Shown: positions 1-64,000 of the stretch, one piece after another | How positions within the stretch are numbered: position 1 is the stretch's first letter | How the letters are laid out: each line of letters starts with the position of its first letter | Source: Mucilaginibacter gilvus | Lineage (GTDB): Bacteria; Bacteroidota; Bacteroidia; Sphingobacteriales; Sphingobacteriaceae | Direction of reading: 5' to 3' | Length of the DNA: 64,000 bases | Assembly (NCBI RefSeq): GCF_004054195.1 | Contig: NZ_SBIW01000003.1 | Span: 682,001-746,000, forward strand | The notes under the pieces: generated by a model | Database searches by the model: none | Told to the model about the DNA's origin: nothing | Seen by the model: the letters and a program-made list of their open reading frames with translations, nothing else | Made by a program: the position numbers and the translations under genes

Positions 1-214
1 TTGATTTGATCTGGTGAAATACTTCCAAAACAGCTTCAGGTAACATTTTGGTTGCTATAGTAGGGTAGTATGTTTTTTGCAGGCGTGCTTTTTCTACATC
101 GCCAACCAGGCTAAACTCCCAAACATCATCGGGTTTAAAACCGTGCTCTTTGGCGGTGTTCATCAGGTCGTACAGGTATAGGCGGGTTTGATTTTCTATT
201 GTTTTTTCGTCCAT
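1..214 (-). CDS. Hypothetical protein, 3' end outside window
   Basis: Reading the minus strand from the ATG at 214 gives an open frame of 71 codons that runs off the left edge. The protein begins MDEKTIENQTRLYLYDLMNT and is mixed-charge with no signal peptide or membrane segment. I do not recognise the family. It starts 8 bases after the stop of the 42-residue gene at 223-351, so the two probably share a transcript. The start is chosen because it is the first ATG after that stop and the codon use is ordinary. Confidence 0.6.
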   Translation of the reverse strand, partial: MDEKTIENQTRLYLYDLMNTAKEHGFKPDDVWEFSLVGDVEKARLQKTYYPTIATKMLPEAVLEVFHQIKS

Positions 215-222
215 GCAGGAGG

Positions 223-351
223 TTATTTTTTCTTAGAGGTGAGGTCGGCAGATGAAGTGGATTTGCCCGACTGGTAGGATGATACTTTTTTGTTTACGTT
301 TAGGCTTTTTTCTTTCTTGGTTTCTTTAACCTGTTTCTTGTCTTTGCTCAT
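223..351 (-). CDS. Small lysine/serine-rich protein, 42 aa
   Basis: A short ORF of 42 residues begins MSKDKKQVKETKKEKSLNVN and ends TSKKK. It is very basic (about one third lysine) and Ser/Thr-rich in the second half, with no hydrophobic stretch, so it is probably cytoplasmic and disordered. The stop lies 8 bases before the next minus-strand start, which supports an operon. No function can be assigned. It may bind nucleic acid by charge alone, but that is a guess. Short length keeps confidence moderate. Confidence 0.45.
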   Translation of the reverse strand: MSKDKKQVKETKKEKSLNVNKKVSSYQSGKSTSSADLTSKKK

Positions 352-565
352 GATATATGGGTGTGTAATTAGCTAAAATGAAAATATGCCTCGCCATGAA
401 ACGCAGCAGATGCTTTTAAAATGTGTTTGTTGTAATTGTTTAAATGTACCTTTTATTTATTGAAAATGAGCAGGTTTTTATAATTAATTTAAGGTAAAAG
501 TTTAAATTAAGAAATAATGCCGTATATAATGATTACCTTGCACGCTTATTAAAAACAATATAATA

Positions 566-760
566 ATGTCAAAAGAAGGAACTGTAAAGTTTTTCAACGT
601 CACAAAAGGCTTTGGATTTATTTCACAGAGTGATAACAGAAGCGATGTTTTTGTTCACTCAACTGGCCTGATCGATGAGATCCGCGAAAACGATAGCGTT
701 ACGTTTGATGTAGAAGAAGGCAAAAAAGGCCTAACAGCGGTAAATGTAAAAGTAGTTTAA
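566..760 (+). CDS. Cold shock domain protein (CspA family)
   Basis: The 64-residue protein is a complete OB-fold cold shock domain. RNP1 is visible as KGFGFI (residues 14-19) and RNP2 as VFVHST (28-33), followed by the conserved VEEGKKGLTAVNV end. The family binds single-stranded RNA and DNA and melts mRNA structure during cold or growth transitions. Length matches classical CspA-type proteins (65-70 residues). It is monocistronic by appearance, being followed by a strong hairpin terminator at 786-814. The next gene encodes what looks like the N-terminal module of the larger Bacteroidota cold shock proteins. Confidence 0.95.
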   Translation: MSKEGTVKFFNVTKGFGFISQSDNRSDVFVHSTGLIDEIRENDSVTFDVEEGKKGLTAVNVKVV

Positions 761-785
761 CAAATCACTATAAAATTTAATCGTG

Positions 786-814
786 AGCATCTGCTGTAAG
801 GCAGATGCTTTTTT
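786..814 (+). terminator. Rho-independent terminator after csp
   Basis: A perfect 9-bp stem AGCATCTGC / GCAGATGCT with a 6-base loop is followed by six T residues. It lies 25 bases after the stop of the cold shock gene and separates it from the next gene. Confidence 0.9.
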
Positions 815-853
815 ATTCTCTTAAAATAAGTATTAACTAACCCACATACCAAT

Positions 854-1036
854 ATGGCGAAATCGCAAGCAACTTTTATGAAAAAACAACTGGAAAAAAA
901 TCGCCAGAAAAAAAAGGAAGACAAGGCATACCGCAAACAGGAACGCAAGGATAACACCGGCAGCACCGACCTGGAAAGCATGATGGCCTACGTAAATGAA
1001 TTTGGAGAGATTACCTCAATACCTCCCGAAAAATAA
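854..1036 (+). CDS. Stand-alone N-terminal module of Bacteroidota cold-shock-type protein
   Basis: This 60-residue protein starts MAKSQATFMKKQLEKNRQKK, continues with a highly basic helix (about residues 8-33), then LESMMAYVNEFGEITSIPPE. From memory of the family, longer Bacteroidota cold shock proteins (about 150 residues) carry exactly this kind of leader (MAKSQ, KKEDK-like basic helix, LEDMMAYVDENGNI-like segment, PP) before the cold shock domain. Here the reading frame stops right after that module and no cold shock domain follows. A shorter stand-alone paralogue or a truncated gene are both possible. The separate domain gene at 566-760 lies upstream behind its own terminator. Confidence 0.75.
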   Translation: MAKSQATFMKKQLEKNRQKKKEDKAYRKQERKDNTGSTDLESMMAYVNEFGEITSIPPEK

Positions 1037-1093
1037 ACATCATCTTCTTTAAGCTTATAGCACAAAGGCACTAAGCTTAAAGAAATCCTGTTT

Positions 1094-1414
1094 TCAACCC
1101 AGCAAAACAGTTTTAAGGCCGGTAGCTTCTACCATAAACATCCGGTTAACAAATGCCTTTAAGCGCTCCAGTAAACTAAGGGGTTTTTCGGTTTTTAGCA
1201 TAACAATTTCTTCCTGTTCGGTTCCTCGCGTGGGGTGCTCATGCTCGTGCATTTCTTCGAGGATGCTTTCGCGTATCTCGGGGTCGCGGTTTACAATGTC
1301 ATCCAGTTCGGTAAGGTCGTTAAAGGTTGCGTTGCCGTTGCGTTGTTTTTTGATAAGGATATCGAAGCGTTCCTGGCGAAAGGTACGCCGGATCAATGGC
1401 CGGTTATTTCTCAT
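1094..1414 (-). CDS. Conserved hypothetical protein, 106 aa
   Basis: The protein is hydrophilic with a basic N-terminus (residues 1-25), an acidic helical centre with NDLTELDDIVNRDPEIRESI (about 32-51), and a C-terminal amphipathic stretch LLERLKAFVNRMFMVE. No signal peptide, membrane segment or known motif is seen. I prefer this strand to the overlapping plus-strand frames at 1230-1484 because its composition is protein-like whereas those are Ser/Arg-rich shadow frames. Function unknown. Confidence 0.6.
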   Translation of the reverse strand: MRNNRPLIRRTFRQERFDILIKKQRNGNATFNDLTELDDIVNRDPEIRESILEEMHEHEHPTRGTEQEEIVMLKTEKPLSLLERLKAFVNRMFMVEATGLKTVLLG

Positions 1415-1502
1415 GATGGCACTAGTTATAATCTATCGGTGTCAAAAGCAATGCCATGGTTTTAAGATGTTGATTTTTAGGTAGTTGTGTTGATTACCTA
1501 TT

Positions 1503-1536
1503 GTGCGCTGTACTGTGGTGATACAGTGCGCTGTAC
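1503..1536. repeat. Direct repeat of GTGCGCTGTAC
   Basis: The 11-base sequence GTGCGCTGTAC occurs at 1503-1513 and again at 1526-1536, 23 bases apart, or about two helical turns. It lies in the 287-bp gap between the 106-residue gene and the gene at 1702. Such phased repeats can bind a regulator, but no other evidence supports this. Nothing else was recognised in the gap. Confidence 0.4.
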
Positions 1537-1701
1537 GGTTATGGAAAGTATTGTGATGCATTATTTAACGATGTGTGATAGATATATTTTAATAACCTGC
1601 GGCGATAAATTTATGTTTGGGAGGTTGATTGCTGATTTGATTTGTAAAACTTCGGTTAAATGGTGAACTTTCTGCATTATTAAAGGTATAGCAGCAATAA
1701 T

Positions 1702-1980
1702 ATGAAAGACACCACCATCCAAACCCTGCACCCCGATGCCGGAAAAACTAATAAGGTTATTTCCCTGGAAAAGTACGAAACCATTAAAGTCGCTATACTG
1801 GAAGTTTTGAAAGAGGGCGACTTAAGCCATACGCAGCTTATGGAGGCGATACATAAACGGGTGAGTAGTTATTTTAAAGGAAACGCCCAATGGTATGGCG
1901 AAACCGTTAAACTGGATCTGGAAGCGAGGGGGGTGATACAGCGGAGTAAAAGTAAGCTTCCAATTTACAGCGTCGCTTAA
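1702..1980 (+). CDS. Winged-helix-like conserved protein (resembles DUF6958)
   Basis: The 92-residue protein starts MKDTTIQTLHPDAGKTNKVI and contains KYETIKVAILEVLKEGDLSH, then TQLMEAIHKRV and WYGETVKLDLEARGVIQR. The order of helices followed by a short hairpin (SKLPIYSV) reads like a winged helix. It closely resembles a Bacteroidota family I recall as DUF6958, whose members share the QTLHP-GK start and the YGETVKLDLEAR motif. No experimental function is known to me. DNA binding is inferred from the fold only. Confidence 0.7.
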   Translation: MKDTTIQTLHPDAGKTNKVISLEKYETIKVAILEVLKEGDLSHTQLMEAIHKRVSSYFKGNAQWYGETVKLDLEARGVIQRSKSKLPIYSVA

Positions 1981-2074
1981 AAGTTATCACATCAAATTTA
2001 TAAAACCCCATTATTTACTAAAAAAATTAGTAAAATACCCCTATAACGCTTACCTTCGGGTAAATTACCCCGTT

Positions 2075-2275
2075 ATGGAAAACACACAAGAAACCCAACA
2101 GCTGCAGCAATACCTCGCCGAAGCGGTAGAAATGCTGGACGACCTGAAACCAAAACTGGCCCTATTTGAGAAGCAGCGCTACTTTCGCTTTAAGGCCGCT
2201 TTAGAAAACTACTTAAAGCTGAATGATGGCTTACGGAGATCGTGGGCCGAAGCCGGCGTAACGAATGGTAAATAG
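2075..2275 (+). CDS. Small hypothetical protein, 66 aa
   Basis: The protein is a predicted helical hairpin: a Gln/Glu-rich first helix (residues 1-32), then FEKQRYFRFKAALENYLKLN (about 33-52). It has no signal peptide or membrane segment. It lies 95 bases downstream of the DUF6958-like gene in the same direction, and a hairpin (TTTACTA / TAGTAAA, 2014-2034) sits between them. A probable terminator follows at 2298-2340. Function unknown. Confidence 0.6.
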   Translation: MENTQETQQLQQYLAEAVEMLDDLKPKLALFEKQRYFRFKAALENYLKLNDGLRRSWAEAGVTNGK

Positions 2276-2297
2276 TCCGTCATTATTATCTTATCTC

Positions 2298-2340
2298 CCC
2301 CGGGGCCTAGTTTGTTGATGTTGCCCGGCTGTTTTTTTTT
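2298..2340 (+). terminator. Probable terminator after the 66-aa gene
   Basis: CCGGGGC at 2300-2306 can pair with GCCCGG at 2323-2328 (one bulged G), and a run of nine T residues ends the element. The loop is long (16 bases), so this is weaker than the other terminators in the window. Confidence 0.5.
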
Positions 2341-2830
2341 GTCTCCAGGCTTTTAGTGCCGCTGTTTCTATAGCAGGCAACTAACAATTCTTTTCTTTTC
2401 TCCTCATTTCCTTATAAAACGAACAAAATTGTACTGAAAAATCGTGGTTTTGTCCCATTTTATGCGTGCATAGCATACGCTTTGCTTTAAAAAATGGTTA
2501 AATCTTTGTTAATATTATGAAAAGTGTAAAAATATGGCCCGTACTATGGCAATATTTTATATAATCACAATTTTTAATTCTCTAATTTCTTCTTTTGAAA
2601 ATTATTTACTTGTTTTTGTATGTTAATAATTGAATTTTTGGTAGTGTTTATTGAAAATATCTTATTTATGATTTGTTTTTATTGAAATTCATTCATATTT
2701 TCATAAAAAATTATTAATTAATACCTATTCTATAGATTTTATTATTAATAGTTGTGTTTAGATAGTGATTTCAACCCCCATTTGCTAAAAAGACTTTTTT
2801 TAACATATCAATCCACTTAATTAACAACAA
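2341..2830. other. Long AT-rich leader region before amtB
   Basis: This stretch of 490 bases has no convincing gene. From about 2500 on it becomes very AT-rich, which fits a promoter region for the ammonium transporter. I looked for a sigma-54 site because amt genes are often nitrogen-controlled. TGGCCCG at 2535 is a fair -24 element, but the matching -12 GC is one base out of register. No exact TAnnTTTG box was found near the start codon. Confidence 0.5.
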
Positions 2831-4432
2831 ATGAAGAGTAATTCTACAAAAATCAACCTGCTGGACTCCTTTCGGCAGCTGTCGAAAGAAAAATGGCAGC
2901 TCGGCGCTACCATTTTTATCGGGAAACTAACCGGCTTGTTCCTGGTTGTAATGGCCATGATGGTGCTGCCAAACTTTTTTGGTACGCCGGCTCATGCTGC
3001 AGACACCTACACTGCGCACGAAACATCAATGATCAACACCATTAACACCGTTTGGACCCTGGTTGCAGCTTTCCTTGTATTTGGGATGCAGGCGGGCTTT
3101 GTAATGCTTGAGGCTGGTTTCGCCCGCAAAAGAGAAACCGTTAACGTTTTAATGGAATGTATTTTTGATACCTGCCTTTGCGGTATCTTGTTCTACGCTA
3201 TTGGTTACGCCTTTATGTTTGGCCAGGGTAACGGCTTTATTGGCTGGGGCGGCGCAGATGGTAAAACTTGGTTCTTTTTACAAAACATACCTGATACCTA
3301 CCTGGCTTACGGTGTACCGGTATTGGCGCACTGGATCTTTCAGTTTGCATTTGCCGATACTTGCTCTACCATCGTATCGGGTGCTATGATAGGCCGCACA
3401 AGCTTCCGTGGCGATATCCTGTACTCAATAGGTATCACAGGCTTTATATACCCAATCATTGGCCACTGGGCCTGGGGACCGGATGGTTTCCTGGCTACCA
3501 TGGGTACATCTGGTGTGTTCGCAAAATTATTGGGCCAGCCATTCCGCGACTTTGCAGGATCAACCGTAGTGCATACTATAGGTGGTGTTGCATCATTGGC
3601 CGGCGCAATAGTTTTGGGGCCACGCTTAGGCCGCATATTTGCACGTGATAATAAAGAGAAAGGCGGCTTACCTGCAGGCCATAACTTACTCATAGCTGCC
3701 GTGGGTGGTTTTATCCTGTGGTTTGGCTGGTATGGTTTTAACCCGGGCAGTACCCTAAACGCTATGGACATGCAAGGGATTGGCCGTGTGGCTGCCAACA
3801 CTACTTTAGCAGCCTGCGCCGGTGGTTTCACCGCTATGCTTGCCGCTTTATGGTGGGGCCCTACAAAAGGCAAATTCGATCTGGCTTTTACAGTAAACGG
3901 TTTCCTGGCTGGTTTGGTTGCTATTACCTGCCCTTGCTACTGGGTTAGCCCTTTCGGTTCAATCATGATAGGTGCCATTGGCGGTATCATCATATTTGCC
4001 GGTGTTTATATTATTGAGTGGTTCCGTATCGACGATCCGGTTGGCGCATTCTCGGTACACGGTTTAAACGGTATCTGGGGAACTTTATCATTAGGTTTAT
4101 TCGCATCAGGCCAGTATGGTTTTACTACCCCAACCGGTGCTGATAATACTGCCCCGGTTACAGGTTTATTATACGGTGGTGGTGGCGCGGTGCTCGAAGC
4201 CCAGTTACTTGGTAGCTTCATCATTACCGCTGCTGTGTTCATCGTATCTTTCTCTATGATGTATCTCATCAACAAATTACCACATCCATGGAAACTGCGT
4301 GTTGAAGAGCATGGCGAACTGGGTGTTGGCGGTATTGACGTATTTGATCACGGTATCGAAATTTACCCTGCTCAGGATGAAGAAATTACCTTAGGCGATC
4401 TGATGGATAAAGGCGTTAAACAGCCTGCCTAA
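2831..4432 (+). CDS. amtB: Ammonium transporter, Amt/MEP/Rh family
   Basis: The 533-residue protein is a multi-pass inner-membrane channel for NH3/NH4+. It has about 30 cytoplasmic residues, a hydrophobic leader ending near AHAA (residues 53-57, possibly cleaved), and then the eleven-helix Amt core. The paired pore histidines of the family are seen as H248 in STVVHTIGG and H410 in FSVHGLNGIWGT. The cytoplasmic tail carries GIDVFDHGIEIYP, the segment that contacts PII proteins in other Amt transporters. The first leader makes it longer than the 400-430 residues of classical AmtB. No glnB/glnK gene lies next to it here, although the two are often neighbours elsewhere. Confidence 0.95.
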   Translation: MKSNSTKINLLDSFRQLSKEKWQLGATIFIGKLTGLFLVVMAMMVLPNFFGTPAHAADTYTAHETSMINTINTVWTLVAAFLVFGMQAGFVMLEAGFARKRETVNVLMECIFDTCLCGILFYAIGYAFMFGQGNGFIGWGGADGKTWFFLQNIPDTYLAYGVPVLAHWIFQFAFADTCSTIVSGAMIGRTSFRGDILYSIGITGFIYPIIGHWAWGPDGFLATMGTSGVFAKLLGQPFRDFAGSTVVHTIGGVASLAGAIVLGPRLGRIFARDNKEKGGLPAGHNLLIAAVGGFILWFGWYGFNPGSTLNAMDMQGIGRVAANTTLAACAGGFTAMLAALWWGPTKGKFDLAFTVNGFLAGLVAITCPCYWVSPFGSIMIGAIGGIIIFAGVYIIEWFRIDDPVGAFSVHGLNGIWGTLSLGLFASGQYGFTTPTGADNTAPVTGLLYGGGGAVLEAQLLGSFIITAAVFIVSFSMMYLINKLPHPWKLRVEEHGELGVGGIDVFDHGIEIYPAQDEEITLGDLMDKGVKQPA

Positions 4433-4479
4433 TCCTTTTAATAAAATTACTCCCGGCTTTGCCGGATATTTCAATGCCA

Positions 4480-4513
4480 AGCAGCCCCGTAAACTACCGG
4501 GGCTGCTTTTTTT
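4480..4513 (+). terminator. Rho-independent terminator after amtB
   Basis: A perfect 9-bp stem AGCAGCCCC / GGGGCTGCT with a short loop is followed by seven T residues. It lies 47 bases after the amtB stop. Confidence 0.9.
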
Positions 4514-4623
4514 GTGGCCTAACGAAACGGGCGTTGCTTAAATTCCATCTGTTTATGTTAAAATATCATTGACGGTAATAGCGGCCATTACTGTAATTTA
4601 GACAGCTATAAACGCTACGCCAA

Positions 4624-6594
4624 TTGAAAACTTTCTCTGCCACCTTGCGCCCATTTTTACGGGCATCAGTCATACTTATTTTATTGCTCAGCACTTTTGC
4701 TGTTAACCATGCATTTGCGCAGGCTGAAGTGGAGCCATGGGGGAATATTACCGGCATCCGAAATAAAGGACAGCTTTACGGTTTCGAGACCAGCCTGCGG
4801 GTGATTGGCGCTAACGGTAAACGTATGGCCGCAACGGCCAAAGAAAAGCAGTCGCCCAAGTATAGCCGCAGGGGGGATGACCAGATCGTAGTTACCCGGA
4901 TAGACAGCCTGTTTTTCAGCCAAACCGTTACTGATGCGGGTTCCGGTAAAATAAAGGTGAATGTGCAGGTGATAGCTAAAAAGGATACCGCCTTAAAGGG
5001 TGTTTTCTTTTGCATTACATTGCCCGTAGCGGAGTATGCCGAGAGCCGCCTGCGGTTGGCCGGGGTAAAAGAAGATTCGCTAAAACAATATGCGCCGGGC
5101 TTTGCCAATAGCTTTGTAAGTGTAAAGGCCAGGGGCGTGGAATTTACCGCTGCCACACGGAAATTAAAGGTGAGTTTTGATGAGCCGGAGATGGTTATTG
5201 TACGTAAGGATTCGGTAGGTAATCTGCAACTGTACGTCCCGCTTGCGCTGAATGAGGTGCATCGCGGCGATGTAATAACTAAAACGCTAAGTATTAAAGC
5301 CGAGGGACTGATAGATACGCAACCGGTTAACCTGGTTATCAATACCGCACAGCCGGGGCGTGAGTTCGCCGGACTTGGCGGTAACTTCCGCTTGCAGAAC
5401 CCGAAGACCGACCCGCAGGTAATAGACTACAGCCTGCAAAACCTGCGCGTAGCCTGGGGCAGGGTAGAAATGCCCTGGCGCTTTTGGCAACCCGAAAAGG
5501 ATATTGACCCCACAACAGAAGCAAACAATGGCAAACTGAACCCTTTTGTGTTAAAATCCATGCAGATGGCGCATAGGTTGGATAGCATGGGCATTCCGGT
5601 GATCCTGTCGGCATGGTCGGCACCCAACTGGGCTATTGTTGGCCCGCCACGCTTTAGGCCAACGCCTCAAGGTGTTTGGGGCAACCCGCTGGATCACACG
5701 CAGGACGAAGCTATTTACAAATCTATAATCAACTACATTCTTTACCTGAAAGCCAAATACGGTTTCGAAGTGAAAATGTTCTCGTTCAACGAATCGGACC
5801 TTGGTATAAACATTCGCCTAACGGGAGAGGAGCACCGCGATTTTATTAAAGGGCTTGGCGCGTATATGGCCTCCAAAGGCCTCCATACCAAATTATTGCT
5901 GGGCGATAACTCGGACGCGACAACATATAAGTTTATATACCCGGCAATGGACGACCCAGCCACCAAGCCCTATATCGGCGCGATATCTTTCCACTCGTGG
6001 AGAGGGTGGGATAACGTTACCCTGCAAAAATGGGCGGATGCCGCTACCAAAATGAATGTGCCGCTAATTGTGGGTGAGGGCAGTATAGATGCCGCCGCCT
6101 GGAACTATCCCGACATTTTTCAGGAGCAAACCTATGCGCTTGAGGAGATAAACCTGTATACCCGTTTGCTGGCCATCTGCCAGCCGGTTTCTATATTGCA
6201 ATGGCAACTCACTGCCGATTACTCTCCACTAATAGGCGGTGGTATTTTTGGCAACCCCGAACCGCTGCACCCGGGGCAGCGGTTTTGGAATTTAAAGCAG
6301 CTTTCCACTACGCCCAAAGGGTTATTTGCCATGCCGCTAAGTGTGGATCGGCCCGGAATTTCCGCCGCAGCTATGGGCGATAACAGTAAAGGCATTTATG
6401 CCTTGCAATTGGTAAATAACGGCAGCACGCGCGAAGTAAATTTAACCGGACTGCCGGCGAAAATTGTACGGCTTCGTTATTATATCACCAACAGGAAAAC
6501 CAATATGAAAGAAGAACGCGCTGTGGAGGTAAAAGATGGTGCGGCGAAGTTTAAACTGCCGGCTGTAAGTTATGTGAGCCTGATAAGCGAATAA
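4624..6594 (+). CDS. Secreted glycoside hydrolase, clan GH-A (GH30-like)
   Basis: A 656-residue exported enzyme. Residues 1-33 form a signal peptide ending at FAQA. The first 235 residues are a beta-rich region. From about 247 (FAGLGGNFRLQ) a TIM-barrel glycosidase domain begins: RVEMPWRFWQP (280-290), ILSAWSAPNWA (327-337), FSFNESD with likely acid/base E390, and IVGEGS with likely nucleophile E485. A final beta domain (about 570-656) matches the sandwich that accompanies GH30 barrels. Substrate cannot be told from sequence. The start is TTG, since no ATG or GTG precedes the signal peptide. It stands alone between two terminators or gaps. Confidence 0.75.
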   Translation: MKTFSATLRPFLRASVILILLLSTFAVNHAFAQAEVEPWGNITGIRNKGQLYGFETSLRVIGANGKRMAATAKEKQSPKYSRRGDDQIVVTRIDSLFFSQTVTDAGSGKIKVNVQVIAKKDTALKGVFFCITLPVAEYAESRLRLAGVKEDSLKQYAPGFANSFVSVKARGVEFTAATRKLKVSFDEPEMVIVRKDSVGNLQLYVPLALNEVHRGDVITKTLSIKAEGLIDTQPVNLVINTAQPGREFAGLGGNFRLQNPKTDPQVIDYSLQNLRVAWGRVEMPWRFWQPEKDIDPTTEANNGKLNPFVLKSMQMAHRLDSMGIPVILSAWSAPNWAIVGPPRFRPTPQGVWGNPLDHTQDEAIYKSIINYILYLKAKYGFEVKMFSFNESDLGINIRLTGEEHRDFIKGLGAYMASKGLHTKLLLGDNSDATTYKFIYPAMDDPATKPYIGAISFHSWRGWDNVTLQKWADAATKMNVPLIVGEGSIDAAAWNYPDIFQEQTYALEEINLYTRLLAICQPVSILQWQLTADYSPLIGGGIFGNPEPLHPGQRFWNLKQLSTTPKGLFAMPLSVDRPGISAAAMGDNSKGIYALQLVNNGSTREVNLTGLPAKIVRLRYYITNRKTNMKEERAVEVKDGAAKFKLPAVSYVSLISE

Positions 6595-6640
6595 GCAATT
6601 CAGGATTTGATCCCCGCCAGTTAAAACAGCGGTGCCGCAG

Positions 6641-6820
6641 TTACTTTATCAGCCGGAAAGTGTATTGGTAATTTAAAATATTACCGTCGGCCTCTACGTT
6701 TTTTATTTTTACGGTGTAGGTAATATTGTCTTTCAGTCCATCTGTTTTACATTGGATGGAGTTGGGCAGGCCTTCGTTCTGATTATCAAAGTTAACAGCA
6801 GATATAATTAAGAATGGCCA
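6641..6820 (-). pseudogene. 3' fragment of an unrecognised gene
   Basis: On the minus strand 59 codons read protein-like, with NFDNQNEGLPNSIQCKTDGL and a closing segment ITYTVKIKNVEADGNI then YQYTFRLIK before TAA. Upstream the frame hits TGA at 6823-6821 and contains no ATG, so the 5' end is missing. The alternating pattern suggests the last strands of a beta-sandwich domain. I do not recognise the parent gene. It lies between the GH30-like gene and the DUF1801 gene. Confidence 0.4.
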
Positions 6821-6882
6821 TCATAGGTGCAATTTAATATTTAGCGCATTAAGTTTGGTATAGCAGGCCCCAAAACCACCAA

Positions 6883-7230
6883 TTATTTATAAAAGGCCAG
6901 GGCTTGTGTTAATATTGCATCTATCTTTTCCACCGGGATGTCTGCTGTAGCATCTATCAGTAATATTTTCATGCGGGCGCGTTTTTCCAGCAGCAGGTCG
7001 GGATGATTAAGCCGGTTGCCTTCTACAATGCCAATATAGGGTTGCAGGTATTTTTTATGCACCCATAGGTAACAAAACATTTTGCCCTTATAGCAATACA
7101 TGGGCATGCCATATTTCCATTCTTCGGTAAGGAGGGTGTTTAGGGCCAGGATATGCCCGCGCAGAAATTGCAGGCAACTTTGGGTTGGTTTTGGCTGGTT
7201 GAGAAAATACTCGTCAATTGGGCGCGGCAT
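6883..7230 (-). CDS. DUF1801 / YdhG-like protein
   Basis: The 115-residue protein begins MPRPIDEYFLNQPKPTQSCL and carries EEWKYGMPMYCYKGKMFCYL, then YLQPYIGIVEGNRLNHPDLL. These are typical features of the small DUF1801/YdhG fold, an alpha/beta cytoplasmic domain of unknown biochemical role, sometimes placed with iron-chaperone-like frataxin folds. Length fits the family. It stands alone, 122 bases downstream of the signal peptidase gene on the same strand. Confidence 0.8.
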   Translation of the reverse strand: MPRPIDEYFLNQPKPTQSCLQFLRGHILALNTLLTEEWKYGMPMYCYKGKMFCYLWVHKKYLQPYIGIVEGNRLNHPDLLLEKRARMKILLIDATADIPVEKIDAILTQALAFYK

Positions 7231-7352
7231 ATTGTAATTGTCTGAGCTCGAATTTGATTGAATTTTTAGAATTGACAGAATGCTTTCAATATACTCAAGC
7301 TGATATTCTATAAATCCGCTTAATTCCCTAAAATTCGAGTTCAGATGAATAA

Positions 7353-8462
7353 CTATTGCTCTACGCGAGGTATAGGACGGAAAATACGATTCCAGCGGAT
7401 CTTCTTAAAGAAAGACTGAGTGCTATCGATACTCATCCAGGTGATCACGGCTTTACCTACAATATGATCTTCGGGTACAAAACCCCAAAAACGCGAATCT
7501 ACGGAGTTGTGGCGGTTATCGCCCATCATCCAATAATAATTCATTTTAAAGGTGTAGTTGTCGGCTTTTTTATCGTTGATGAACACTTCTTTACCTTTAA
7601 TTTCCAGTTTATTGTGCTCGTAAACCTCGATGGCCCGGCTGTATAGTGCAACGGTGCTATCATTTAGTTGGATAACGGTGCCTTTTTTAGGGATCAATAT
7701 AGGGCCATAATTATCTTGGTTCCATTTAAACAGAGCGTTTTTCGGGAAAACTTGGGAGTCAACTTCGCCCTTCGGCTCATTTACCTGTGTGACAGATTTT
7801 ACATTAGAGAAGTTTTTCACCTGCGAATAGCTGTCGGTAGGTATCACCATTTCGTAGGTGCTTGTGCCATCAAAACCTCTTACTTCTACATGCAGATCGG
7901 TTAAAACGTCCTGATTTAATGGAGTACCGTTGGTGACTACTAAGTAAGATGTTTGTGCTTGTGGCGCGTTTTTTACAATTTTTCCGTCGGTATATGCTTG
8001 TCCGTTAACTATGGTAACGGTTTCGCCGGGGAGCCCAACGCAACGTTTTATATAATGCACACGCATATCTACCGGGCGGGGGACAGTTTCGGCAGGATAG
8101 TTAAATACAACCGCGTCGCCTTTTTTTACATCGCCCAAGCCCGGCAGGCGGTAGTAAGGTAGCTGAATGCCGTCCCAATAAGTTTTCATGTTACCATATA
8201 TGGTCGATTCTGTAAACGGAATGGCTACAGGTGTCATCGGCATACGGGCACCGTATGATAATTTGCTTACAAACAGGTAATCGCCGGTCATCAAACTACC
8301 CTCCATAGATGCGGAAGGAATAGCAAATGCCGAAAATAACAGGCCGCGAATAATGGTTGACGCGACCAGTGCGAACAAAATTGCATCGATCCACTCACGG
8401 GTTTTGCTCTTTTTTGGCTTTGCCGTATCCGTTTTTTTGCGCGATAAGAATTTCCAGTTCAT
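7353..8462 (-). CDS. lepB: Signal peptidase I
   Basis: The 369-residue S26 peptidase cleaves signal peptides from exported proteins at the outer face of the inner membrane. After a basic N-terminus, one transmembrane helix spans about residues 25-46. Box B follows as IPSASMEGSL with catalytic S52. Box D is YIKRCVGLPGE with the general base K139, and box E is MMGDNRHNSVDSRFWG (312-327). It is longer than E. coli LepB (324) because of an insertion between boxes D and E (about 165-290), as is common in Bacteroidota. It is divergent from the glycosidase gene at 8590. Confidence 0.95.
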   Translation of the reverse strand: MNWKFLSRKKTDTAKPKKSKTREWIDAILFALVASTIIRGLLFSAFAIPSASMEGSLMTGDYLFVSKLSYGARMPMTPVAIPFTESTIYGNMKTYWDGIQLPYYRLPGLGDVKKGDAVVFNYPAETVPRPVDMRVHYIKRCVGLPGETVTIVNGQAYTDGKIVKNAPQAQTSYLVVTNGTPLNQDVLTDLHVEVRGFDGTSTYEMVIPTDSYSQVKNFSNVKSVTQVNEPKGEVDSQVFPKNALFKWNQDNYGPILIPKKGTVIQLNDSTVALYSRAIEVYEHNKLEIKGKEVFINDKKADNYTFKMNYYWMMGDNRHNSVDSRFWGFVPEDHIVGKAVITWMSIDSTQSFFKKIRWNRIFRPIPRVEQ

Positions 8463-8589
8463 AGCTATTGTGGTATTAATTTAGCGTTCCTTACTCATTT
8501 AGAGCCTAACATACGAAAAATGTTACAGTCACTGGGATGATTTTTAGCCATAATTTGTAGATTTAGGGCACCTATTTTATATCAACCCT

Positions 8590-10223
8590 ATGTTACGACG
8601 TAATTTTATCAAACTCTCCGCCGCATCCATGGCGGCAGTAATGTATAGCAGAATCACGTTTGCCGCCGATAGCGGCTTCGCACTCATTAACCATCCCGAC
8701 GAAGCCTGGATAGAACTGGCAGAGGGTTGGGTAAAGCTTACCGGTGCCGGTGGCTCAGTTTATACGCACAAAGATGTGCGCGTAGAAGTTAAAAGCGCGG
8801 GCAACGCGCAATCGGTTTACGTGCAGTCGCCAACAGCGGCGTTGATGGCTGTTCGCTTCAAGTGGAAATATGAGACCAAAAAGTATTCGAAAATATTGGG
8901 CGACCATTGGGAACGCACTTACGGCGACCTTGCCTGGAAGAAACCTGAAGCAAGCGCTAAAAACCCCTGGTATGTTTTGCTGCATGATGATAAGCAAACC
9001 GCGGCATTTGGTGTGAAAACAGGCGGCAATACTATTTCCTTTTGGAACGTAACCGCAGATAGTTTAGAGCTAACGATGGATACCCATTCGGGGGGGCGGG
9101 CGTAATGCTTGGTCAGCGGAAACTGCATACAGCGGATATTGTAACCAACATGAGCGCCCCTAACGAAACGCCCTATGCAACGCTGACCCGCTTTTGCAAG
9201 ATAATGTGCCCAAAACCACGGCTGCCTAAACAGCCTGTTTATGGCATCAATGATTGGTATGTGGTTTACGGGAACAACTCTTTCAATTCCATAAAAGAGC
9301 AGACAACCGTGATGAGTGGTTTGGTAAGCGATACGAACAACCGGCCCTTCTCGGTAATTGATGATGGCTGGCAGCAACCGGATGATTTTAGCATAGTGAA
9401 CGATAAGTTTAAGGACATGCATAAAATGGCAGACGAAATAAAGAGCCATGGCATGCGCCCCGGTTTGTGGACACGCCCGCTGATTGCCCGTAAGGACGAT
9501 AGTGCCTCACTGCTGGCTCCAAAAATACCGGGCCGTGGCCAAACGGGTGAACTTATACTCGACCCAACCCTGCCCGAAACCATTGAACGCGTAAAACACA
9601 ATATTAGCCTTTACAAACAATGGGGCTACCACATGGTGAAGCACGACTACAGCAGCTACGATATTTTCGGTAAGTGGGGTATGCAGATGACCGACGGGCT
9701 CACTGCGCAGGGTTGGAAATACCACGACCAAAGTAAAACCAATGCAGAGATCATCAATAATTTGTACAATGCAATCCGGCAATCGGCAGGTGATATGTAT
9801 ATCATTGGCTGTAACACCATGAGCCACTTATCTGCCGGCGTGTTTGAACTGAACCGTACCGGCGATGATACCAGCGGTAAAGAGTGGGCCCGTACAAAAA
9901 AAATGGGGGTGAACACCTTAGGTTTCCGCCTGCCGCACCATAATACTTTTTATGCTGCCGATGGCGACTGCGTTGGCCTTACCAAAGATGTACCTTGGGA
10001 TAAGAACCGCCAATGGCTGCAATTGCTGGCAGAAAGCGGTGCGCCGCTGTTTATCTCTGCCGAACTGGATATTTTAGATGCTGATAAAAAAGCTGCCATT
10101 AAAAAGGCCTTTGCCGATGCTGCCAAAGTGCAGCCAACCGGCGAACCGCTTGACTGGCTGACCGAACAATGGCCGGCTAAATGGAAATTGAATAATCGGG
10201 AGGTTACCTTTAACTGGGATTGA
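8590..10223 (+). pseudogene. Alpha-galactosidase-like glycosidase (GH27/GH36 type), frameshifted at a G7 tract
   Basis: Two frames encode one protein. The first (8590-9105, 171 residues) has a Tat-like leader, RRNFIK then a hydrophobic stretch, and a beta-rich domain. It ends HSGGRA-stop just after seven G residues at 9090-9096. The second (9105-10223, 372 residues) starts in TAATG overlap and holds the clan GH-D barrel: FSVIDDGWQ, GMRPGLWTRP, KHDYSSYD with probable nucleophile D181 of that frame, and RTGDDTSG with probable acid/base D254/D255. Adding one G to the tract joins the frames as HSGGAGVMLGQ to give 544 residues. Mutation, phase variation or a sequencing error are all possible. Confidence 0.75.
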
Positions 10224-10250
10224 TAAATAATTGATGAATTTTACTTTTTT

Positions 10251-10395
10251 ATGGAAAGCAAAGCACTCAGCCTTGAGCAGATTGCGCAGTATCAGCGTGA
10301 CGGCTATCTCGTGATCAAACAATTTTGCAGCGACGCCGAGATAGAAAAACTCTACAGTACCGCCCTTAATGATGACGCTATGCGCAAGAATGATT
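10251..10395 (+). pseudogene. 5' fragment of a phytanoyl-CoA dioxygenase (PhyH) family gene
   Basis: The first 47 codons, starting MESKALSLEQIAQYQRDGYL and continuing VIKQFCSDAEIEKLYSTAL, match the start of PhyH-type Fe(II)/2-oxoglutarate dioxygenases (QI..Y..DGYLVI..F.). The reading frame then continues only as junk to 10502, running antisense through the end of the omega-amidase gene. No HxD iron site or later domain is present. It is 28 bases after the broken glycosidase gene, so it may once have been its operon partner. Confidence 0.6.
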
Positions 10396-10426
10396 GCAAT
10401 GATGCATTGACAGGATGTTTGGATTC

Positions 10427-11206
10427 TCAACCTTCCAAACTAAAAGCATCCGCGTCTTTTAGGAACGGTAACGCCCGGCGGATCTTTTTCACTTCGTCGT
10501 AAATGATGGAGAAGGTGTATACGTCTTCTTCGTCGCGTTTGTAATAAACTACATCGCCGTTGGGGCTAATGCAGGTAGAATCGCCGGAATGATAAACCTC
10601 GTTGCCATCGTGGCCTACGCGGTTCACGGCGATAACATAGCTCTGGTTCTCTACCGCGCGGGCGGGGATAAGGGTGCGCCAGTGCAGCGCGCGTCTTTCC
10701 GGCCAGTTGGCTACGATCATTAATACATCGTAATCCTCATCAACATTACGCAGCCATACCGGGAAACGGAGATCGTAACATATTACCGGGCAAATTTTCC
10801 AGCCATTTATTTCTACTATAAGTTTTTTGGTGCCTGCTGTGTAAGTATTATGTTCTTTGCCAAGGGCAAAGAGGTGTCGCTTGTCGTAATGCTCGTAGGT
10901 GCCGTCGGTTCGCATCCAAATGAGGCGGTTATAAAATTTACCATCCTCTTTGATAATAATGCTGCCGGTTACCACGCAATCATACTTAATAGCGGTATCG
11001 TGCATCCATTTCATCGTTTTACCGCCCATGTTTTCGCCCAAAGCTTCGGCATTCATAGTAAAGCCGGTGTTAAACATTTCTGGCAGAATAATGAGGTTGG
11101 TTCTTTCGCGGATGTTGGATAACCTTAGCGAGATATTCTGCAGGTTTTTATCAATGTTCTCCCAAAATAAATATCCCTGGTAAACGGTAACTTTAAGATT
11201 ATCCAT
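10427..11206 (-). CDS. Omega-amidase, nitrilase superfamily (YafV/Nit2-like)
   Basis: The 259-residue enzyme belongs to the carbon-nitrogen hydrolase fold. The catalytic triad is visible as E43 (LPEMFNTGF), K109 (YDKRHLF) and C143 (VICYDLRFP). YafV-type enzymes hydrolyse alpha-ketoglutaramate or the alpha-keto acid omega-amides formed by glutamine transaminases. The gene lies 56 bases downstream of a YbdL-like transaminase on the same strand, which is the expected partner, so both steps are probably made from one transcript. It is cytoplasmic. The PhyH fragment overlaps its 3' side antisense. Confidence 0.88.
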   Translation of the reverse strand: MDNLKVTVYQGYLFWENIDKNLQNISLRLSNIRERTNLIILPEMFNTGFTMNAEALGENMGGKTMKWMHDTAIKYDCVVTGSIIIKEDGKFYNRLIWMRTDGTYEHYDKRHLFALGKEHNTYTAGTKKLIVEINGWKICPVICYDLRFPVWLRNVDEDYDVLMIVANWPERRALHWRTLIPARAVENQSYVIAVNRVGHDGNEVYHSGDSTCISPNGDVVYYKRDEEDVYTFSIIYDEVKKIRRALPFLKDADAFSLEG

Positions 11207-11262
11207 AAGCGGTGTTTTTTGAGCAACGGCTGGTAAATGTATACGTAAATATTTACTAAAGG

Positions 11263-12411
11263 TTAAACCTTTAACAACCTATCAACGGCTTTATCGATAG
11301 TTTCTTGCCTTTTGGCGAAACAAAATCGCAGTACATGCTTGTCGGTACCCTTGCGGTAGAACGCCGAAACAGGGATAGAAGCCACCCCAATTTCCTTGGT
11401 TAAACGTATGGCATAGTCCGAATCTTTCTCATCGGTAATGGCATCATAGGTAACCGATTGGAAGTATGATCCCGCGCACGGCAGCAGTTGAAAACGTGTA
11501 TTTTTAAGTCCTTCGCGGAAGTAATCTCGCTTTTGCTGAAAAAAATCCGGCAGGCTTAAATAGGTGTTCTCGTCTTTTAAATATTCGGCAATGGCGTGCT
11601 GCATCGGCGCATTCACGCTGAATATCAAAAACTGGTGGATCTTCCTGAACTCCGTCATGAGGTAGGCTGGGGCGAGGCAATAACCCATCTTCCAGCCGGT
11701 AGCATGGAACGTTTTGCCAAACGACGATACAATAAAGCTGCGCTGCTGTAGTTCGGGGTAGCGGGCCATGCTGTGGTGCGTTTCGCCGTCGTATATCAGG
11801 TGCTCGTACACCTCGTCGCTCAGTATCAGAATATCCTGGTTTTTTACCAGGGCGCTTAGTTCGTCGATATCCTCCTTACGCAAGATGGTTGCTGTGGGGT
11901 TATGTGGCGAATTGAGGATGATCATTTTTGTTTTACCGTTGATGAGGCGTTTCACCATATCCCAGGCAATGCGGTAATCGGGCGGGTCCAGTTCTAATGA
12001 CTTCACCACGCCGCCCATCAGTTTAATGGCAGGGGCATAGCAATCATAAGCCGGTTCAAAAATGATCACCTCATCATTGGGATTTATCACCGCGCTGATA
12101 GCTGTGAACACGGCTTGCGTGCCCCCTGCGGTAACAGTAATTTCGGTATCGGGGTTATAAACGGCACCGTAAAGTTTTTCGGTTTTAATAGCAATTTGCT
12201 CGCGCAGGGCCATCAGGCCGGGCATAGGAGCGTATTGGTTGTGGCCATTTTGCATGGCCTTGTTCACCAATTCTACCAATTCGGGCGCGCAATTGTAATC
12301 GGGGAATCCTTGTGACAGGTTAATAGCCCCAAGCTCGGCAGCAAGTGCGGACATCACCGTAAATATGGTGGTTCCTGTTTGGGGTAGTTTAGATATAACG
12401 GGTATCATCAA
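11263..12411 (-). CDS. PLP-dependent methionine/glutamine aminotransferase (YbdL-like)
   Basis: The 382-residue protein is a fold-type I class I/II aminotransferase. It starts with INLSQGFPDYN, has the NSPHNPTATI segment (167-176), DEVYEHLIYDGE, and the PLP lysine K233 in SFGKTFHATGWKMGY. These details are closest to YbdL/MtnE-type enzymes that use methionine or other large neutral amino acids as donors, or the keto acid of methionine as acceptor with glutamine. The neighbouring omega-amidase removes the alpha-ketoglutaramate product and makes the reaction irreversible. The start is one of two adjacent ATGs. Confidence 0.88.
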   Translation of the reverse strand: MMIPVISKLPQTGTTIFTVMSALAAELGAINLSQGFPDYNCAPELVELVNKAMQNGHNQYAPMPGLMALREQIAIKTEKLYGAVYNPDTEITVTAGGTQAVFTAISAVINPNDEVIIFEPAYDCYAPAIKLMGGVVKSLELDPPDYRIAWDMVKRLINGKTKMIILNSPHNPTATILRKEDIDELSALVKNQDILILSDEVYEHLIYDGETHHSMARYPELQQRSFIVSSFGKTFHATGWKMGYCLAPAYLMTEFRKIHQFLIFSVNAPMQHAIAEYLKDENTYLSLPDFFQQKRDYFREGLKNTRFQLLPCAGSYFQSVTYDAITDEKDSDYAIRLTKEIGVASIPVSAFYRKGTDKHVLRFCFAKRQETIDKAVDRLLKV

Positions 12412-12506
12412 CGGCTAAAATAGCCAAAAAAAGGTATGGGTTGGCACAATGTTGAAAAATGGAAATAATTAAACCCATCAGATGTTGGAATGCCAGTTGC
12501 CCGGCA

Positions 12507-13757
12507 CTATTCCTCAACTGACCAAAACTGCACGGCATTGTTGGTGCGGTAGCGGGTAACAGTAGTGTTTGTTTCTCTATTTACATTTACTGTTTTATCG
12601 GGCGTTTGTACGTAGTATTCCAGTGGTAAAAGCATCACATAGCCCACACTACGGTTTTTGCCTGGTGTTTGGTAATCAAACTCGCTTTTTATAGGGCTAT
12701 ATAGCATGTACAGGTTTTTAGCCATGTAATTGTACAGGTAAAAGTTTTTGGTTATCACCTGCCGGTTGTTCCAGTTGGCATCGGTGTTTAGTACCAGCGG
12801 TTTATTGTTTACCAGGCCTTCACGCACTTCCTCAATGCCCAGCATTTCCCCCTTATCATTAGTAACGTAAGCGTTGTTTGTTGGGTCCATCCATATCCAT
12901 TTTTGGTTGGCGGGCAGGTATACCACGTTGATCACATGCGAATCGAAATCCGTTTTCAGGCTATCTTTAGGGAAGCAATAAACCTTGCGCGCTTTCCAGC
13001 CCATCGCCAAATAGCAATCCTGTAATACCGAAGCCAGTTCGCCACAAGATACGCCTACTTTGCGCGACCTGGCCGCACCGATGATCTCATCGGCATTGAT
13101 GAGTTTGATGCCACTTTCATGCTGCCCGTCATGGTTTACGGTATTGTGCACCCAATGCAGCAAATTCTTCATTTTTTCTAAGTCGGTGCCGGTACCCGCC
13201 ACAGAATCAAGGTTGAATTTTTTGCGCAAAGCCACCAGTGCGGGGGCAGTTGCAGGCTGGTAACTAAAGGCCGGTATTACCCGCTTTTGCGCGCTATTGT
13301 ATTTACCCGCTTTTTGCAAAATGTACAAATAATCGCCAATGGAGCGTATTTTGGTACGAATTGCTGTAAATCCAGGTTCGGCTTTTATGTTTGCAAAATC
13401 GGTATCTTCCCCCAAGTGTTTGTAATCGGTATAACCCTTTACTACCGCACTATCTAAATATTGCAAAGCCTTTTCCTTACTATTGGTTATGGCGTAAATG
13501 CAGCTTAAATTGTAGTAAGCGTTTGTTATATTCCCACCAAAGTAAACTTTATCCTCTCGGCTTAATTTGTTGTATTGGGTTGCAAAATCCTCTACCAATT
13601 TCCGCCCCGTTTCAGCGTCGCGTTTATCATAAGCTTTTTGCAGTTTATCGCTAAAATTGTCGGCGTAGGGAGTAAAGGCAGGTTGAGGCTTGTTCTGGCC
13701 AAATAAACTGGCGGTGGTAAACAGGGCGAGGCTTAGCAGGGCGTATTTAAATTTCAT
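12507..13757 (-). CDS. Secreted transglutaminase-like protein with N-terminal helical repeats
   Basis: The 416-residue protein has a signal peptide (about 1-20, ending LFGQ), a TPR-like helical part (about 35-140), and a transglutaminase/protease-like core. The Cys-His-Asp triad of that superfamily is visible: C238 in GVSCGELA, H274 in FDSHVINVV and D291 in WIWMDPTNN. The last 110 residues are beta-rich and unassigned. Such Bacteroidota proteins are exported; their substrates are mostly unknown. It stands alone, with a divergent gap of 105 bases to the ABC importer. Confidence 0.82.
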   Translation of the reverse strand: MKFKYALLSLALFTTASLFGQNKPQPAFTPYADNFSDKLQKAYDKRDAETGRKLVEDFATQYNKLSREDKVYFGGNITNAYYNLSCIYAITNSKEKALQYLDSAVVKGYTDYKHLGEDTDFANIKAEPGFTAIRTKIRSIGDYLYILQKAGKYNSAQKRVIPAFSYQPATAPALVALRKKFNLDSVAGTGTDLEKMKNLLHWVHNTVNHDGQHESGIKLINADEIIGAARSRKVGVSCGELASVLQDCYLAMGWKARKVYCFPKDSLKTDFDSHVINVVYLPANQKWIWMDPTNNAYVTNDKGEMLGIEEVREGLVNNKPLVLNTDANWNNRQVITKNFYLYNYMAKNLYMLYSPIKSEFDYQTPGKNRSVGYVMLLPLEYYVQTPDKTVNVNRETNTTVTRYRTNNAVQFWSVEE

Positions 13758-13862
13758 GGGGATGTGTTGTTCATTTCAAATATAAATATATCGGTATTGT
13801 AAAAAAAATATTATCTAAAGCCAACATTTTTTGCTTTCGGGGCTATTAATTACCTTAGTAGG

Positions 13863-14834
13863 ATGAAATTCTCCAAGTCGCTCATCGCCATATTAATTGT
13901 GCTGTTTGCTGTTTCCTGCTTGTCTGATAAAAAATCTGCCGTGCCGGTGGTTGGTTTTGTAGATGCCTTTGAGGATGCCACCATAGCGCAGGCAAAAGAT
14001 GGCTTTGTTGCCGCACTTAAGGCGAATGGCTTTAGCGAGGAGCAAAAAAATATCGAAATAAAATACAGCAACGCGCAGGGCAGCATCCCTACGCTTACTA
14101 CTATAGTGAACCAGTTTGCGGGCGAAAAGGTTGATCTGCTGGCAACCTCTACTACCTTATCAACGGTGGCTGCCATTCAAAAAACAAAAACCATCCCTAT
14201 CTTCCAGATGGTATCGCCCACGCCCGAACGGATGAAGGTGGCTGATGCAAGCGGCAAAGGCCCGGCAAATTTGTTTGGCACCATGGAGGAATTGAATTAT
14301 ATTGATACATCGTTCGCTATCATCCCAAAACTATTGAAGCCAAAAGGCGCGCAACTGACCATTGGCATGATCTATAACCAAAGCGAGCCGCAATCTGCCG
14401 ACGCCTTGAACAGGATACAGGGCCTTGCTGCAAAACTGAATGTAAAGATCATCGCGTTGCCGCTAAATTCTTCGGCCGACGCGCAGTTGGTAACACAGGC
14501 GCTTTTGGGTAAAGGTATCGACGCTTTCTTCGCTAACCCGGATAATACCGTTTTTGCCGCCTTTGAAACTATCCTGAAAAGCTGTAACGAACATAATGTG
14601 CCTATTTTCACCAGCGAGGCCGGTTTGGTACAACGTGGCGCTGTTGCAGCCTTTGGTGCCGATATTTACCAGTGGGGCTATCAGAGTGGCGTACAGGCGG
14701 CAAAATATTTAAAAACGCACAAAACCGACGGCCTGACTTTGGAAATGGTAAAAGTGCGCAAGCGTGTTTACAATGCCGAGGCCGCAAAAAGATATAACAT
14801 TGCCATCCCGGCAGATTATACCGCTGTAAAATAA
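13863..14834 (+). CDS. ABC transporter substrate-binding lipoprotein (COG2984, ABC_sub_bind)
   Basis: The 323-residue lipoprotein has a lipobox AVSC with C19 and then VVGFVDAFEDATIAQAKDGF, the start of a type I periplasmic-binding fold. Motifs typical of the ABC_sub_bind family include NAQGSIPTLTTIVNQF, LLATSTTLSTVA and IPIFQMVSPTP. Related TrpX/COG2984 systems bind tryptophan, tyrosine or other small aromatic ligands, but the ligand here is unknown. The stop overlaps the permease start as TAATG, so the genes are translationally coupled. Confidence 0.88.
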   Translation: MKFSKSLIAILIVLFAVSCLSDKKSAVPVVGFVDAFEDATIAQAKDGFVAALKANGFSEEQKNIEIKYSNAQGSIPTLTTIVNQFAGEKVDLLATSTTLSTVAAIQKTKTIPIFQMVSPTPERMKVADASGKGPANLFGTMEELNYIDTSFAIIPKLLKPKGAQLTIGMIYNQSEPQSADALNRIQGLAAKLNVKIIALPLNSSADAQLVTQALLGKGIDAFFANPDNTVFAAFETILKSCNEHNVPIFTSEAGLVQRGAVAAFGADIYQWGYQSGVQAAKYLKTHKTDGLTLEMVKVRKRVYNAEAAKRYNIAIPADYTAVK

Positions 14835-15700
14835 TGGGGCTGTACCTGAGCGCGTTATTACAGGGGCTTTGCTTCGCGGGGATAGCCTTCGGTATCTATA
14901 TCTCCATGAAGATCTTTAACATCCCCGATATTACTACCGACGGCAGCTACACGCTGGGCGGCGTGGTAACGGGCATTATGCTTACCCACAACCAGCCCGG
15001 CTGGATGATTTTATTAGCAGTGATAGGGGCGGGGGCCGTCGCTGGTGCGCTTACCGGGATCATCCATACCAAATTAAAAATAAATGCCCTGTTAGCAGGC
15101 ATCCTGGTGATGACGGCGCTCTACTCCGTAAACCTTACTATTTTAGGTCGCTCTAATTTACCGCTGCTTAGCCTGCCCTCTTTGTTTTCGGTGCTGAACG
15201 TATTAACCGACCCAAACCAAAATTCGTTAATCATCCTTTCGCTGTTTGTAGCGGCGCTTACACTGCTTATTGGTTACCTGCTTAAAACAGATTTCGGCAT
15301 TGCTATGCGCGCTACTGGCAATAGCGAGCAAATGGTCCGCGCCCTTGGCGTAAATACCGACAGGATGAAGATCATTGGCCTTGCTATTGCCAATGCGTTA
15401 ACCGCTTTGAGCGGCTATCTCATCACCCAGTTTCAGGGTTTTGCGGATATCAGCATGGGGATAGGTGTAGTAATTATCGGCCTTGGCTCGGTTATCATCG
15501 CCGAAACTTTGATCAACTGGCTGCAGATAACGTCTGTATGGCTCAGTCTGGTGCTGGTACTTGCCGGCGCGGTTATCTTTCAGTTAGTGCTGGCCTTTAC
15601 ATTGGATATCGGCGTAAACCCTAACCTGCTAAAAATGGTAACTGCCATGTTTGTATTAATTATAGTGGGCCTGCCGCGCTTAACCTCCAGTAAGGCATGA
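14834..15700 (+). CDS. ABC transporter permease (COG4120, LivH-like)
   Basis: The 288-residue protein is an inner-membrane permease of the BPD_transp_2 class with about eight hydrophobic helices. Recognisable parts are FNIPDITTDGSYTLGG near residue 30, and the cytoplasmic loop FGIAMRATGNSEQMVRALG (about 155-173) that contacts the ATPase. The gene starts inside the stop of the binding protein and ends over the ATG of the ATPase (ATGA). The system is therefore a compact three-gene importer with no other members. Confidence 0.92.
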   Translation: MGLYLSALLQGLCFAGIAFGIYISMKIFNIPDITTDGSYTLGGVVTGIMLTHNQPGWMILLAVIGAGAVAGALTGIIHTKLKINALLAGILVMTALYSVNLTILGRSNLPLLSLPSLFSVLNVLTDPNQNSLIILSLFVAALTLLIGYLLKTDFGIAMRATGNSEQMVRALGVNTDRMKIIGLAIANALTALSGYLITQFQGFADISMGIGVVIIGLGSVIIAETLINWLQITSVWLSLVLVLAGAVIFQLVLAFTLDIGVNPNLLKMVTAMFVLIIVGLPRLTSSKA

Positions 15701-16446
15701 TAGAACTAAAAAGCATCAGCAAAACCTTTAACGCCGGTAAACCTAACGAGGTGAAGGCGCTGGGTAAGTTAAACCTGGAGATCAAAGAAAAGGAGTTTGT
15801 GGTAATTGTCGGTTCCAACGGTTCGGGCAAAACCACGCTGCTTAATTTGGTGGCAGGTACCATCCTCCCCGATACAGGCAGCATCAGCATCGCCGGGAAC
15901 AATGCCACCAAACTGGCCGACTACCAGCGCAGTAAATGGATAGCCCGTATTTTCCAGAATCCATTATCGGGCACAGCCGCCGATCTGAGCATATTGGATA
16001 ACTTCCGACTCGCGGCCCTTCGTACCCAAAATAAGGGATTGACCATCGGGAAAAACGAAAAGTTTAAAACTTTGGTCCGCGAAAAAATAGCTGCACTGGG
16101 CATGGGCCTCGAAGATAAAACCGAGCAGCCGATTGGCACACTCTCCGGCGGGCAACGGCAAGCGCTCACCCTGATGATGAGCGTAATGGATGAATGTAAG
16201 ATCCTCCTGTTGGACGAACCAACCGCCGCCCTCGACCCACGCTCTGCCGAAAACGTGATGCGCACTGCCGATGCGCTTATTAAACAATATGGCCTTACCG
16301 CTATACTGGTAACGCACAATTTAAAGGACGCTGCTAACTACGGCAGCCGCATTATCCAGATGAGCGAAGGCGAGATACTGAAAGATATCTCTACAGCAGA
16401 AAAAACAAAGTTAAAACAGGCCGAGCTGTTTGAGTGGTTTGGATAA
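15697..16446 (+). CDS. ABC transporter ATP-binding protein (COG1101)
   Basis: The 249-residue ATPase has a Walker A motif GSNGSGKTTLLN (39-50), Q-loop in IFQNPLSG, signature LSGGQRQALTL, Walker B ILLLDEPTAALD and the H-loop VTHN. It energises the permease encoded just upstream and overlaps it by four bases. The inserted segment between the Q-loop and signature (RTQNKGLTIGKNEKF) is typical of the COG1101 group. The operon appears to end here, though no clear terminator is visible. Confidence 0.93.
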   Translation: MIELKSISKTFNAGKPNEVKALGKLNLEIKEKEFVVIVGSNGSGKTTLLNLVAGTILPDTGSISIAGNNATKLADYQRSKWIARIFQNPLSGTAADLSILDNFRLAALRTQNKGLTIGKNEKFKTLVREKIAALGMGLEDKTEQPIGTLSGGQRQALTLMMSVMDECKILLLDEPTAALDPRSAENVMRTADALIKQYGLTAILVTHNLKDAANYGSRIIQMSEGEILKDISTAEKTKLKQAELFEWFG

Positions 16447-16501
16447 AATATCGGGCCCTGTTGTAGAAGAGACACACAATTATTGGTAAAATAACTATTT
16501 T

Positions 16502-16578
16502 AATATGTTAACCCTGTAAATGTTTTAAGTTTCTGATTATTAGATATTTGAAAAGTTAACATATTGAATTATGTTAAC
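16502..16578. repeat. Repeated ATGTTAAC motifs, including an 11-bp inverted repeat
   Basis: AATATGTTAAC (16502-16512) is mirrored by GTTAACATATT (16555-16565), and a third ATGTTAAC lies at 16571-16578. They sit in the 246-bp gap upstream of the 81-residue gene. The arrangement would suit binding of a dimeric regulator. The region is AT-rich and GTTAAC is itself a palindrome, so chance is not excluded. Confidence 0.4.
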
Positions 16579-16692
16579 TTTTGTAAACTTTTTTGCGTTT
16601 TGAATCCGATTGGGATGCTCATACAGACTGGTGCATCAGGGACCCAGATCGCCTAAAAAAATTGGCAAAGTAATTGCATAGCCTTCCGTACT

Positions 16693-16938
16693 ATGAAGAA
16701 CATTACATTCCAAAACATATCCGATTCTTACCAACTGGTAAGCGGCGCAAAAATAAAAAGCAAAAATTACGACGAAGTGTACGAACTTGGCGAGTACGAC
16801 GGTAACAAACGTGGCTATACCCTGTTCGCTTTTGAAGACGGCCTCCGTTTCGACGATTTCAGCGTGATCATCTCCGAGTATGAGCTAATGAACAATTACA
16901 TGATAGAAGTTGTGAAAGTAAACCGGATGGCGGCGTAA
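16693..16938 (+). CDS. Small hypothetical protein, 81 aa
   Basis: The protein begins MKNITFQNISDSYQLVSGAK and contains YDEVYELGEYDGNKRGYTLF and FDDFSVIISEYELMNNYMIE. It is acidic, mixed alpha/beta, and has no signal or membrane segment. I do not recognise the family. It is preceded by a 246-bp AT-rich region with repeated ATGTTAAC motifs, which may hold its promoter. Confidence 0.65.
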   Translation: MKNITFQNISDSYQLVSGAKIKSKNYDEVYELGEYDGNKRGYTLFAFEDGLRFDDFSVIISEYELMNNYMIEVVKVNRMAA

Positions 16939-17392
16939 CTACATATCTTTCCAGCGTCAGTCCGAACAACGTTCTGAGCCCTAAGCCGTAAGTAACCATA
17001 ATGCGCGGCGATTATCATAGGGGGATACTTTGCATACGGGCGCCGAAATAAATTGGCGTTACGTTAACCGTGCCATCGTTTTGAATCACTATTTTTTGGC
17101 GTTTTATAAATGCGATTTAATCGTGTGAATCTTCAAATCCTTTAATCGTGTAAATTGGATTTGCTTATATCCTTCATCTTCTGTACTTTCGCCACAAATA
17201 ATAAAAGATGCTATTAAATAAAGTTTACTCCACCACCCACATGTGGCCCCTGGGCACGCAGCAGGAGAGCTTTGCATCAAGGATACATTTCTCTTCATAG
17301 TACAGCCGGTTAACCCGGAACAACAAATTTTTAATTTTTTATCGAACACAAAACCTGAAGGCTTATGCCGTCGGAATTTATATTTCATTTTT
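16939..17392. other. Gap with possible decayed minus-strand coding sequence
   Basis: No intact gene is seen over 454 bases. On the minus strand the frame at 17100-17018 reads KIVIQNDGTVNVTPIYFGAR and then MQSIPL-stop. A second protein-like stretch, YGLGLRTLFGLTLERYV, follows in another frame at about 16990-16940. Both suggest a decayed gene, although the evidence is only that the peptides look natural. On the plus strand a 30-codon ORF (17208-17300) starts MLLNKVYSTTHMWPLGTQQE. It is not convincing. Confidence 0.35.
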
Positions 17393-17911
17393 ATGAACAC
17401 ATATTATACTATCGAAGAGAAGTATTTACATGCAGTTGATAAGCTATACTTCAATACGCCGAGGGGGCTTAAGATGCTTAGCGCCATTATTGCCGACGAC
17501 CCATTGTATGCACGTGCGCATTACCAAATAGGTAAAATATATTATCGCGACCTAAAGGACTACCAAACAGCAGGCTATCATTTTAAAACCTGTATGGAAT
17601 TGGAGCCCTTATTCCCTGATAACTATTTTGAATACCTAAGCCTCGTGGTATTTCTTGACATGGCCAGGCAGGTGGAGGTGGTTTCTGCAAAAGCATTAAT
17701 AACCCCCGGCGTAAGCATTTCGGAGATCCACGAATTACTTGGGCTGTACGCCGAAAAAAGCCGCCAGTACGCCAAAGCATTAGAAGCTTATCGTAACGCT
17801 TACATGGAAGCAACTATAAAAGAACAGCGCGACAACAGCGAAGAAGCTATCGACCGTGTTAAGGAGAAAATGCAGCAAAGCTTTGCGTATCAATATACGC
17901 TGAGCGGATAA
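17393..17911 (+). CDS. TPR-like cytoplasmic protein
   Basis: The 172-residue protein begins MNTYYTIEEKYLHAVDKLYF. Helix pairs resembling tetratricopeptide repeats are visible: YARAHYQIGKIYYRDLKDYQ then AGYHFKTCMELEP (about 38-72), and IHELLGLYAEKSRQYAKALE (about 111-130). Such repeats bind partner proteins. The open frame extends upstream to a GTG at 17243, but that extension is cysteine- and proline-rich and unlike a leader. I therefore prefer the ATG at 17393. Partner and role unknown. Confidence 0.72.
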   Translation: MNTYYTIEEKYLHAVDKLYFNTPRGLKMLSAIIADDPLYARAHYQIGKIYYRDLKDYQTAGYHFKTCMELEPLFPDNYFEYLSLVVFLDMARQVEVVSAKALITPGVSISEIHELLGLYAEKSRQYAKALEAYRNAYMEATIKEQRDNSEEAIDRVKEKMQQSFAYQYTLSG

Positions 17912-17915
17912 AAGG

Positions 17916-17950
17916 AGAGGGGCTGACTTATTTAAGTCGGCCCCTCTTGC
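17916..17950. terminator. Bidirectional hairpin between convergent genes
   Basis: AGAGGGGCTGACTTA (17916-17930) pairs with TAAGTCGGCCCCTCT (17933-17947) with one mismatch. This 15-bp stem lies just after the TPR gene stop and before the convergent dehydrogenase stop. The T-tracts are poor on both sides, so termination is inferred mainly from position and stem strength. Confidence 0.7.
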
Positions 17951-17990
17951 TTATATGGCATAGCTACTGTTACTGCAACCGTTACTTCCC

Positions 17991-19289
17991 TTATTTTTTA
18001 TAGCTTATCTTATAAATATTTCCTTTTACATCATCCGTTACATATAACGAACCATCGGGGCCCTGGGCGAGGCCGCAAGGGCGATGCGTAGCGCTACCTT
18101 TAGCAGTATTCTCTGCCGAACCTGAAAAACCATCAGCAAATACCTCCATTGGGCCATCTGCTTTGCCGTTTTTCAATGGCTGGAAAACTACAAAATACCC
18201 AGCCTGTGGCTCTGGCGCGCGGTTCCATGAACCATGAAAGGCAATGAATGCACCGTTCTTATATTTCTCGGGAAACTGGCTGCCTGTATAAAATAACAAA
18301 CCGTTAGGAGCAAGGTGGCCGGGGAAAGCTGCTGCCGGTTCCAGGTATTTGCTGTCGCCTTCTTTTTTGCCATCTCCACCGTATTCTGGCATTACAATTT
18401 TTTTCTTTTGTTCCTGGTCGTAATATACATAGGGCCAGCCGGCGTTGTCCCCTTTGTTAATAGCAAACATACACTCGGCAGGTAATATGGCCGATTGTTT
18501 TTCGGTATACATATCGGGGAAAATATCGTGCAACTGGTCGCGACCGTGCTGCATTACAAAAAGCTGGTTACTGGTTTTATTCCAGTCCATACCCACCACG
18601 TTGCGCAGGCCGGTAGCATATCGTATGCCATCTTTATAAGTTTGGTTTAGCTTATCAGCCTTAAATTGCCATATACCCCCCGCCGAATCTAAAATAGGAC
18701 AGCCGGGCTGTCCCATCGAGCCCTTTTCGCGGTCTTTTACCTGGCACGAGTTTGAGTAAGCGCCAATGTTTACATATAAGTTGCCGGCATCATCCAGCAA
18801 GATCGCCTTTGCTTCATGCTCGTTACGTGATATTAAGCCCGTTACAATTTTCTCCGGTTTATCGGGGCTTTCCACCTCGTTATTGGCATTCAGTTTAAAA
18901 CGGAAAACCTCCTCATCTGAGGAAGCATATAGGTAGCCCTTTTTTACATAGATCCCCGTACCATCAAAAGTGCCGAAAGATGTTTTTACGGTGGCGGTGC
19001 CATTAGCTTCGGTTAAATACAAAATGCCCGCGTTGCCACCAGCGCTTTTATGTTTTACATAGATGCCTCCCTGCGGCGTAATGGAAATGTGCCTAACGCT
19101 GCCCAGATCTTTAGCAATAACCGCCGCGCTGAAGCCGGCGGGAAGGCTTAAGCCTGCGCCCGAAGAATCGGTAGCGGTGCTATCGGTTTGGGCCGTTTTG
19201 GTTTTATCGCTGTTGCAAGCTGTGAACAAAAGGCCGAGGCAAGCCATAGCCAGCATTGGCAAAATGTGTAATTGTCTTATATTCTTCAT
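17991..19289 (-). CDS. PQQ-dependent sorbosone/glucose dehydrogenase-like lipoprotein
   Basis: The 432-residue protein is a lipoprotein with lipobox LFTAC (C25). A beta-propeller follows with the blade motifs of the soluble glucose/sorbosone dehydrogenase family: GGIYVKHKSAGG, HEAKAILLDDAGNLYVNIGA, RYATGLRNVVGMDWN, HGRDQLHDIFP, GDNAGWPYVYYD, FHGSWNR and RPCGLAQGPDGSLYVTDD. Family members oxidise sugars or aldehydes using PQQ, and act in the periplasm or at the outer membrane. No PQQ synthesis genes are in view. I chose the internal ATG at 19289, directly before the lipoprotein signal, instead of the longer frame from 19370. Confidence 0.85.
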   Translation of the reverse strand: MKNIRQLHILPMLAMACLGLLFTACNSDKTKTAQTDSTATDSSGAGLSLPAGFSAAVIAKDLGSVRHISITPQGGIYVKHKSAGGNAGILYLTEANGTATVKTSFGTFDGTGIYVKKGYLYASSDEEVFRFKLNANNEVESPDKPEKIVTGLISRNEHEAKAILLDDAGNLYVNIGAYSNSCQVKDREKGSMGQPGCPILDSAGGIWQFKADKLNQTYKDGIRYATGLRNVVGMDWNKTSNQLFVMQHGRDQLHDIFPDMYTEKQSAILPAECMFAINKGDNAGWPYVYYDQEQKKKIVMPEYGGDGKKEGDSKYLEPAAAFPGHLAPNGLLFYTGSQFPEKYKNGAFIAFHGSWNRAPEPQAGYFVVFQPLKNGKADGPMEVFADGFSGSAENTAKGSATHRPCGLAQGPDGSLYVTDDVKGNIYKISYKK

Positions 19290-19586
19290 GGTGAATGTGT
19301 TGATACTCAAATTAACTGATAATACAACACATACCGAAATCTGTTTGATTAAACAGGCTCTAATCATCATGATTTTACCGGATAGGGCAAGATTTATTTT
19401 AACTCGAGAAAGGAAATCTTTATTTGCTAAACCGTTATCAAATTTGATAAATAAAAATATAATTCTTATTTTTTTTATTTTATAAGAATTATATTCTGTT
19501 TAAGTATTGTACTGTGATATTATTGCTATCGCGCTTTAAACTTTCGTTTACAGATGTCGTCATAGATGTATAAAATTTGAAACGAA

Positions 19587-20669
19587 ATGAAAAAGATATA
19601 TTTATTATCCGCAATGGTTTTAGCCGGTTTGTTTGCTAACAAAGCCCAGGCACAAATATCGGTACATATTGGTTTTAACGTCCCCGTAAGGCACGTGTAT
19701 GTGCCTGCGCCACAGCCCGAAGTTATTTATAACGACGACTTTGACGACAGCGACGATTACTATTACTTACCCGAGGTAGAAGCCTATTACAGCATCCCTT
19801 TACAATGCTACTTTTATAACGATGGTGGCCGCTGGATAAGGGCACAATATTTACCTGGTGCATACCGCAATTACGATTGGCGTGCCGCCCGCAGGTTTGA
19901 AGTACGTGGCCGCAGGCCCTACATGAACCACGATGTTTACCGTGGCCGCTGGGGAGGTAACGCTAACCGTGGCGACTGGAACAGACGAGATAATACTTAT
20001 GCCAACCGTGGCAATAGCAACAACGGCCAATGGGGGCGCAATAATAACCAAGGCAGCTATGGCCAACGCGATAGGGACGACCGTAACCGTGGTGGCTACG
20101 GACAGCCAAACAGAAATCAAGGCGGTAGCCGTGGCGGATGGGGTGGACAAAATGGTAGCGGGCAACAACCGCAATTCCCTTCGCAACCATCTAACGGCGG
20201 CCAACATGGCGGCTGGGGTGGCCAAAATGGTAGCGGGCAACAACCGCAATACCCTTCGCAACCATCTAACGGCGGCCAACATGGCGGCTGGGGTGGCCAA
20301 AATGGTGGTGGGCAACAACAGCAGCAACCGTCACAACCCTCTAACGGCGGCCAACACGGCGGCTGGGGTGGTCAAAACGGTGGTGGGCAACAACCACAGC
20401 AACCATCTAACGGTGGTGGAAACCAAGGCGGCCAACACGGCGGCTGGGGTGGCCAAAATGGCGGTGGGCAGCAACAACAGCCTTCGCAACCTACCAATAA
20501 CGGTGGTCAACACGGAAACGGCGGTGGCAACCAAAATGGCGGTGGACGCGATAGAGGTAACGGTGGCGGCGGACAAGACAGAGGTAACGGTGGTGGCGGG
20601 CAGGTAGCTCAAAACAACGGTGGCCACATGGTAAGGCAAAGCGGCTTTATGCGCCCAGCCAGGTTCTAA
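19587..20669 (+). CDS. Secreted Gly/Gln/Asn-rich protein with 25-residue tandem repeats
   Basis: The 360-residue protein has a signal peptide ending AQAQ (about 1-22) and an acidic/aromatic domain to about residue 115, with DDFDDSDDYYYLPEVEAYY and VPLQCYF-like features around IPLQCYFYNDGGRWI. An Arg/Asn/Gly-rich linker follows. Then a low-complexity tail has five copies of a unit like GGWGGQNGSGQQPQ with SQPSNGGQH. The tail is probably disordered or wall-associated. The N-terminal part is what I would call a Sphingobacteriaceae hypothetical domain. A strong terminator follows. Confidence 0.8.
   Translation: MKKIYLLSAMVLAGLFANKAQAQISVHIGFNVPVRHVYVPAPQPEVIYNDDFDDSDDYYYLPEVEAYYSIPLQCYFYNDGGRWIRAQYLPGAYRNYDWRAARRFEVRGRRPYMNHDVYRGRWGGNANRGDWNRRDNTYANRGNSNNGQWGRNNNQGSYGQRDRDDRNRGGYGQPNRNQGGSRGGWGGQNGSGQQPQFPSQPSNGGQHGGWGGQNGSGQQPQYPSQPSNGGQHGGWGGQNGGGQQQQQPSQPSNGGQHGGWGGQNGGGQQPQQPSNGGGNQGGQHGGWGGQNGGGQQQQPSQPTNNGGQHGNGGGNQNGGGRDRGNGGGGQDRGNGGGGQVAQNNGGHMVRQSGFMRPARF
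20133..20510 (+). repeat. Five-copy tandem repeat, 75-bp period, inside the Gly-rich gene
   Basis: Units begin with GGCGG(A/C)TGGGGTGG at 20133, 20208, 20283, 20358 and 20439, so the spacing is 75, 75, 75 and 81 bases. The first two copies are almost identical over their length. The period is a multiple of three, so copy-number change keeps the reading frame. This is a minisatellite-type coding repeat, not a CRISPR array. Confidence 0.92.
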
Positions 20670-20697
20670 GCAATTCTATCCCAATATATATAAATGC

Positions 20698-20731
20698 AGA
20701 AGCTTCCCGATATCCGGGAAGCTTCTTTTTT
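20698..20731 (+). terminator. Rho-independent terminator after the Gly-rich gene
   Basis: A perfect 12-bp stem AGAAGCTTCCCG / CGGGAAGCTTCT with loop ATATC is followed by six T residues. It lies 28 bases after the stop and ends just before the convergent aldo/keto reductase gene. Confidence 0.93.
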
Positions 20732-20741
20732 GCTTTATTTT

Positions 20742-21692
20742 TTAGTAGCTGCTGGCAGTGGTGAGCAGTTCGATCGCTTCGGGGCTGAGGTTAAGTTCGG
20801 CGGCTTTGGCAATTTCTTTTAATTGCTGTATGCTGGTTGCGCTGGCAATTGGCCCGGTAATGCCCGGCCTTGCCATAACCCAGGCAAGTGCCACAGCAGC
20901 AGGTGTGGCGTTGTATTCGCCGGCAACTTTGTCCAAAGCGGCCAAAATTTTATAGCCCCGTCCGTTCAAATACTTTTTGATGCCACCGCCACGCTTACTT
21001 TTAGTCAGATCGGCCTCTGAGCGGTATTTGCCGGTGAGGAAGCCGCTGGCCAGCGAAAAATAGGTGATAACACCAAGGTTATTCTCCCTGCAAAGCGATT
21101 CGTACTGGTGTTCGTAATCTGCCCTGGCGTATAAATTATACTCCGGTTGCAGGCTTTCGTAACGGGCTAAGCCATTATCCTTGCTCACCTGTAAGGCTTC
21201 GTGCAGGCGGGCAGCGTTATAGTTAGATGCACCTATCGCCCTTACTTTTCCCTGTTTGATCAGGTCTGTAAAGGTTGCAAGGGTTTCCTCCAAAGGTGTT
21301 TTGGTATCGTCCTCGTGCGATTGGTAGAGGTCGATATAGTCGGTTTGAAGTCTCTTAAGGGAATCTTCTAACGCTTTGGTGATGTAGGCCTTAGATAACC
21401 CGGTTTTATCTTCGCCCATGGGTTTTCCCACTTTGGTTGCCAGGATGATCTGATCGCGTTTGCCGCCTTGTTTCAGCCAGTTGCCTATGATGGTTTCCGA
21501 TTCGCCGCCGGTATGGCCGGGTGCCCATTTGGAGTAAACATCAGCTGTATCTACAAAATTAAAACCGCCGTCTACAAAGGTATCCAGCAGGCCGAAGGAG
21601 GTTTTCTCGTCCGCCGTCCAACCGAAAACGTTACCACCGAAAACAAAAGGGTGTACAATTAACCCCGATCTTCCTAATTCTCTTTGTTCCAT
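20742..21692 (-). CDS. Aldo/keto reductase
   Basis: The 316-residue NADPH-dependent reductase is a TIM barrel. The catalytic tetrad is visible as D48 (FVDTADVY), Y53, K87 (ATKVGK) and H126 (YQSHEDD). The signature LYQSHEDDTKTPLEETL and cofactor segment SLASGFLTGKYR follow. The presence of GESETIIGNWL is typical of the YajO/Tas-like group. Substrate unknown. I take the ATG at 21692, before EQRELGRSGL, because the longer frame to 21728 overlaps the end of the upstream small gene. One base separates that stop from this start, so they are one operon. Confidence 0.9.
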   Translation of the reverse strand: MEQRELGRSGLIVHPFVFGGNVFGWTADEKTSFGLLDTFVDGGFNFVDTADVYSKWAPGHTGGESETIIGNWLKQGGKRDQIILATKVGKPMGEDKTGLSKAYITKALEDSLKRLQTDYIDLYQSHEDDTKTPLEETLATFTDLIKQGKVRAIGASNYNAARLHEALQVSKDNGLARYESLQPEYNLYARADYEHQYESLCRENNLGVITYFSLASGFLTGKYRSEADLTKSKRGGGIKKYLNGRGYKILAALDKVAGEYNATPAAVALAWVMARPGITGPIASATSIQQLKEIAKAAELNLSPEAIELLTTASSY

Positions 21693-21693
21693 A

Positions 21694-21924
21694 TTAAATA
21701 TCTGTAGTCGCGGGTATCTGCTCCGCAAATTCGTCTATCCATCCGCCAAAATATGGCTCGGTACCGGCAAGGCGTTCCCATTTACCATCGGCATTAGGGG
21801 CGATGATAAGTTGGAGGCTGCCATCCAGCGAATTAAATTCATAAGCGCCGCTATCCAGGCGGGTTGCAATACCGTTCACTTCACTGTCCGAACCGGTAAG
21901 CACCGCGTCAAATTGTTGTTGCAT
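21694..21924 (-). CDS. Small hypothetical protein, 76 aa
   Basis: The protein starts MQQQFDAVLTGSDSEVNGIA and reads as a small beta-rich domain: YEFNSLDGSLQLIIAPNADG, WERLAGTEPYFGGWIDEFAE. There is no signal or membrane segment. Its stop lies one base before the aldo/keto reductase ATG, so the two are almost certainly co-transcribed and probably translationally coupled. I do not know a function for this family. Confidence 0.72.
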   Translation of the reverse strand: MQQQFDAVLTGSDSEVNGIATRLDSGAYEFNSLDGSLQLIIAPNADGKWERLAGTEPYFGGWIDEFAEQIPATTDI

Positions 21925-22047
21925 AATATGTATGTTTTATTATTCAACAATGGGTAGCAGTTTGTGTTTGAATACGGATTGTGGTTTGAGCTAAGTATTT
22001 GGCGGAGAGTTTGGTAGAGTTAAGCAGTCCGTCTTGTTTATTCCTCC

Positions 22048-22467
22048 TTATTTGCAATCCTTTAAATCCCTCGCCACATCTTCCGAGGTAACCGTGCCCA
22101 TTTTATTACCGAACGAGTTGGTAACGTAGGTGAGCACCCGCGCAATATCAACCGGCGACATATCATTGGCGGGCATATCGCCCACAAAGCTTTTACCATG
22201 CACCACCAGCAGGGCGCCTTTAAGCCCGTTATTTACAATGCAGGCCAGTTGTTTTTTGTTTGTTTTGAGGAAGGTGCTATCAGTTAGCGGCGGGATGAGG
22301 TTTGATAACCCTTCGCCCTTGGTGCCGTGGCAGTTTTGGCATCTTTGTTTGTAAAGCTGTTCGCCGCCTAAATAGTAGCGCTTAAATTCCATATCCTCCT
22401 GGCTGCCGCAGGAGGCAATAATTACCGAAAGCACTAAAACGAGACCGGCAATTATTTTAAACTTCAT
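22048..22467 (-). CDS. c-type cytochrome lipoprotein
   Basis: The 139-residue protein has a lipoprotein signal ending IIASC (C20) and a single haem-binding motif CQNCH (43-47). GDMPANDMSPVDIARVLTYV follows and likely holds the axial methionine. This is a class I cytochrome c domain, held on the periplasmic side of a membrane, that passes electrons. The start overlaps the SCO gene stop by four bases. Being last in an operon with SCO1/SenC suggests a link to a terminal oxidase or to copper handling. Confidence 0.92.
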   Translation of the reverse strand: MKFKIIAGLVLVLSVIIASCGSQEDMEFKRYYLGGEQLYKQRCQNCHGTKGEGLSNLIPPLTDSTFLKTNKKQLACIVNNGLKGALLVVHGKSFVGDMPANDMSPVDIARVLTYVTNSFGNKMGTVTSEDVARDLKDCK

Positions 22468-23114
22468 TGGGCAATTTGGGTGTTGGTTTCGGCACGGAGG
22501 ATCTTAATATCGCCAATCATCCGGGCAACATCTTTTTCGTCGGTACCATCGTAACTGCCACGGATATGTTTTTGCTTATCTATCAGTACAAAATAACCAT
22601 CGTGTATAAATAGCTCCTTGGCGCTTTCTTCGGGGCGGCGTACCAGGTAACTTGTAGAGAGATTATACGTATCATCTTTTTTACCTTGCAGCAGCCACCA
22701 GCTGTTGCCAGTAATACCCAAGCCATCGGCATATTTTTTTAGTACGGGCACACTATCGTGTTTAGGGTCTATACTGTGCGAGATGATCTTAAAATCGCTG
22801 ACGTTCTTGAACTCGTTGTAAACCTTCAGCATGTTGCGGTGCATAATAGGGCAGATAGAAGGGCAGGTGGTGAAAAAGAAATCGGCCACATAAATATCGC
22901 CTTTCAGGCTGTTTTGGGTAATGCTGTCACCATATTGGTTCACAAACTTAAACGCCGGGATGGTTTGGTAAATGGTATCCACCACTTTTTTACCATCTTT
23001 GGTGATGGTTTTAGTGTCCCGATTGCCGTAAATAGGCAGTGTTGCCTGCTTGTCCTCACTTTTACAAGCCGCGTAAAGCAAAATTACGCCAATTAGCGTA
23101 GCCAGTTTCCTCAT
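22464..23114 (-). CDS. SCO1/SenC-family copper chaperone
   Basis: The 216-residue lipoprotein (AAC, C17) is a thioredoxin-like SCO protein. The copper ligands of the family are visible: C84 and C88 in FFFTTCPSICPIMHRNM, and H171 in FIHDGYFVLID. SCO proteins deliver copper or reduce the CuA site of cytochrome c oxidase. It overlaps both neighbours by four bases (ATGA type), so the three proteins are made in a fixed order. The remaining sequence DTKTITKDGKKVVDTIYQTI before the core is longer than in minimal SCO proteins. Confidence 0.94.
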   Translation of the reverse strand: MRKLATLIGVILLYAACKSEDKQATLPIYGNRDTKTITKDGKKVVDTIYQTIPAFKFVNQYGDSITQNSLKGDIYVADFFFTTCPSICPIMHRNMLKVYNEFKNVSDFKIISHSIDPKHDSVPVLKKYADGLGITGNSWWLLQGKKDDTYNLSTSYLVRRPEESAKELFIHDGYFVLIDKQKHIRGSYDGTDEKDVARMIGDIKILRAETNTQIAQ

Positions 23115-23521
23115 TTTTTTATCAGCGATTTTTTATAGTTGTTGGTGGCGGTGATTACCGCGTCAAAATCTTTGTCGATAGCTTCTATCTGTTTTTTCTG
23201 GTCGGTCAGGTAAGCCATTATTGCATCATGAGATTTGCCTTTGTTCTCGGCATCAAACTTATGCATCCAATCCTCCATTTTTTCCATGGCTTCCTCCTGT
23301 CCTTTTATCAATTTGGTTGCAGTGCTGTCGTTATTCGCCAGGACCCCCGTTTTAAGCAGGGTATCCAATTGAATGTTCGCCCTCTCCACCTGCTCGTTTT
23401 TTGCCATTACGCTATCATGTTTGGCTATCACCTGGTCCAGCAGTTCCTTTTCTTGTTTTTGAGGATCGGCACAGCTAAAAAACAGCATACTTACAATTGC
23501 TGCGGCAAGTAATTTTTTCAT
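23111..23521 (-). CDS. Hypothetical helical lipoprotein in the SCO operon
   Basis: The 136-residue protein has a lipobox LFFSC (C17) and a purely helical, charged remainder that looks like a long hairpin or coiled coil: KELLDQVIAKHDSVMAKNEQ, LIKGQEEAMEKMEDWMHKFD, DQKKQIEAIDKDFDAVITAT. It overlaps the DinB-like gene and the SCO gene by four bases each. I do not recognise a named family, though similar viral A-type-inclusion-like annotations occur for such coiled coils. A periplasmic role near copper or cytochrome maturation is inferred only from position. Confidence 0.8.
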   Translation of the reverse strand: MKKLLAAAIVSMLFFSCADPQKQEKELLDQVIAKHDSVMAKNEQVERANIQLDTLLKTGVLANNDSTATKLIKGQEEAMEKMEDWMHKFDAENKGKSHDAIMAYLTDQKKQIEAIDKDFDAVITATNNYKKSLIKK

Positions 23522-23991
23522 GATGTGGTTTTTTCTAAATCTCGTACGTATAGTATATAATCGTTAGCAGGCAGGGTGGCCCCGGCTTGTTTAAGGTGTT
23601 GCCCAATTTGCGCACGGTGATGTGTGCCGTGGTTGATCACATGCGCCAGTATATCGCTCAACGTATTTTCAAAGCCATCGCCTTTAAGCGTTTTATAGGT
23701 AATGACGCGGTCGAAATTTTGGGGCTGCAAAGTTTCCAGGTAGCTTAGCCAATCAGCATGGTTGGCTGTAATAAAGCCTGTCATTTCTTCGGTACTGTTA
23801 TCCGGCCACAAGGGTACGCCGGGTGCTGGCAGATTTTTACAGCGCAGCAGCCAAATTTGTTGTGCGGCTAATAAATGCGCCATCCATCCGCGGGATTTTT
23901 CTAACCCGCCAAACTGTGCTATCAGCCCGTTCATCTGCCGGTTTGCATGGGCATCGTAATTAAACAGGCGGATAAAATAGTTTTTCATCAT
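23518..23991 (-). CDS. DinB/YfiT-type four-helix protein
   Basis: The 157-residue protein is a DinB-superfamily bundle. Likely metal-binding histidines are seen in WMAHLLAAQQIW (H39) and in ILAHVINHGTHHRAQIGQHL near residues 113-132. Family members are metal-dependent thiol transferases or of unknown role. It is the first gene of the lipoprotein-SCO-cytochrome operon, with a four-base overlap. Two ATGs are adjacent. A TACTTTTG promoter box only 3 bases upstream suggests a leaderless mRNA beginning near the second ATG. Confidence 0.9.
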   Translation of the reverse strand: MMKNYFIRLFNYDAHANRQMNGLIAQFGGLEKSRGWMAHLLAAQQIWLLRCKNLPAPGVPLWPDNSTEEMTGFITANHADWLSYLETLQPQNFDRVITYKTLKGDGFENTLSDILAHVINHGTHHRAQIGQHLKQAGATLPANDYILYVRDLEKTTS

Positions 23992-23993
23992 GG

Positions 23994-24001
23994 CAAAAGT
24001 A
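23994..24001 (-). promoter_or_regulatory. Bacteroidota -7 box TACTTTTG before the DinB operon
   Basis: On the minus strand TACTTTTG matches the Bacteroidota sigma-A consensus TAnnTTTG exactly. It ends 3 bases before the first ATG, so the transcript would start at or near the second ATG. The -33 element is not obvious. Confidence 0.5.
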
Positions 24002-24234
24002 CATAACGGTTAGTGGAAATTTAAACAGGGGAGAGTAAATATTACAGAGAAATAAAGAAAATAACGCACAATGAATTGTGAATGCAGAACATCGAATTTA
24101 CTCCACCATTCCATATTATCCATTTGTTGCGCTATGATTTAGAGACTTTCGCTCTTAACCTAATCATAACATAAACAACACCTTAAGCACACATACGCCC
24201 CGTACATTAGCATAAACAATAAAACACCGCGACA

Positions 24235-24324
24235 ATGAAAATCTTCAGCAGACTAACCGCCATCATTAACGATATACGCGAATACCTGTTTTTAAAAAGC
24301 ATGCGCTCATCGTTTAAGCACTAA
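24235..24324 (+). CDS. Possible 29-residue peptide ahead of the GH1 gene
   Basis: An ATG-started ORF encodes MKIFSRLTAIINDIREYLFL and then KSMRSSFKH. It could form one amphipathic helix with a basic tail. It lies alone in a 400-bp gap, followed by the palindrome at 24330-24344 and the beta-glucosidase gene. It has no clear ribosome site, as is normal here. Coding status is uncertain at this length, and it could be a leader peptide. Confidence 0.3.
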   Translation: MKIFSRLTAIINDIREYLFLKSMRSSFKH

Positions 24325-24329
24325 TTTTT

Positions 24330-24344
24330 ACGAAAGCGTTTCGT
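24330..24344 (+). promoter_or_regulatory. 15-base palindrome upstream of the GH1 gene
   Basis: ACGAAAGCGTTTCGT is a 6-bp inverted repeat around a GCG centre, 47 bases before the beta-glucosidase start. It resembles operators of LacI/GalR-type repressors (GAAA-CG-TTTC), although the centre has an odd base. As RNA it could instead fold a small hairpin. No LacI-type gene is visible in the window. Confidence 0.4.
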
Positions 24345-24391
24345 TTATACAATTATAATGTACATTTTGGGCCTCGCATTAGCTCAAATTA

Positions 24392-25744
24392 ATGGCATCT
24401 GAACAAGCAGGACAAGAACTCGATAAAAAACTTTTTGGCAATGATTTTGCCTGGGGGGTATCTACAGCCGCCCTCCAAATAGAGGGCTCGTGCGGTGCCG
24501 ATGGAAAAGGACCGTCTATCTGGGATACCTTTACCTCCAAAAAAGGCAAAGTACTAAACGGCGATAAACCAACCACGGCCTGCGATTTTTATAATAACTA
24601 CCAGGAGGATATCGACCTCGTAAAAAAGCTGAACATCCCAAATTTTCGTTTTTCTATAGCCTGGCCACGCATTTTACCAAAAGGCGCGGGCGAGGTAAAC
24701 CAGGCGGGGATAGATCATTATAATAAAGTAATAGATTATTGCATTTCGCAGGGTGTTGAACCCTGGCTCACCATTTATCACTGGGACCTGCCGCAGGCCT
24801 TAGAAGATAAAGGTGGCTGGACAAACCGCGATATCATTGGCTGGTTTACTAATTATGTACAAATTTGTGCCGATGCTTTTGGCGACCGCGTGAAAAACTG
24901 GATGGTGATGAACGAGCCTGCAGTTTTTACAGGTGCGGGATACTTTTTAGGGATCCACGCTCCCGGGCGAATGGGTTTAAGAAATTTCTTGCCCGCCGTG
25001 CATCATGTGGTATTAAGTTTGGTAGCAGGCGCAAAGCTAATGCGCAAGACACTGCCCGATGTGCATTTGGGTACTACGTTCTCCTGCTCCCATATAGAAC
25101 CCCATTCGGACAGGCCGAAAGATATCGCAGCCGCCAAACGTGCGGACGCGCTGATAAACAGATTGTTCCTGGAGCCAGTACTGGGGTTGGGTTACCCAAC
25201 AGAAGTTGCCGCAATAAAAGGTATTCAAAAGTACTTTAAGCCGGGCGATGAGGATAACATGCATTTTGATTTCGACTTTATAGGGCTCCAGAATTATACC
25301 CGAGAAATTGTTAAGTATTCCTTTTTTACGCCCTACATTGGCGCAACGCTGGTTAAAGCCGAAAAACGCGGAGTAGAGCTTACCGATATGAAATGGGAGG
25401 TGCATCCGCCTGCTATTTATCACATGCTGAAAAAGTATGATAGCTATCCGCAGATAAAAAAGATCATCGTAACCGAAAATGGTGCCGCTTTCCCTGATGT
25501 GGTTACCGGTGATGTAGTTGACGACCCTAAACGTGTAACCTACTTGCAAAACCACATCCAACAGGTTTTAAAAGCAAAACAGGAGGGCTGCAAGGTGTTT
25601 GGCTATTTTGTGTGGACGCTGACTGATAATTTTGAATGGGCCGAAGGTTATCACCCAAGATTCGGGCTGATACATGTTGATTTCGACACGCAAAAACGCA
25701 TAATCAAGGTATCAGGCCAATGGTACGCTGACCTGCTCGGGTAG
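24392..25744 (+). CDS. Beta-glucosidase, glycoside hydrolase family 1
   Basis: The 450-residue protein is a complete GH1 barrel. It starts with FAWGVSTAALQIEGSCGADG, holds the acid/base E175 in MNEPAVF and the nucleophile E362 in IIVTENGAAFPD, and ends with FGYFVWTLTDNFEWAEGYHP then RFGLIHVDF. GH1 enzymes hydrolyse beta-glucosides and related disaccharides. No signal peptide is present, so the enzyme is probably cytoplasmic and acts on imported sugars. Its last 33 bases overlap, antisense, the end of the histidine kinase gene. Confidence 0.96.
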   Translation: MASEQAGQELDKKLFGNDFAWGVSTAALQIEGSCGADGKGPSIWDTFTSKKGKVLNGDKPTTACDFYNNYQEDIDLVKKLNIPNFRFSIAWPRILPKGAGEVNQAGIDHYNKVIDYCISQGVEPWLTIYHWDLPQALEDKGGWTNRDIIGWFTNYVQICADAFGDRVKNWMVMNEPAVFTGAGYFLGIHAPGRMGLRNFLPAVHHVVLSLVAGAKLMRKTLPDVHLGTTFSCSHIEPHSDRPKDIAAAKRADALINRLFLEPVLGLGYPTEVAAIKGIQKYFKPGDEDNMHFDFDFIGLQNYTREIVKYSFFTPYIGATLVKAEKRGVELTDMKWEVHPPAIYHMLKKYDSYPQIKKIIVTENGAAFPDVVTGDVVDDPKRVTYLQNHIQQVLKAKQEGCKVFGYFVWTLTDNFEWAEGYHPRFGLIHVDFDTQKRIIKVSGQWYADLLG

Positions 25745-27874
25745 CTGATTTTTAAAGCTGAGATCGGGGGCGGGGAGGCTCACGAAAAATATAGAGCCGT
25801 TAGTTTCGTTGTTCTCAAACCAAATTTTACCGTTGTGTTTCTCCACTATCTGGCGGCAAATTGATAAACCCAGCCCGAAAGATTTTTCGCCATCAGTACC
25901 CGGACGTTGCGCGCTGGTGAACATGTTAAACACCTGGTCTTTAAGTTTATCCGGAATGCCTATCCCGTTATCTTTTACGGATACGATCACCTCTTCGTCA
26001 GCCGTAGCAACCTTTACGTTGATTGACTCGCCGGTTGGGCTAAACTTGATAGCGTTGCTGATAAGGTTACTAATTACCCGCCAGATCTTCTCCCGGCTGA
26101 TGATCAGTTCCAGTTGCTTGCTCAGGGTTTCTAAAATGATCGTCTGGCCTTTTTCTGCCGCTTTAAAACGCAAAAGTTCCACGCTGTTGCTCACCAGCGA
26201 GTTGATTTCAACAGGCTCTAAATTTAATTTTACCGAAGCGATGTTGGTAGCCTCCAATATCTCGTTGATAAGTTCCAGCGAGTTTACAGATGTTTCCTTT
26301 ACCAGGTTAATGAGCTCTTTCTGGTCGTCGGTATAATCGTCTTCGGCCATCATAGCAGTTAATGAGGCTATGCCGCCAATAGGGTTACGCAGATCGTGTG
26401 CCACGGTGCGTAAAATACGGTCTTTTTCCTGGCTGCTGATGTTCAGTTCGTTCAGCGCGTTTTCCAGCACATGGTTCTGCTCGTTTATTTGCTGGTTGAG
26501 GATATTTACCGTCAACACATCTTTTTTAGAGCGTTTCCAATTGCGAAACACCAGGAATATTATTGCTGAAGCTAATATGGCCACCAGGCCAATAACATAT
26601 AAATAGATGGCTTGTAGTTTATTATCATTGCTCAGCGTATCTATCTCGTGTTGCTTTTCGTAATTAGCAAGCTGCTGGTTCACATCGCTTTCCATGAGCA
26701 GGCTCGCACGTGAGGTTATCGAATCTTTTAACAAGTTGTAGCGCTGTATGTAGGTTATCGCGCTACGCAGATCGTTCTTCTTGATGTAATAATTACCTAA
26801 CAGGCGGTTATAATCTGCCTCAGCGTCGGGATTTTTTATGGTATCAAGTTGGTTACGTAAATCGCTAAGCAGGTTTTTAAGCGAATCCTGCTGATTCATC
26901 TTCAGGTATAAATTACCCAGCTTTACTTCGGTAAGCTCCGCGTCTACATTATCATAGCGCGGCTGCAGATTAATGGCAATGCTTTTGCGCAATAAACTCA
27001 TTGCCGTAGCAGTATCGCCTTTTTGGATGTAAACTTCTGCTTTGTTACCATAAACCACACCGCGTGCCATATCAAGGTGCAGCTTCCTGTCAGGGAAGGC
27101 CGGTGCACTGCTGTTGATAAGCGCCAGGGCCTTATCGAAATAAACAATGGCGCTATCATTATCGGCGTTATGGCGGTAGCTGAGGCCTACGTTATCTAAT
27201 AACTCCTGCCTGCGGTAAAAGCTTACAAAATCTTTATTAAGGGTGTAGTTCTCAACTTTGTTTTGTTTGTAGCTGTCCTTAAAATAACTGGCGGCCAGTT
27301 TATAATGCCCCTTTTTGTACATGATCATCCCCATGCGATAGGTATAATCGCCAAGGGCAGCCAAATTCAGGTAGCTTTTACCGGTGAGATAGCCCTGGTA
27401 ATAACTTTGGTAAGCATCGTTGTATTGTTTCAGTTCGAAATACGAATCGCCACGGGCAAAGTTGGCCTCGGCGTAATTCATGGAGTATTGCTTTGGGTTT
27501 ACGCTGTTTTTGGCAGTAGCTATCATACTGTCGGCGTAAAGCAGGGCGGTATCGTAATCGTGTTTTAATTTTTGATAATGCACGTAGTGAAACGCGTAAA
27601 AGCGGAAACGATCATTAATGGTAGCGTGGGGAAGCCGGTTAAAGGCCGAATCCATAAAATGAATAGCCGCGTCGCTATTTCTGAGGCCCCAAATTTTGTC
27701 GGCTTTGGTTTGTACCGTCAAATATTCTTCAGAATAATTCCCATCATCGACAGCCTTTTTTTTCCCGCACGACACTATCGTAAACGTTAATAAAAAAAGC
27801 CACCAATTACAGTTTAGGAGTTTCCTTGCAGAATACTTTATTTCGCGCATCAATGTTTTAGGGTCAGTAAACAC
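25712..27874 (-). CDS. TPR-containing sensor histidine kinase
   Basis: The 720-residue sensor has a lipoprotein-like leader with TIVSC (C36), a long array of tetratricopeptide helices outside the membrane (about 50-390), a transmembrane helix (about 421-443), a coiled coil (455-485), a HisKA domain with phospho-acceptor H493 in VAHDLRNPIGG, and a HATPase domain. The ATP site is visible as N607 and the G1 box D635-NGIGIPD, then SFGLGLSICRQIVEKHNG. No response regulator is adjacent, so the partner is elsewhere. A shorter start at the ATG nearer the hydrophobic leader (27850) is equally possible. Confidence 0.9.
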   Translation of the reverse strand: MFTDPKTLMREIKYSARKLLNCNWWLFLLTFTIVSCGKKKAVDDGNYSEEYLTVQTKADKIWGLRNSDAAIHFMDSAFNRLPHATINDRFRFYAFHYVHYQKLKHDYDTALLYADSMIATAKNSVNPKQYSMNYAEANFARGDSYFELKQYNDAYQSYYQGYLTGKSYLNLAALGDYTYRMGMIMYKKGHYKLAASYFKDSYKQNKVENYTLNKDFVSFYRRQELLDNVGLSYRHNADNDSAIVYFDKALALINSSAPAFPDRKLHLDMARGVVYGNKAEVYIQKGDTATAMSLLRKSIAINLQPRYDNVDAELTEVKLGNLYLKMNQQDSLKNLLSDLRNQLDTIKNPDAEADYNRLLGNYYIKKNDLRSAITYIQRYNLLKDSITSRASLLMESDVNQQLANYEKQHEIDTLSNDNKLQAIYLYVIGLVAILASAIIFLVFRNWKRSKKDVLTVNILNQQINEQNHVLENALNELNISSQEKDRILRTVAHDLRNPIGGIASLTAMMAEDDYTDDQKELINLVKETSVNSLELINEILEATNIASVKLNLEPVEINSLVSNSVELLRFKAAEKGQTIILETLSKQLELIISREKIWRVISNLISNAIKFSPTGESINVKVATADEEVIVSVKDNGIGIPDKLKDQVFNMFTSAQRPGTDGEKSFGLGLSICRQIVEKHNGKIWFENNETNGSIFFVSLPAPDLSFKNQLPEQVSVPLA

Positions 27875-27932
27875 TTCACCAACAAATATAATATTCGGCG
27901 CAATATTTTAGCTATAAATCAACCTGAAAAAA

Positions 27933-29114
27933 TTAACTAAAAGCATTTTCGCCGGTAACGTCCATGCCGGTTATCAGCAAATGGATATCATGCGTGCCCT
28001 CGTAGGTAATTACCGATTCTAAATTCATCATGTGGCGCATTATTGGGTACTCGCCGGTAATGCCCATACCACCAAGCATCTGGCGGGCTTCGCGGGCAAT
28101 ATTTATTGCAATCTCCACGCTGTTACGTTTGGCCATGGATATCTGTGCCGGGGTAGCACGGTTTTCGTTCTTTAGCAGAGCCAGGCGCCAAACCAACAGT
28201 TGCCCTTTGGTTATTTCGGTTATCATTTCGGCAAGTTTTTTTTGTTGCAACTGAAAACCCGCTATTGGCCTGCCAAATTGCACGCGTTCTTTTGAATAAC
28301 GCAGCGCGGTATCATAGCAGTCCATAGCCGCACCCAGCGCTCCCCAGGCAATACCGTAACGCGCCTGGTTAAGGCAACCCAGCGGCCCTTTTAATCCCGA
28401 TACATTGGGGAGCAAGTTTTCTTTTGGAACTTTTACATTATCAAAAACCAGTTCGCCGGTGGCCGAAGCCCTTAAGCTCCATTTGTTGTGTGTTTCGGGC
28501 GTGCTGAAACCTTCCATGCCACGCTCTACTATCAGTCCGCGTATTTTGCCTTCTTCGTCCTTGGCCCATACAATCGCAATATCCGCGAAAGGGGAGTTGG
28601 AAATCCACATTTTAGCGCCGTTAAGCAAATAATGGTCGCCTTTATCTTTTATATTGGTTAGCATGCCGCTTGGGTTGCTGCCGTGGTCGGGTTCGGTCAG
28701 GCCGAAACAACCCATCATTTCGCCCGAAGCCAGTTTGGGTAGGTACTTTTGTTTTTGCTCTTCCGATCCATAAGCGTTTATCGGATACATTACCAATGAA
28801 CCTTGTACCGATGCGGTAGACCTGATGCCCGAGTCGCCGCGTTCTATCTCTTGCATAATAATGCCGTATGCCATATAGTCCAGTCCCATTCCGCCGTACT
28901 TCACCGGTATAGTTGGCCCGAATGCGCCTATCTCCGCAAGTCCCTTTAAAAGCTGTTTCGGGAACTCGGCTTTTTGCGCGTAATCCTCAATAATGGGGCT
29001 TACTTCTTTCTTCACCCAGTCGCGCGCGCTTTGGCGGATGAGTTTATGTTCTTCTGATAAAAACTCGTCAATCTGGTAGTAATCCGGTGCTTCGTACAGG
29101 TCGGTTTTGGCCAT
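27933..29114 (-). CDS. Acyl-CoA dehydrogenase, glutaryl-CoA dehydrogenase type
   Basis: The 393-residue flavoprotein has the three-part acyl-CoA dehydrogenase fold. FAD/substrate motifs are CFGLTEPDHGSNPSGM, MWISNSPFADIAIVWA, and RVQFGRPIAGFQLQQ. The catalytic glutamate is E372 in ITYEGTHDIHLLI. The TEPDHGS and YEGTHDIH variants are those of glutaryl-CoA dehydrogenases, which convert glutaryl-CoA to crotonyl-CoA during lysine and tryptophan breakdown. It stands alone with its own promoter box (TATATTTG at 29135-29142). Confidence 0.9.
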   Translation of the reverse strand: MAKTDLYEAPDYYQIDEFLSEEHKLIRQSARDWVKKEVSPIIEDYAQKAEFPKQLLKGLAEIGAFGPTIPVKYGGMGLDYMAYGIIMQEIERGDSGIRSTASVQGSLVMYPINAYGSEEQKQKYLPKLASGEMMGCFGLTEPDHGSNPSGMLTNIKDKGDHYLLNGAKMWISNSPFADIAIVWAKDEEGKIRGLIVERGMEGFSTPETHNKWSLRASATGELVFDNVKVPKENLLPNVSGLKGPLGCLNQARYGIAWGALGAAMDCYDTALRYSKERVQFGRPIAGFQLQQKKLAEMITEITKGQLLVWRLALLKNENRATPAQISMAKRNSVEIAINIAREARQMLGGMGITGEYPIMRHMMNLESVITYEGTHDIHLLITGMDVTGENAFS

Positions 29115-29134
29115 GGTAGTATGTATTGGTTGGC

Positions 29135-29142
29135 CAAATATA
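29135..29142 (-). promoter_or_regulatory. Bacteroidota -7 box TATATTTG before the glutaryl-CoA dehydrogenase gene
   Basis: TATATTTG on the minus strand matches TAnnTTTG exactly, 20 bases upstream of the ATG. This predicts a 5' leader of roughly 13-16 bases. No clear -33 TTG was found. Confidence 0.55.
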
Positions 29143-29264
29143 GGTTTTTGGGGAGGGTTTAAATAACCTAAAATCGTTGTTTTTAATAGGATGAGGGCCC
29201 TTTATGGCAAAAAGTAGGTTTAGATGGTTTAAACATAGCTTTTGGGTGAAAAATATTTTTTGAG

Positions 29265-29349
29265 AAGCCTCACCTAAATCCTCTCCAAAGGATTGCACTT
29301 CAAAAAAAAGAATAGAACCCTTTACTTTGGAGAGGGCAGGGTGAGGCTT
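29265..29349. repeat. Long imperfect hairpin repeat (REP-like)
   Basis: The arm at 29265-29290 (AAGCCTCACCTAAATCCTCT plus CCAAAG) is mirrored by 29325-29349 (CTTTGGAGAGGGCAGGGTGA plus GGCTT) around a 34-base loop. Elements with this CTCTCC-AAAG / CTTTGGAGAG and GCCTCACC / GGTGAGGC arrangement are, as I recall, scattered between genes in Sphingobacteriaceae. It lies in the divergent gap between the dehydrogenase and folB. No coding content is seen. Confidence 0.75.
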
Positions 29350-29399
29350 TAACGCTTATTTGCGGTTCGTTTTACCAAATAATCCCTTACTTTTACCAC

Positions 29400-29777
29400 A
29401 TGGTAAAAGTGGCTTTACAGGGCGCGGAGTTTTTTGCTTACCACGGGTTTTACCCTCAGGAGCAGCTTTTGGGGACCCGTTTTGTGGTGGATATTGAAGT
29501 GGTTTTTGAGAACGCGTACGATTTTAACGATGATAAAATTGCAAACACGGTAAATTATGAGGAACTCTATCTCATCGCTAAAACGGAAATGCATCATACA
29601 CGCAAACTCATAGAAACCGTGGCGCAGGGTATTATTGACGGCATAACAGATAAATACGACTACGTGAAAATAGCATCCGTCACCATAAAAAAGGCACACC
29701 CGGCATTGGGTGGCCCGGTACAAAATTCGGTGGTGAGTATTAGTTATAACAAAGATAAAGCGAAGAATGGCCTTTAA
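29400..29777 (+). CDS. folB: Dihydroneopterin aldolase
   Basis: The 125-residue enzyme of folate synthesis cleaves 7,8-dihydroneopterin to 6-hydroxymethyl-dihydropterin and glycolaldehyde. The start is VKVALQGAEFFAYHGFYPQE, with conserved E21. E72 (LIETVAQGI) and the catalytic K98 (VTIKKAHPALGG) follow. Length is typical of the family. Its last 11 bases overlap the start of the GlcD-type oxidase gene, so the two are co-expressed. There is no functional link known to me between them. Confidence 0.94.
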   Translation: MVKVALQGAEFFAYHGFYPQEQLLGTRFVVDIEVVFENAYDFNDDKIANTVNYEELYLIAKTEMHHTRKLIETVAQGIIDGITDKYDYVKIASVTIKKAHPALGGPVQNSVVSISYNKDKAKNGL

Positions 29778-31164
29778 TAAGATAAACGCGGAATTGCTTG
29801 CCGCAATAACCAATATTGTTGGCGAGGATGCTATATTAAGCACACCGGCAGCCATAGCAGACTACAGCCACGACGAAACTGAGGACCTGGTATACTACCC
29901 CGAAGTAGTGGCCAAGCCAAAGGACACCGCCGAAGTTGCCGCTTTAATGCGATTTTGTAACCAAAACCTGATCCCGGTTACGCCACGCGGCGCTGGTACA
30001 GGTTTGGCGGGCGGCGCGCTGGCTATTCATGGCGGCTTGATGATATCTATGGAGCGTTTTAACCAGATCCTGGAGATTGATGAGTTGAACCTGCAGGCCA
30101 CCGTAGAGCCGGGCGTTATTACCGAAATCTTTATGAATGCTGTTGCGGAAAAAGGCTTGCTTTACCCTGTAGACCCGGCAAGTAAGGGCAGTTGTTTTAT
30201 TGGTGGCAACGTAGCTAATTGCAGCGGCGGGCCAAGGGTAGTAAAGTATGGCACTATCCGCGAGTATGTGTTGAATATGGAAGTGGTACTACCTACTGGT
30301 GAAGTGATCTGGACCGGTGCCAACACGCTTAAATATGCATCGGGCTATAACCTTACTCAATTGCTCATCGGCAGCGAAGGTACCTTGGGTATTGTTACTA
30401 AAATAGTAACCAAACTAATCCCCAAACCCACTTTGGATGCTTTGATGCTTGCTTCCTTTAATTCTAATGAGGACGCCTGCGCTGCTGTTTCGGCGATATT
30501 TAGGGCAGGGGTGGTACCCTCAGCGCTGGAATTTATGGAGCGTAAAGGCATAGAATGGGTGATAGAGCATGATGGGCTGGCGTTCGACCTACAGGATGGC
30601 GCAGAAGCTTTCCTGTTGATAGAAGCCGACGGTACCAACCAGGATGTGATATTTGCCGATTGCGAGAAGATAAACGAAGTTTTAGAGGCTCATAATTGCC
30701 GCGATGTACTGTTTGCAGATACTTCGGCACAAAAAGAAGAGATCTGGCGGATTCGCCGCACCATGGCGGTTTCGGTAAAATCAAACTCGATATATAAGGA
30801 AGAAGATACAGTAGTGCCTCGTGCTGCTTTGCCTAAGCTCATTAATGGCATCAAAGAAATAGGCAGCCGTTATGGTTTCGCCTCGGTTTGCTATGGGCAC
30901 TGCGGTGATGGCAACCTGCACGTAAACATCATTAAAGCCGGTATGAGCGATGAGGACTGGAACAATAAATTAAAAGATGGCATCACCGAGATTTTTGAAC
31001 TAACCGTTAGCCTCGGCGGCACCATCTCCGGCGAGCACGGTATCGGCGTGGTGCAAAAGGAGTTTATGCCGTTAAAATATACGCCTGTGCATTTCGCTAT
31101 CTGGAAAGGGATAAAAGCTGTTTTTGATCCGAATGGGATATTGAATCCAGGGAAGATTTTTTAG
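29767..31164 (+). CDS. FAD-linked 2-hydroxy-acid dehydrogenase (GlcD/D-lactate dehydrogenase type)
   Basis: The 465-residue protein has an FAD-binding type 4 domain at the N-terminus with VTPRGAGTGLAGGALA (70-85) and VPCSG-like FIGGNVANCSGGPRV (about 142-156). The C-terminal oxidase half carries the metal/substrate motif CYGHCGDGNLHVNI and GEHGIGVVQKEFMPL. These are the marks of GlcD, D-lactate or D-2-hydroxyglutarate dehydrogenases. No GlcE/GlcF subunit genes follow, so a single-subunit D-lactate-type enzyme is more likely than glycolate oxidase. It overlaps folB by 11 bases. Confidence 0.9.
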   Translation: MAFNKINAELLAAITNIVGEDAILSTPAAIADYSHDETEDLVYYPEVVAKPKDTAEVAALMRFCNQNLIPVTPRGAGTGLAGGALAIHGGLMISMERFNQILEIDELNLQATVEPGVITEIFMNAVAEKGLLYPVDPASKGSCFIGGNVANCSGGPRVVKYGTIREYVLNMEVVLPTGEVIWTGANTLKYASGYNLTQLLIGSEGTLGIVTKIVTKLIPKPTLDALMLASFNSNEDACAAVSAIFRAGVVPSALEFMERKGIEWVIEHDGLAFDLQDGAEAFLLIEADGTNQDVIFADCEKINEVLEAHNCRDVLFADTSAQKEEIWRIRRTMAVSVKSNSIYKEEDTVVPRAALPKLINGIKEIGSRYGFASVCYGHCGDGNLHVNIIKAGMSDEDWNNKLKDGITEIFELTVSLGGTISGEHGIGVVQKEFMPLKYTPVHFAIWKGIKAVFDPNGILNPGKIF

Positions 31165-31171
31165 ATTTCAT

Positions 31172-31229
31172 ATGTGCAGATGAGAAAGCTCAACACGGAA
31201 AGATATTTAGATTAAAAATGTGCAGATGA
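31172..31229. repeat. Two direct copies of ATGTGCAGATGA (left of the lipoprotein gene)
   Basis: ATGTGCAGATGA occurs at 31172-31183 and 31218-31229. The same 12 bases occur inverted at 31785-31796, on the other side of the lipoprotein gene. The repeats thus bracket a single gene. Confidence 0.75.
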
Positions 31230-31257
31230 AGCGCATTATTTGGATGGTTTGTTTTTT

Positions 31258-31773
31258 TTAATCAACCTTTTCCAGTTCTCCTTTTACAAAAGTGATTCTG
31301 TAAACTTGTTTGATGTCTATCGGGATATTGTTGGATTTTAACAATGCAATTATTTTGTTGAAAAGCGTTGGGTCTTTTTGCTTTATTAATTCATTGATAA
31401 ATGAGTTATTGATAATAAAAACCTCTGTTATTAAGTTATTGCCCTCATGAAAAATGTTGACATTTACCCTTACGACATCTTTTGCAGGGCCGATGGTCTT
31501 AAATTTTGGATAATAGACTTTAGAGTTTCCTGTCTGGACGATTTCTCCATTATGCCCATACGAGGTCCAGTCGCCCTCGGGAACCCCATGGTTAAAAGTG
31601 GTTTTGCCGGATAATTCGCCGGGGTCAAAATAGCCTTTTGCCACACCGTCATAAAGGGTTCCGTCTTTGTCGACATATAGGTTGTTAACCACCCGCAAAT
31701 TCTCAATAAGTTCTGTGTGGCAGGAGCAAAGACTTAAAATTAAAATTGTTAGCAGCAGTTTACATTTGTCCAT
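31258..31773 (-). CDS. Lipoprotein with MORN-like repeat segment
   Basis: The 171-residue protein has the lipobox SLCSC (C18). DGTLYDGVAKGYFDPGELSG, then TTFNHGVPEGDWTSYGHNGE, resembles the YwqK/MORN_2-type repeats (GxxxxY...NGxxxG.W..Y..nG). The second half is beta-alpha with LFNKIIALLKSNNIPIDIKQ. Surface or periplasmic location is predicted. I chose the ATG at 31773; the longer frame from a GTG at 31794 begins inside the flanking repeat. The gene lies between inverted copies of ATGTGCAGATGA, and is lower in G+C than its neighbours. Confidence 0.68.
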   Translation of the reverse strand: MDKCKLLLTILILSLCSCHTELIENLRVVNNLYVDKDGTLYDGVAKGYFDPGELSGKTTFNHGVPEGDWTSYGHNGEIVQTGNSKVYYPKFKTIGPAKDVVRVNVNIFHEGNNLITEVFIINNSFINELIKQKDPTLFNKIIALLKSNNIPIDIKQVYRITFVKGELEKVD

Positions 31774-31784
31774 CAATTTATAAA

Positions 31785-31796
31785 TCATCTGCACAT
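31785..31796. repeat. Inverted copy of the 12-base repeat (right side)
   Basis: TCATCTGCACAT is the exact reverse complement of ATGTGCAGATGA at 31218-31229 and 31172-31183. A degenerate continuation, CTGAATCTGCGCATCCGCAG, follows at 31797-31816. Confidence 0.75.
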
Positions 31797-31817
31797 CTGA
31801 ATCTGCGCATCCGCAGC

Positions 31818-32264
31818 TTAATTCGTATTCAAAATCAGCCTCGGCTCATCATAATCTATCATCTTCTGCCGTCCATCCCTCGGGATAGCTATCGACTTGC
31901 CTGCCGTGTAATCATAACTGATGCAAACTGTTTTGCAGGTGGTGCAAATCTCTTCGCCTTTTTCGGTTTGTTTGGTTAAAACATGCATCACATCAAAGCT
32001 GCTGTTGCCTATGCGGATAACGCGTACGTAGCAGATCAGTTTATCTTCAATGGTAACGGATTTAAGGTAATTGATCTCTGAGCGGCCCACTATGATCCAG
32101 GTTTCCTTTAAATTCCAGTGGGCAACATCGCGCCAGTAGTTAAAACGGGCCACTTCAAAATAGGTGAGGTACACTGCATTGTTTACGTGCCCCACGCTGT
32201 CGATATCCGAAAAGCGGATGGCTATATCGGTTTTATACTTGTAATCTGTTAGTTTTTCAGCCAT
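31818..32264 (-). CDS. Acyl-CoA thioesterase, hotdog fold (4HBT/YbgC-like)
   Basis: The 148-residue protein has the hotdog signature FSDIDSVGHVNNAVYLTYFE (about 18-37), with the active-site aspartate and the HVNN helix cap. It hydrolyses acyl-CoA thioesters in the cytoplasm; the acyl group is unknown. Length is normal. It lies 17 bases downstream of the membrane protein gene at 32282 on the same strand and 21 bases from the next repeat. Confidence 0.9.
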   Translation of the reverse strand: MAEKLTDYKYKTDIAIRFSDIDSVGHVNNAVYLTYFEVARFNYWRDVAHWNLKETWIIVGRSEINYLKSVTIEDKLICYVRVIRIGNSSFDVMHVLTKQTEKGEEICTTCKTVCISYDYTAGKSIAIPRDGRQKMIDYDEPRLILNTN

Positions 32265-32281
32265 AAGCAGTTGCTTTCTTC

Positions 32282-32794
32282 TTAATTATTTTTCTGTAGC
32301 AGTATTCCAATTATGCGTTGCCTGTTAAAGCGTTCATCAAAAAAATAAGCTGCTACAAAACCCAATATCCAGATGATCATTCCGATAAAATCAGCAATAT
32401 TTAAAAGCACTGGAAGTATGCCGCCGAGCATACAAAAAATGAATCCCGCAAGTGAATAGTAATTTGCCTGTTTTAGCTTTAATAAATATCCGTCTTGCCT
32501 CAAATTCATTTTGAACGCAAAGTTCAAAATCGGGAACCATAAAAAGTAAAACAGGGCCTTTTGTAAAAAGGACAATTCATTATAGAGGATCTTCTGTACA
32601 GATATTTCTGTTTGCTTTAGTTGCTCCTCGGCATATACAGTTTTTTCGACATCACCCACATTACGTTTAGTTAGTTCGGCAGACGCAACCATAATTGCCA
32701 GCTCGGTATAATCAGACGGTCTATCCATCATAGCCAGCAATTTGTTAGTGGGCAAGGATGAGTAAGTCGATTCAAGCTGTTCTTTACTAATCAT
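32282..32794 (-). CDS. Hypothetical membrane protein, 170 aa
   Basis: The N-terminal 70 residues are charged and helical (KEQLESTYSSLPTNKLLAMM, then LTKRNVGDVEKTVYAEEQLK). Hydrophobic segments follow: LFYFLWFPILNFAFKM, YSLAGFIFCMLGGILPVLLN and MIIWILGFVAAYFF, which would give three membrane helices. No known domain was recognised. The gene precedes the thioesterase gene by 17 bases and is probably co-transcribed. Confidence 0.72.
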   Translation of the reverse strand: MISKEQLESTYSSLPTNKLLAMMDRPSDYTELAIMVASAELTKRNVGDVEKTVYAEEQLKQTEISVQKILYNELSFLQKALFYFLWFPILNFAFKMNLRQDGYLLKLKQANYYSLAGFIFCMLGGILPVLLNIADFIGMIIWILGFVAAYFFDERFNRQRIIGILLQKNN

Positions 32795-32946
32795 TTGTCA
32801 TACTCTTTTCTTTAATAATTGAGTCAGTCGGACTATTTGTCGGGTTTATTTTTATTTTATAGACATTCTGTCTTGTAAACGTTCGATTTTTACTGTTGGT
32901 ATAACAGTTGATAAATCATCAACGAAGTTAATAAAAACAAAAACTC

Positions 32947-32952
32947 AGGAGG
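32947..32952 (+). promoter_or_regulatory. Full Shine-Dalgarno sequence of hsp20
   Basis: AGGAGG lies 8 bases before the hsp20 ATG at 32961. Bacteroidota mRNAs rarely carry such a sequence, and most genes in this window do not. It fixes the start codon of this gene. Confidence 0.75.
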
Positions 32953-32960
32953 ATATAAAA

Positions 32961-33398
32961 ATGACATTAGTAAAATTTAACAACGGGTTAAAAGCAAACG
33001 CAAACCCATTTTTTAGCGATGTATTCGATTCTATCGTGAACGATTCGTTTTTAAGCGATAAATTGGTTGCACGTGTACCGGCAGTTAATATTGCCGAAAA
33101 CGACAATGAGTTCCACATAGAATTAGCGGTACCGGGCTTAAAGAAAGAAGATTTTAAAATTAACCTGGATAAAAATGTATTGAGCATTTCGGCAGAAAAG
33201 AAAACCGAAAACGGCCAGGAAGTAAAAAAATACAGCAAACGCGAATATAGCTACAACTCGTTTGTACGCTCGTTCACCTTGCCAGACAGCGCCGACTACG
33301 CTAAGATCGAAGCTGATTACACAGACGGCATCTTAAAATTAACCGTTGCAAAAAGAGAAGAAGCTAAATTTCAATCGAGAGAAATAGCTGTAAAATAA
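32961..33398 (+). CDS. Small heat shock protein Hsp20/alpha-crystallin
   Basis: The 145-residue chaperone has a short N-terminal arm, then an alpha-crystallin domain (about 38-130): FHIELAVPGLKKEDFKINLD, VLSISAEKKTENGQ, SFVRSFTLPDSADYAKIEAD, GILKLTVAKREE. The C-terminal REIAVK supplies an I-x-V motif that usually links dimers into larger oligomers. Family members hold unfolded proteins under heat or oxidative stress. An unusual consensus ribosome site precedes it and a terminator follows at 33433-33462, so it is a single-gene unit. Confidence 0.95.
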   Translation: MTLVKFNNGLKANANPFFSDVFDSIVNDSFLSDKLVARVPAVNIAENDNEFHIELAVPGLKKEDFKINLDKNVLSISAEKKTENGQEVKKYSKREYSYNSFVRSFTLPDSADYAKIEADYTDGILKLTVAKREEAKFQSREIAVK

Positions 33399-33432
33399 TT
33401 GAAGAGTGTTTTCATAAGTTTGGTTTAGTTTA

Positions 33433-33462
33433 AAGGTCAGTCCGCAAGGGCTGGCCTTTTTT
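33433..33462 (+). terminator. Rho-independent terminator after hsp20
   Basis: AAGGTCAGTCC and GGGCTGGCCTT form an 11-bp stem with two G-T pairs and a GCAA loop, followed by six T residues. The position is 35 bases after the stop. Confidence 0.9.
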
Positions 33463-33464
33463 AT

Positions 33465-33547
33465 TTCGAATGTCGGATGTTCGATTTTGAAATTTTACGA
33501 AGTAAGACGACCCATAAATTCGAAATTGAACATTCGAAATTCGACAT
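33465..33547. repeat. Inverted repeat of TTCGAAT-type units
   Basis: TTCGAATGTCGGATGTTCGA (from 33465) is mirrored by CGAAATTGAACATTCGAAAT plus TCGACAT (33521-33547) around about 32 bases. Similar TTCGAA-rich inverted sequences are familiar between genes in this group. It sits between the convergent hsp20 and yajQ genes and may also act as a terminator. Confidence 0.6.
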
Positions 33548-33551
33548 CTAA

Positions 33552-34043
33552 CTAAGCTCTCATATTTATATACTGCATTGGCTGGCCGAAATCTTCGGTG
33601 CGGCACAGGCTGATCACGGCTTGCAGGTCATCTATTTTTTTGGCTGTAACGCGCACCTGGTCGTTCATAATGGCAGCCTCCACCTTTAGTTTACTGTCTT
33701 TTATCTTTTTTACCACTTTTTTGGCAACCTCTTTATCAATGCCTTCCTTTATCTTAATCTCCTTGCGGATCATGTTGCCGGATGCGTATTGTTCTTTCCC
33801 AAAATCGAGCGCGCTGGAATCTAAGCCTTGTTTAGACATACGGCTGATGATGGCATCCTGTATGGCTTTAACGCGCATATCATTCTCAGTAACAATGGTT
33901 ATCTCGTTGGTTTTTTTGTCGAGGTCGATGGTGCTTTTGCTGCCGTTGAAATCGTAACGGTTCAGAATTTCTTTTTTAGCGGTGTTGATAGCGTTATCCA
34001 GCGTTTGGCCGTCTATCTTGCTTACAATATCAAATGAAGGCAT
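33552..34043 (-). CDS. YajQ family nucleotide-binding protein
   Basis: The 163-residue protein starts MPSFDIVSKIDGQTLDNAIN and contains NRYDFNGSKSTIDLDKKTNE, then GLDSSALDFGKEQYASGNMI, the normal YajQ pattern. The fold is two ferredoxin-like halves. Homologues bind cyclic di-GMP in Xanthomonas or nucleotides and tRNA in other species, and act as a transcription-linked effector. Length fits the family (161-165). A TAGCTTTG promoter box at 34063-34070 lies 19 bases upstream. It is divergent from ppk1. Confidence 0.93.
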   Translation of the reverse strand: MPSFDIVSKIDGQTLDNAINTAKKEILNRYDFNGSKSTIDLDKKTNEITIVTENDMRVKAIQDAIISRMSKQGLDSSALDFGKEQYASGNMIRKEIKIKEGIDKEVAKKVVKKIKDSKLKVEAAIMNDQVRVTAKKIDDLQAVISLCRTEDFGQPMQYINMRA

Positions 34044-34062
34044 AATTTGTGGTTTTGTGTTG

Positions 34063-34070
34063 CAAAGCTA
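34063..34070 (-). promoter_or_regulatory. Bacteroidota -7 box TAGCTTTG before yajQ
   Basis: TAGCTTTG on the minus strand matches TAnnTTTG exactly and ends 19 bases before the yajQ ATG. The -33 TTG is not clear. Confidence 0.5.
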
Positions 34071-34184
34071 ATGTAAGATTTGCATAAGCTATAAACTATA
34101 ATACAGATATTTGGTTTACCTGCTTTACATACATTACAATAATTTAATATTATCTTAACAAATAAAAAAGCAGATTTGTGCTTT

Positions 34185-36239
34185 ATGGATACTAAAAACA
34201 TTCCGTTAGTTAACAGGGAAATAAGCTGGCTATATTTTAACGACAGGGTTTTGCAGGAAGCTGCCGACCCAACCGTGCCGCTTATAGAACGTGTTAAGTT
34301 TTTAGCCATCTTTAGCAGCAACCTGGATGAGTTTTACCGGGTACGCGTAGCCACCCTCAGCCGCCTGGCCAACCTCAATGAGAAGGCAAAGGAAATACTG
34401 GGTTATAACCCCAAAAAGCTGCTGAGCCAAATCAAAAATATCGTCATAAAACAGGAGAAGAAGTTTCATAACCTTTACGAGAATATTTTGGTAAAGGAAC
34501 TTGCCGAAGAGAAGATCTTTTTGCTGAACGATAAGCAGTTGAACGTAACGAGGGGCGCCTTTGTGAAGAGCTTTTTCAGGGAGCGATTGTTATCGACCCT
34601 GGTGCCTATTATGCTGGATGACGAGCTGCCATTACCGCAGTTGCGCGATAGGGCGATTTACTTTTTTGTACGATTAACCAAAGGAAAAAAATCACGTCTG
34701 GCGCTTATAGAGTTTCCGGATAACCTGTCGCGGTTTTTGGTGCTGCCGGATACCAATAACCTTAAGTTTATTATCCTGCTGGATGATATCATCCGGTACA
34801 ATCTCGAGGATATCTTTTTCATATTTGACCACGATAGCATCGACGCTTATTCGATACAGCTTACGCGCGATGCAGAACTGGACCTGGACAAAGAGGTAAG
34901 CGAGAAATTTATTGATTCGCTGGCCAAAAGCATCCAAAAGAGGAGCAAGGGCAAGCCCATGCGCCTGGTGTTTGACAGCGAAATGCCGCAGGATATGCTG
35001 CATTACCTCGTTAAAAAAATGAAGCTGACCGGCGAAAACCTTATCCCCGGCAACAGGGTACAGAATTTTAAGAATTTTATCAGCTTCCCCAATGTGGGCC
35101 GGCCCGATCTGGAATATGTAAAAAACCCGCCCCTCCCGGTTCCCGGTTTATCATTTGGTAAAAGCTTGATAGAGTTGATCGCTAAAAAGGATTACCTTAT
35201 CAGCACCCCATACCAATCGTTTGATTATGTGATCCACTTTTTACGTGAGGCAGCCATAGACCCTAAGGTAAAGGAGATCAGCATAACTGTTTATCGCCTG
35301 GCCGAGAACTCTAAAATTATATACGCGCTCATTAACGCCGCCAAAAACGGTAAAAAGGTGAATTGTTTGGTAGAGTTACGCGCCCGTTTTGATGAGCAAA
35401 ACAATATCTATTGGAGTAACAGGCTGGAGGAAGAAGGCGTAAACGTGCTCTATGGTATCGATGGCTATAAGGTGCACTCTAAAATTTGCCTCGTATCGCG
35501 TACCGAAAAAGGTAGTTTGGCTTATTATGGCTGTTTATCTACCGGTAACTTTAACGAGAAAACGGCTACCATTTATGCCGACCATACCCTGCTTACCGCA
35601 AATAAAAAAATAACGGCCGATATGGTGAGCATCTTTAAGGCGCTTAACAAACTTACCCTGCCAAAAGATCTGAAAAGCCTTATTGTATCGCCTATAGATT
35701 CTCGCCCGGCTATTTACAAGCTTATAGACAACGAGATAAGGCTGGCAAAAGCCGGTAAAAAGGCCTATATGATTTTTAAAATGAATAGCCTGGCCGATGA
35801 GCAGATGATAACCAAGCTATACCAGGCAAGTAATGCCGGGGTTAAGATAAAAATGATCATCCGCGGGATGTGTTGCCTCATTCCGGGCGTAAAAGGCTAT
35901 AGCGAGAATATTGAAGTGATCAGTATTGTAGATAAATATTTAGAGCACGCTCGTGTGCATATCTACGGCAATGGCGGCCAGGAGCTGATGTACCTTACTT
36001 CCGCCGATTTAATGACGCGTAATATTGATAACCGGGTGGAGGTTGGTTTCCCCATATACGATGAAACGCTGCGCAAAGAGGTGCGGGATATTATCGATAT
36101 CCAGCTGCGCGATAACACCAAAGCCCGCGAATTAAGCGGCGACGCCACCAATAAATACCACAAAACAAAAGCCGATACGCTTACCCGTGCGCAGATTGAT
36201 ATTTACACATACCTGAAAACTAAAAACACAACAAATTGA
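34185..36239 (+). CDS. ppk1: Polyphosphate kinase 1
   Basis: The 684-residue enzyme polymerises the gamma phosphate of ATP into polyphosphate. The N-terminal domain starts NREISWLYFNDRVLQEAADP and includes IFSSNLDEFYRVRV. The catalytic core holds the phosphorylated histidine H431 in YKVHSKICLV and the second active-site histidine H588 in YLEHARVH. CLSTGNFNEKTA and TADLMTRN-type SADLMTRNIDNRVEV are also present. Full length. I take the ATG at 34185, not the TTG three codons earlier. The stop overlaps the start of the exopolyphosphatase gene. Confidence 0.96.
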   Translation: MDTKNIPLVNREISWLYFNDRVLQEAADPTVPLIERVKFLAIFSSNLDEFYRVRVATLSRLANLNEKAKEILGYNPKKLLSQIKNIVIKQEKKFHNLYENILVKELAEEKIFLLNDKQLNVTRGAFVKSFFRERLLSTLVPIMLDDELPLPQLRDRAIYFFVRLTKGKKSRLALIEFPDNLSRFLVLPDTNNLKFIILLDDIIRYNLEDIFFIFDHDSIDAYSIQLTRDAELDLDKEVSEKFIDSLAKSIQKRSKGKPMRLVFDSEMPQDMLHYLVKKMKLTGENLIPGNRVQNFKNFISFPNVGRPDLEYVKNPPLPVPGLSFGKSLIELIAKKDYLISTPYQSFDYVIHFLREAAIDPKVKEISITVYRLAENSKIIYALINAAKNGKKVNCLVELRARFDEQNNIYWSNRLEEEGVNVLYGIDGYKVHSKICLVSRTEKGSLAYYGCLSTGNFNEKTATIYADHTLLTANKKITADMVSIFKALNKLTLPKDLKSLIVSPIDSRPAIYKLIDNEIRLAKAGKKAYMIFKMNSLADEQMITKLYQASNAGVKIKMIIRGMCCLIPGVKGYSENIEVISIVDKYLEHARVHIYGNGGQELMYLTSADLMTRNIDNRVEVGFPIYDETLRKEVRDIIDIQLRDNTKARELSGDATNKYHKTKADTLTRAQIDIYTYLKTKNTTN

Positions 36240-37117
36240 GATACGCTGCAATTGATGTCGGTTCCAACGCTGTAAGGCTGCTGATAGCCAATATTATAGA
36301 AAATAACGGTTCGGTTTCCTTTAAAAAAAACACACTGGTGCGCGTACCTGTTCGCCTTGGCGACGACGCATTCCTCAACAAACATATCTCTGATAAAAAG
36401 GCCGACGACCTGGTAAAATCTATGCAGGCCTTTAAAAACCTGATGGATGTTTTTAAAGTGACCGAGTATATGGCCTGCGCTACATCTGCCATGCGCGAGG
36501 CCGATAACGGGCAGGAAGTAGCCGAACGTATAAAAACAGAAGCCGGTATAGACCTGCAAATTGTACACGGCCAAAGCGAGGCGGAGATCATATACGCCAG
36601 CCATGCCGAGATCAATATAGATAAAGACAAAAACTACCTGTACATTGATGTAGGTGGCGGTAGTACCGAGCTTTCGCTGTTTTCGCGGGGTGAACTGCAG
36701 GCCTCACAATCTTTTAATTTAGGTACCATCCGTATTTTGGACAACCAGGATAAAGAAGAAACCTGGAACGAAATGAAGGATTTTATCCGCGAGCATACCC
36801 GCCATCATAAAAACATTTTCGGTATCGGTACCGGTGGTAACATCAATAAGCTGTATAAGCTGTCTAACGAAAAGGATGGTGCCCCGTTGACGTACGTCAA
36901 GCTAAAAGCACTATACAACTACCTCGATTCATTTTCGATGAAGGAACGTATCAATGTTTTGGGTTTGAACCAGGACAGGGCCGATGTAATTATCCCCGCC
37001 TGCGAGATCTATTTAACGGTTTTAAAGTGCGCCAATATCAAAAGTATGTACGTGCCAACAGTGGGTATGGTTGACGGTATTATTCAAACACTTATCGATA
37101 AAAATCAGAAGCCCTAA
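36236..37117 (+). CDS. ppx: Exopolyphosphatase, Ppx/GppA family
   Basis: The 293-residue protein has the ASKHA phosphate-binding motifs AAIDVGSNAVRLLIAN at residues 4-19 and YIDVGGGSTELSLF near 136-149, with GIGTGGNINKLYKL later. It hydrolyses polyphosphate or pppGpp. It lacks the C-terminal HD-like domain of the long E. coli Ppx, as is usual for the short Bacteroidota form. It starts at TTG within the ppk1 stop (TTGA). That start is needed because the nucleotide-binding motif lies so close to the N-terminus. Synthesis and breakdown of polyphosphate are thus coupled. Confidence 0.92.
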   Translation: MRYAAIDVGSNAVRLLIANIIENNGSVSFKKNTLVRVPVRLGDDAFLNKHISDKKADDLVKSMQAFKNLMDVFKVTEYMACATSAMREADNGQEVAERIKTEAGIDLQIVHGQSEAEIIYASHAEINIDKDKNYLYIDVGGGSTELSLFSRGELQASQSFNLGTIRILDNQDKEETWNEMKDFIREHTRHHKNIFGIGTGGNINKLYKLSNEKDGAPLTYVKLKALYNYLDSFSMKERINVLGLNQDRADVIIPACEIYLTVLKCANIKSMYVPTVGMVDGIIQTLIDKNQKP

Positions 37118-37138
37118 CGTTAAATTTATTTAAAATAA

Positions 37139-37172
37139 TTGTTTAGAAATTAAAAAACTGTTACTACATTTG
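37139..37172 (+). promoter_or_regulatory. Promoter of a short transcript ahead of ubiX
   Basis: TACATTTG at 37165-37172 matches the -7 consensus TAnnTTTG exactly. TTG at 37139-37141 lies 23 bases upstream as a candidate -33 element. Transcription would start around 37179. Confidence 0.6.
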
Positions 37173-37178
37173 TAGTGC

Positions 37179-37243
37179 CCGCTCAAAGGGCATGTTTTTC
37201 ATAGGTAGATGTAGGGTCGAGAACTTGTTTTCGACCCTTTTTT
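37179..37243 (+). ncRNA. Candidate small RNA or leader, about 65 nt
   Basis: From the predicted start near 37179 to the T run at 37243 there is no ORF of note but three stems: TGCCC/GGGCA (37176-37192, which may reach just above the start site), ATG/CAT around TTTTT (37192-37202), and the strong terminator. The transcript would stop before ubiX, so it is either a free small RNA or an attenuated ubiX leader. I recognise no known RNA family. Confidence 0.4.
37214..37243 (+). terminator. Terminator between ppx and ubiX
   Basis: GGGTCGAGAAC pairs with GTTTTCGACCC (11 bp, one G-T pair, 2-base loop), followed by six T residues. It could end the ppk1-ppx transcript or the short RNA candidate. Confidence 0.88.
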
Positions 37244-37279
37244 GTACCCTAATATTTGTTGCTTAAGTTTGTTGCCAGG

Positions 37280-37846
37280 ATGATGAAGAGAAAAATTGTA
37301 GTGGCCGTAACCGGCGCAAGCGGAGCTATCTACGCTAAACTTTTATTGGATAAATTACAGGCACTGCAAACACAGGTTGCCGAAGTTGCCGTAGTGATGT
37401 CTGATAACGCCAAACAGGTTTGGGAGTTTGAGCTGGATAATGCCGATCATCAAACCTACCCATTTAAGTTTTACGCCAAAAACGATTTTATGGCGCCCTT
37501 TGCATCCGGCTCGGCAAAGTTCGATACCATGGTTGTGGTGCCCTGTTCTATGGGTACGATGGGTAGGATAGCCTCCGGTGTTTCCGACGACCTGATAACC
37601 CGGGCCGCCGATGTAGTACTAAAGGAACGCCGTAAATTGATACTGGTAGCCCGTGATACACCCCTCAATCTCATCCATATCCGCAATATGCAAACGGTAA
37701 CAGAGGCGGGCGGAATCATTTGCCCGGCCATACCATCGTACTATAGTAAACCAAAAACCATCGAAGATTTGGCCATGACGGTAGTAAACCGTGTGATAGA
37801 CCTCATTGGATTGGAGAACGAAAGTTATAGGTGGGAGGGGATCTAA
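37280..37846 (+). CDS. ubiX: Flavin prenyltransferase UbiX
   Basis: The 188-residue protein (from the ATG at 37280; a second ATG is adjacent) begins MMKRKIVVAVTGASGAIYAK, the FMN-binding loop of the flavoprotein family. VVVPCSMGTMGRIASGVSDD and ITRAADVVLKERRKLILVAR follow, as do LVARDTPLNLIHIRNM and IICPAIPSYY. UbiX attaches a dimethylallyl group to FMN to make the cofactor for UbiD decarboxylases. No ubiD gene is in the window. A terminator and a possible small RNA precede it. Confidence 0.93.
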   Translation: MMKRKIVVAVTGASGAIYAKLLLDKLQALQTQVAEVAVVMSDNAKQVWEFELDNADHQTYPFKFYAKNDFMAPFASGSAKFDTMVVVPCSMGTMGRIASGVSDDLITRAADVVLKERRKLILVARDTPLNLIHIRNMQTVTEAGGIICPAIPSYYSKPKTIEDLAMTVVNRVIDLIGLENESYRWEGI

Positions 37847-38131
37847 TCGCTCCATTTGCTCCTCTTCCTTGTAGTTTCAGAAATTAGAGAACTAATAAAA
37901 GCATGATAAGATTTGCATGCTTGTTTTGCAATTGTATTCGCAAGCTGTAAATATTACGCCCCAACCAGTAACCCGGACGAATCGCCTAATGCTAAGGCTT
38001 TACTGACCACTGCTCATGCGCGATAGGACACGGGACAGAAGGAAGAGATAAAAGGCCTACAATAATTTTCTTTTTGCTTGATGAAGTATGCTCAAATAAT
38101 TAAATTTGAGTTTAAACACCTACCTCATCTT

Positions 38132-39517
38132 ATGAAAAAGATCTATTGTCTCCTCTTATTATTATCGGCACTAAACTACCGCCCGGCTGTCGCACAGATA
38201 GATACGGTTGCCAATATCTCTACCGAAGATAAGTTGTACGGGCTGAGTAAATTCTGGTCGGAAGTGAGTGTTAATTTTGCCTATTTCGACCATGCAAAAG
38301 TAAATTGGGACAGCACATACCGTGCCTACATCCCCAAGGTTATCGCCACCAAAAACACCTGGGAATATTATATGCTGATGCAGCGGTTTTGCGCGCTGCT
38401 TAAGGACGGGCACACCGGCGTGGGTTTCCCCGAGAAATTGCTCACCCATAAATCTCGGTATAAGTGGATCTACATCGAGAATTTCAACAAAAAATTCATC
38501 ATTACCGATATCCCGGTTCAGTATAAAGACCAGGTTCCGCTGGGCTCGGAAGTGCTGAGCGTTGACGGCGTTCCCACAAAAGAATATGCCGAGAAAGAAC
38601 TGATACCGTACATCAGCTCATCTACCGATCATGTGCTTTGGAATACCGCCGCTGCTATGATGTTTTATGGAACAGATTCAACCAAATTATTCCACCTCAA
38701 GCTTAAAACGCCTCAAGGCAAGGTGATACCTTACGACTATCAGTTTCATACCTATGGTACCAAATGGGTGCGGCGCAATGGCAATACTCCCTGGAAAATG
38801 CTCGATTTTAAGGTTATTGATGGAATTGGTTACGTAAAGCTGAACAGCTTTGCCGATGAAGCCATCGACACCGCTTTTAAAAAAATAGTACCTCAGTTGT
38901 ATGCCTGTAAAGGTGTAATTTTAGATCTCAGGGATAACGGGGGCGGCGATACCGGCGTAGGCGCGGAAATCTTAAAATATTTTACCGATAAAAAAATGCT
39001 GGTAGGTTCGGCATGGAAAACCCGCGATAACTTGTCGTCGTTTAAGGCATGGGGTTATTACCAAGCAAAGGATACGTCTAAAAAAGTACCTAACGCCTGG
39101 CAAAAGAAAGCGCTGGATTCGTACAAAGGTAACTACTGGTACCAGGGCGATACCATGACATTTAATAATGATGTAAAAGAACAGAAAATAACCACGCCTT
39201 TAATTGTACTCACCAGTAATAACACAGCCTCGGCTGCCGAAGACTTTTTAATTATTTTGGATGGCTTAAAAGGCCGGGCTACTACCATGGGGCAACGCAC
39301 TTACGGGAGCACCGGGCAGCCGCTGCCCATAAGTTTACCCGGCTTAACCGACGGGCGCATCTGTACCAAACGCGATACGTACCCCGACGGGCGCGACTTT
39401 GTGGGCATTGGCGTGATACCGGATATTGAGATCCCGAGAAACCCAAGCGACGTGATAGCAGGCACCGATACGGTATTACAGGCAGCACTTAAAGAGATGA
39501 GTAAGAAGGTGAAATAA
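38132..39517 (+). CDS. Secreted S41-family peptidase
   Basis: The 461-residue protein has a signal peptide ending VAQ (about 1-22). The peptidase domain shows LLKDGHTGVGF with H94, ILDLRDNGGGDTGVG (263-277), and the nucleophile motif SNNTASAAEDF with S367. Where C-terminal processing proteases have a lysine (GKG), this protein has YGSTGQP. It is therefore probably the Ser/His/Glu-type S41 enzyme found in many Bacteroidota. A degraded PDZ-like part may lie around 100-200. The ATG at 38132 is chosen since the signal peptide begins there. The preceding 285-bp gap has no other gene. Confidence 0.85.
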   Translation: MKKIYCLLLLLSALNYRPAVAQIDTVANISTEDKLYGLSKFWSEVSVNFAYFDHAKVNWDSTYRAYIPKVIATKNTWEYYMLMQRFCALLKDGHTGVGFPEKLLTHKSRYKWIYIENFNKKFIITDIPVQYKDQVPLGSEVLSVDGVPTKEYAEKELIPYISSSTDHVLWNTAAAMMFYGTDSTKLFHLKLKTPQGKVIPYDYQFHTYGTKWVRRNGNTPWKMLDFKVIDGIGYVKLNSFADEAIDTAFKKIVPQLYACKGVILDLRDNGGGDTGVGAEILKYFTDKKMLVGSAWKTRDNLSSFKAWGYYQAKDTSKKVPNAWQKKALDSYKGNYWYQGDTMTFNNDVKEQKITTPLIVLTSNNTASAAEDFLIILDGLKGRATTMGQRTYGSTGQPLPISLPGLTDGRICTKRDTYPDGRDFVGIGVIPDIEIPRNPSDVIAGTDTVLQAALKEMSKKVK

Positions 39518-39592
39518 AATGGCGGGAGATAGTTTTTACATTTGAATTAATAACTACTCACCACTCTCCAATCAACTATTCTCTAAAAACCT

Positions 39593-39600
39593 TATCTTTG
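39593..39600 (+). promoter_or_regulatory. Bacteroidota -7 box TATCTTTG before mtaB
   Basis: TATCTTTG matches TAnnTTTG exactly and ends 10 bases before the mtaB ATG, which predicts a very short mRNA leader of a few bases. A -33 TTG is not obvious. Confidence 0.55.
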
Positions 39601-39610
39601 CCGGCTGAAA

Positions 39611-40930
39611 ATGAATAAGAAAGTCGCATTTTATACGCTTGGTTGTAAGCTTAACTACTCGGAAACGTCTTCGATTGGTCGCCTGTTTACGCAGGCCGGT
39701 TTCAATACGGTGGAGTTTAGCGATACGCCGGACGTGTTTGTAATAAACACCTGCTCGGTAACCGAGAACGCGGATAAAAAATGCAAAAAGATAGTAAAGG
39801 AAGCGCTTAAAATTTCTCCAAACGCTTACGTAACCATAGTGGGTTGCTACGCCCAGCTAAAACCAAAAGAAATTGCCGAAATACCCGGCGTGGATATGGT
39901 TTTGGGCGCGGCAGAAAAATTTCGGATAGTAGAATACCTTACCGATTTAACCAAGAACCCCAAAACATTAGTATATAACCAGCCGGTGTCTGAAGCTAAC
40001 GAGTTTGTACCCTCTTTCTCCTTTGGCGACCGTACCCGTACCTTTCTTAAGGTTCAGGACGGCTGCGATTATTCTTGTACATTTTGTACCATCCCGTTGG
40101 CCCGTGGCGCAAGCCGCAGCGATACCATTGAGAACGCGGTGGCGCAGGCTGTTGAGATAGCTGAATCGGGCGTGAAAGAGATTGTACTGACCGGTGTGAA
40201 CCTGGGCGATTTCGGCATCCGCAACGGGAACCGCGAGGATAAATTCTTCGACCTGGTGAAGGCGCTGGATGAAGTAGACGGCATCGAACGGATCCGCATT
40301 TCGTCCATCGAACCAAATCTGCTGAGTGATGAGATCATTGAATTTGTAAGCACCTCGAAAAGGTTTGTGCCGCATTTTCATATTCCGTTACAATCAGGAT
40401 CCGATAAAATATTGGGGTTGATGCGCCGACGGTACAGGCGCGACCTGTACGCCAGCCGCGTAGCGAAAATCAAAGAAGTAATGCCCCATTGCTGCATCGG
40501 CGTAGACGTTATTGTAGGATTCCCCGGTGAAACAAGGGAAGATTTTGTGGATACCTACAACTTCTTGAACGAACTGGATGTTTCTTACCTCCACGTGTTC
40601 ACCTATTCGGAAAGGGAAAACACCCCTGCCGCCGAAATGACGGGTACCGTTCCCGGATCTGCCCGTGCAGACAGGAGCAAGATGCTGCACATTTTATCAG
40701 ACAAAAAACGCCGTGCATTTTACGAGACGCAGTTGGGTAAAGCCGATGAGGTTTTGTTTGAAGGCGATATAAAAGATGGCTTTATGCACGGTTTTACCCG
40801 CAATTACGTTAAGGTAAAAGCCAAATACGATCCTGTGCTGGTTAACGAAATAAAGACTGTGCATTTAACCACGATTTCGTCGGATGGTGATGTGGAAATA
40901 ACAGAAAGCGCAGAAGTTTTAGTACATTAA
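39611..40930 (+). CDS. mtaB: tRNA t6A37 methylthiotransferase MtaB
   Basis: The 439-residue radical SAM enzyme adds a methylthio group to N6-threonylcarbamoyladenosine 37 in tRNA. The N-terminal UPF0004 domain has the first iron-sulfur cluster cysteines C12 (TLGCKLNY), C48 (INTCSV) and C79 (VGCYAQ). The radical SAM motif is C152/C156/C159 in DGCDYSCTFCTIPLARG. Later motifs RISSIEPNLL, HIPLQSGSD and IVGFPGET are conserved, and the C-terminus is a TRAM domain. It starts a run of four genes in the same direction (mtaB, lgt, gtrA, IMPase). Confidence 0.94.
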   Translation: MNKKVAFYTLGCKLNYSETSSIGRLFTQAGFNTVEFSDTPDVFVINTCSVTENADKKCKKIVKEALKISPNAYVTIVGCYAQLKPKEIAEIPGVDMVLGAAEKFRIVEYLTDLTKNPKTLVYNQPVSEANEFVPSFSFGDRTRTFLKVQDGCDYSCTFCTIPLARGASRSDTIENAVAQAVEIAESGVKEIVLTGVNLGDFGIRNGNREDKFFDLVKALDEVDGIERIRISSIEPNLLSDEIIEFVSTSKRFVPHFHIPLQSGSDKILGLMRRRYRRDLYASRVAKIKEVMPHCCIGVDVIVGFPGETREDFVDTYNFLNELDVSYLHVFTYSERENTPAAEMTGTVPGSARADRSKMLHILSDKKRRAFYETQLGKADEVLFEGDIKDGFMHGFTRNYVKVKAKYDPVLVNEIKTVHLTTISSDGDVEITESAEVLVH

Positions 40931-40960
40931 ACCTATATTCGCCCTCACAAATACCACCCG

Positions 40961-42133
40961 ATGTTTCCAACTATATCCTCGCTTTTACAATATCTTTTTG
41001 GGATCAATATCCCCCTACCTATACAAACTTTTGGCTTTTTTGTAGCGCTCGCCTTTATGGCCGCTTATTGGGCTTTTACAAAAGAGTTTCAGCGTAAAGA
41101 GAAAGCTGGCTACATCAAATCTTTCCAAAAAGATGTGATGGTGGGCGAACCTGTTTCAACCGGCGAACTGATTGGTAATGCTGTATTTGGCTTTGTATTC
41201 GGCTTTAAAGTGGTAGATGCGGCGATGAATTATTCCGCCTTGATAGATAGTCCGCAGGATTTTCTTTTATCGTTGCGTGGCAGCTGGGTAGGCGGTATTA
41301 TATTCGCCGCCGGTTTTGCATACTGGGCGTACTATGAAGCAAAAAAACAAGAATTACCAAAGCCGGAAAAGCGCCGGGTAACGGTACACCCTTACGAAAT
41401 GATGGGCAGCATACTGCTTTGGGCTGCAATTTTTGGCTTTGCCGGTGCCAAAATATTCAACGCCCTCGAAAATTGGGGCGAGTTTATGAAGGACCCGGTG
41501 GGGATGCTCATTGGCTTTAGCGGTTTAACTTTTTATGGCGGGTTAATATGTGGTGGCGCAGCGGTGCTCTACATTGCCAACAAACACGATGTTAAACCAT
41601 TGGATATGCTGGATATTGGTGCAGGAGGCGTGATGCTTGCTTATGCACTGGGTAGGGTAGGCTGCCAAATGTCTGGTGATGGGGACTGGGGGATACCCAG
41701 TCTTGCTGCAAAACCGGGCTGGTTAAGCTGGGCACCCGATTGGATGTGGAGTTTTAAATTTCCGCATAACGTTAACGAGGTTGACCCGGGCAACCGCATT
41801 GCCGATTGCGTTGGTAAATTTTGTAATGAACTAAGGCTGCCGGTTTACCCCACATCGTTTTACGAATCGGTTATCTGTTTGCTGTTGTTCGCGTTTATCT
41901 GGAGCATCCGCAAACGCGTAAAGGCGCCGGGTGTGCTGTTTGGAATTTATATGATCCTTGCCGGGGTAGAGCGTTTTACAATCGAGCTGATTCGCGTAAA
42001 TACCAAATACAATGTTGACGGCATCCCGTTTACCCAGGCCGAGTTGATCTCCCTTATTATGATTTTAGGCGGTTCCACATTAATATACGTAGGTACGGCC
42101 CATTATAAAAAGTCGCCGGTTGCTCATGGCTAA
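40961..42133 (+). CDS. lgt: Prolipoprotein diacylglyceryl transferase
   Basis: The 390-residue inner-membrane enzyme transfers diacylglycerol to the lipobox cysteine of prolipoproteins. Recognisable parts are the first helix region [29 protein letters not shown] (about 188-200), [16 protein letters not shown] (about 227-242) and [14 protein letters not shown]. The GRxG-N-x-E motif of E. coli is replaced by [14 protein letters not shown], and the FHGG motif by FYGG. It is about 100 residues longer than E. coli Lgt, with insertions after the first helix and before the [10 protein letters not shown] segment. Many lipoproteins in this window depend on it. Confidence 0.92.
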
Positions 42134-42593
42134 ACGGTTCTGGTACAAAATAACAAAAAGCCATATCATAAGGTTCCTGTTATCGGCGAGTGCCGGTTTT
42201 CTGGTAGATATGGCCATGTTTTATATGCTGTTTCATTACCTGTTTACAGCGGGTATTTATAACATATTCTCATTTCCCATCCGTAATTCATCCGTAGCGC
42301 TCATTATATCGTATACATGTGGTGTTATTGTGAATTTTTTGATGACGAGGTATTTAGTCTTTAACCAATCGAAACTGTCGCCACGCAAGCAGTTCTTTAG
42401 GTTTGCCACCGTTGCTTTTGTTGGCTTTTTTGCCAACCTTGGAGTACTTAAGGTACTTATACAGTCGTTAAATATTTACCCGCCCTATGCGCGCGTAAGC
42501 GCGGCCCTTAGCTTGTTTGTAGCCAGTTATTTTGTGCACAAAGTTTTTTCGTTCAGCTTATCATTACGCCAACACCAACCAAATGAAGCTTAA
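42126..42593 (+). CDS. GtrA-family membrane protein
   Basis: The 155-residue protein has four hydrophobic helices (about 10-35, 52-72, 90-110, 118-138). It contains the signatures [20 protein letters not shown], then [18 protein letters not shown]. GtrA-type proteins are thought to move or position polyprenyl-phosphate-linked sugars for surface polysaccharide glycosylation. I take the ATG at 42126, though a TTG two codons earlier is in frame. It overlaps the lgt end by 8 bases and the IMPase start by 11. Confidence 0.88.
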
Positions 42594-43374
42594 TTCCATC
42601 ATTAATGAGGTAACAGAGGTTGCCAAAGAGGCAGGTCAGTTCATCCGCCAGGAAAGAATAACTTTTGATGCCGACAAGGTGGAATACAAAGGTCTTAACG
42701 ACATGGTGTCCTACGTAGATAAAACCGCCGAACAAAAGATTGTAGCGGGGTTAGAAAAAATATTGCCCGAAGCAGGCTTTATCACCGAAGAAAAAACCAC
42801 CACCAAAATCGGCGACACCTACAATTGGATCATCGACCCATTGGACGGCACCACCAATTTTATACACGGCCTGCCCGTTTATTCGGTAAGCATCGGCCTG
42901 CAAAAAAATGATGAACTGGTTTTAGGTGTAGTATACGAAATTTGCCAGGACGAATGCTTTTACGCCCACAGCGATTCGCCCGCGTACCTTAATGGCAAGG
43001 AAATAAAAGTAAGCAACAAGCCTACAGTTGCTGAAAGCCTTATCGCTACCGGTTTCCCGTACTATGATTTTAGCAAGCAAGGAGCATATATTGAACTCTT
43101 TACCGAACTGATGCGCAATTGCCACGGCCTACGCCGTTTAGGCTCCGCCGCGGTAGATCTGGCTTACACCGCTTGTGGCCGTTTCGAAGGTTATTACGAA
43201 TATAACCTCAACTCCTGGGACGTAGCTGGTGGTATCGTCATCGTTAAACAAGCCGGCGGCCATGTAGTGAACTTTAAAGGCGGCGATGAGGTGTTAAACA
43301 CAAGGGAGTTACTGGCAACTAACGGGAAAATAACAAAGGAGCTGCTGGATTATATTCAGAAGTATTTTAAATAA
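42583..43374 (+). CDS. Inositol monophosphatase family protein
   Basis: The 263-residue phosphatase (from the ATG at 42583) has the metal-binding motif IIDPLDGTTNFIHG with D85 and D88, the glutamate pair GFITEEK at E69/E70, and the second motif NSWDVAGGIVIVKQAGG. Members hydrolyse inositol phosphates, fructose-1,6-bisphosphate or PAP; which one applies cannot be told here. I reject the longer frame from 42532, which starts deep inside gtrA. It is the last gene of the cluster and converges with the unknown gene at 43377. Confidence 0.9.
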   Translation: MKLNSIINEVTEVAKEAGQFIRQERITFDADKVEYKGLNDMVSYVDKTAEQKIVAGLEKILPEAGFITEEKTTTKIGDTYNWIIDPLDGTTNFIHGLPVYSVSIGLQKNDELVLGVVYEICQDECFYAHSDSPAYLNGKEIKVSNKPTVAESLIATGFPYYDFSKQGAYIELFTELMRNCHGLRRLGSAAVDLAYTACGRFEGYYEYNLNSWDVAGGIVIVKQAGGHVVNFKGGDEVLNTRELLATNGKITKELLDYIQKYFK

Positions 43375-43376
43375 GG

Positions 43377-44027
43377 CTACCGCCAAAATTGCCACCATGG
43401 CGGCTTTGATGTATTGATATAGAAAAACAACGGAAAAATATCGTCATTCTTTCGGTCAACTGCGCTTCTATTATCAATATAATCATAACGGTCCAACTCA
43501 TCCTTTTCGCCGGTAAGTACTATTTCATCATTATCTAACCAGTTAAGTATTCGCCGCAATTCCTGTTCGAGTTCGGGTGTGATACTATCTATCAATTTAT
43601 GGGTTTGTTTAACATCAAGTTCATTCCAGTTTTCGGAAATATAATCAGCTGGTAAAGAAAACATTGATAAGCCAAAGCCCAATCCAAAACGCCTGAGGAA
43701 ATAGTAACCGTCGCAATACAAGTCGTAAAACTGGGTCAAGTATTTTGGCAAATTTTGGTCGCGTAGCATTGCCATTGCTATCAACTTACGTAGCTTATAG
43801 GTTTCGTACCGGCCCATACCGGCCAATGACGTCAAGAGGTTAATCAGCTCATGCCTGGCGCCAGCTTTTGAATAAGAAAAAGAAATTAGATTGAAATACT
43901 GGTCTGGCGAAAGAAGTTCTTCTAACTCTTTATTGTTATAAACCCATTGCTCAAAGTCATCTAACGGAATTTCTCCATTCATTACTTTGAAGAATTCGAT
44001 TTCAATGGTATTAGGGAGGGATATCAA
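43377..44027 (-). CDS. Hypothetical protein, 216 aa
   Basis: The protein starts MISLPNTIEIEFFKVMNGEI, then PLDDFEQWVYNNKELEELLS and DQYFNLISFSYSKAGARHEL. The pattern of a short start, FExWxY, LExxL and YFxLISF is one I associate with immunity-like or regulatory proteins of polymorphic toxin loci, but I cannot name a family. No toxin gene is adjacent. It has no signal peptide; the end is aromatic (PPWWQFW). It converges with the IMPase gene with 2 bases between stops, and a terminator of nfu lies upstream. Confidence 0.7.
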   Translation of the reverse strand: MISLPNTIEIEFFKVMNGEIPLDDFEQWVYNNKELEELLSPDQYFNLISFSYSKAGARHELINLLTSLAGMGRYETYKLRKLIAMAMLRDQNLPKYLTQFYDLYCDGYYFLRRFGLGFGLSMFSLPADYISENWNELDVKQTHKLIDSITPELEQELRRILNWLDNDEIVLTGEKDELDRYDYIDNRSAVDRKNDDIFPLFFYINTSKPPWWQFWR

Positions 44028-44054
44028 TTTTTATAATAGTTTAAAATAAAAGTG

Positions 44055-44089
44055 CAAAAAAAAAACACGAACCAGTTACGATTCGTGTT
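44055..44089 (-). terminator. Rho-independent terminator after nfu
   Basis: Read on the minus strand, AACACGAA and TTCGTGTT form an 8-bp stem with a 10-base loop, followed by ten T residues (A run at 44056-44065). It lies 21 bases after the nfu stop. Confidence 0.85.
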
Positions 44090-44110
44090 CACAATATCTT
44101 AAGTTGTTAC

Positions 44111-44662
44111 TTATAAAGCTTCAGAAACCACTTCGGTAACCTCAGGCACCATGCGTTTCAATAGATTTTCTATACCTGATTTTAGCGTTATAGTTGATGA
44201 CGGGCAACCACTGCATGAGCCGCGAAGCTCAACAGTAACTACGCCTGCATCAAACGAGCGATAGCTGATGGCGCCGCCATCCTGCTCAACAGCCGGGCGA
44301 ACGTAATCATTTAGTATCTGCTGAATTTTAATTTCGGTTTCTGTACCTTCAAATTCAACATCGGTTGCTTGTTCAACTTCCTGTACTTTCAATTCAGATT
44401 CAACAGCGCCTTTTACAAACTCTTTCAGTATGGGTTCAATATCGGGCCATTCACTACCTTCTGTTTTGGTAACGGTAACAAAGTTGCTGGCGAAAAATAC
44501 GCCGTTAACAAACGAAAATTTATATAATTCTTTAGCGAAAGGAGATTTCTCCGCGCTTTCCCTGGTAGCATAATCCGTGCTTCCGTTTATCAGCAACTTG
44601 TTTACAATAAACTTCATGGTTGCCGGGTTCGGGGTACTTTCGGTATATACGTTGATATTCAT
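44111..44662 (-). CDS. Nfu-type iron-sulfur carrier protein
   Basis: The 183-residue protein has the Nfu N-terminal domain at residues 1-85 (YTESTPNPATMKFIVNKLLI, FVNGVFFASNFVTVTK) and a NifU-like C-terminal domain with the cluster-binding CSGC motif (C150, C153) in LRGSCSGCPSSTITLK. DYVRPAVEQDGGAI is typical of that domain. Such proteins carry a Fe4S4 cluster to apo-targets. The first residues INVYTESTPNP match the full-length eukaryote/Bacteroidota form. It has a complete promoter (44687-44719) and a terminator, so it is monocistronic. Confidence 0.94.
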   Translation of the reverse strand: MNINVYTESTPNPATMKFIVNKLLINGSTDYATRESAEKSPFAKELYKFSFVNGVFFASNFVTVTKTEGSEWPDIEPILKEFVKGAVESELKVQEVEQATDVEFEGTETEIKIQQILNDYVRPAVEQDGGAISYRSFDAGVVTVELRGSCSGCPSSTITLKSGIENLLKRMVPEVTEVVSEAL

Positions 44663-44686
44663 GGATGTACTATTTTAATGAGATAA

Positions 44687-44719
44687 CAAATGTAATCAGC
44701 TTTTTGGTTGTTAGGGCAA
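44687..44719 (-). promoter_or_regulatory. Bacteroidota promoter of nfu
   Basis: On the minus strand TTG at 44719-44717 is followed 22 bases later by TACATTTG at 44694-44687, an exact TAnnTTTG box, 24 bases upstream of the ATG. This is one of the two best-spaced promoters in the window. Confidence 0.65.
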
Positions 44720-44774
44720 GCGTCGTTTAGTTTTACCTGTTACTGACAGAGGGGTTTACACGTTCACGGCTTTG

Positions 44775-45173
44775 TCAAACGTATTTTCCGAGATTAAAGA
44801 TGAGCTTATTCTTCATAAACTTAACTTCATATTCGCCACTTTCTACATAAAAAGTCGCAATATAAATCCCCCACAATACATCATACTTCGAGTTGTCCCG
44901 CTTTATACTTTTTAGATCTGTTAGGGGAAGTACATATGGTACTATGGAGTAAAGGTCGTAAACATATAACTCAGCATCTTTTAAATATAGCCTTTTATAT
45001 TTTGTTAAATTTAAAACGAATCCGGTTATGTAAATGAAATTAAGCAGGGCCACAAGAAATAATATCCGGCAGGAAAACACAAATGGAATTAGCAACCAGT
45101 AAGTGATGTACACATCCACAACAAGAAACAGTAGCACAAAGGGATACGTTAAATGCGAGTGCAGCCTTTTCAT
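44775..45173 (-). CDS. Small membrane protein, 132 aa
   Basis: Two hydrophobic helices (LTYPFVLLFLVVDVYITYWL and RILFLVALLNFIYITGFVLN, about residues 8-53) are followed by a cytoplasmic beta-rich part: RLYLKDAELYVYDLYSIVPY and LKSIKRDN. The arrangement resembles bacterial PH-like membrane proteins. The gene lies 6 bases after the purB stop on the same strand, so it is probably expressed with purB. No function is known to me. Confidence 0.75.
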   Translation of the reverse strand: MKRLHSHLTYPFVLLFLVVDVYITYWLLIPFVFSCRILFLVALLNFIYITGFVLNLTKYKRLYLKDAELYVYDLYSIVPYVLPLTDLKSIKRDNSKYDVLWGIYIATFYVESGEYEVKFMKNKLIFNLGKYV

Positions 45174-45179
45174 GCTCTC

Positions 45180-46523
45180 CTATATCCCCGTATAATTCTG
45201 CGGCGTTATCGCCTTCAACTCTTCCTTAACGCTCTCGCTCATCTCTAAAGTATCCACAAACTCGGCAATGGTTTGGGCGTTTACCTGCGTATTGGTGCGG
45301 GTAAGCTCTTTTAATGCCTCGTATGGGTTCGGGTAGCCTTCGCGGCGAAGGATGGTTTGTATCGCCTCTGCAACCACCGCCCAGTTTGCCTCAAGGTGCG
45401 CGTTTATGGCAGCCTCGTTCAGCAACAATTTGTTTAAACCTTTGATGGTAGATTTAAAAGCGATGAGCGTATGAGCAACCGGCACACCAATGTTGCGGAG
45501 TACGGTAGAGTCAGTAAGATCGCGCTGTAGACGGGAGATAGGCAGCTTGGCAGCCAAATGCTCAAACATCGCGTTAGCAATACCTAAGTTACCTTCGCTG
45601 TTCTCAAAATCTATCGGGTTTACTTTATGCGGCATAGCTGATGAACCTACTTCGCCGGCTTTTATCTTTTGCTTAAAGTAGTTCATGGAGATGTAGGTCC
45701 ATACATCGCGGTCCAGATCTATCAGGATATTGTTAATGCGTTTTAAAGCATCGCATTGGGCAGCAAAATTATCGTAATGTTCTATCTGGGTGGTAAACTG
45801 CGAGCGGTACAGCCCCAATACATCGTTTACAAAATGGTTACCGAAGGCTTTCCAGTCGGTAATAGGGTAGGCCACTTTATGGGCGTTGAAATTACCTGTA
45901 GCACCACCAAATTTGGCAGAATAAGGCACATCGCGCAGCAAATGCAGCTGATTTATTAAACGCTCCACAAAAACTTCAATCTCTTTACCCAGGCGTGTAG
46001 GCGATGCAGGTTGGCCGTGGGTATGCGCCAGCATAGGTATATGCGCCCATTCGGCAGCGTAATGCCTTAAAATATCTATCAGGCTGTGCAGTGCCGGGAT
46101 GTACACATTATTAATAGCCAGTTTAAACGAATAAGGGATAGCGGTGTTGTTGATATCCTGTGAGGTTAGCCCAAAATGGATAAACTCCTTAAACTCCTGT
46201 AAGCCCAGTTCATCAAACTTTTTCTTGATGAAATATTCAACCGCTTTTACATCATGGTTGGTCGTTTTTTCAATCTCTTTTATAGCGGCAGCATCGGCTT
46301 CGGTAAATTTGCGGTAAATGTCTCGTAACTTTTCGCTCTGCGTACCGTCAAAAAGCTCTAATTGCTTTACCGGCAGCGAGTGCAGGGCCAGGAAATATTC
46401 AATTTCTACAAGCACCCGGTATTTTATTAGGGCGAACTCTGAAAAATAAGCGGCTAATTCTGCTGTGGCACTACGGTAACGCCCGTCGATAGGGGATATG
46501 GCGGTAAGGGAATTTAATTCCAT
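45180..46523 (-). CDS. purB: Adenylosuccinate lyase
   Basis: The 447-residue enzyme catalyses two steps of purine synthesis, releasing fumarate from SAICAR and from adenylosuccinate. Motifs are LTAISPIDGRYRSATAELAA at the start, IHFGLTSQDINNTA, MLAHTHGQPASPTRLGKE, and the fumarase/aspartase signature GSSAMPHKVNPIDFEN. Length and order match the E. coli-type PurB. I take the ATG at 46523; the longer frame to 46604 crosses the promoter box TATCTTTG at 46538-46545. Confidence 0.96.
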   Translation of the reverse strand: MELNSLTAISPIDGRYRSATAELAAYFSEFALIKYRVLVEIEYFLALHSLPVKQLELFDGTQSEKLRDIYRKFTEADAAAIKEIEKTTNHDVKAVEYFIKKKFDELGLQEFKEFIHFGLTSQDINNTAIPYSFKLAINNVYIPALHSLIDILRHYAAEWAHIPMLAHTHGQPASPTRLGKEIEVFVERLINQLHLLRDVPYSAKFGGATGNFNAHKVAYPITDWKAFGNHFVNDVLGLYRSQFTTQIEHYDNFAAQCDALKRINNILIDLDRDVWTYISMNYFKQKIKAGEVGSSAMPHKVNPIDFENSEGNLGIANAMFEHLAAKLPISRLQRDLTDSTVLRNIGVPVAHTLIAFKSTIKGLNKLLLNEAAINAHLEANWAVVAEAIQTILRREGYPNPYEALKELTRTNTQVNAQTIAEFVDTLEMSESVKEELKAITPQNYTGI

Positions 46524-46537
46524 GTGGTAATTTTTTG

Positions 46538-46545
46538 CAAAGATA
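46538..46545 (-). promoter_or_regulatory. Bacteroidota -7 box TATCTTTG before purB
   Basis: TATCTTTG on the minus strand is an exact TAnnTTTG match, 14 bases upstream of the ATG at 46523. It supports that start over the longer reading frame. Confidence 0.55.
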
Positions 46546-46616
46546 GCAATTTGAAATTTAGTGTGGATTTTTGGAAAGAGGTAGATTATCATAGCGGTGA
46601 GCATATTCGCGAAGGG

Positions 46617-46801
46617 GGCACCTACGGAGCCGGAAATGCATCGCGGCGCGTCTATAAACAGGATACTCCTACGGAGTGTTCAGGGCTATTTACTACTTGT
46701 AAGTATACTGCGTCTCAAATAAAGTTGGCTTGTTTCAACGCTCCGATAGGCGCATCGTTTTCATAGCGAATTAAGATCACAATTTTGGCTCCGTTGGTGC
46801 C
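46617..46801. repeat. Composite palindromic intergenic repeat (CTCC-GGAG units)
   Basis: GGCACCTACGGAGCC (46617-46631) is mirrored by GGCTCCGTTGGTGCC (46787-46801). Inside lie the palindrome ACTCCTACGGAGT (46665-46677) and a degenerate unit CGCTCCGATAGGCG (46739-46752). Palindromes built on CTCC-TA-GGAG are the kind of REP-like sequences found between genes in Sphingobacteriaceae and are often linked to REP-associated transposases. No transposase gene is in this window, so it would be a mobilised or decayed copy. Confidence 0.7.
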
Positions 46802-46838
46802 TGCTTAATGTACATTGTCACCGAACAGTAATATCCGA

Positions 46839-46890
46839 TGGAAACTTTGAAATCTAAAAATGTTTCCATAGTTTTGACTCCGAAAGTCAA
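46839..46890 (+). promoter_or_regulatory. Candidate operators of the TetR regulator
   Basis: Two inverted repeats precede the regulator gene: ATGGAAAC (46839-46846) / GTTTCCAT (46862-46869), and TTGACT (46874-46879) / AGTCAA (46885-46890). The second reaches into the start codon. TetR proteins normally bind such palindromes in their own promoter. Confidence 0.5.
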
Positions 46891-47501
46891 TGAGTCAGGA
46901 AGAAAGAATAATAAAAGGCGCGCTCGACCTGTTTTTACAGGCCGGCATCAAGAGCGTAACCATGGATGATATAGCCCGGCATTTGGGCATGTCCAAAAAA
47001 ACTATTTACCAGTATTTTGGCGACAAGAACGAACTGGTGGTTGCCCTGGTAACAGCCCGGCTACAGGAAGATGAGCGCGAGATGAACGCTATAATGGAGA
47101 GTTCTTCTAACGTGATAGAAGAGATGATCAAAATGATGAAATGCTCGGAGGATATCCTGTCGCGGGTGAACCCTATCGTATTTCATGATATGCAAAAATA
47201 TCATCCCGAGGCATGGCAGGAATTTCAGCGGTTTAAGGCCGAGGTGATCATCAATAAATTGGAGGAACTTTTATTAAAAGGCATAAGCCAGGGTTTCATC
47301 CGCGATGATATTGATGTGAAGATATTGGCTACCATGCGCGTAAACCAGGTAGAGATGGGCTTTAATACCCAGATCTTCCCGATAGCGCATTTTAATAGCT
47401 GGAAGGTTCAGGTGCAATTGCTGGAACATTTTAATTACGGTATTTGTACCATGAAGGGGCACGAACTGCTGGATAATTATAAAAAACAAAACGCTAACTA
47501 A
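46890..47501 (+). CDS. TetR-family transcriptional regulator of the efflux operon
   Basis: The 203-residue repressor has an N-terminal helix-turn-helix domain: IIKGALDLFLQAGIKSVTMD, then DIARHLGMSKKTIYQYFGDK (residues 25-45). The C-terminal helical domain would bind a small ligand. It lies 88 bases upstream of the TolC/adaptor/RND genes in the same direction, as is typical for local repressors of efflux pumps. Candidate operators lie at its start and in the gap before tolC. Confidence 0.92.
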   Translation: MSQEERIIKGALDLFLQAGIKSVTMDDIARHLGMSKKTIYQYFGDKNELVVALVTARLQEDEREMNAIMESSSNVIEEMIKMMKCSEDILSRVNPIVFHDMQKYHPEAWQEFQRFKAEVIINKLEELLLKGISQGFIRDDIDVKILATMRVNQVEMGFNTQIFPIAHFNSWKVQVQLLEHFNYGICTMKGHELLDNYKKQNAN

Positions 47502-47516
47502 ATAAAAGACTCTGCT

Positions 47517-47532
47517 GACATAGGGCTGTCAA
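47517..47532 (+). promoter_or_regulatory. Candidate operator before the efflux operon
   Basis: TGACA (47517-47521) and TGTCA (47528-47532) form an inverted repeat; the right half reads TGTCAA, like AGTCAA of the palindrome at the tetR start. This gap also has TTTCTTTG (47543-47550 region), one mismatch from a -7 box. Confidence 0.4.
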
Positions 47533-47589
47533 TTAAAAGAATTTCTTTGTAACGTAATAACAACAGAACATAACAAACCTATCATATAT

Positions 47590-48948
47590 ATGAATACTAA
47601 AATGAAACGATCACTACTTATAATGCTTTGCACTGCAGCAAGCTTCAGGGGCTTTGGGCAGGCGCAACCGGCAAACCAGGCTTACAGCTTTACTGTACAG
47701 GATGCGGTTAATTATGCTTACGAGCACCGCGATTCCGTTGTAAATGCAGGGCTGGATATTAAAAGTGCCGATTATAGGGTAAAAGAAATTATTGGGCAGG
47801 GCTTTCCACAGATTGACGGCACCGCATCTATTCAGGATTATTTAAAAATACCTACAACACTGTTGCCAGGTGAAGTTTTTGGTGCACCGGCCGGCACATT
47901 TATCCCGGTTAAATTTGGTGTTAAATACTCCTCAAACCTGGGCGTTTCGGCGAGTCAATTACTATTCGACCCCAGTTACATTATAGGTTTACAGGGGCGT
48001 AAAACCTATAAGGAGCTTTACAACAAAGCTTACAATCGTACAAAAATTGATATGAATGTTGCTGTTACCAAAGCCTACTACCAGTTATTAGTAAATTTGG
48101 AACAAATAAAGCTGTTGGACGCTAACATTACCCAGTTGAATCAGCTGCAAGACCAAACTGTTGCGCAAAACAAACAAGGGTTTGTAGAAAAGATAGATGT
48201 TGACCGTATTGCAGTACAATACAATAATTTGGCAACCACGCACGAAAATACTTTACGTTTGCTTGCTTTAAACTATCAGGTACTGAAATTTCAAATAGGT
48301 ATGCCGATTGACTATAGCCTCACGTTAAAAAGCGGTTTAGGCGATGTAAAATTAGATGAAAACGTTGCCGAAATGTCAATTGATACCGCAGCCTACAAAA
48401 ATAGGGCTGAATACGGTTTACTGGAAACCAACCTGCAACTGAACCGATTTGATCTCAAACGCATTAAAGCACAGTTTTTACCAACTTTATCAGCCAATGC
48501 TGCTTACACATTCTCTTACCAAAACAACAACTTTGGTGATTTGTATAGTACCAGCTTCCCATCAAGTTACGTAGGGCTTACCTTAAAAGTGCCTATTTTT
48601 AGTGGTTTCCAACGTACTAACCGCGTTAAGCAATCGCAGATAACTGTATTGAAAGCAGAGAACAGCCTGGCACAGGCAAAAAATGGTTTAAACCTTCAGG
48701 CTCAATCGGCAAAAACTATGTACTTTAACGGTTTACAAAGCCTTAACAATCAAAAACGTAGCCAGGAATTAGCCCGTGAGGTATTGCGTGTAGCAAAAAT
48801 TAAATATCAGCAGGGTGTAGGCAGCAGCATTGAAGTTACCCAAGCACAAACTGACCTGCAAAATGCAGATAACCAATATATCCAAGGCCTTTACGATGCA
48901 CTTGTAAGCAAAGTAGACCTGGACAAGGCATTCGGAAGAATTCAATAA
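47590..48948 (+). CDS. TolC-family outer membrane efflux protein
   Basis: The 452-residue protein has a signal peptide ending GFGQAQ (about 1-25). Two outer-membrane-efflux domains follow, with the helical-barrel segments YTFTVQDAV-like YSFTVQDAVNYAYEHRDSVV, LVNLEQIKLLDANITQLNQL, and RVAKIKYQQGVGSSIEVTQA then QTDLQNADNQYIQGL. The trimer would form the outer-membrane channel of the pump whose adaptor and RND genes follow. A second in-frame ATG five codons on is equally usable as start. Spacing to the adaptor gene is 38 bases. Confidence 0.93.
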   Translation: MNTKMKRSLLIMLCTAASFRGFGQAQPANQAYSFTVQDAVNYAYEHRDSVVNAGLDIKSADYRVKEIIGQGFPQIDGTASIQDYLKIPTTLLPGEVFGAPAGTFIPVKFGVKYSSNLGVSASQLLFDPSYIIGLQGRKTYKELYNKAYNRTKIDMNVAVTKAYYQLLVNLEQIKLLDANITQLNQLQDQTVAQNKQGFVEKIDVDRIAVQYNNLATTHENTLRLLALNYQVLKFQIGMPIDYSLTLKSGLGDVKLDENVAEMSIDTAAYKNRAEYGLLETNLQLNRFDLKRIKAQFLPTLSANAAYTFSYQNNNFGDLYSTSFPSSYVGLTLKVPIFSGFQRTNRVKQSQITVLKAENSLAQAKNGLNLQAQSAKTMYFNGLQSLNNQKRSQELAREVLRVAKIKYQQGVGSSIEVTQAQTDLQNADNQYIQGLYDALVSKVDLDKAFGRIQ

Positions 48949-48986
48949 ATAAACTTAAACAAAACTCATATATACTCTATATAACA

Positions 48987-50087
48987 ATGAAAAAACTATT
49001 ATACATACCGGCCATACTGTTATTAGCAGCGTGCTCAAAACCAAAAGATAAAAAGGCAGAACTTGCCGACCTGCAAAAACAACAGCAGGAGATCAACGCC
49101 AAAATAACAAAACTGCAAAGTGAAGTAGGCAACGTTGATTCCACAAAAGCGGTTGAAGTTGGCGCATTGGAAGTTAAAACCGGCACGTTTGTAAACTATG
49201 TACAAATTCAGGGTAAAATTGACGCGCAGGATAACGTAACCGCTTATCCGCAATCGCCGGGTACCATTGTTTCGCTTAACGCAAAACCTGGCCAGCATGT
49301 AAGCAGGGGACAGGTACTTGCGCAATTGGATGCCAGTGTACTACATCAGCAAATTGCCCAAACAGAGGCAAATGTTGATCTGCAAAAAACAATATATCAG
49401 CGCCAGAAAAACCTTTGGGACCAAAAAATTGGAACTGAAGTGCAATTTTTACAGGCACAAACAAATTACCAGGCAGGGTTAAAATCTATCGCGGCATTGC
49501 GTTCGCAGGCAAATTTGTATCGCATTGTAGCGCCAATATCTGGCACTATCGATCAGATGGATCTTAAGCTTGGCCAGGTTGCACAGCCGGGTACTACAGG
49601 TATCCGTATTGTGAATGCTGATGTTTTGAAAGTGAAGGCAGATGTGCCCGAGTCATATTCGGGCAGTGTGGGTACAGGTAACAAAGTGATGATACTGGTA
49701 CCCGATGCACACGACTCGTTAACTACCAATGTAACCTTCGCTGCAAAAGCTATCGACCCTACCTCACGCAGTTTTGCAGTAGAGATAAAATTACCACACC
49801 GCGCATCATTACGCCCTAACATGACAGCTATTATTAAAATAGCGAATTACACCAAGAACGGTGCGATAGCTATCCCGGTTAAATCGGTACAGCGTTCAGA
49901 AGAAGGTGATTACGTTTACCTGAACGTAAATGGCGTAGCTAAACGTACAGCTATTAAAGTTGGCGCTACGTATGGTGGTATGTCTGAAATTTTATCGGGC
50001 CTGAAAGCGGGCGACCAATTGGTGACCGATGGCGCTACAGATATTGAAGATGGCGACAAAATTAAGGTTACTGCATCTGCTAATTAA
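48987..50087 (+). CDS. RND efflux periplasmic adaptor (HlyD/MFP) lipoprotein
   Basis: The 366-residue adaptor has a lipobox LLAAC (C16), a short helical region (KKAELADLQKQQQEINAKIT), the barrel-sandwich hybrid split around a helical hairpin (GKIDAQDNVTAYPQSPGTIV, KPGQHVSRGQVLAQLD, RIVAPISGTIDQMDLKLGQV), a beta-barrel and the membrane-proximal domain ending QLVTDGATDIEDGDKIKV. It links the RND transporter to TolC. The coiled coil at the N-terminus before the barrel is an addition seen in many Bacteroidota adaptors. It is followed by the RND gene after 25 bases. Confidence 0.94.
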   Translation: MKKLLYIPAILLLAACSKPKDKKAELADLQKQQQEINAKITKLQSEVGNVDSTKAVEVGALEVKTGTFVNYVQIQGKIDAQDNVTAYPQSPGTIVSLNAKPGQHVSRGQVLAQLDASVLHQQIAQTEANVDLQKTIYQRQKNLWDQKIGTEVQFLQAQTNYQAGLKSIAALRSQANLYRIVAPISGTIDQMDLKLGQVAQPGTTGIRIVNADVLKVKADVPESYSGSVGTGNKVMILVPDAHDSLTTNVTFAAKAIDPTSRSFAVEIKLPHRASLRPNMTAIIKIANYTKNGAIAIPVKSVQRSEEGDYVYLNVNGVAKRTAIKVGATYGGMSEILSGLKAGDQLVTDGATDIEDGDKIKVTASAN

Positions 50088-50112
50088 TTGAACACTTGAT
50101 ATAATAGATATT

Positions 50113-53100
50113 ATGAAAGATGTGAAAAAAGAGTTTGGCCCCTCCAGTTGGTCAATTGATAATAAAACCGCTATATACGTCCTTATATTCTTTATAACGG
50201 TAATGGGTATCATCAGGTACAACCAATTACCTAAAGAAAACTTCCCGGATATTGAGGTTCCTAAAATATTTGTAACCACGCAGTTTTTGGGGCAATCGCC
50301 TCAAAATATTGAGAATTTGGTAACCCGCCAGATAGAGAAGAAACTTAAATCTCTTAAAGGATTAAAAAAGGTTACTTCTAACTCGGTACAAAACGTTTCT
50401 ATCATTACCGCAGAATTCAACACCAATGTTAAGGTAAAAGATGCTAAGATAGATGTGCAGGACGCGGTTGATAAAGCCCGCCAGGATCTGCCGCAGAACG
50501 ATAATAACTTTAAAGAGCCAACGGTATCTGATGTTAACATCTCCGATCTGCCTATTTTATACGTTAACTTATCCGGCGATTACGACCTTAAAAAATTAAA
50601 GGAGTTTGCCGATATATTGAAAGATGATATAGAAAGCTTTAAGGAGATCTCGTTGGTAAACGAGATAGGTGCCCTAACGCCCGAAATACAGGTAAACGTG
50701 GATATGAACAAGATGGCTGCCGCGCAGATCAGTTTCAGCGATATAACGCAGGCTATTGGCAACGAAAACATTCTGGCATCTGCAGGTACTATTAAAACGG
50801 ATGGCATACGCCGCGCGATAGATATTAAACAGGATTTTAAAGATGCCGACCAGGTAGCCGCTATGGCTATTCGTAACCCGAAAGGGCAGGCTGTTTACCT
50901 GAGAGATATCGCCGAAATAAAAGATTCGTTTTTAGAACAAGAGAGTTTCGCACGTTTAAAAGTTCCGGGTAACGATAAGTTTAAAAACGTGATAACCCTT
51001 GCGGTGAGCAAGCGGGCGGGTGAAAACCTGATCCAGGCATCTGATAAGATCAATACCCTGATCAAGGATAAACAAAAATCAGTTTTCCCTAAAGGCTTAA
51101 ACATTACCGTAACCGGCGATCAGAGTAACAAAACCCGTACTACGCTTAACGATCTGATTAACACCATCGTTATCGGTTTCATACTGGTTACCATTATCCT
51201 GATGTTTTTTATGGGTACTACCAACGCTATTTTCGTGGCACTATCGGTACCGCTGTCTTGTTTCGTGGCATTTTTGGTGATGCCAGTGTTTGATATTACC
51301 TTCAATATGATCGTGCTATTCTCGTTCCTGCTTGCGTTAGGGATTGTAGTAGATGATGCTATTGTGGTGATAGAGAATACGCACCGCCTTTTCGCCAACG
51401 GAAAAGTACCCATTAAAGAAGCGGCCAAGTACGCGGCCGGCGAGGTTTTCCTTCCTGTATTTTCTGGAACTATGACAACGCTTGCGCCTTTTATACCGCT
51501 GATGTTTTGGAATAGTTTGATAGGGGAGTTTATGAAATACCTGCCTATTACGCTTATCATTACGTTATTGGCATCGCTTGTTATCGCTTATATTATGAAC
51601 CCTGTTTTTGCGGTAGACTTTATGAAACCACACCATGATGGCGAACACGATAATCCAAAGTTTGATAAAAGCACCCGTAAAACCACTTTTATAATGGGCG
51701 GTTTTGCCATATTCCTCTACTTATTAACGTTTTTGCCTGCAGACAGTGCTCTACACATTACGCTGTTCACACCCAACGTGCTGGTGGTGCTCATTATATT
51801 TTATCTATTAAACCATTTTGTTTTCCTGAGATGGATAGACAAGTTTCAGAAGGGCGGCTGGCCGCGTTTCCAAAACTGGTATGCCAAGTGGTTGGAGAAA
51901 GCTGTTCAGCGCCCGGTTACCATGTTAATGGGCACGTTCGCGCTGTTTATAATAGCCATAGTAAGTGTAGCCCTGTTTGGTAAAACGCCGGTGTTTTTCC
52001 CTGCGGGCGATCCGAACTTTGCATACGTGTACATCACTATGCCTATTGGTACAGACCAGGCTACTACCGACGCTGTAACGAAGAAGGTAGAGCAGCGCGT
52101 AGCCAAAGTGGTTGCACCGGATGAGGATATTGTAACATCCATTATCTCCAACGTAACCAAAAGCGTAACAGATCCGCAGGATGAGGACCAGGGCGATTAC
52201 CAAAACAAAGGTAAAGTAACCGTAGCTTTTGAGGAGTTTGGTAAACGTAATGGTAAAGATACCAAGGTGATCTTAACCAAGATACGCCAGGCAGTACAAG
52301 GTTTCCCGGGCGTTAAGATCGCCGTTACGCAAGAGGCTGCAGGTCCGCCTGTGCAAAAAGACATCAGCCTGGAAATTGCCGGGGATAATCTTGATTCCCT
52401 TGTAAAAACCGCCAATAGGCTAAAAAACTTTATTGGCAAGCAAAATATTGCGGGTATAGATAACCTTGTTGCCGATGTGGAAAGTGACAAGCCGGAAATT
52501 GTATTCGACATTGATCGCGAACGCGCTAACCGCGAAGGTATCAGCACCGGCCAGATAACTCAAAACCTTGCCACCGCTATATTTGGTGCCAAGGCCGCGG
52601 ATTTCCGTAACACTAAAGAAGATGATTACCAGATAAAGGTACGTGCTATGGAAGAGCAGCGAGGCAATATTGATGAGCTGCGCAACTTACGCATCACTTA
52701 TCGCGATCTGGCCACCGGTGGTGCTATTCGCCAGGTACCTATCTCGGCCTTTACCGATATTCGTTATACAAATACTTTCAGCAACATTAAACGTAAACAA
52801 CAACGCAGGGTACTTACACTATCATCAAGCGTTATACAGCCTTATAACCCAAATGAAGTGAACGCCAGTATCCTTAAAGCTATCGCTAACTTTAAACACT
52901 CTGATGGGGTAACCATCAGGCAGGGTGGTGGCCAGGAAGACCAACTGGAAGCCGTTACCTTCCTTGGAGGCGCATTGCTTACTTCTTTTGGGCTGATCTT
53001 TATCATCCTGATGATCCAGTTTAACTCGGTTGGTAAAACGTTCATCATCATCAGCGAGATCTTCTTTAGTATTATTGGGGTATTGCTGGGCGTAACCATT

Positions 53101-53577
53101 TTCCACATGACCATGGCCATTGTAATGACCGGAGTAGGTATCATAGCTCTTGCCGGTGTAGTAGTGCGAAACGGAATCTTACTGGTAGAATTTACCGATA
53201 TGCTGATAGAGCAGGGCACCAGCCTGCACGATGCAGTGGTAGAAGCGGGCCACACCCGTATGACACCGGTAATACTTACCGCAACGGCTGCTATTTTAGG
53301 TTTAATACCTTTGGCCGTTGGTTTCAATATTGATTTTGTGGGCCTGTTCACGAGCTTTGAACCACACATCCACTTCGGTGGCGATAACGTTGCCTTCTGG
53401 GGCCCGTTAGCGTGGACAATGATTTTTGGTCTTGGTTTTGCAACCGTGATCACCCTGATCCTGGTACCATGTATGTATATCATCCGCATAAACATGAAGA
53501 ACTTTTTCTTTGGTAATCAGGATGAGAAGAAAGCTAAAGAGAAACGTAAGTTAGAATTAGCAGACGCGTCCAATTAA
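50113..53577 (+). CDS. RND efflux transporter, HAE1/AcrB-like
   Basis: The 1154-residue inner-membrane pump starts SWSIDNKTAIYVLIFFITVM (TM1) and has proton-relay aspartates D414/D415 in LGIVVDDAIVVIENTHR (TM4). Two periplasmic porter loops (about 45-340 and 640-890) and a second TM block are in the usual order. It is over 100 residues longer than AcrB because of a segment between TM6 and TM7 (about 500-595) that adds two hydrophobic helices, TFIMGGFAIFLYLLTFLPA and LVVLIIFYLLNHFVF. Likely substrates are drugs or toxic compounds; metals are less likely, as no CusA-type motifs were seen. Confidence 0.95.
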   Translation: MKDVKKEFGPSSWSIDNKTAIYVLIFFITVMGIIRYNQLPKENFPDIEVPKIFVTTQFLGQSPQNIENLVTRQIEKKLKSLKGLKKVTSNSVQNVSIITAEFNTNVKVKDAKIDVQDAVDKARQDLPQNDNNFKEPTVSDVNISDLPILYVNLSGDYDLKKLKEFADILKDDIESFKEISLVNEIGALTPEIQVNVDMNKMAAAQISFSDITQAIGNENILASAGTIKTDGIRRAIDIKQDFKDADQVAAMAIRNPKGQAVYLRDIAEIKDSFLEQESFARLKVPGNDKFKNVITLAVSKRAGENLIQASDKINTLIKDKQKSVFPKGLNITVTGDQSNKTRTTLNDLINTIVIGFILVTIILMFFMGTTNAIFVALSVPLSCFVAFLVMPVFDITFNMIVLFSFLLALGIVVDDAIVVIENTHRLFANGKVPIKEAAKYAAGEVFLPVFSGTMTTLAPFIPLMFWNSLIGEFMKYLPITLIITLLASLVIAYIMNPVFAVDFMKPHHDGEHDNPKFDKSTRKTTFIMGGFAIFLYLLTFLPADSALHITLFTPNVLVVLIIFYLLNHFVFLRWIDKFQKGGWPRFQNWYAKWLEKAVQRPVTMLMGTFALFIIAIVSVALFGKTPVFFPAGDPNFAYVYITMPIGTDQATTDAVTKKVEQRVAKVVAPDEDIVTSIISNVTKSVTDPQDEDQGDYQNKGKVTVAFEEFGKRNGKDTKVILTKIRQAVQGFPGVKIAVTQEAAGPPVQKDISLEIAGDNLDSLVKTANRLKNFIGKQNIAGIDNLVADVESDKPEIVFDIDRERANREGISTGQITQNLATAIFGAKAADFRNTKEDDYQIKVRAMEEQRGNIDELRNLRITYRDLATGGAIRQVPISAFTDIRYTNTFSNIKRKQQRRVLTLSSSVIQPYNPNEVNASILKAIANFKHSDGVTIRQGGGQEDQLEAVTFLGGALLTSFGLIFIILMIQFNSVGKTFIIISEIFFSIIGVLLGVTIFHMTMAIVMTGVGIIALAGVVVRNGILLVEFTDMLIEQGTSLHDAVVEAGHTRMTPVILTATAAILGLIPLAVGFNIDFVGLFTSFEPHIHFGGDNVAFWGPLAWTMIFGLGFATVITLILVPCMYIIRINMKNFFFGNQDEKKAKEKRKLELADASN

Positions 53578-53596
53578 GTTGACCTACTAAAATATC

Positions 53597-53632
53597 AAGG
53601 GCCGCGCAGATCAACTGCGCGGCCCTTTTTTT
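53597..53632 (+). terminator. Rho-independent terminator of the efflux operon
   Basis: A perfect 13-bp stem AAGGGCCGCGCAG / CTGCGCGGCCCTT with a 5-base loop is followed by seven T residues. It lies 19 bases after the RND stop. Confidence 0.95.
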
Positions 53633-53648
53633 GTTGGTGCCGACTTTA

Positions 53649-54188
53649 CTAAGCTTTATATTTCCTGATCAGTACTTTCAGGCTTTTGGCAATTTTGTTG
53701 AATTGTCGTTCGTTTTTGCCGCCGGCATCAAGCGCGTCATAAACCAATCCGGCGGTAACGGCATACACGGCATGGTGCAGCGCGTCAATGGCTATCTCCT
53801 GCGGCTTTTGCTCGGCGATAGGTTTGGCGGCATCGTGTTTAGGCAGCATAATAAGCGCTGTGCCCAAAACAGCACTAAAATGTACCAGTGTTGCTGGCCA
53901 ACCCTTCAAACCGGTCAGGCTAATCAGTCCCCGGGCTATGCCCCACCCAGTGCCATAGCTCCAGTGCAATTCCTGCGAAAGCTTTTGCTTATCTTCCTTT
54001 GATGCCGGTTTTATCCCCACGGTGTCTTCAGCAACTTTTACGGGCGAGTCGCTGGGTTCGCGTTTGGTTATTTTCATCTCTATCATCTGCGATAGTGTTA
54101 TAGCCGCCGTAGCCGCTATACCTGCCAGTAAGCCTCTGCCAAGCGTGCTGCCCAGTTCGCCAAGGGCATTGTTTTGATGTATTTTCAT
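53649..54188 (-). CDS. Hypothetical membrane protein, 179 aa
   Basis: The protein has GRGLLAGIAATAAITLSQMI near residues 17-36 as a membrane helix, a charged loop (KITKREPSDSPVKVAED), SQELHWSYGTGWGIARGLIS (about 71-90), a further hydrophobic segment at PATLVHFSAVLGTALIMLP, and a last one around AVYAVTAGLVYDAL. It resembles small YagU/DUF1440-type membrane proteins only loosely. The C-terminus is basic. It is divergent from the DUF4126-like gene, and both may be parts of one stress-response set, but nothing proves it. Confidence 0.7.
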   Translation of the reverse strand: MKIHQNNALGELGSTLGRGLLAGIAATAAITLSQMIEMKITKREPSDSPVKVAEDTVGIKPASKEDKQKLSQELHWSYGTGWGIARGLISLTGLKGWPATLVHFSAVLGTALIMLPKHDAAKPIAEQKPQEIAIDALHHAVYAVTAGLVYDALDAGGKNERQFNKIAKSLKVLIRKYKA

Positions 54189-54323
54189 AGGTTGGTTTGT
54201 ATTAGTAGGTAGATAACAAATTACATTAGCTATTGATTTATAAAATTAACCGTAAGCTTAATCGATAATGTTGTGCGTTTAAGGAATGATTATTGTAAGT
54301 CATTTGGGTAAACCGACATAATT

Positions 54324-54809
54324 ATGACAGCCATCCTACAAACACCCGCCGGTAAAGCCGCGGCATTAGGCTTAATAGCAGGCATGCGCACATTTTATGC
54401 GCCGGCTGTGTTAACGCATCTTTATAGCCGTCATCAAGCGGAGTCATTAGCAGGGTCGCCGCTGGAGTTTATGAAAAGCATTACGGCATCCAAAGTTTTT
54501 AAAGTACTTGCAGCCGGCGAGTTAATTGGCGATAAACTGCCGAACACACCTAATCGTACCGCAATCCCAGGCTTAGTTGGTAGGGCATTATCCGGCATAT
54601 TATGCGGGGCGGTTGTTTACAAGGCAGAAGGCAGTTCTCCCTTAATAGGTGGTTTAATTGGCGGTGCGGCATCTATAGCATCCACATTCGGTTGTTTCTT
54701 TTTGCGTAGGGGGATTGGGAAAAGTACTAAAATACCCGACCCATATATCGGCGCTATAGAAGATGCCCTGGTTATAGGTGCCGGAATTGCGATTGCGCGT
54801 AGTGCCTGA
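54324..54809 (+). CDS. DUF4126-like membrane protein
   Basis: The 161-residue protein begins with GKAAALGLIAGMRTFYAPAV (residues 10-29), the pattern of DUF4126-type membrane proteins (GL.AG.R...AP.......). AGELIGDKLPNTPNRTAIPG (about 65-84), LSGILCGAVVY and a Gly-rich helix PLIGGLIGGAASIASTFGCF then follow. Four helices are likely. It belongs to a family of unknown function. It lies 115 bases upstream of a TetR gene in the same direction. Confidence 0.75.
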   Translation: MTAILQTPAGKAAALGLIAGMRTFYAPAVLTHLYSRHQAESLAGSPLEFMKSITASKVFKVLAAGELIGDKLPNTPNRTAIPGLVGRALSGILCGAVVYKAEGSSPLIGGLIGGAASIASTFGCFFLRRGIGKSTKIPDPYIGAIEDALVIGAGIAIARSA

Positions 54810-54923
54810 TTTTAACATTTGAATATCATCTTTTAATGTCGCATATACAGTTGACCCTGAAAAATTGATATTTTTGTTAAATAAGTCAGGAAGTATACAT
54901 TTACACACGCGGATACGAGAGAA

Positions 54924-55535
54924 ATGAGTGCAGGCATAGATCAGCAGGATATAAAGCGAGAAAAAATTCTGGAAGCATCGCATCAGCGCTTTTTGCATTA
55001 TGGTTACTCTAAAACCACGATGAACGAAATAGCCGGCGATCTATCTATGTCTAAGGCTTTGCTGTATTACTATTTCCCCGATAAAAGTGAATTGTACATG
55101 GCAGTTATGCGTAAGCTGGCCAATGATTATTTACAGCTGCTGGAAGATAACATAGGGCAATTTACCAACCTGCGCGATGCTTTCCTGTTTCAGGTGAATA
55201 CTCATCACGATTTTATTGTGACCAATTACAATTTCTTTGATTTTGTAAGATTGAACGAACAAAACCTGCCCGATACCATTTGGACAATTGTAAACCAGAT
55301 ACGCGACGCCGAAACCAGGCTGCTTACCCAGGCTATCCAAACAGAAGCGGAGAAAGGCACCATCCAACCTATAGATAATCCCGCCGAAATTGTTGATGTG
55401 TTTTTAGATGCCTTACATGGTATTAAAGTAGGGGCGATGCAGAAAAAAGTTAACTTCCCAAAAAAGGAACATCTCGATGAGATCCACAACAAGCGCCTGC
55501 TGCTAATAGATATTTTTGTAAAAGGATTAAAGTAG
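54924..55535 (+). CDS. TetR-family transcriptional regulator
   Basis: The 203-residue protein has the HTH region ILEASHQRFLHYGYSKTTMN, then EIAGDLSMSKALLYYYFPDK (about 29-48). The ligand domain is helical and contains the aromatic FDFVRLNEQNLPDTIWTIVN. Its target is unclear. The upstream DUF4126-like gene and the divergent membrane gene at 53649 are candidates. Upstream, CCTGA (54857-54861) and TCAGG (54888-54892 region) form a loose inverted repeat that could be an operator. Confidence 0.9.
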   Translation: MSAGIDQQDIKREKILEASHQRFLHYGYSKTTMNEIAGDLSMSKALLYYYFPDKSELYMAVMRKLANDYLQLLEDNIGQFTNLRDAFLFQVNTHHDFIVTNYNFFDFVRLNEQNLPDTIWTIVNQIRDAETRLLTQAIQTEAEKGTIQPIDNPAEIVDVFLDALHGIKVGAMQKKVNFPKKEHLDEIHNKRLLLIDIFVKGLK

Positions 55536-55617
55536 GGAGTGGTGAGTGGTTTAGTGTGATGTTCAATTTACCCATCTCTCTTCACTATTCATTACTTTTA
55601 CCACTCACTACCCACCA
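55533..55617. repeat. Inverted repeat spanning two convergent stop codons
   Basis: TAGGGAGTGGTGAGTGGT (55533-55550) mirrors ACCACTCACTACCCACCA (55600-55617) with three mismatches. The left arm contains the TetR stop and the right arm the OsmC stop. It may terminate transcription in both directions. GAGTGGTGAG-type repeats are familiar between genes in Bacteroidota; a related stretch (CTACTCACCACTC) occurs near 39554-39566. Confidence 0.65.
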
Positions 55618-56018
55618 ATAGTGTTTATCACAATATTTCCCACCAAAATTTTATGAATAGGGCAGGCATCCGCAATGGTTATCAGCCGCTTCTTTTGTTC
55701 GGGGGCAACTTCCCCTTTAAATTTCAGCCTGCTTTCTATCAATATCCCGGTCGCGGTTTGGTACATTTCAAGTTCTACCGTTATCTCCTCTATCGCCCAC
55801 ATTTTACGGTTAATGTACATGCGCAGGGTAATAGCCGTGCAGCTTGCCAGGCTGGCCATCAATAGATTATAGGGCGATATCCCGGTATCGGTGCCGCCGT
55901 CATCTATCGGTTCGTCTGCAATTAGGGTATGATTGCCGCTTTTAACAACCGTTTGATATTGAGCCCGGCCAATTACCGCCGAGCCATCAATTATGAGCTC
56001 TTTTTGAGGGTTATCCAT
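55608..56018 (-). CDS. OsmC-family peroxiredoxin-like protein
   Basis: The 136-residue protein has the two redox cysteines of the OsmC/Ohr fold: C60 in LMASLASCTAITLRMY and C119 in IADACPIHKIL. GISPYNLLMASLASC is the typical central-helix motif. Family members reduce organic hydroperoxides or act in stress or sulfur chemistry; this YhfA-like group is less well defined. Its stop falls inside an inverted repeat shared with the convergent TetR gene. Confidence 0.9.
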   Translation of the reverse strand: MDNPQKELIIDGSAVIGRAQYQTVVKSGNHTLIADEPIDDGGTDTGISPYNLLMASLASCTAITLRMYINRKMWAIEEITVELEMYQTATGILIESRLKFKGEVAPEQKKRLITIADACPIHKILVGNIVINTIGG

Positions 56019-56034
56019 TTGTATGGGTTAAGGG

Positions 56035-56439
56035 CTATTCCTGGTTCAGGTCCAGCATTTTCCAGCTTTCTTCTTTTGTTGCGCTGCCGCCCATGTACTT
56101 TAACGATATGGTAAATTGCGTGGTAGTGCTTTCGCCGTCGGTTTGGCGTGCCGAATAAGATGATTTGATAACGTATACCGAATCAGATTTCTTGGCGAAC
56201 TTGTAGCTGTCATCGTGAAAACTAACGTCGGTTGACCTAACCGTTGGCCTGATGTACAGCTTGGCCATGGCGTAAGCAGCATCGCTGTCCGGCAGGCCGC
56301 TAAAAACCGACATGGAGTTGGAATTTGCTATTTTAACAAGTATAACCACAACCACAATGCCGAATATTACCAGAAGCCACACACCCTTAAGTGCCGACTT
56401 TTTCTTTACTTGCTTATCTTTAAGGTAATTATTTTCCAT
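56035..56439 (-). CDS. Single-pass membrane protein, 134 aa
   Basis: A basic start (KDKQVKKKSALKG) and a single helix VWLLVIFGIVVVVILVKIAN (about 20-39) anchor a periplasmic domain. The domain contains DAAYAMAKLYIRPTVRSTDV, then YVIKSSYSARQTDGESTTTQ, FTISLKYMG and a final WKMLDLNQ. This order (AK.YI..T..S, then YVI.S.., then W.L..L) resembles small exported domains found with Coa1-like or hypothetical proteins. No function can be given. It lies 16 bases upstream of the OsmC gene on the same strand. Confidence 0.72.
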   Translation of the reverse strand: MENNYLKDKQVKKKSALKGVWLLVIFGIVVVVILVKIANSNSMSVFSGLPDSDAAYAMAKLYIRPTVRSTDVSFHDDSYKFAKKSDSVYVIKSSYSARQTDGESTTTQFTISLKYMGGSATKEESWKMLDLNQE

Positions 56440-56481
56440 CTACGAAATTAACCCGTTGAATAACGGTATTAATTTTCAAAT

Positions 56482-57525
56482 TTAATAAAAATCATAACAT
56501 CTACGATTACCATTAAATTTTCTGTACTCGTTACCGCTGTAGGGAAGGGTGGTTTCGTAACCGATGCTGCCTTCGGTGGTGCCGCTGGTATTGCTGTAAT
56601 TTAATCCCTTGCCCGATGGTACATCGTGGCTTACCCCTAAACGCATCTTTTCGCCGCCATCACGGTTAATAAACACATCAAATATAAATGATATCACTAC
56701 AGAACCCGGGCCGTTACCCATACCGCCGCTGCGGTACCAAAGCCCCGCGTTTATGCTGCGCCGTTTGTACTGAAAGCCTACGCTTAAAGATTGCGCCTGC
56801 GATTGCTTGTAAAATACCACCGATGGTATCACATACGATTTTTGATCTTCATCTAAATTATCATCCTGTGTAATGTTATACCTGTAGCTGGCGTGAAAAA
56901 CGCCACGCATAGGTAGTTTGGCAGGTACACCAGTGAACGATTCATTTGGGCGGTTTATGTGCTGCATGGCACCGCCTACGTTAAAATTGCCGGCGGTAAG
57001 GTTAATACCCGCGCCCGAATCAAAATAGAATTTGTTATTGAACAAAGCCGCATCCGCGCCGGATGTTGAGCCGGGGATATAACCCAAACGGGGGTCTATC
57101 TGGTCGCTAAAAATAAGTTTTGTATAATCTACAGCGCGGTTGGTAACGCCCGCCTGTAAACCAAAGCTTAGTACATAACTATCGGAACCAACGCTGTAGG
57201 AGTATATGCCGGAAACGTTATTTTTGGTAAGGTAAGCTGTCCCTTCGCTGGCGCGGGTGAACATTAGCCCAAAGCCGCCGCCAAAGCGCGGTACGTTATA
57301 ATCTATAGATGCCGTGAGATAAGACAGGCCGCCGCCAGCAATAGAGGAGTATTGGTTGCGATAAATTAAATTCATACGCAGGTCGCCTTCAAACTGCCCG
57401 TTCAGGGCCGGGTTTAAATAGTTGGGCGAATTGAAAAATTGCGAGTACATGTGGTCCTGCGAGGATGCCCTTACACCGCTGAGTATAGTAATCAAAAAAA
57501 CATACAATTTAATCGTTCGTTTCAT
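56482..57525 (-). CDS. PorP/SprF family T9SS-associated membrane protein
   Basis: The 347-residue protein has a signal peptide ending RASSQ and then DHMYSQFFNSPNYLNPALNG, the family hallmark (Q..FNP.FLNPA.TG). A beta-rich barrel with alternating GGFGLMFTRASEG and YSVGSDSYVLSFGLQAG segments follows. SprF-type proteins sit in the outer membrane and are needed to deliver or anchor partner adhesins of the type IX secretion system. Its start lies two bases after the stop of the giant adhesin gene. I take the ATG at 57525, right before the signal peptide, and not the longer frame to 57633. Confidence 0.92.
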   Translation of the reverse strand: MKRTIKLYVFLITILSGVRASSQDHMYSQFFNSPNYLNPALNGQFEGDLRMNLIYRNQYSSIAGGGLSYLTASIDYNVPRFGGGFGLMFTRASEGTAYLTKNNVSGIYSYSVGSDSYVLSFGLQAGVTNRAVDYTKLIFSDQIDPRLGYIPGSTSGADAALFNNKFYFDSGAGINLTAGNFNVGGAMQHINRPNESFTGVPAKLPMRGVFHASYRYNITQDDNLDEDQKSYVIPSVVFYKQSQAQSLSVGFQYKRRSINAGLWYRSGGMGNGPGSVVISFIFDVFINRDGGEKMRLGVSHDVPSGKGLNYSNTSGTTEGSIGYETTLPYSGNEYRKFNGNRRCYDFY

Positions 57526-57527
57526 CA

Positions 57528-60500
57528 CTATCTTATTAAATGTATTACGCCCGTGCGTTTTGGTAAAGTGGCTGGCCCATATTGCATACCCTTCCACTCG
57601 GTTCCGTTGATGAATTTGGCCGATGCTTGCCATACATATACACCCTGCTGCACAGGTACCCCTTTATAAGTGCCGTCCCAGCTTTCTACAGGCTCGCCAG
57701 TGCTGTTTAGTTTAGTAGTTTCCCAAACCAGTTGCCCCCAGTTATTAAATATCTGCATCCGCCAGGTTTCTATGCCCGAACCTTTCATTACAAAGGTACG
57801 CAGTTCGCTGGTGCTACCGGCCGGCATAAACGCGTTTGGTATATATAATTGCCCCGGCACACCGGTAATTTGCACTTTGTGTACTACGGTACTATCGCAG
57901 CCATCGCGGTTTATTACGCGAAGGGTAACCTTATAAGTCCCAGTATCTGCATAAGTATGCCCGGGGTTTTGCTGGGTAGATGTGCTGTTATCGCCAAAAT
58001 CCCAGGCCCAGCTTACCGGGTTGCCCGATGTCTTATCGTCGAATGCAAAGTGGTAATTAGGGATCTTGGTAATAAAACCGGGGCTGGCATCAAAATCAAC
58101 ATTTGGCGCAGGGTTAACTTTAATGAAGTTGGTTTTTACAATAATATTCGTACAGCCGGTGGATAGGTTATTAACCTTTAAGGTAACCGTAAATGGCGAA
58201 TTTTTTGCGAGATATAAGTGCGGTAGCGGGGTATAGCCAAAAAAGTGCGCTGTACCATCGCCAAAATCCCATTCGTAACTTAACGATTGCGGAGGCGTAG
58301 CACCATTAGCAACAGTAGTGTTTGAAAATTTAACCCGTATAGCTTTACATCCGCTGGTTATATCGGCGGTAAAATCGGGCAGCGGCTGCGGATAGGCCTC
58401 AAACTTTATTCGTTCGGTAGATTCAAAAGTGGCGCAGTCGTTTTGTGCAACAATGCTTACAAAGTATGTACCCGGGGCTACAAAAGTATACGGCTGTTCA
58501 GTTTTACTGCCTTGTATCTCATCAATCATCACTCCGGCCGGGCTGTAAATGCGGTAAAAGAATTTAGTTCCACCCGATGAGATATTTACAAACGTGGCGG
58601 TAAATGGATAACAAGCTTCGCTTTTGTTATCCTTCGAAAAAAATAACGGCACAAAGGTAGCAGGGTAAATATTGATAGGGGTAGGTACACTTTTAGTGGT
58701 ATTGTCGCAAAGGTCGGTTGCAACCATATAAACGGTATAAAACGCATCGTTACGTGGTGGCCCTAATGACGCGAAGACAGCGTCCGATTTATCTGTTTTC
58801 CTAATTGTGGGTAGTACCTGTGTGTTACCATCGAATACAAAAAAATCATAGTATTGATTATTGCCGGGCGATGTGTTTTTTAATCTAATAGCTAAAGAGC
58901 CGCAGGCGGAAAGTTTTTCGGGTTGCACCACTGCGGTTGGAGCCGAGGGCCTCACAAGAATATCCATCTTAAAAGGCTCACGCGCCACGCAGTTGTTAAT
59001 GATGGTTAATGATACCGTGTACACGACGTCCTCCCCGTCGGTGCCCGGCTGAAAAGTGTGCTGTGGGTTAACGGCGTTGGTGTTGCCGGTTCCATCCCCA
59101 AAATCCCATAAATAAGTGGTGCCTGCAAAGTTTGACGACTGATTGGTAAAGTTAACGGTAACCGGCCCGCAAACTGTAGTGTTATAGTCGTTTATGAATT
59201 TTGGTGTAACATCCGGGTTGTTTACAATAGTTATTTCGTTTTGGCTGTCGGGGCAGGGGGCACTCCCCTTTATAGTCCAGGTAAATTTGTAGGTATTGCC
59301 GCCAATTAAGCCGGTAATTTGTGTTTTAGGGTCGGTCGCGTCAGCGAAAATTACGGGAGGGCCGCCTGTTTGTGTCCATATCCCCGCAAAAGGCGTAGGG
59401 TCGTTACCGCTTAAGGTAAAAACAGAAGCATTACATAAAGTAGTTAATGGTATACCGCCACTTGCCGGTATTACCGGTTGGTTTACTGTAATGGTTGCTA
59501 TAGCTGAGTGTTCGATAGCACAGGTGCCGTTTTGCACCACGGCCCTAAACTGGGTGGTCTGCGTAAGATCGGTGTATTCGTACTGGTTTGTGATATCAAG
59601 CAACGTAACCCAATTAACGCCATCGGTTGATGATTCCCAGCTTAAAACTTTACCCACGTTGCCAGATAGCACCAGGAAATCGTGGTTAGCATCCGCGCAT
59701 ACAGATGCCGAACCAGCTATGATACCGCCGATTGTAGGCGCATCTACCGTAATGGTTACCTCATCAGTATTTGGTGTGCACCCAGGCGAAGTGTTTATGC
59801 TCCATACAAACTGGTAAACGTTGCCAGGTTTTAAGCCGTTAACCACCGATGTGGCGCTTGCGCTGTTTGCGAAAGTAACGCCGACCTGCCCCGATATCAG
59901 CGTCCACTGCCCTGTGCCCGGTGATGGGTCGTTACCCTGCAGGGTGTAAGTTAGGCCATTACAAATGGATTCATCCGGGCCGGCCAGTGCCGCTATGGGC
60001 GGTGGCGCAATAACCACGGTTACGGTTACGGGGGCGCCTGCACAAGCGCCATGGTATGGGGTAATGGTGTATTTAACGATGCCGTAAAGAGTGCCGGTAT
60101 TGGTCAGCAGATCGGGTATGGTGGTAACAGCAACGGGTGTTGTCTGCTCAGAATTGAAATGGATATCTGCATCGGCAACACTCGTCCAGGTGTAGGTGGT
60201 GTTTGCCTGCGTAGATGTGAGTACCACGCCGGTGGGTTGCCCACTGCATATCGGCACTGCCGCCGGCGTTGCCGTTAAAACCGGGATGCGGTTTACCGTT
60301 AAAGTTAGTGGGAAGGGAACGCCCGGGCAGCCATTGGTAGTAGGGGTTATGATGTAAACGATGGTAGCATCGCCAACGCCGGTATCGTTAATCACATCGT
60401 TAATGGTATTACCGCTTCCTGTCGCGCTAAAGCCCGTTGCACTGCCCGATGTTACGCTGGCCGTCCAGCTAAAGTTGGAGACGGGATTTGCCGAGGTGAT

Positions 60501-62723
60501 AGTATACGTAAAATTAGAGCCGGTACACACGTCTGCCGTATTTGCGCTGGTGATGTTGTCTTTACGGGTAATGGTGATCACCGCCGGGGTGCTGATGATA
60601 TTACAAGGTGCTGCAAGGTTAGTGGTAACTTCCAAAATGATAGTTGATGTGCCTGCGGTTATTTCGGCTGCGGATGGCGTATACGTTGGATTCATTGCAT
60701 TGCGACTGGGACTGAACGTGCCTGTGCCGCCCACCCACTTAAAGCTGTTATAAACCCCGGTAATATTGGCTGCCGCTAAACTAACTATATTGCCTTCGCA
60801 AACGGCTTGGTCGCCGCCTGCGTTAACCAGTGGTGCTTCCTGGAAAGTTAGTACCTGCGAATCGGAAGCCACATTGCAATTATTGGTGTGGGTTACGGTA
60901 ATGGTATAGGTATTATAATCGGTAAATTTTACCTGTGGATATTGGCTGTTGGCTGTTGTGCCGTTCTCGTAACTAAAGGCACCGCCGGTAATTGTCCAAA
61001 CGTAGGTAGCAGGCAGGGTTTTGGCCGTTCCCGTAAGTGTAGTTTTTGTAGTAGTAGCGTTAGGGCCGAAGGTGAGTACCTGGTCTTTACCGCAAACGAG
61101 CCCGTCGGCAGATAATTTTGCCACCGGGTTTAAATTGATTACCACTTCCTGAGGTTCTGAAGATACCAGGCCGCAACTGATGGTGGTGATATCTAAGGTT
61201 AGGGTATACAAGCCGGCTACGGTAAAGTTAAACTTTGGCGTTTTACTGGCGGCGGTGGTACCGCCCAAAAAGGTGGGTTGCGCGGGGCCTGTAACACGCC
61301 AGGTGTAGGTGGTATTCACATCGCAGTTTTCGTCAACAATAGAAGTGTTTACGGGTGTAACCGGCCCTGATGTACAAATGGTTGAGTTAGCTAATGTAAA
61401 AGAGGGTTTTGGCGCATCCTGTATACATATCTCTATGATTTTGTCTTCTACATCGCAAATGGCATTTCCGTTTTGCAGGTGAAGGCCAACGTGGTGTTTA
61501 CCGTTTGTAGTAAAGGTATATTCAAGTAATTTTTCCAGCGGGTAGTTTACGGCAACCACAATACCATCTACTACCCAGGTATATAAGGCGGCTGCGTTGG
61601 TACAATCAAACGATGTGCTGTTAGGGTCCTGACCGGGGATTGATATGTTGCCGAAAGTTACCACCGTATTGGTACATGCCGTTTCGCTGTATCCTATCTT
61701 GTTTTTTGGCGCTTCTATAACCCTTGCATAGCCGGTAACGGGCGTGCCCAATTTGCCGCAGAACGGGCTTGTGGGCTGCAGATCTATCTGGAAAACGTTT
61801 TGCAGGCCATTTGCTACGTTACCGCAGGATGCCTTTTTGTACGTATGGTCAATAAAACCACCGGTTGCCACAATTTCGCAAAGCGTATAATTGGTGCTCA
61901 AGCCATCGCCCCAGGTAACGCTGTAGATCAACCCCGGATAATTTTTTTGGATCCCATTTGGGGAATTGATATCAACGCTATAGGTAAGTTTGGTTTGCCC
62001 GTCTAAACACACCTGGTTACTGCCCGATGCACCAAAACTGTTATTTACAAGGTTGTTAATCAAGCTAAATGCCTTTGTACCCACTATACCGGCGTTGGTT
62101 GCTCTCACAATAACCGTGTAGTTGGCTGCCTTGGCAATAAAAGGTGCGGCCGGGAAGGTAATGCTACCTTCATCGGTTTGCGAGAGCTCATTAAAGAAAG
62201 TGGCAGATGCCGCTGCACCGGCCGATGATGCATTTACAAAAGCATAGGAAGTATTATCGGATCCTATACATGAGCCAAAGATCTCCGGATTTGCCGTATT
62301 TACAGCTTGTGACGATGTGCCCGCCGTTATGCCTGCCGAAGCACTTATTGTAAATGGCCCGGAAGTTACCGGGAGGATGGCCGGGTCTGTACATTGTATC
62401 CTAATCCTGTAATTTGGGCTGGTGGCGGTTCCGTTGGGGATGATGCCGTTTACAAACGTGCCGTAAAAACCAGCGTAACTACCAATTAATGTGGGGGCCC
62501 CAAAGTTTCCGTTGGCATCAGAAAGGTACAAGTTAAAAACATTGGTAGAACTGGAGCAGGCCGTTGTTGTATTGAGATGAAACGGTACGGCAATAGTAGA
62601 ACTCTGGCCGTAGGGACCTGGATCTATGTTGCCGATAATAACAGTTTGTGCGCGGACCCCTGTTATGACGAAGCAGCTAAAAGTAAAAACAAACAGTAAA
62701 CTCCTTGTAAAAATTCTCTCCAT
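57528..62723 (-). CDS. Giant PKD-repeat adhesin with gliding-motility C-terminal domain (SprB-like)
   Basis: The 1731-residue exported protein starts with a signal peptide ending GVRAQ (about 1-26). It is a chain of Ig/PKD-like beta domains. Clear PKD signatures are YLWDFGDGTGN near 1204, YEWDFGDGTAH near 1484 and WAWDFGDNSTS near 1574. Between about 590 and 1190 lie repeated segments with VNAGGDQAVCEGN, LAGPDESICNG and similar CSG starts. The last 110 residues (LYIPNAFMPAGSTSELRTFV to RTGVIHLIR) are the CHU_C/TIGR04131 domain used as a T9SS type B secretion signal. A surface adhesin or gliding protein is likely. Confidence 0.92.
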   Translation of the reverse strand: MERIFTRSLLFVFTFSCFVITGVRAQTVIIGNIDPGPYGQSSTIAVPFHLNTTTACSSSTNVFNLYLSDANGNFGAPTLIGSYAGFYGTFVNGIIPNGTATSPNYRIRIQCTDPAILPVTSGPFTISASAGITAGTSSQAVNTANPEIFGSCIGSDNTSYAFVNASSAGAAASATFFNELSQTDEGSITFPAAPFIAKAANYTVIVRATNAGIVGTKAFSLINNLVNNSFGASGSNQVCLDGQTKLTYSVDINSPNGIQKNYPGLIYSVTWGDGLSTNYTLCEIVATGGFIDHTYKKASCGNVANGLQNVFQIDLQPTSPFCGKLGTPVTGYARVIEAPKNKIGYSETACTNTVVTFGNISIPGQDPNSTSFDCTNAAALYTWVVDGIVVAVNYPLEKLLEYTFTTNGKHHVGLHLQNGNAICDVEDKIIEICIQDAPKPSFTLANSTICTSGPVTPVNTSIVDENCDVNTTYTWRVTGPAQPTFLGGTTAASKTPKFNFTVAGLYTLTLDITTISCGLVSSEPQEVVINLNPVAKLSADGLVCGKDQVLTFGPNATTTKTTLTGTAKTLPATYVWTITGGAFSYENGTTANSQYPQVKFTDYNTYTITVTHTNNCNVASDSQVLTFQEAPLVNAGGDQAVCEGNIVSLAAANITGVYNSFKWVGGTGTFSPSRNAMNPTYTPSAAEITAGTSTIILEVTTNLAAPCNIISTPAVITITRKDNITSANTADVCTGSNFTYTITSANPVSNFSWTASVTSGSATGFSATGSGNTINDVINDTGVGDATIVYIITPTTNGCPGVPFPLTLTVNRIPVLTATPAAVPICSGQPTGVVLTSTQANTTYTWTSVADADIHFNSEQTTPVAVTTIPDLLTNTGTLYGIVKYTITPYHGACAGAPVTVTVVIAPPPIAALAGPDESICNGLTYTLQGNDPSPGTGQWTLISGQVGVTFANSASATSVVNGLKPGNVYQFVWSINTSPGCTPNTDEVTITVDAPTIGGIIAGSASVCADANHDFLVLSGNVGKVLSWESSTDGVNWVTLLDITNQYEYTDLTQTTQFRAVVQNGTCAIEHSAIATITVNQPVIPASGGIPLTTLCNASVFTLSGNDPTPFAGIWTQTGGPPVIFADATDPKTQITGLIGGNTYKFTWTIKGSAPCPDSQNEITIVNNPDVTPKFINDYNTTVCGPVTVNFTNQSSNFAGTTYLWDFGDGTGNTNAVNPQHTFQPGTDGEDVVYTVSLTIINNCVAREPFKMDILVRPSAPTAVVQPEKLSACGSLAIRLKNTSPGNNQYYDFFVFDGNTQVLPTIRKTDKSDAVFASLGPPRNDAFYTVYMVATDLCDNTTKSVPTPINIYPATFVPLFFSKDNKSEACYPFTATFVNISSGGTKFFYRIYSPAGVMIDEIQGSKTEQPYTFVAPGTYFVSIVAQNDCATFESTERIKFEAYPQPLPDFTADITSGCKAIRVKFSNTTVANGATPPQSLSYEWDFGDGTAHFFGYTPLPHLYLAKNSPFTVTLKVNNLSTGCTNIIVKTNFIKVNPAPNVDFDASPGFITKIPNYHFAFDDKTSGNPVSWAWDFGDNSTSTQQNPGHTYADTGTYKVTLRVINRDGCDSTVVHKVQITGVPGQLYIPNAFMPAGSTSELRTFVMKGSGIETWRMQIFNNWGQLVWETTKLNSTGEPVESWDGTYKGVPVQQGVYVWQASAKFINGTEWKGMQYGPATLPKRTGVIHLIR

Positions 62724-62932
62724 CGAATCTCTTGCATAGCGTTACTATACGGCACGCTAAAATAACAAAATTGTTACAAACTATAAGCGATATTATAAAA
62801 CCAAAACCGAAGTATATTGTATACGCAAACCGAACCTTGGGGGTTGCAAACGATGGAATAATTTTACATAACGTAAATTACACTTCGTTTTTAGATAAAA
62901 AATTACGAATAAGCTAATTAAAGCCGTTTTTT

Positions 62933-64000
62933 CTATGCAAAAAACAGGTAAGAAATAAATATGGCGGCAATTACACCGGCCAGATCGGCTATTAACCCGG
63001 CAGGGATGGCGTATCGTGATTTTTTGATGCCTACCGAGCCAAAATAAAGCGCAACGATAAAAAAGGTTGTATCTGCAGAGCCGTTAAAAACCGAACCGAG
63101 ACGCCCGGCAAAACTATCAGGCCCGTAGGTTTGCATGGTGCTTATCATCATGGCTTTAGAGCCGGAACCGCTTAGCGGTTTCATATAAGCAACGGGCAGC
63201 GCATCTACAAAACGGGTATCTAAGTTTGCCTGGCTCACTACCCAGCGCACGCCATCGTTAAGATAGGTAAGCGCGCCGCTGTTGCGGAAAACGCTGATAG
63301 CCACAAGCATGGCTACAAGATAGGGGATGATCTTTACCGATACACCAAAGCCTTCCTTGGCGCCATCTATAAAAGCCTCGAATACATTGACGCGCTTGCG
63401 CATGGCACCTAATATAAATACAACCGGGATACAGTAAATGAGTGTATTGCTGATCACTTTAGATACGAGGGTGATCTGGTCGTGGTTTAACTGGGTGGTG
63501 AATGTCCAGACCAACAACGTAATAAAGGCTGTCATACCGCCCAGCCACGCGATGATCACCTTATCCCACAGGTTTATTTTTTGTTTGACAGACACCGCCA
63601 GCATGCCCACAACCGTAGCTACATAGGTCGCTATGATACAGGGGATAAAAACATCGGCAGGATCTTTAGCGTGTAGGATATACCGCTGCGCTATAATGGT
63701 AACGGGTAGCAATTGTAAACCGGAAGTATGCAGCACCAAAAACATGATCTGCGAGTTGGAGGCGGTTTCTTTATCAGGGTTAAGTTCCTGCAAACTGCCC
63801 ATAGCTTTTAAGCCAAGCGGGGTGGCGGCGTTATCGAGCCCAAGCAGATTGGCCGAAAAATTCATCATCATCTGGCCGTTGGCAGGGTGGTTCTTTGGTA
63901 CCTCGGGGAACAGCTTGCCCAGAAATGGGCCTACTATTCGGGCCAAAAAGTTCATGGCACCGGCGCGTTCGCCAATATTCATAATACCCAGCCATAAAAC
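62933..64000 (-). CDS. SpmA/SpmB fusion membrane protein, 5' end outside window
   Basis: The frame runs through the right edge (codons before the internal ATG read VLWLGIM), so the start is missing. The visible 355 residues contain the end of the first nucleoside-recognition/gate domain, including FSANLLGLDNAATPLGLKAM (SpmA-type) and a second domain PYLVAMLVAISVFRNSGALT with PLSGSGSKAMMISTMQTYGP and FNGSADTTFFIVALYFGSVG (SpmB-type). About eight membrane helices are seen. The family takes part in spore maturation in Firmicutes but is widespread in non-sporing Bacteroidota, where a transport or small-molecule-permeation role is supposed. Confidence 0.88.
   Translation of the reverse strand, partial: VLWLGIMNIGERAGAMNFLARIVGPFLGKLFPEVPKNHPANGQMMMNFSANLLGLDNAATPLGLKAMGSLQELNPDKETASNSQIMFLVLHTSGLQLLPVTIIAQRYILHAKDPADVFIPCIIATYVATVVGMLAVSVKQKINLWDKVIIAWLGGMTAFITLLVWTFTTQLNHDQITLVSKVISNTLIYCIPVVFILGAMRKRVNVFEAFIDGAKEGFGVSVKIIPYLVAMLVAISVFRNSGALTYLNDGVRWVVSQANLDTRFVDALPVAYMKPLSGSGSKAMMISTMQTYGPDSFAGRLGSVFNGSADTTFFIVALYFGSVGIKKSRYAIPAGLIADLAGVIAAIFISYLFFA

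What the first reader, a model, noticed from the sequence alone, without database searches (positions are those of the whole stretch)
9080..9110. Glycosidase gene split by a one-base loss in a G7 homopolymer
The frames 8590-9105 and 9105-10223 encode consecutive parts of one GH27/GH36-type enzyme. Adding a single G to the run at 9090-9096 joins them in a natural way (HSGGAGVMLGQ). The downstream frame begins with ATG in TAATG overlap, so it could still be translated by re-initiation. A G7-G8 tract is a typical contingency site, and polymerase slippage there would give an on/off switch for an exported sugar-degrading enzyme.
Basis: partly seen in the sequence, partly recalled or inferred. Interest (0 to 1): 0.55.

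Follow-up and report, generated by a model that had tools for sequence, protein, structure and literature searches.

The report
Recently broken sugar-enzyme gene, probably decaying
A gene for a secreted sugar-cutting enzyme in a soil-type bacterium has lost one letter in a run of G's; its relatives carry the gene whole, and the neighbouring gene is broken too, so this looks like ordinary recent gene loss (or a sequencing slip) rather than a built-in on/off switch.

Summary
A G7 run at 9090-9096 ends an exported-protein frame (8590-9105), and a second frame (9105-10223) continues the same protein. Of 46 distinct homologous loci, 45 read straight through the site in one frame; the other is a truncated, frameshifted remnant in another species. 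The two window pieces keep 84 of 85 residues invariant in 24 homologues, and the missing one lies in the shifted stretch. Fold and profile searches place the enzyme beside the GH36 alpha-galactosidase of Thermotoga maritima.

The contingency-switch interpretation is not supported. The run is not conserved (2-6 G in homologues). G7 runs are common in this genome, and fewer occur in the window than chance predicts. Of 63 other G/C runs examined, one C9 case might be a split gene and is unresolved. The next gene, a PhyH-like oxygenase, is also broken: it stops after about 47 codons and is joined to the 3' flank of a nitrilase gene, about 4 kb shorter than in relatives. The best reading is recent slippage loss in a decaying gene pair. 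Evolutionary rates show the loss is very young, so a base-calling error or transcriptional correction cannot be excluded without reads.

The parts
8590..9105 (+). N-terminal piece: Tat-like signal (RRNFIK) and most of the N-terminal beta domain; runs out of frame after HSGG
   Evidence: homologue alignment, placement; Pfam TAT_signal 15.1 bits, below its 22.7 cut-off
9090..9096 (+). G7 run where the frame changes
9105..10223 (+). C-terminal piece: catalytic barrel with both putative catalytic aspartates (codons at 9645 and 9867)
10251..10502 (+). Remnant of the next gene (PhyH-like): about 47 homologous codons, then unrelated sequence reading antisense into the nitrilase 3' end
10427..11206 (-). 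Intact carbon-nitrogen hydrolase; in relatives about 4 kb further from the PhyH-like start
7353..8462 (-). Intact signal peptidase I, conserved upstream neighbour in 8 relatives' loci

Best explanation
The window carries a very recent loss-of-function allele of a Tat-type exported GH36-like alpha-glycosidase. A lineage-specific G run, formed from synonymous codons around Ser-Gly-Gly, lost one base by replication slippage. Translation now stops two codons after the Ser-Gly-Gly motif. The downstream piece could at most be re-initiated as a cytoplasmic fragment that lacks the signal and most of the N-terminal domain. The gene and its co-directional neighbour, a PhyH-like oxygenase truncated by a deletion, are being lost together. 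Shown: the split, the intact homologues, the truncated neighbour, the absence of an intact paralogue. Inferred: slippage as the cause, loss of function, and that the base call is right.
For: 45 of 46 distinct loci are unbroken at this point, with G runs of 2-6. 84 of 85 invariant residues are kept over both pieces; the only miss lies in the shifted stretch. The own genome has one match only, this one, so no intact copy. The neighbour is cut after about 47 codons, with roughly 4 kb missing relative to 4 relatives. Mucilaginibacter aurantiaciroseus L081 holds a 5'-truncated and frameshifted remnant. The gene is dispensable: 13 of 36 same-genus genomes lack a strong match. Of 63 other G/C runs of 7 or more, 30 lie in a long frame that runs through, so homopolymers are not miscalled across the assembly.
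Against: No sign of relaxed selection: pairwise dN/dS to L059 is 0.04 and 0.08 for the two parts (the first with saturated dS), and the window branch has no clear excess of amino-acid changes. So the lesion is either very young or not real. A published analysis of 1106 genomes expected isolated, BLAST-confirmed frameshifts to be sequencing errors rather than genuine indels (PMC3711429, passages).
Confidence: 0.52

Rival explanations
1. Sequencing or assembly error: the genome encodes the intact enzyme and one G was dropped in the run.
For: No other defect in either piece and no relaxed selection. Isolated BLAST-confirmed frameshifts were expected to be errors (PMC3711429).
Against: 30 of 63 other G/C runs of 7 or more keep a long frame open through the run. 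The adjacent gene is truncated independently, which a base-calling slip does not explain.
Confidence: 0.27
2. Contingency switch: replication slippage in the G run turns the enzyme on and off reversibly.
For: The site is a G run and the product is exported; constraint on both parts fits a gene that is often on.
Against: The run is absent from all 45 intact homologues (2-6 G). It is one of at least 43 runs of exactly seven in the genome. The partner gene is dead. C. jejuni contingency tracts are 8-13 bases (PMC3025981).
Confidence: 0.11
3. The frame is corrected at expression: RNA polymerase slippage in the G run gives a share of full-length mRNA, so a broken-looking gene stays functional and constrained.
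For: Fits constraint without decay. Precedent: frameshifts in poly-A/T tracts of Blochmannia and Buchnera genes (PMC3017870, passages).
Against: The precedent concerns long A/T tracts in AT-rich symbionts; here it is a 7-base G run seen in one genome only. No expression data.
Confidence: 0.1

Closest known systems
GH36 alpha-galactosidase TmGalA of Thermotoga maritima (PDB 1zy9, 5m0x)
   Same: N-terminal beta domain plus barrel plus C-terminal strands aligned over 455 residues, Z 33.2, rmsd 2.9; both catalytic-position Asp align in the profile match
   Different: 17% identity; carries a Tat-like export signal; Pfam Melibiase matches only 10 of 24 homologues, weakly; substrate unknown
Ordinary frameshift pseudogene at a homopolymer
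   Same: one lineage, one indel, intact homologues elsewhere, partner gene truncated
   Different: no accumulated decay yet, so very young or an error
Poly-G contingency loci (Campylobacter jejuni)
   Same: G run inside the frame of a gene for an exported product
   Different: run shorter than the 8-13 bases given for C. jejuni, not conserved, no evidence of two states

Membership tests
GH36 / clan GH-D glycosidase | fold of GH36 (beta domain + barrel + C-terminal strands) | tested here: met
   AlphaFold model of the intact L059 homologue, pLDDT 87; 1zy9 Z 33.2 over 455 residues. The window's own pieces were not folded.
GH36 / clan GH-D glycosidase | catalytic nucleophile and acid/base Asp | tested here: met
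   D353 and D427 of L059 are invariant in 24 homologues, present in the window and aligned with 1zy9 chain positions 339 and 399, which I take to be D327 and D387; that offset and the roles of the two residues are recalled, though one search lists a D387A mutant structure
GH36 / clan GH-D glycosidase | Pfam Melibiase score over the gathering cut-off | tested here: inconclusive
   no match for the window pieces; 10 of 24 homologues match PF02065 at E up to 0.1, best 7.4e-6
GH36 / clan GH-D glycosidase | alpha-galactosidase activity | not testable with these tools
   needs assay
Phase-variable contingency locus | tract conserved or recurrently long among relatives | tested here: not met
   2-6 G in all 45 intact distinct homologues
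Phase-variable contingency locus | mixed tract lengths in one population | not testable with these tools
   no reads available
Frameshift pseudogene | intact homologues in relatives, disrupted here, no intact copy in the genome | tested here: met
Frameshift pseudogene | relaxed constraint after disruption | tested here: not met
   no rate increase; compatible only with a very young loss, so the claim stays 'disrupted allele, probably a pseudogene'

The most novel reading that the evidence does not exclude
The G run is a lineage-specific, newly arisen slippery site at which replication or transcription slippage sets the share of cells or mRNAs that make an exported GH36-like enzyme in Mucilaginibacter, a genus for which one literature search found no open-access paper that also mentions phase variation.
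Probability: 0.13. Interest if true: 0.45.

Novelty: new member of a known kind. Interest (0 to 1): 0.14.

Why it matters
Mainly for annotation: the two ORFs should be treated as one disrupted GH36-like gene, not two proteins. The paired damage (frameshifted glycosidase and truncated PhyH-like neighbour) is a small, clean example of a gene pair being lost in one species while kept in most relatives. The weakly Pfam-matching homologues, intact across Mucilaginibacter and beyond, are a sensible target for enzyme assays.

Tried and rejected
Two separate proteins by design: rejected, since 45 of 46 distinct loci encode one chain. One search listed tracts without turning the reverse-strand loci; it was superseded, and one search's values for those loci were dropped. 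Genome-wide homopolymer trouble: of 63 other G/C runs, 30 pass through a long open frame, 18 lie in no long frame, 13 lie near a frame end and 2 look split (these are stop-free frames, so some may be antisense, and frame ends were not checked one by one). Of the two, L171 (C10) is a spurious antisense pair next to an intact gene. L146 (C9) is a Cys_rich_CPCC-domain gene whose upstream frame has no match in the other 37 genomes searched, so it stays open. That the PhyH function is lost with the fragment: not claimed, because an intact PhyH-like homologue lies elsewhere (contig C20), as does a GH92-like gene (contig C16; the GH92 name is recalled from sequence motifs). An assembly chimera at the PhyH/nitrilase junction: no PhyH 3' remnant exists elsewhere in the genome apart from the intact C20 copy, which does not fit a simple misjoin; not excluded. 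Rfam: no match at 8000-11500. Papers: PMC3711429, PMC3025981 and PMC3017870 were seen as passages only; the remaining papers as search listings.

Full report
What is there. The G7 run is at 9090-9096 and the two frames are 8590-9105 (171 aa) and 9105-10223 (372 aa), overlapping in TAATG. The window lies in a 5.42 Mb genome in 31 contigs; its nearest named relatives are Mucilaginibacter. The G7 itself is not remarkable: 1 in the window against 8.18 expected from dinucleotide shuffles, and 132 G7 positions in the genome. The first 100 listed positions form 64 runs, 43 of exactly seven.

One gene, broken here. Searching 60 genomes, its own included, with the C-terminal piece gave strong matches (E below 1e-163) in 23 of 36 same-genus genomes; the other 13 had none or only E about 1e-4. 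The N-terminal piece found the same 23. A scan of genome contigs gave 27 loci. 49 of 50 (45 of 46 distinct) have a single open frame through the site, with the longest G run 2-6 bases. The exception, L081 from M. aurantiaciroseus, begins at residue 97 of the C-terminal piece and changes frame near residue 282: an independent remnant. The two window pieces retain 84 of 85 residues invariant in 24 homologues; the one missing position is in the shifted stretch. The own genome has no second copy.

What the enzyme is. Pfam does not match the window pieces in any family over its cut-off; the N-terminal piece has a weak TAT_signal match. Melibiase matches 10 of 24 homologues weakly. A profile of the homologues matches TmGalA 1zy9 at 1.6e-9. 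The AlphaFold model of the intact L059 homologue (pLDDT 87) matches 1zy9 best (TM 0.68; Z 33.2, 455 residues, rmsd 2.9). Both Asp at the catalytic positions lie in the downstream piece; the break falls in the N-terminal beta domain. A re-initiated product would therefore hold the catalytic barrel but neither the export signal nor most of that domain.

The neighbourhood. In 8 loci the signal peptidase gene is the divergent upstream neighbour (L059, L060, L061, L067, L071, L072, L088, L090). In 7 of these 8 a PhyH-like gene (280-282 aa where read, with an upstream extension in the L059 frame) lies downstream on the same strand, in L059, L060 and L061 not immediately next to it; L067 lacks it. 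In the four loci that show both PhyH and the nitrilase (L060, L071, L072, L090), about 4.2-4.5 kb with a 1009-1015 aa GH92-like gene separates the PhyH start from the nitrilase. In the window this distance is 176 bases. The PhyH-like frame matches for about 47 codons and then runs straight into the nitrilase 3' flank. So the second gene of the pair is a remnant here. Intact PhyH-like and GH92-like genes exist on other contigs.

Age of the lesion. Pairwise dN/dS with L059 is 0.043 (N part, dS saturated) and 0.081 (C part). Unique amino-acid changes on the window branch are not consistently more numerous than on the L059 or L067 branch. Against L059 the C part gave (window v L059) 11 v 26, 20 v 21, 15 v 21, 21 v 11 and 19 v 7 with five outgroups, and the N part 9 v 12, 9 v 14, 10 v 13, 11 v 10 and 11 v 14. 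Against L067 the window was lower in all ten comparisons. The gene was under constraint until recently. This is equally what a sequencing error, a switch or a transcription-corrected gene would show.

Assembly quality and other runs. I examined 63 other G/C runs of at least 7 (all runs in the first 100 of 132 listed positions). 30 pass through a long open frame, 18 are in no long frame, 13 are near a frame end and 2 look split. Of the two, L171 is antisense noise next to an intact gene. L146 has a Cys_rich_CPCC domain starting at profile position 17 of 75 just after a C9 run, with an upstream frame found in none of the other 37 genomes searched. That one is unresolved and is the only hint of another run-associated break.

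Verdict. A recent frameshift in a glycosidase gene whose partner is already truncated is the simplest reading (0.52). A base-calling error is the main rival (0.27). The contingency switch has no positive evidence beyond the run itself (0.11), and expression-level correction none beyond the constraint (0.10). C. jejuni contingency tracts are given as 8-13 bases, and all but one G/C tract of at least 8 there was variable (PMC3025981, passages). An analysis of frame transitions in 1106 genomes expects isolated BLAST-confirmed cases to be sequencing errors rather than genuine indels (PMC3711429, passages). Only reads can decide.

Noticed in passing
window 10251-10502 (+): PhyH-like gene cut after about 47 codons and joined to the nitrilase 3' flank; about 4 kb shorter than in relatives.
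   Followed up: yes
L081 6001-6827: M. aurantiaciroseus carries a 5'-truncated, frameshifted remnant of the same glycosidase.
   Followed up: partly
L146 1253-1811 (-), G000 contig C20 near 554220: Cys_rich_CPCC-domain gene apparently split at a C9 run; the upstream frame has no match in the other 37 genomes searched.
   Followed up: partly
window 4624-6594 (+): Apparently secreted GH30-like protein (Pfam 14.6 bits, below the cut-off of 23); weakly matched by current models.
   Followed up: no
L059-L083 homologues: A GH36-like family conserved from Mucilaginibacter to Verrucomicrobia, Phycisphaerales and Firmicutes loci, poorly covered by Pfam Melibiase models.
   Followed up: partly
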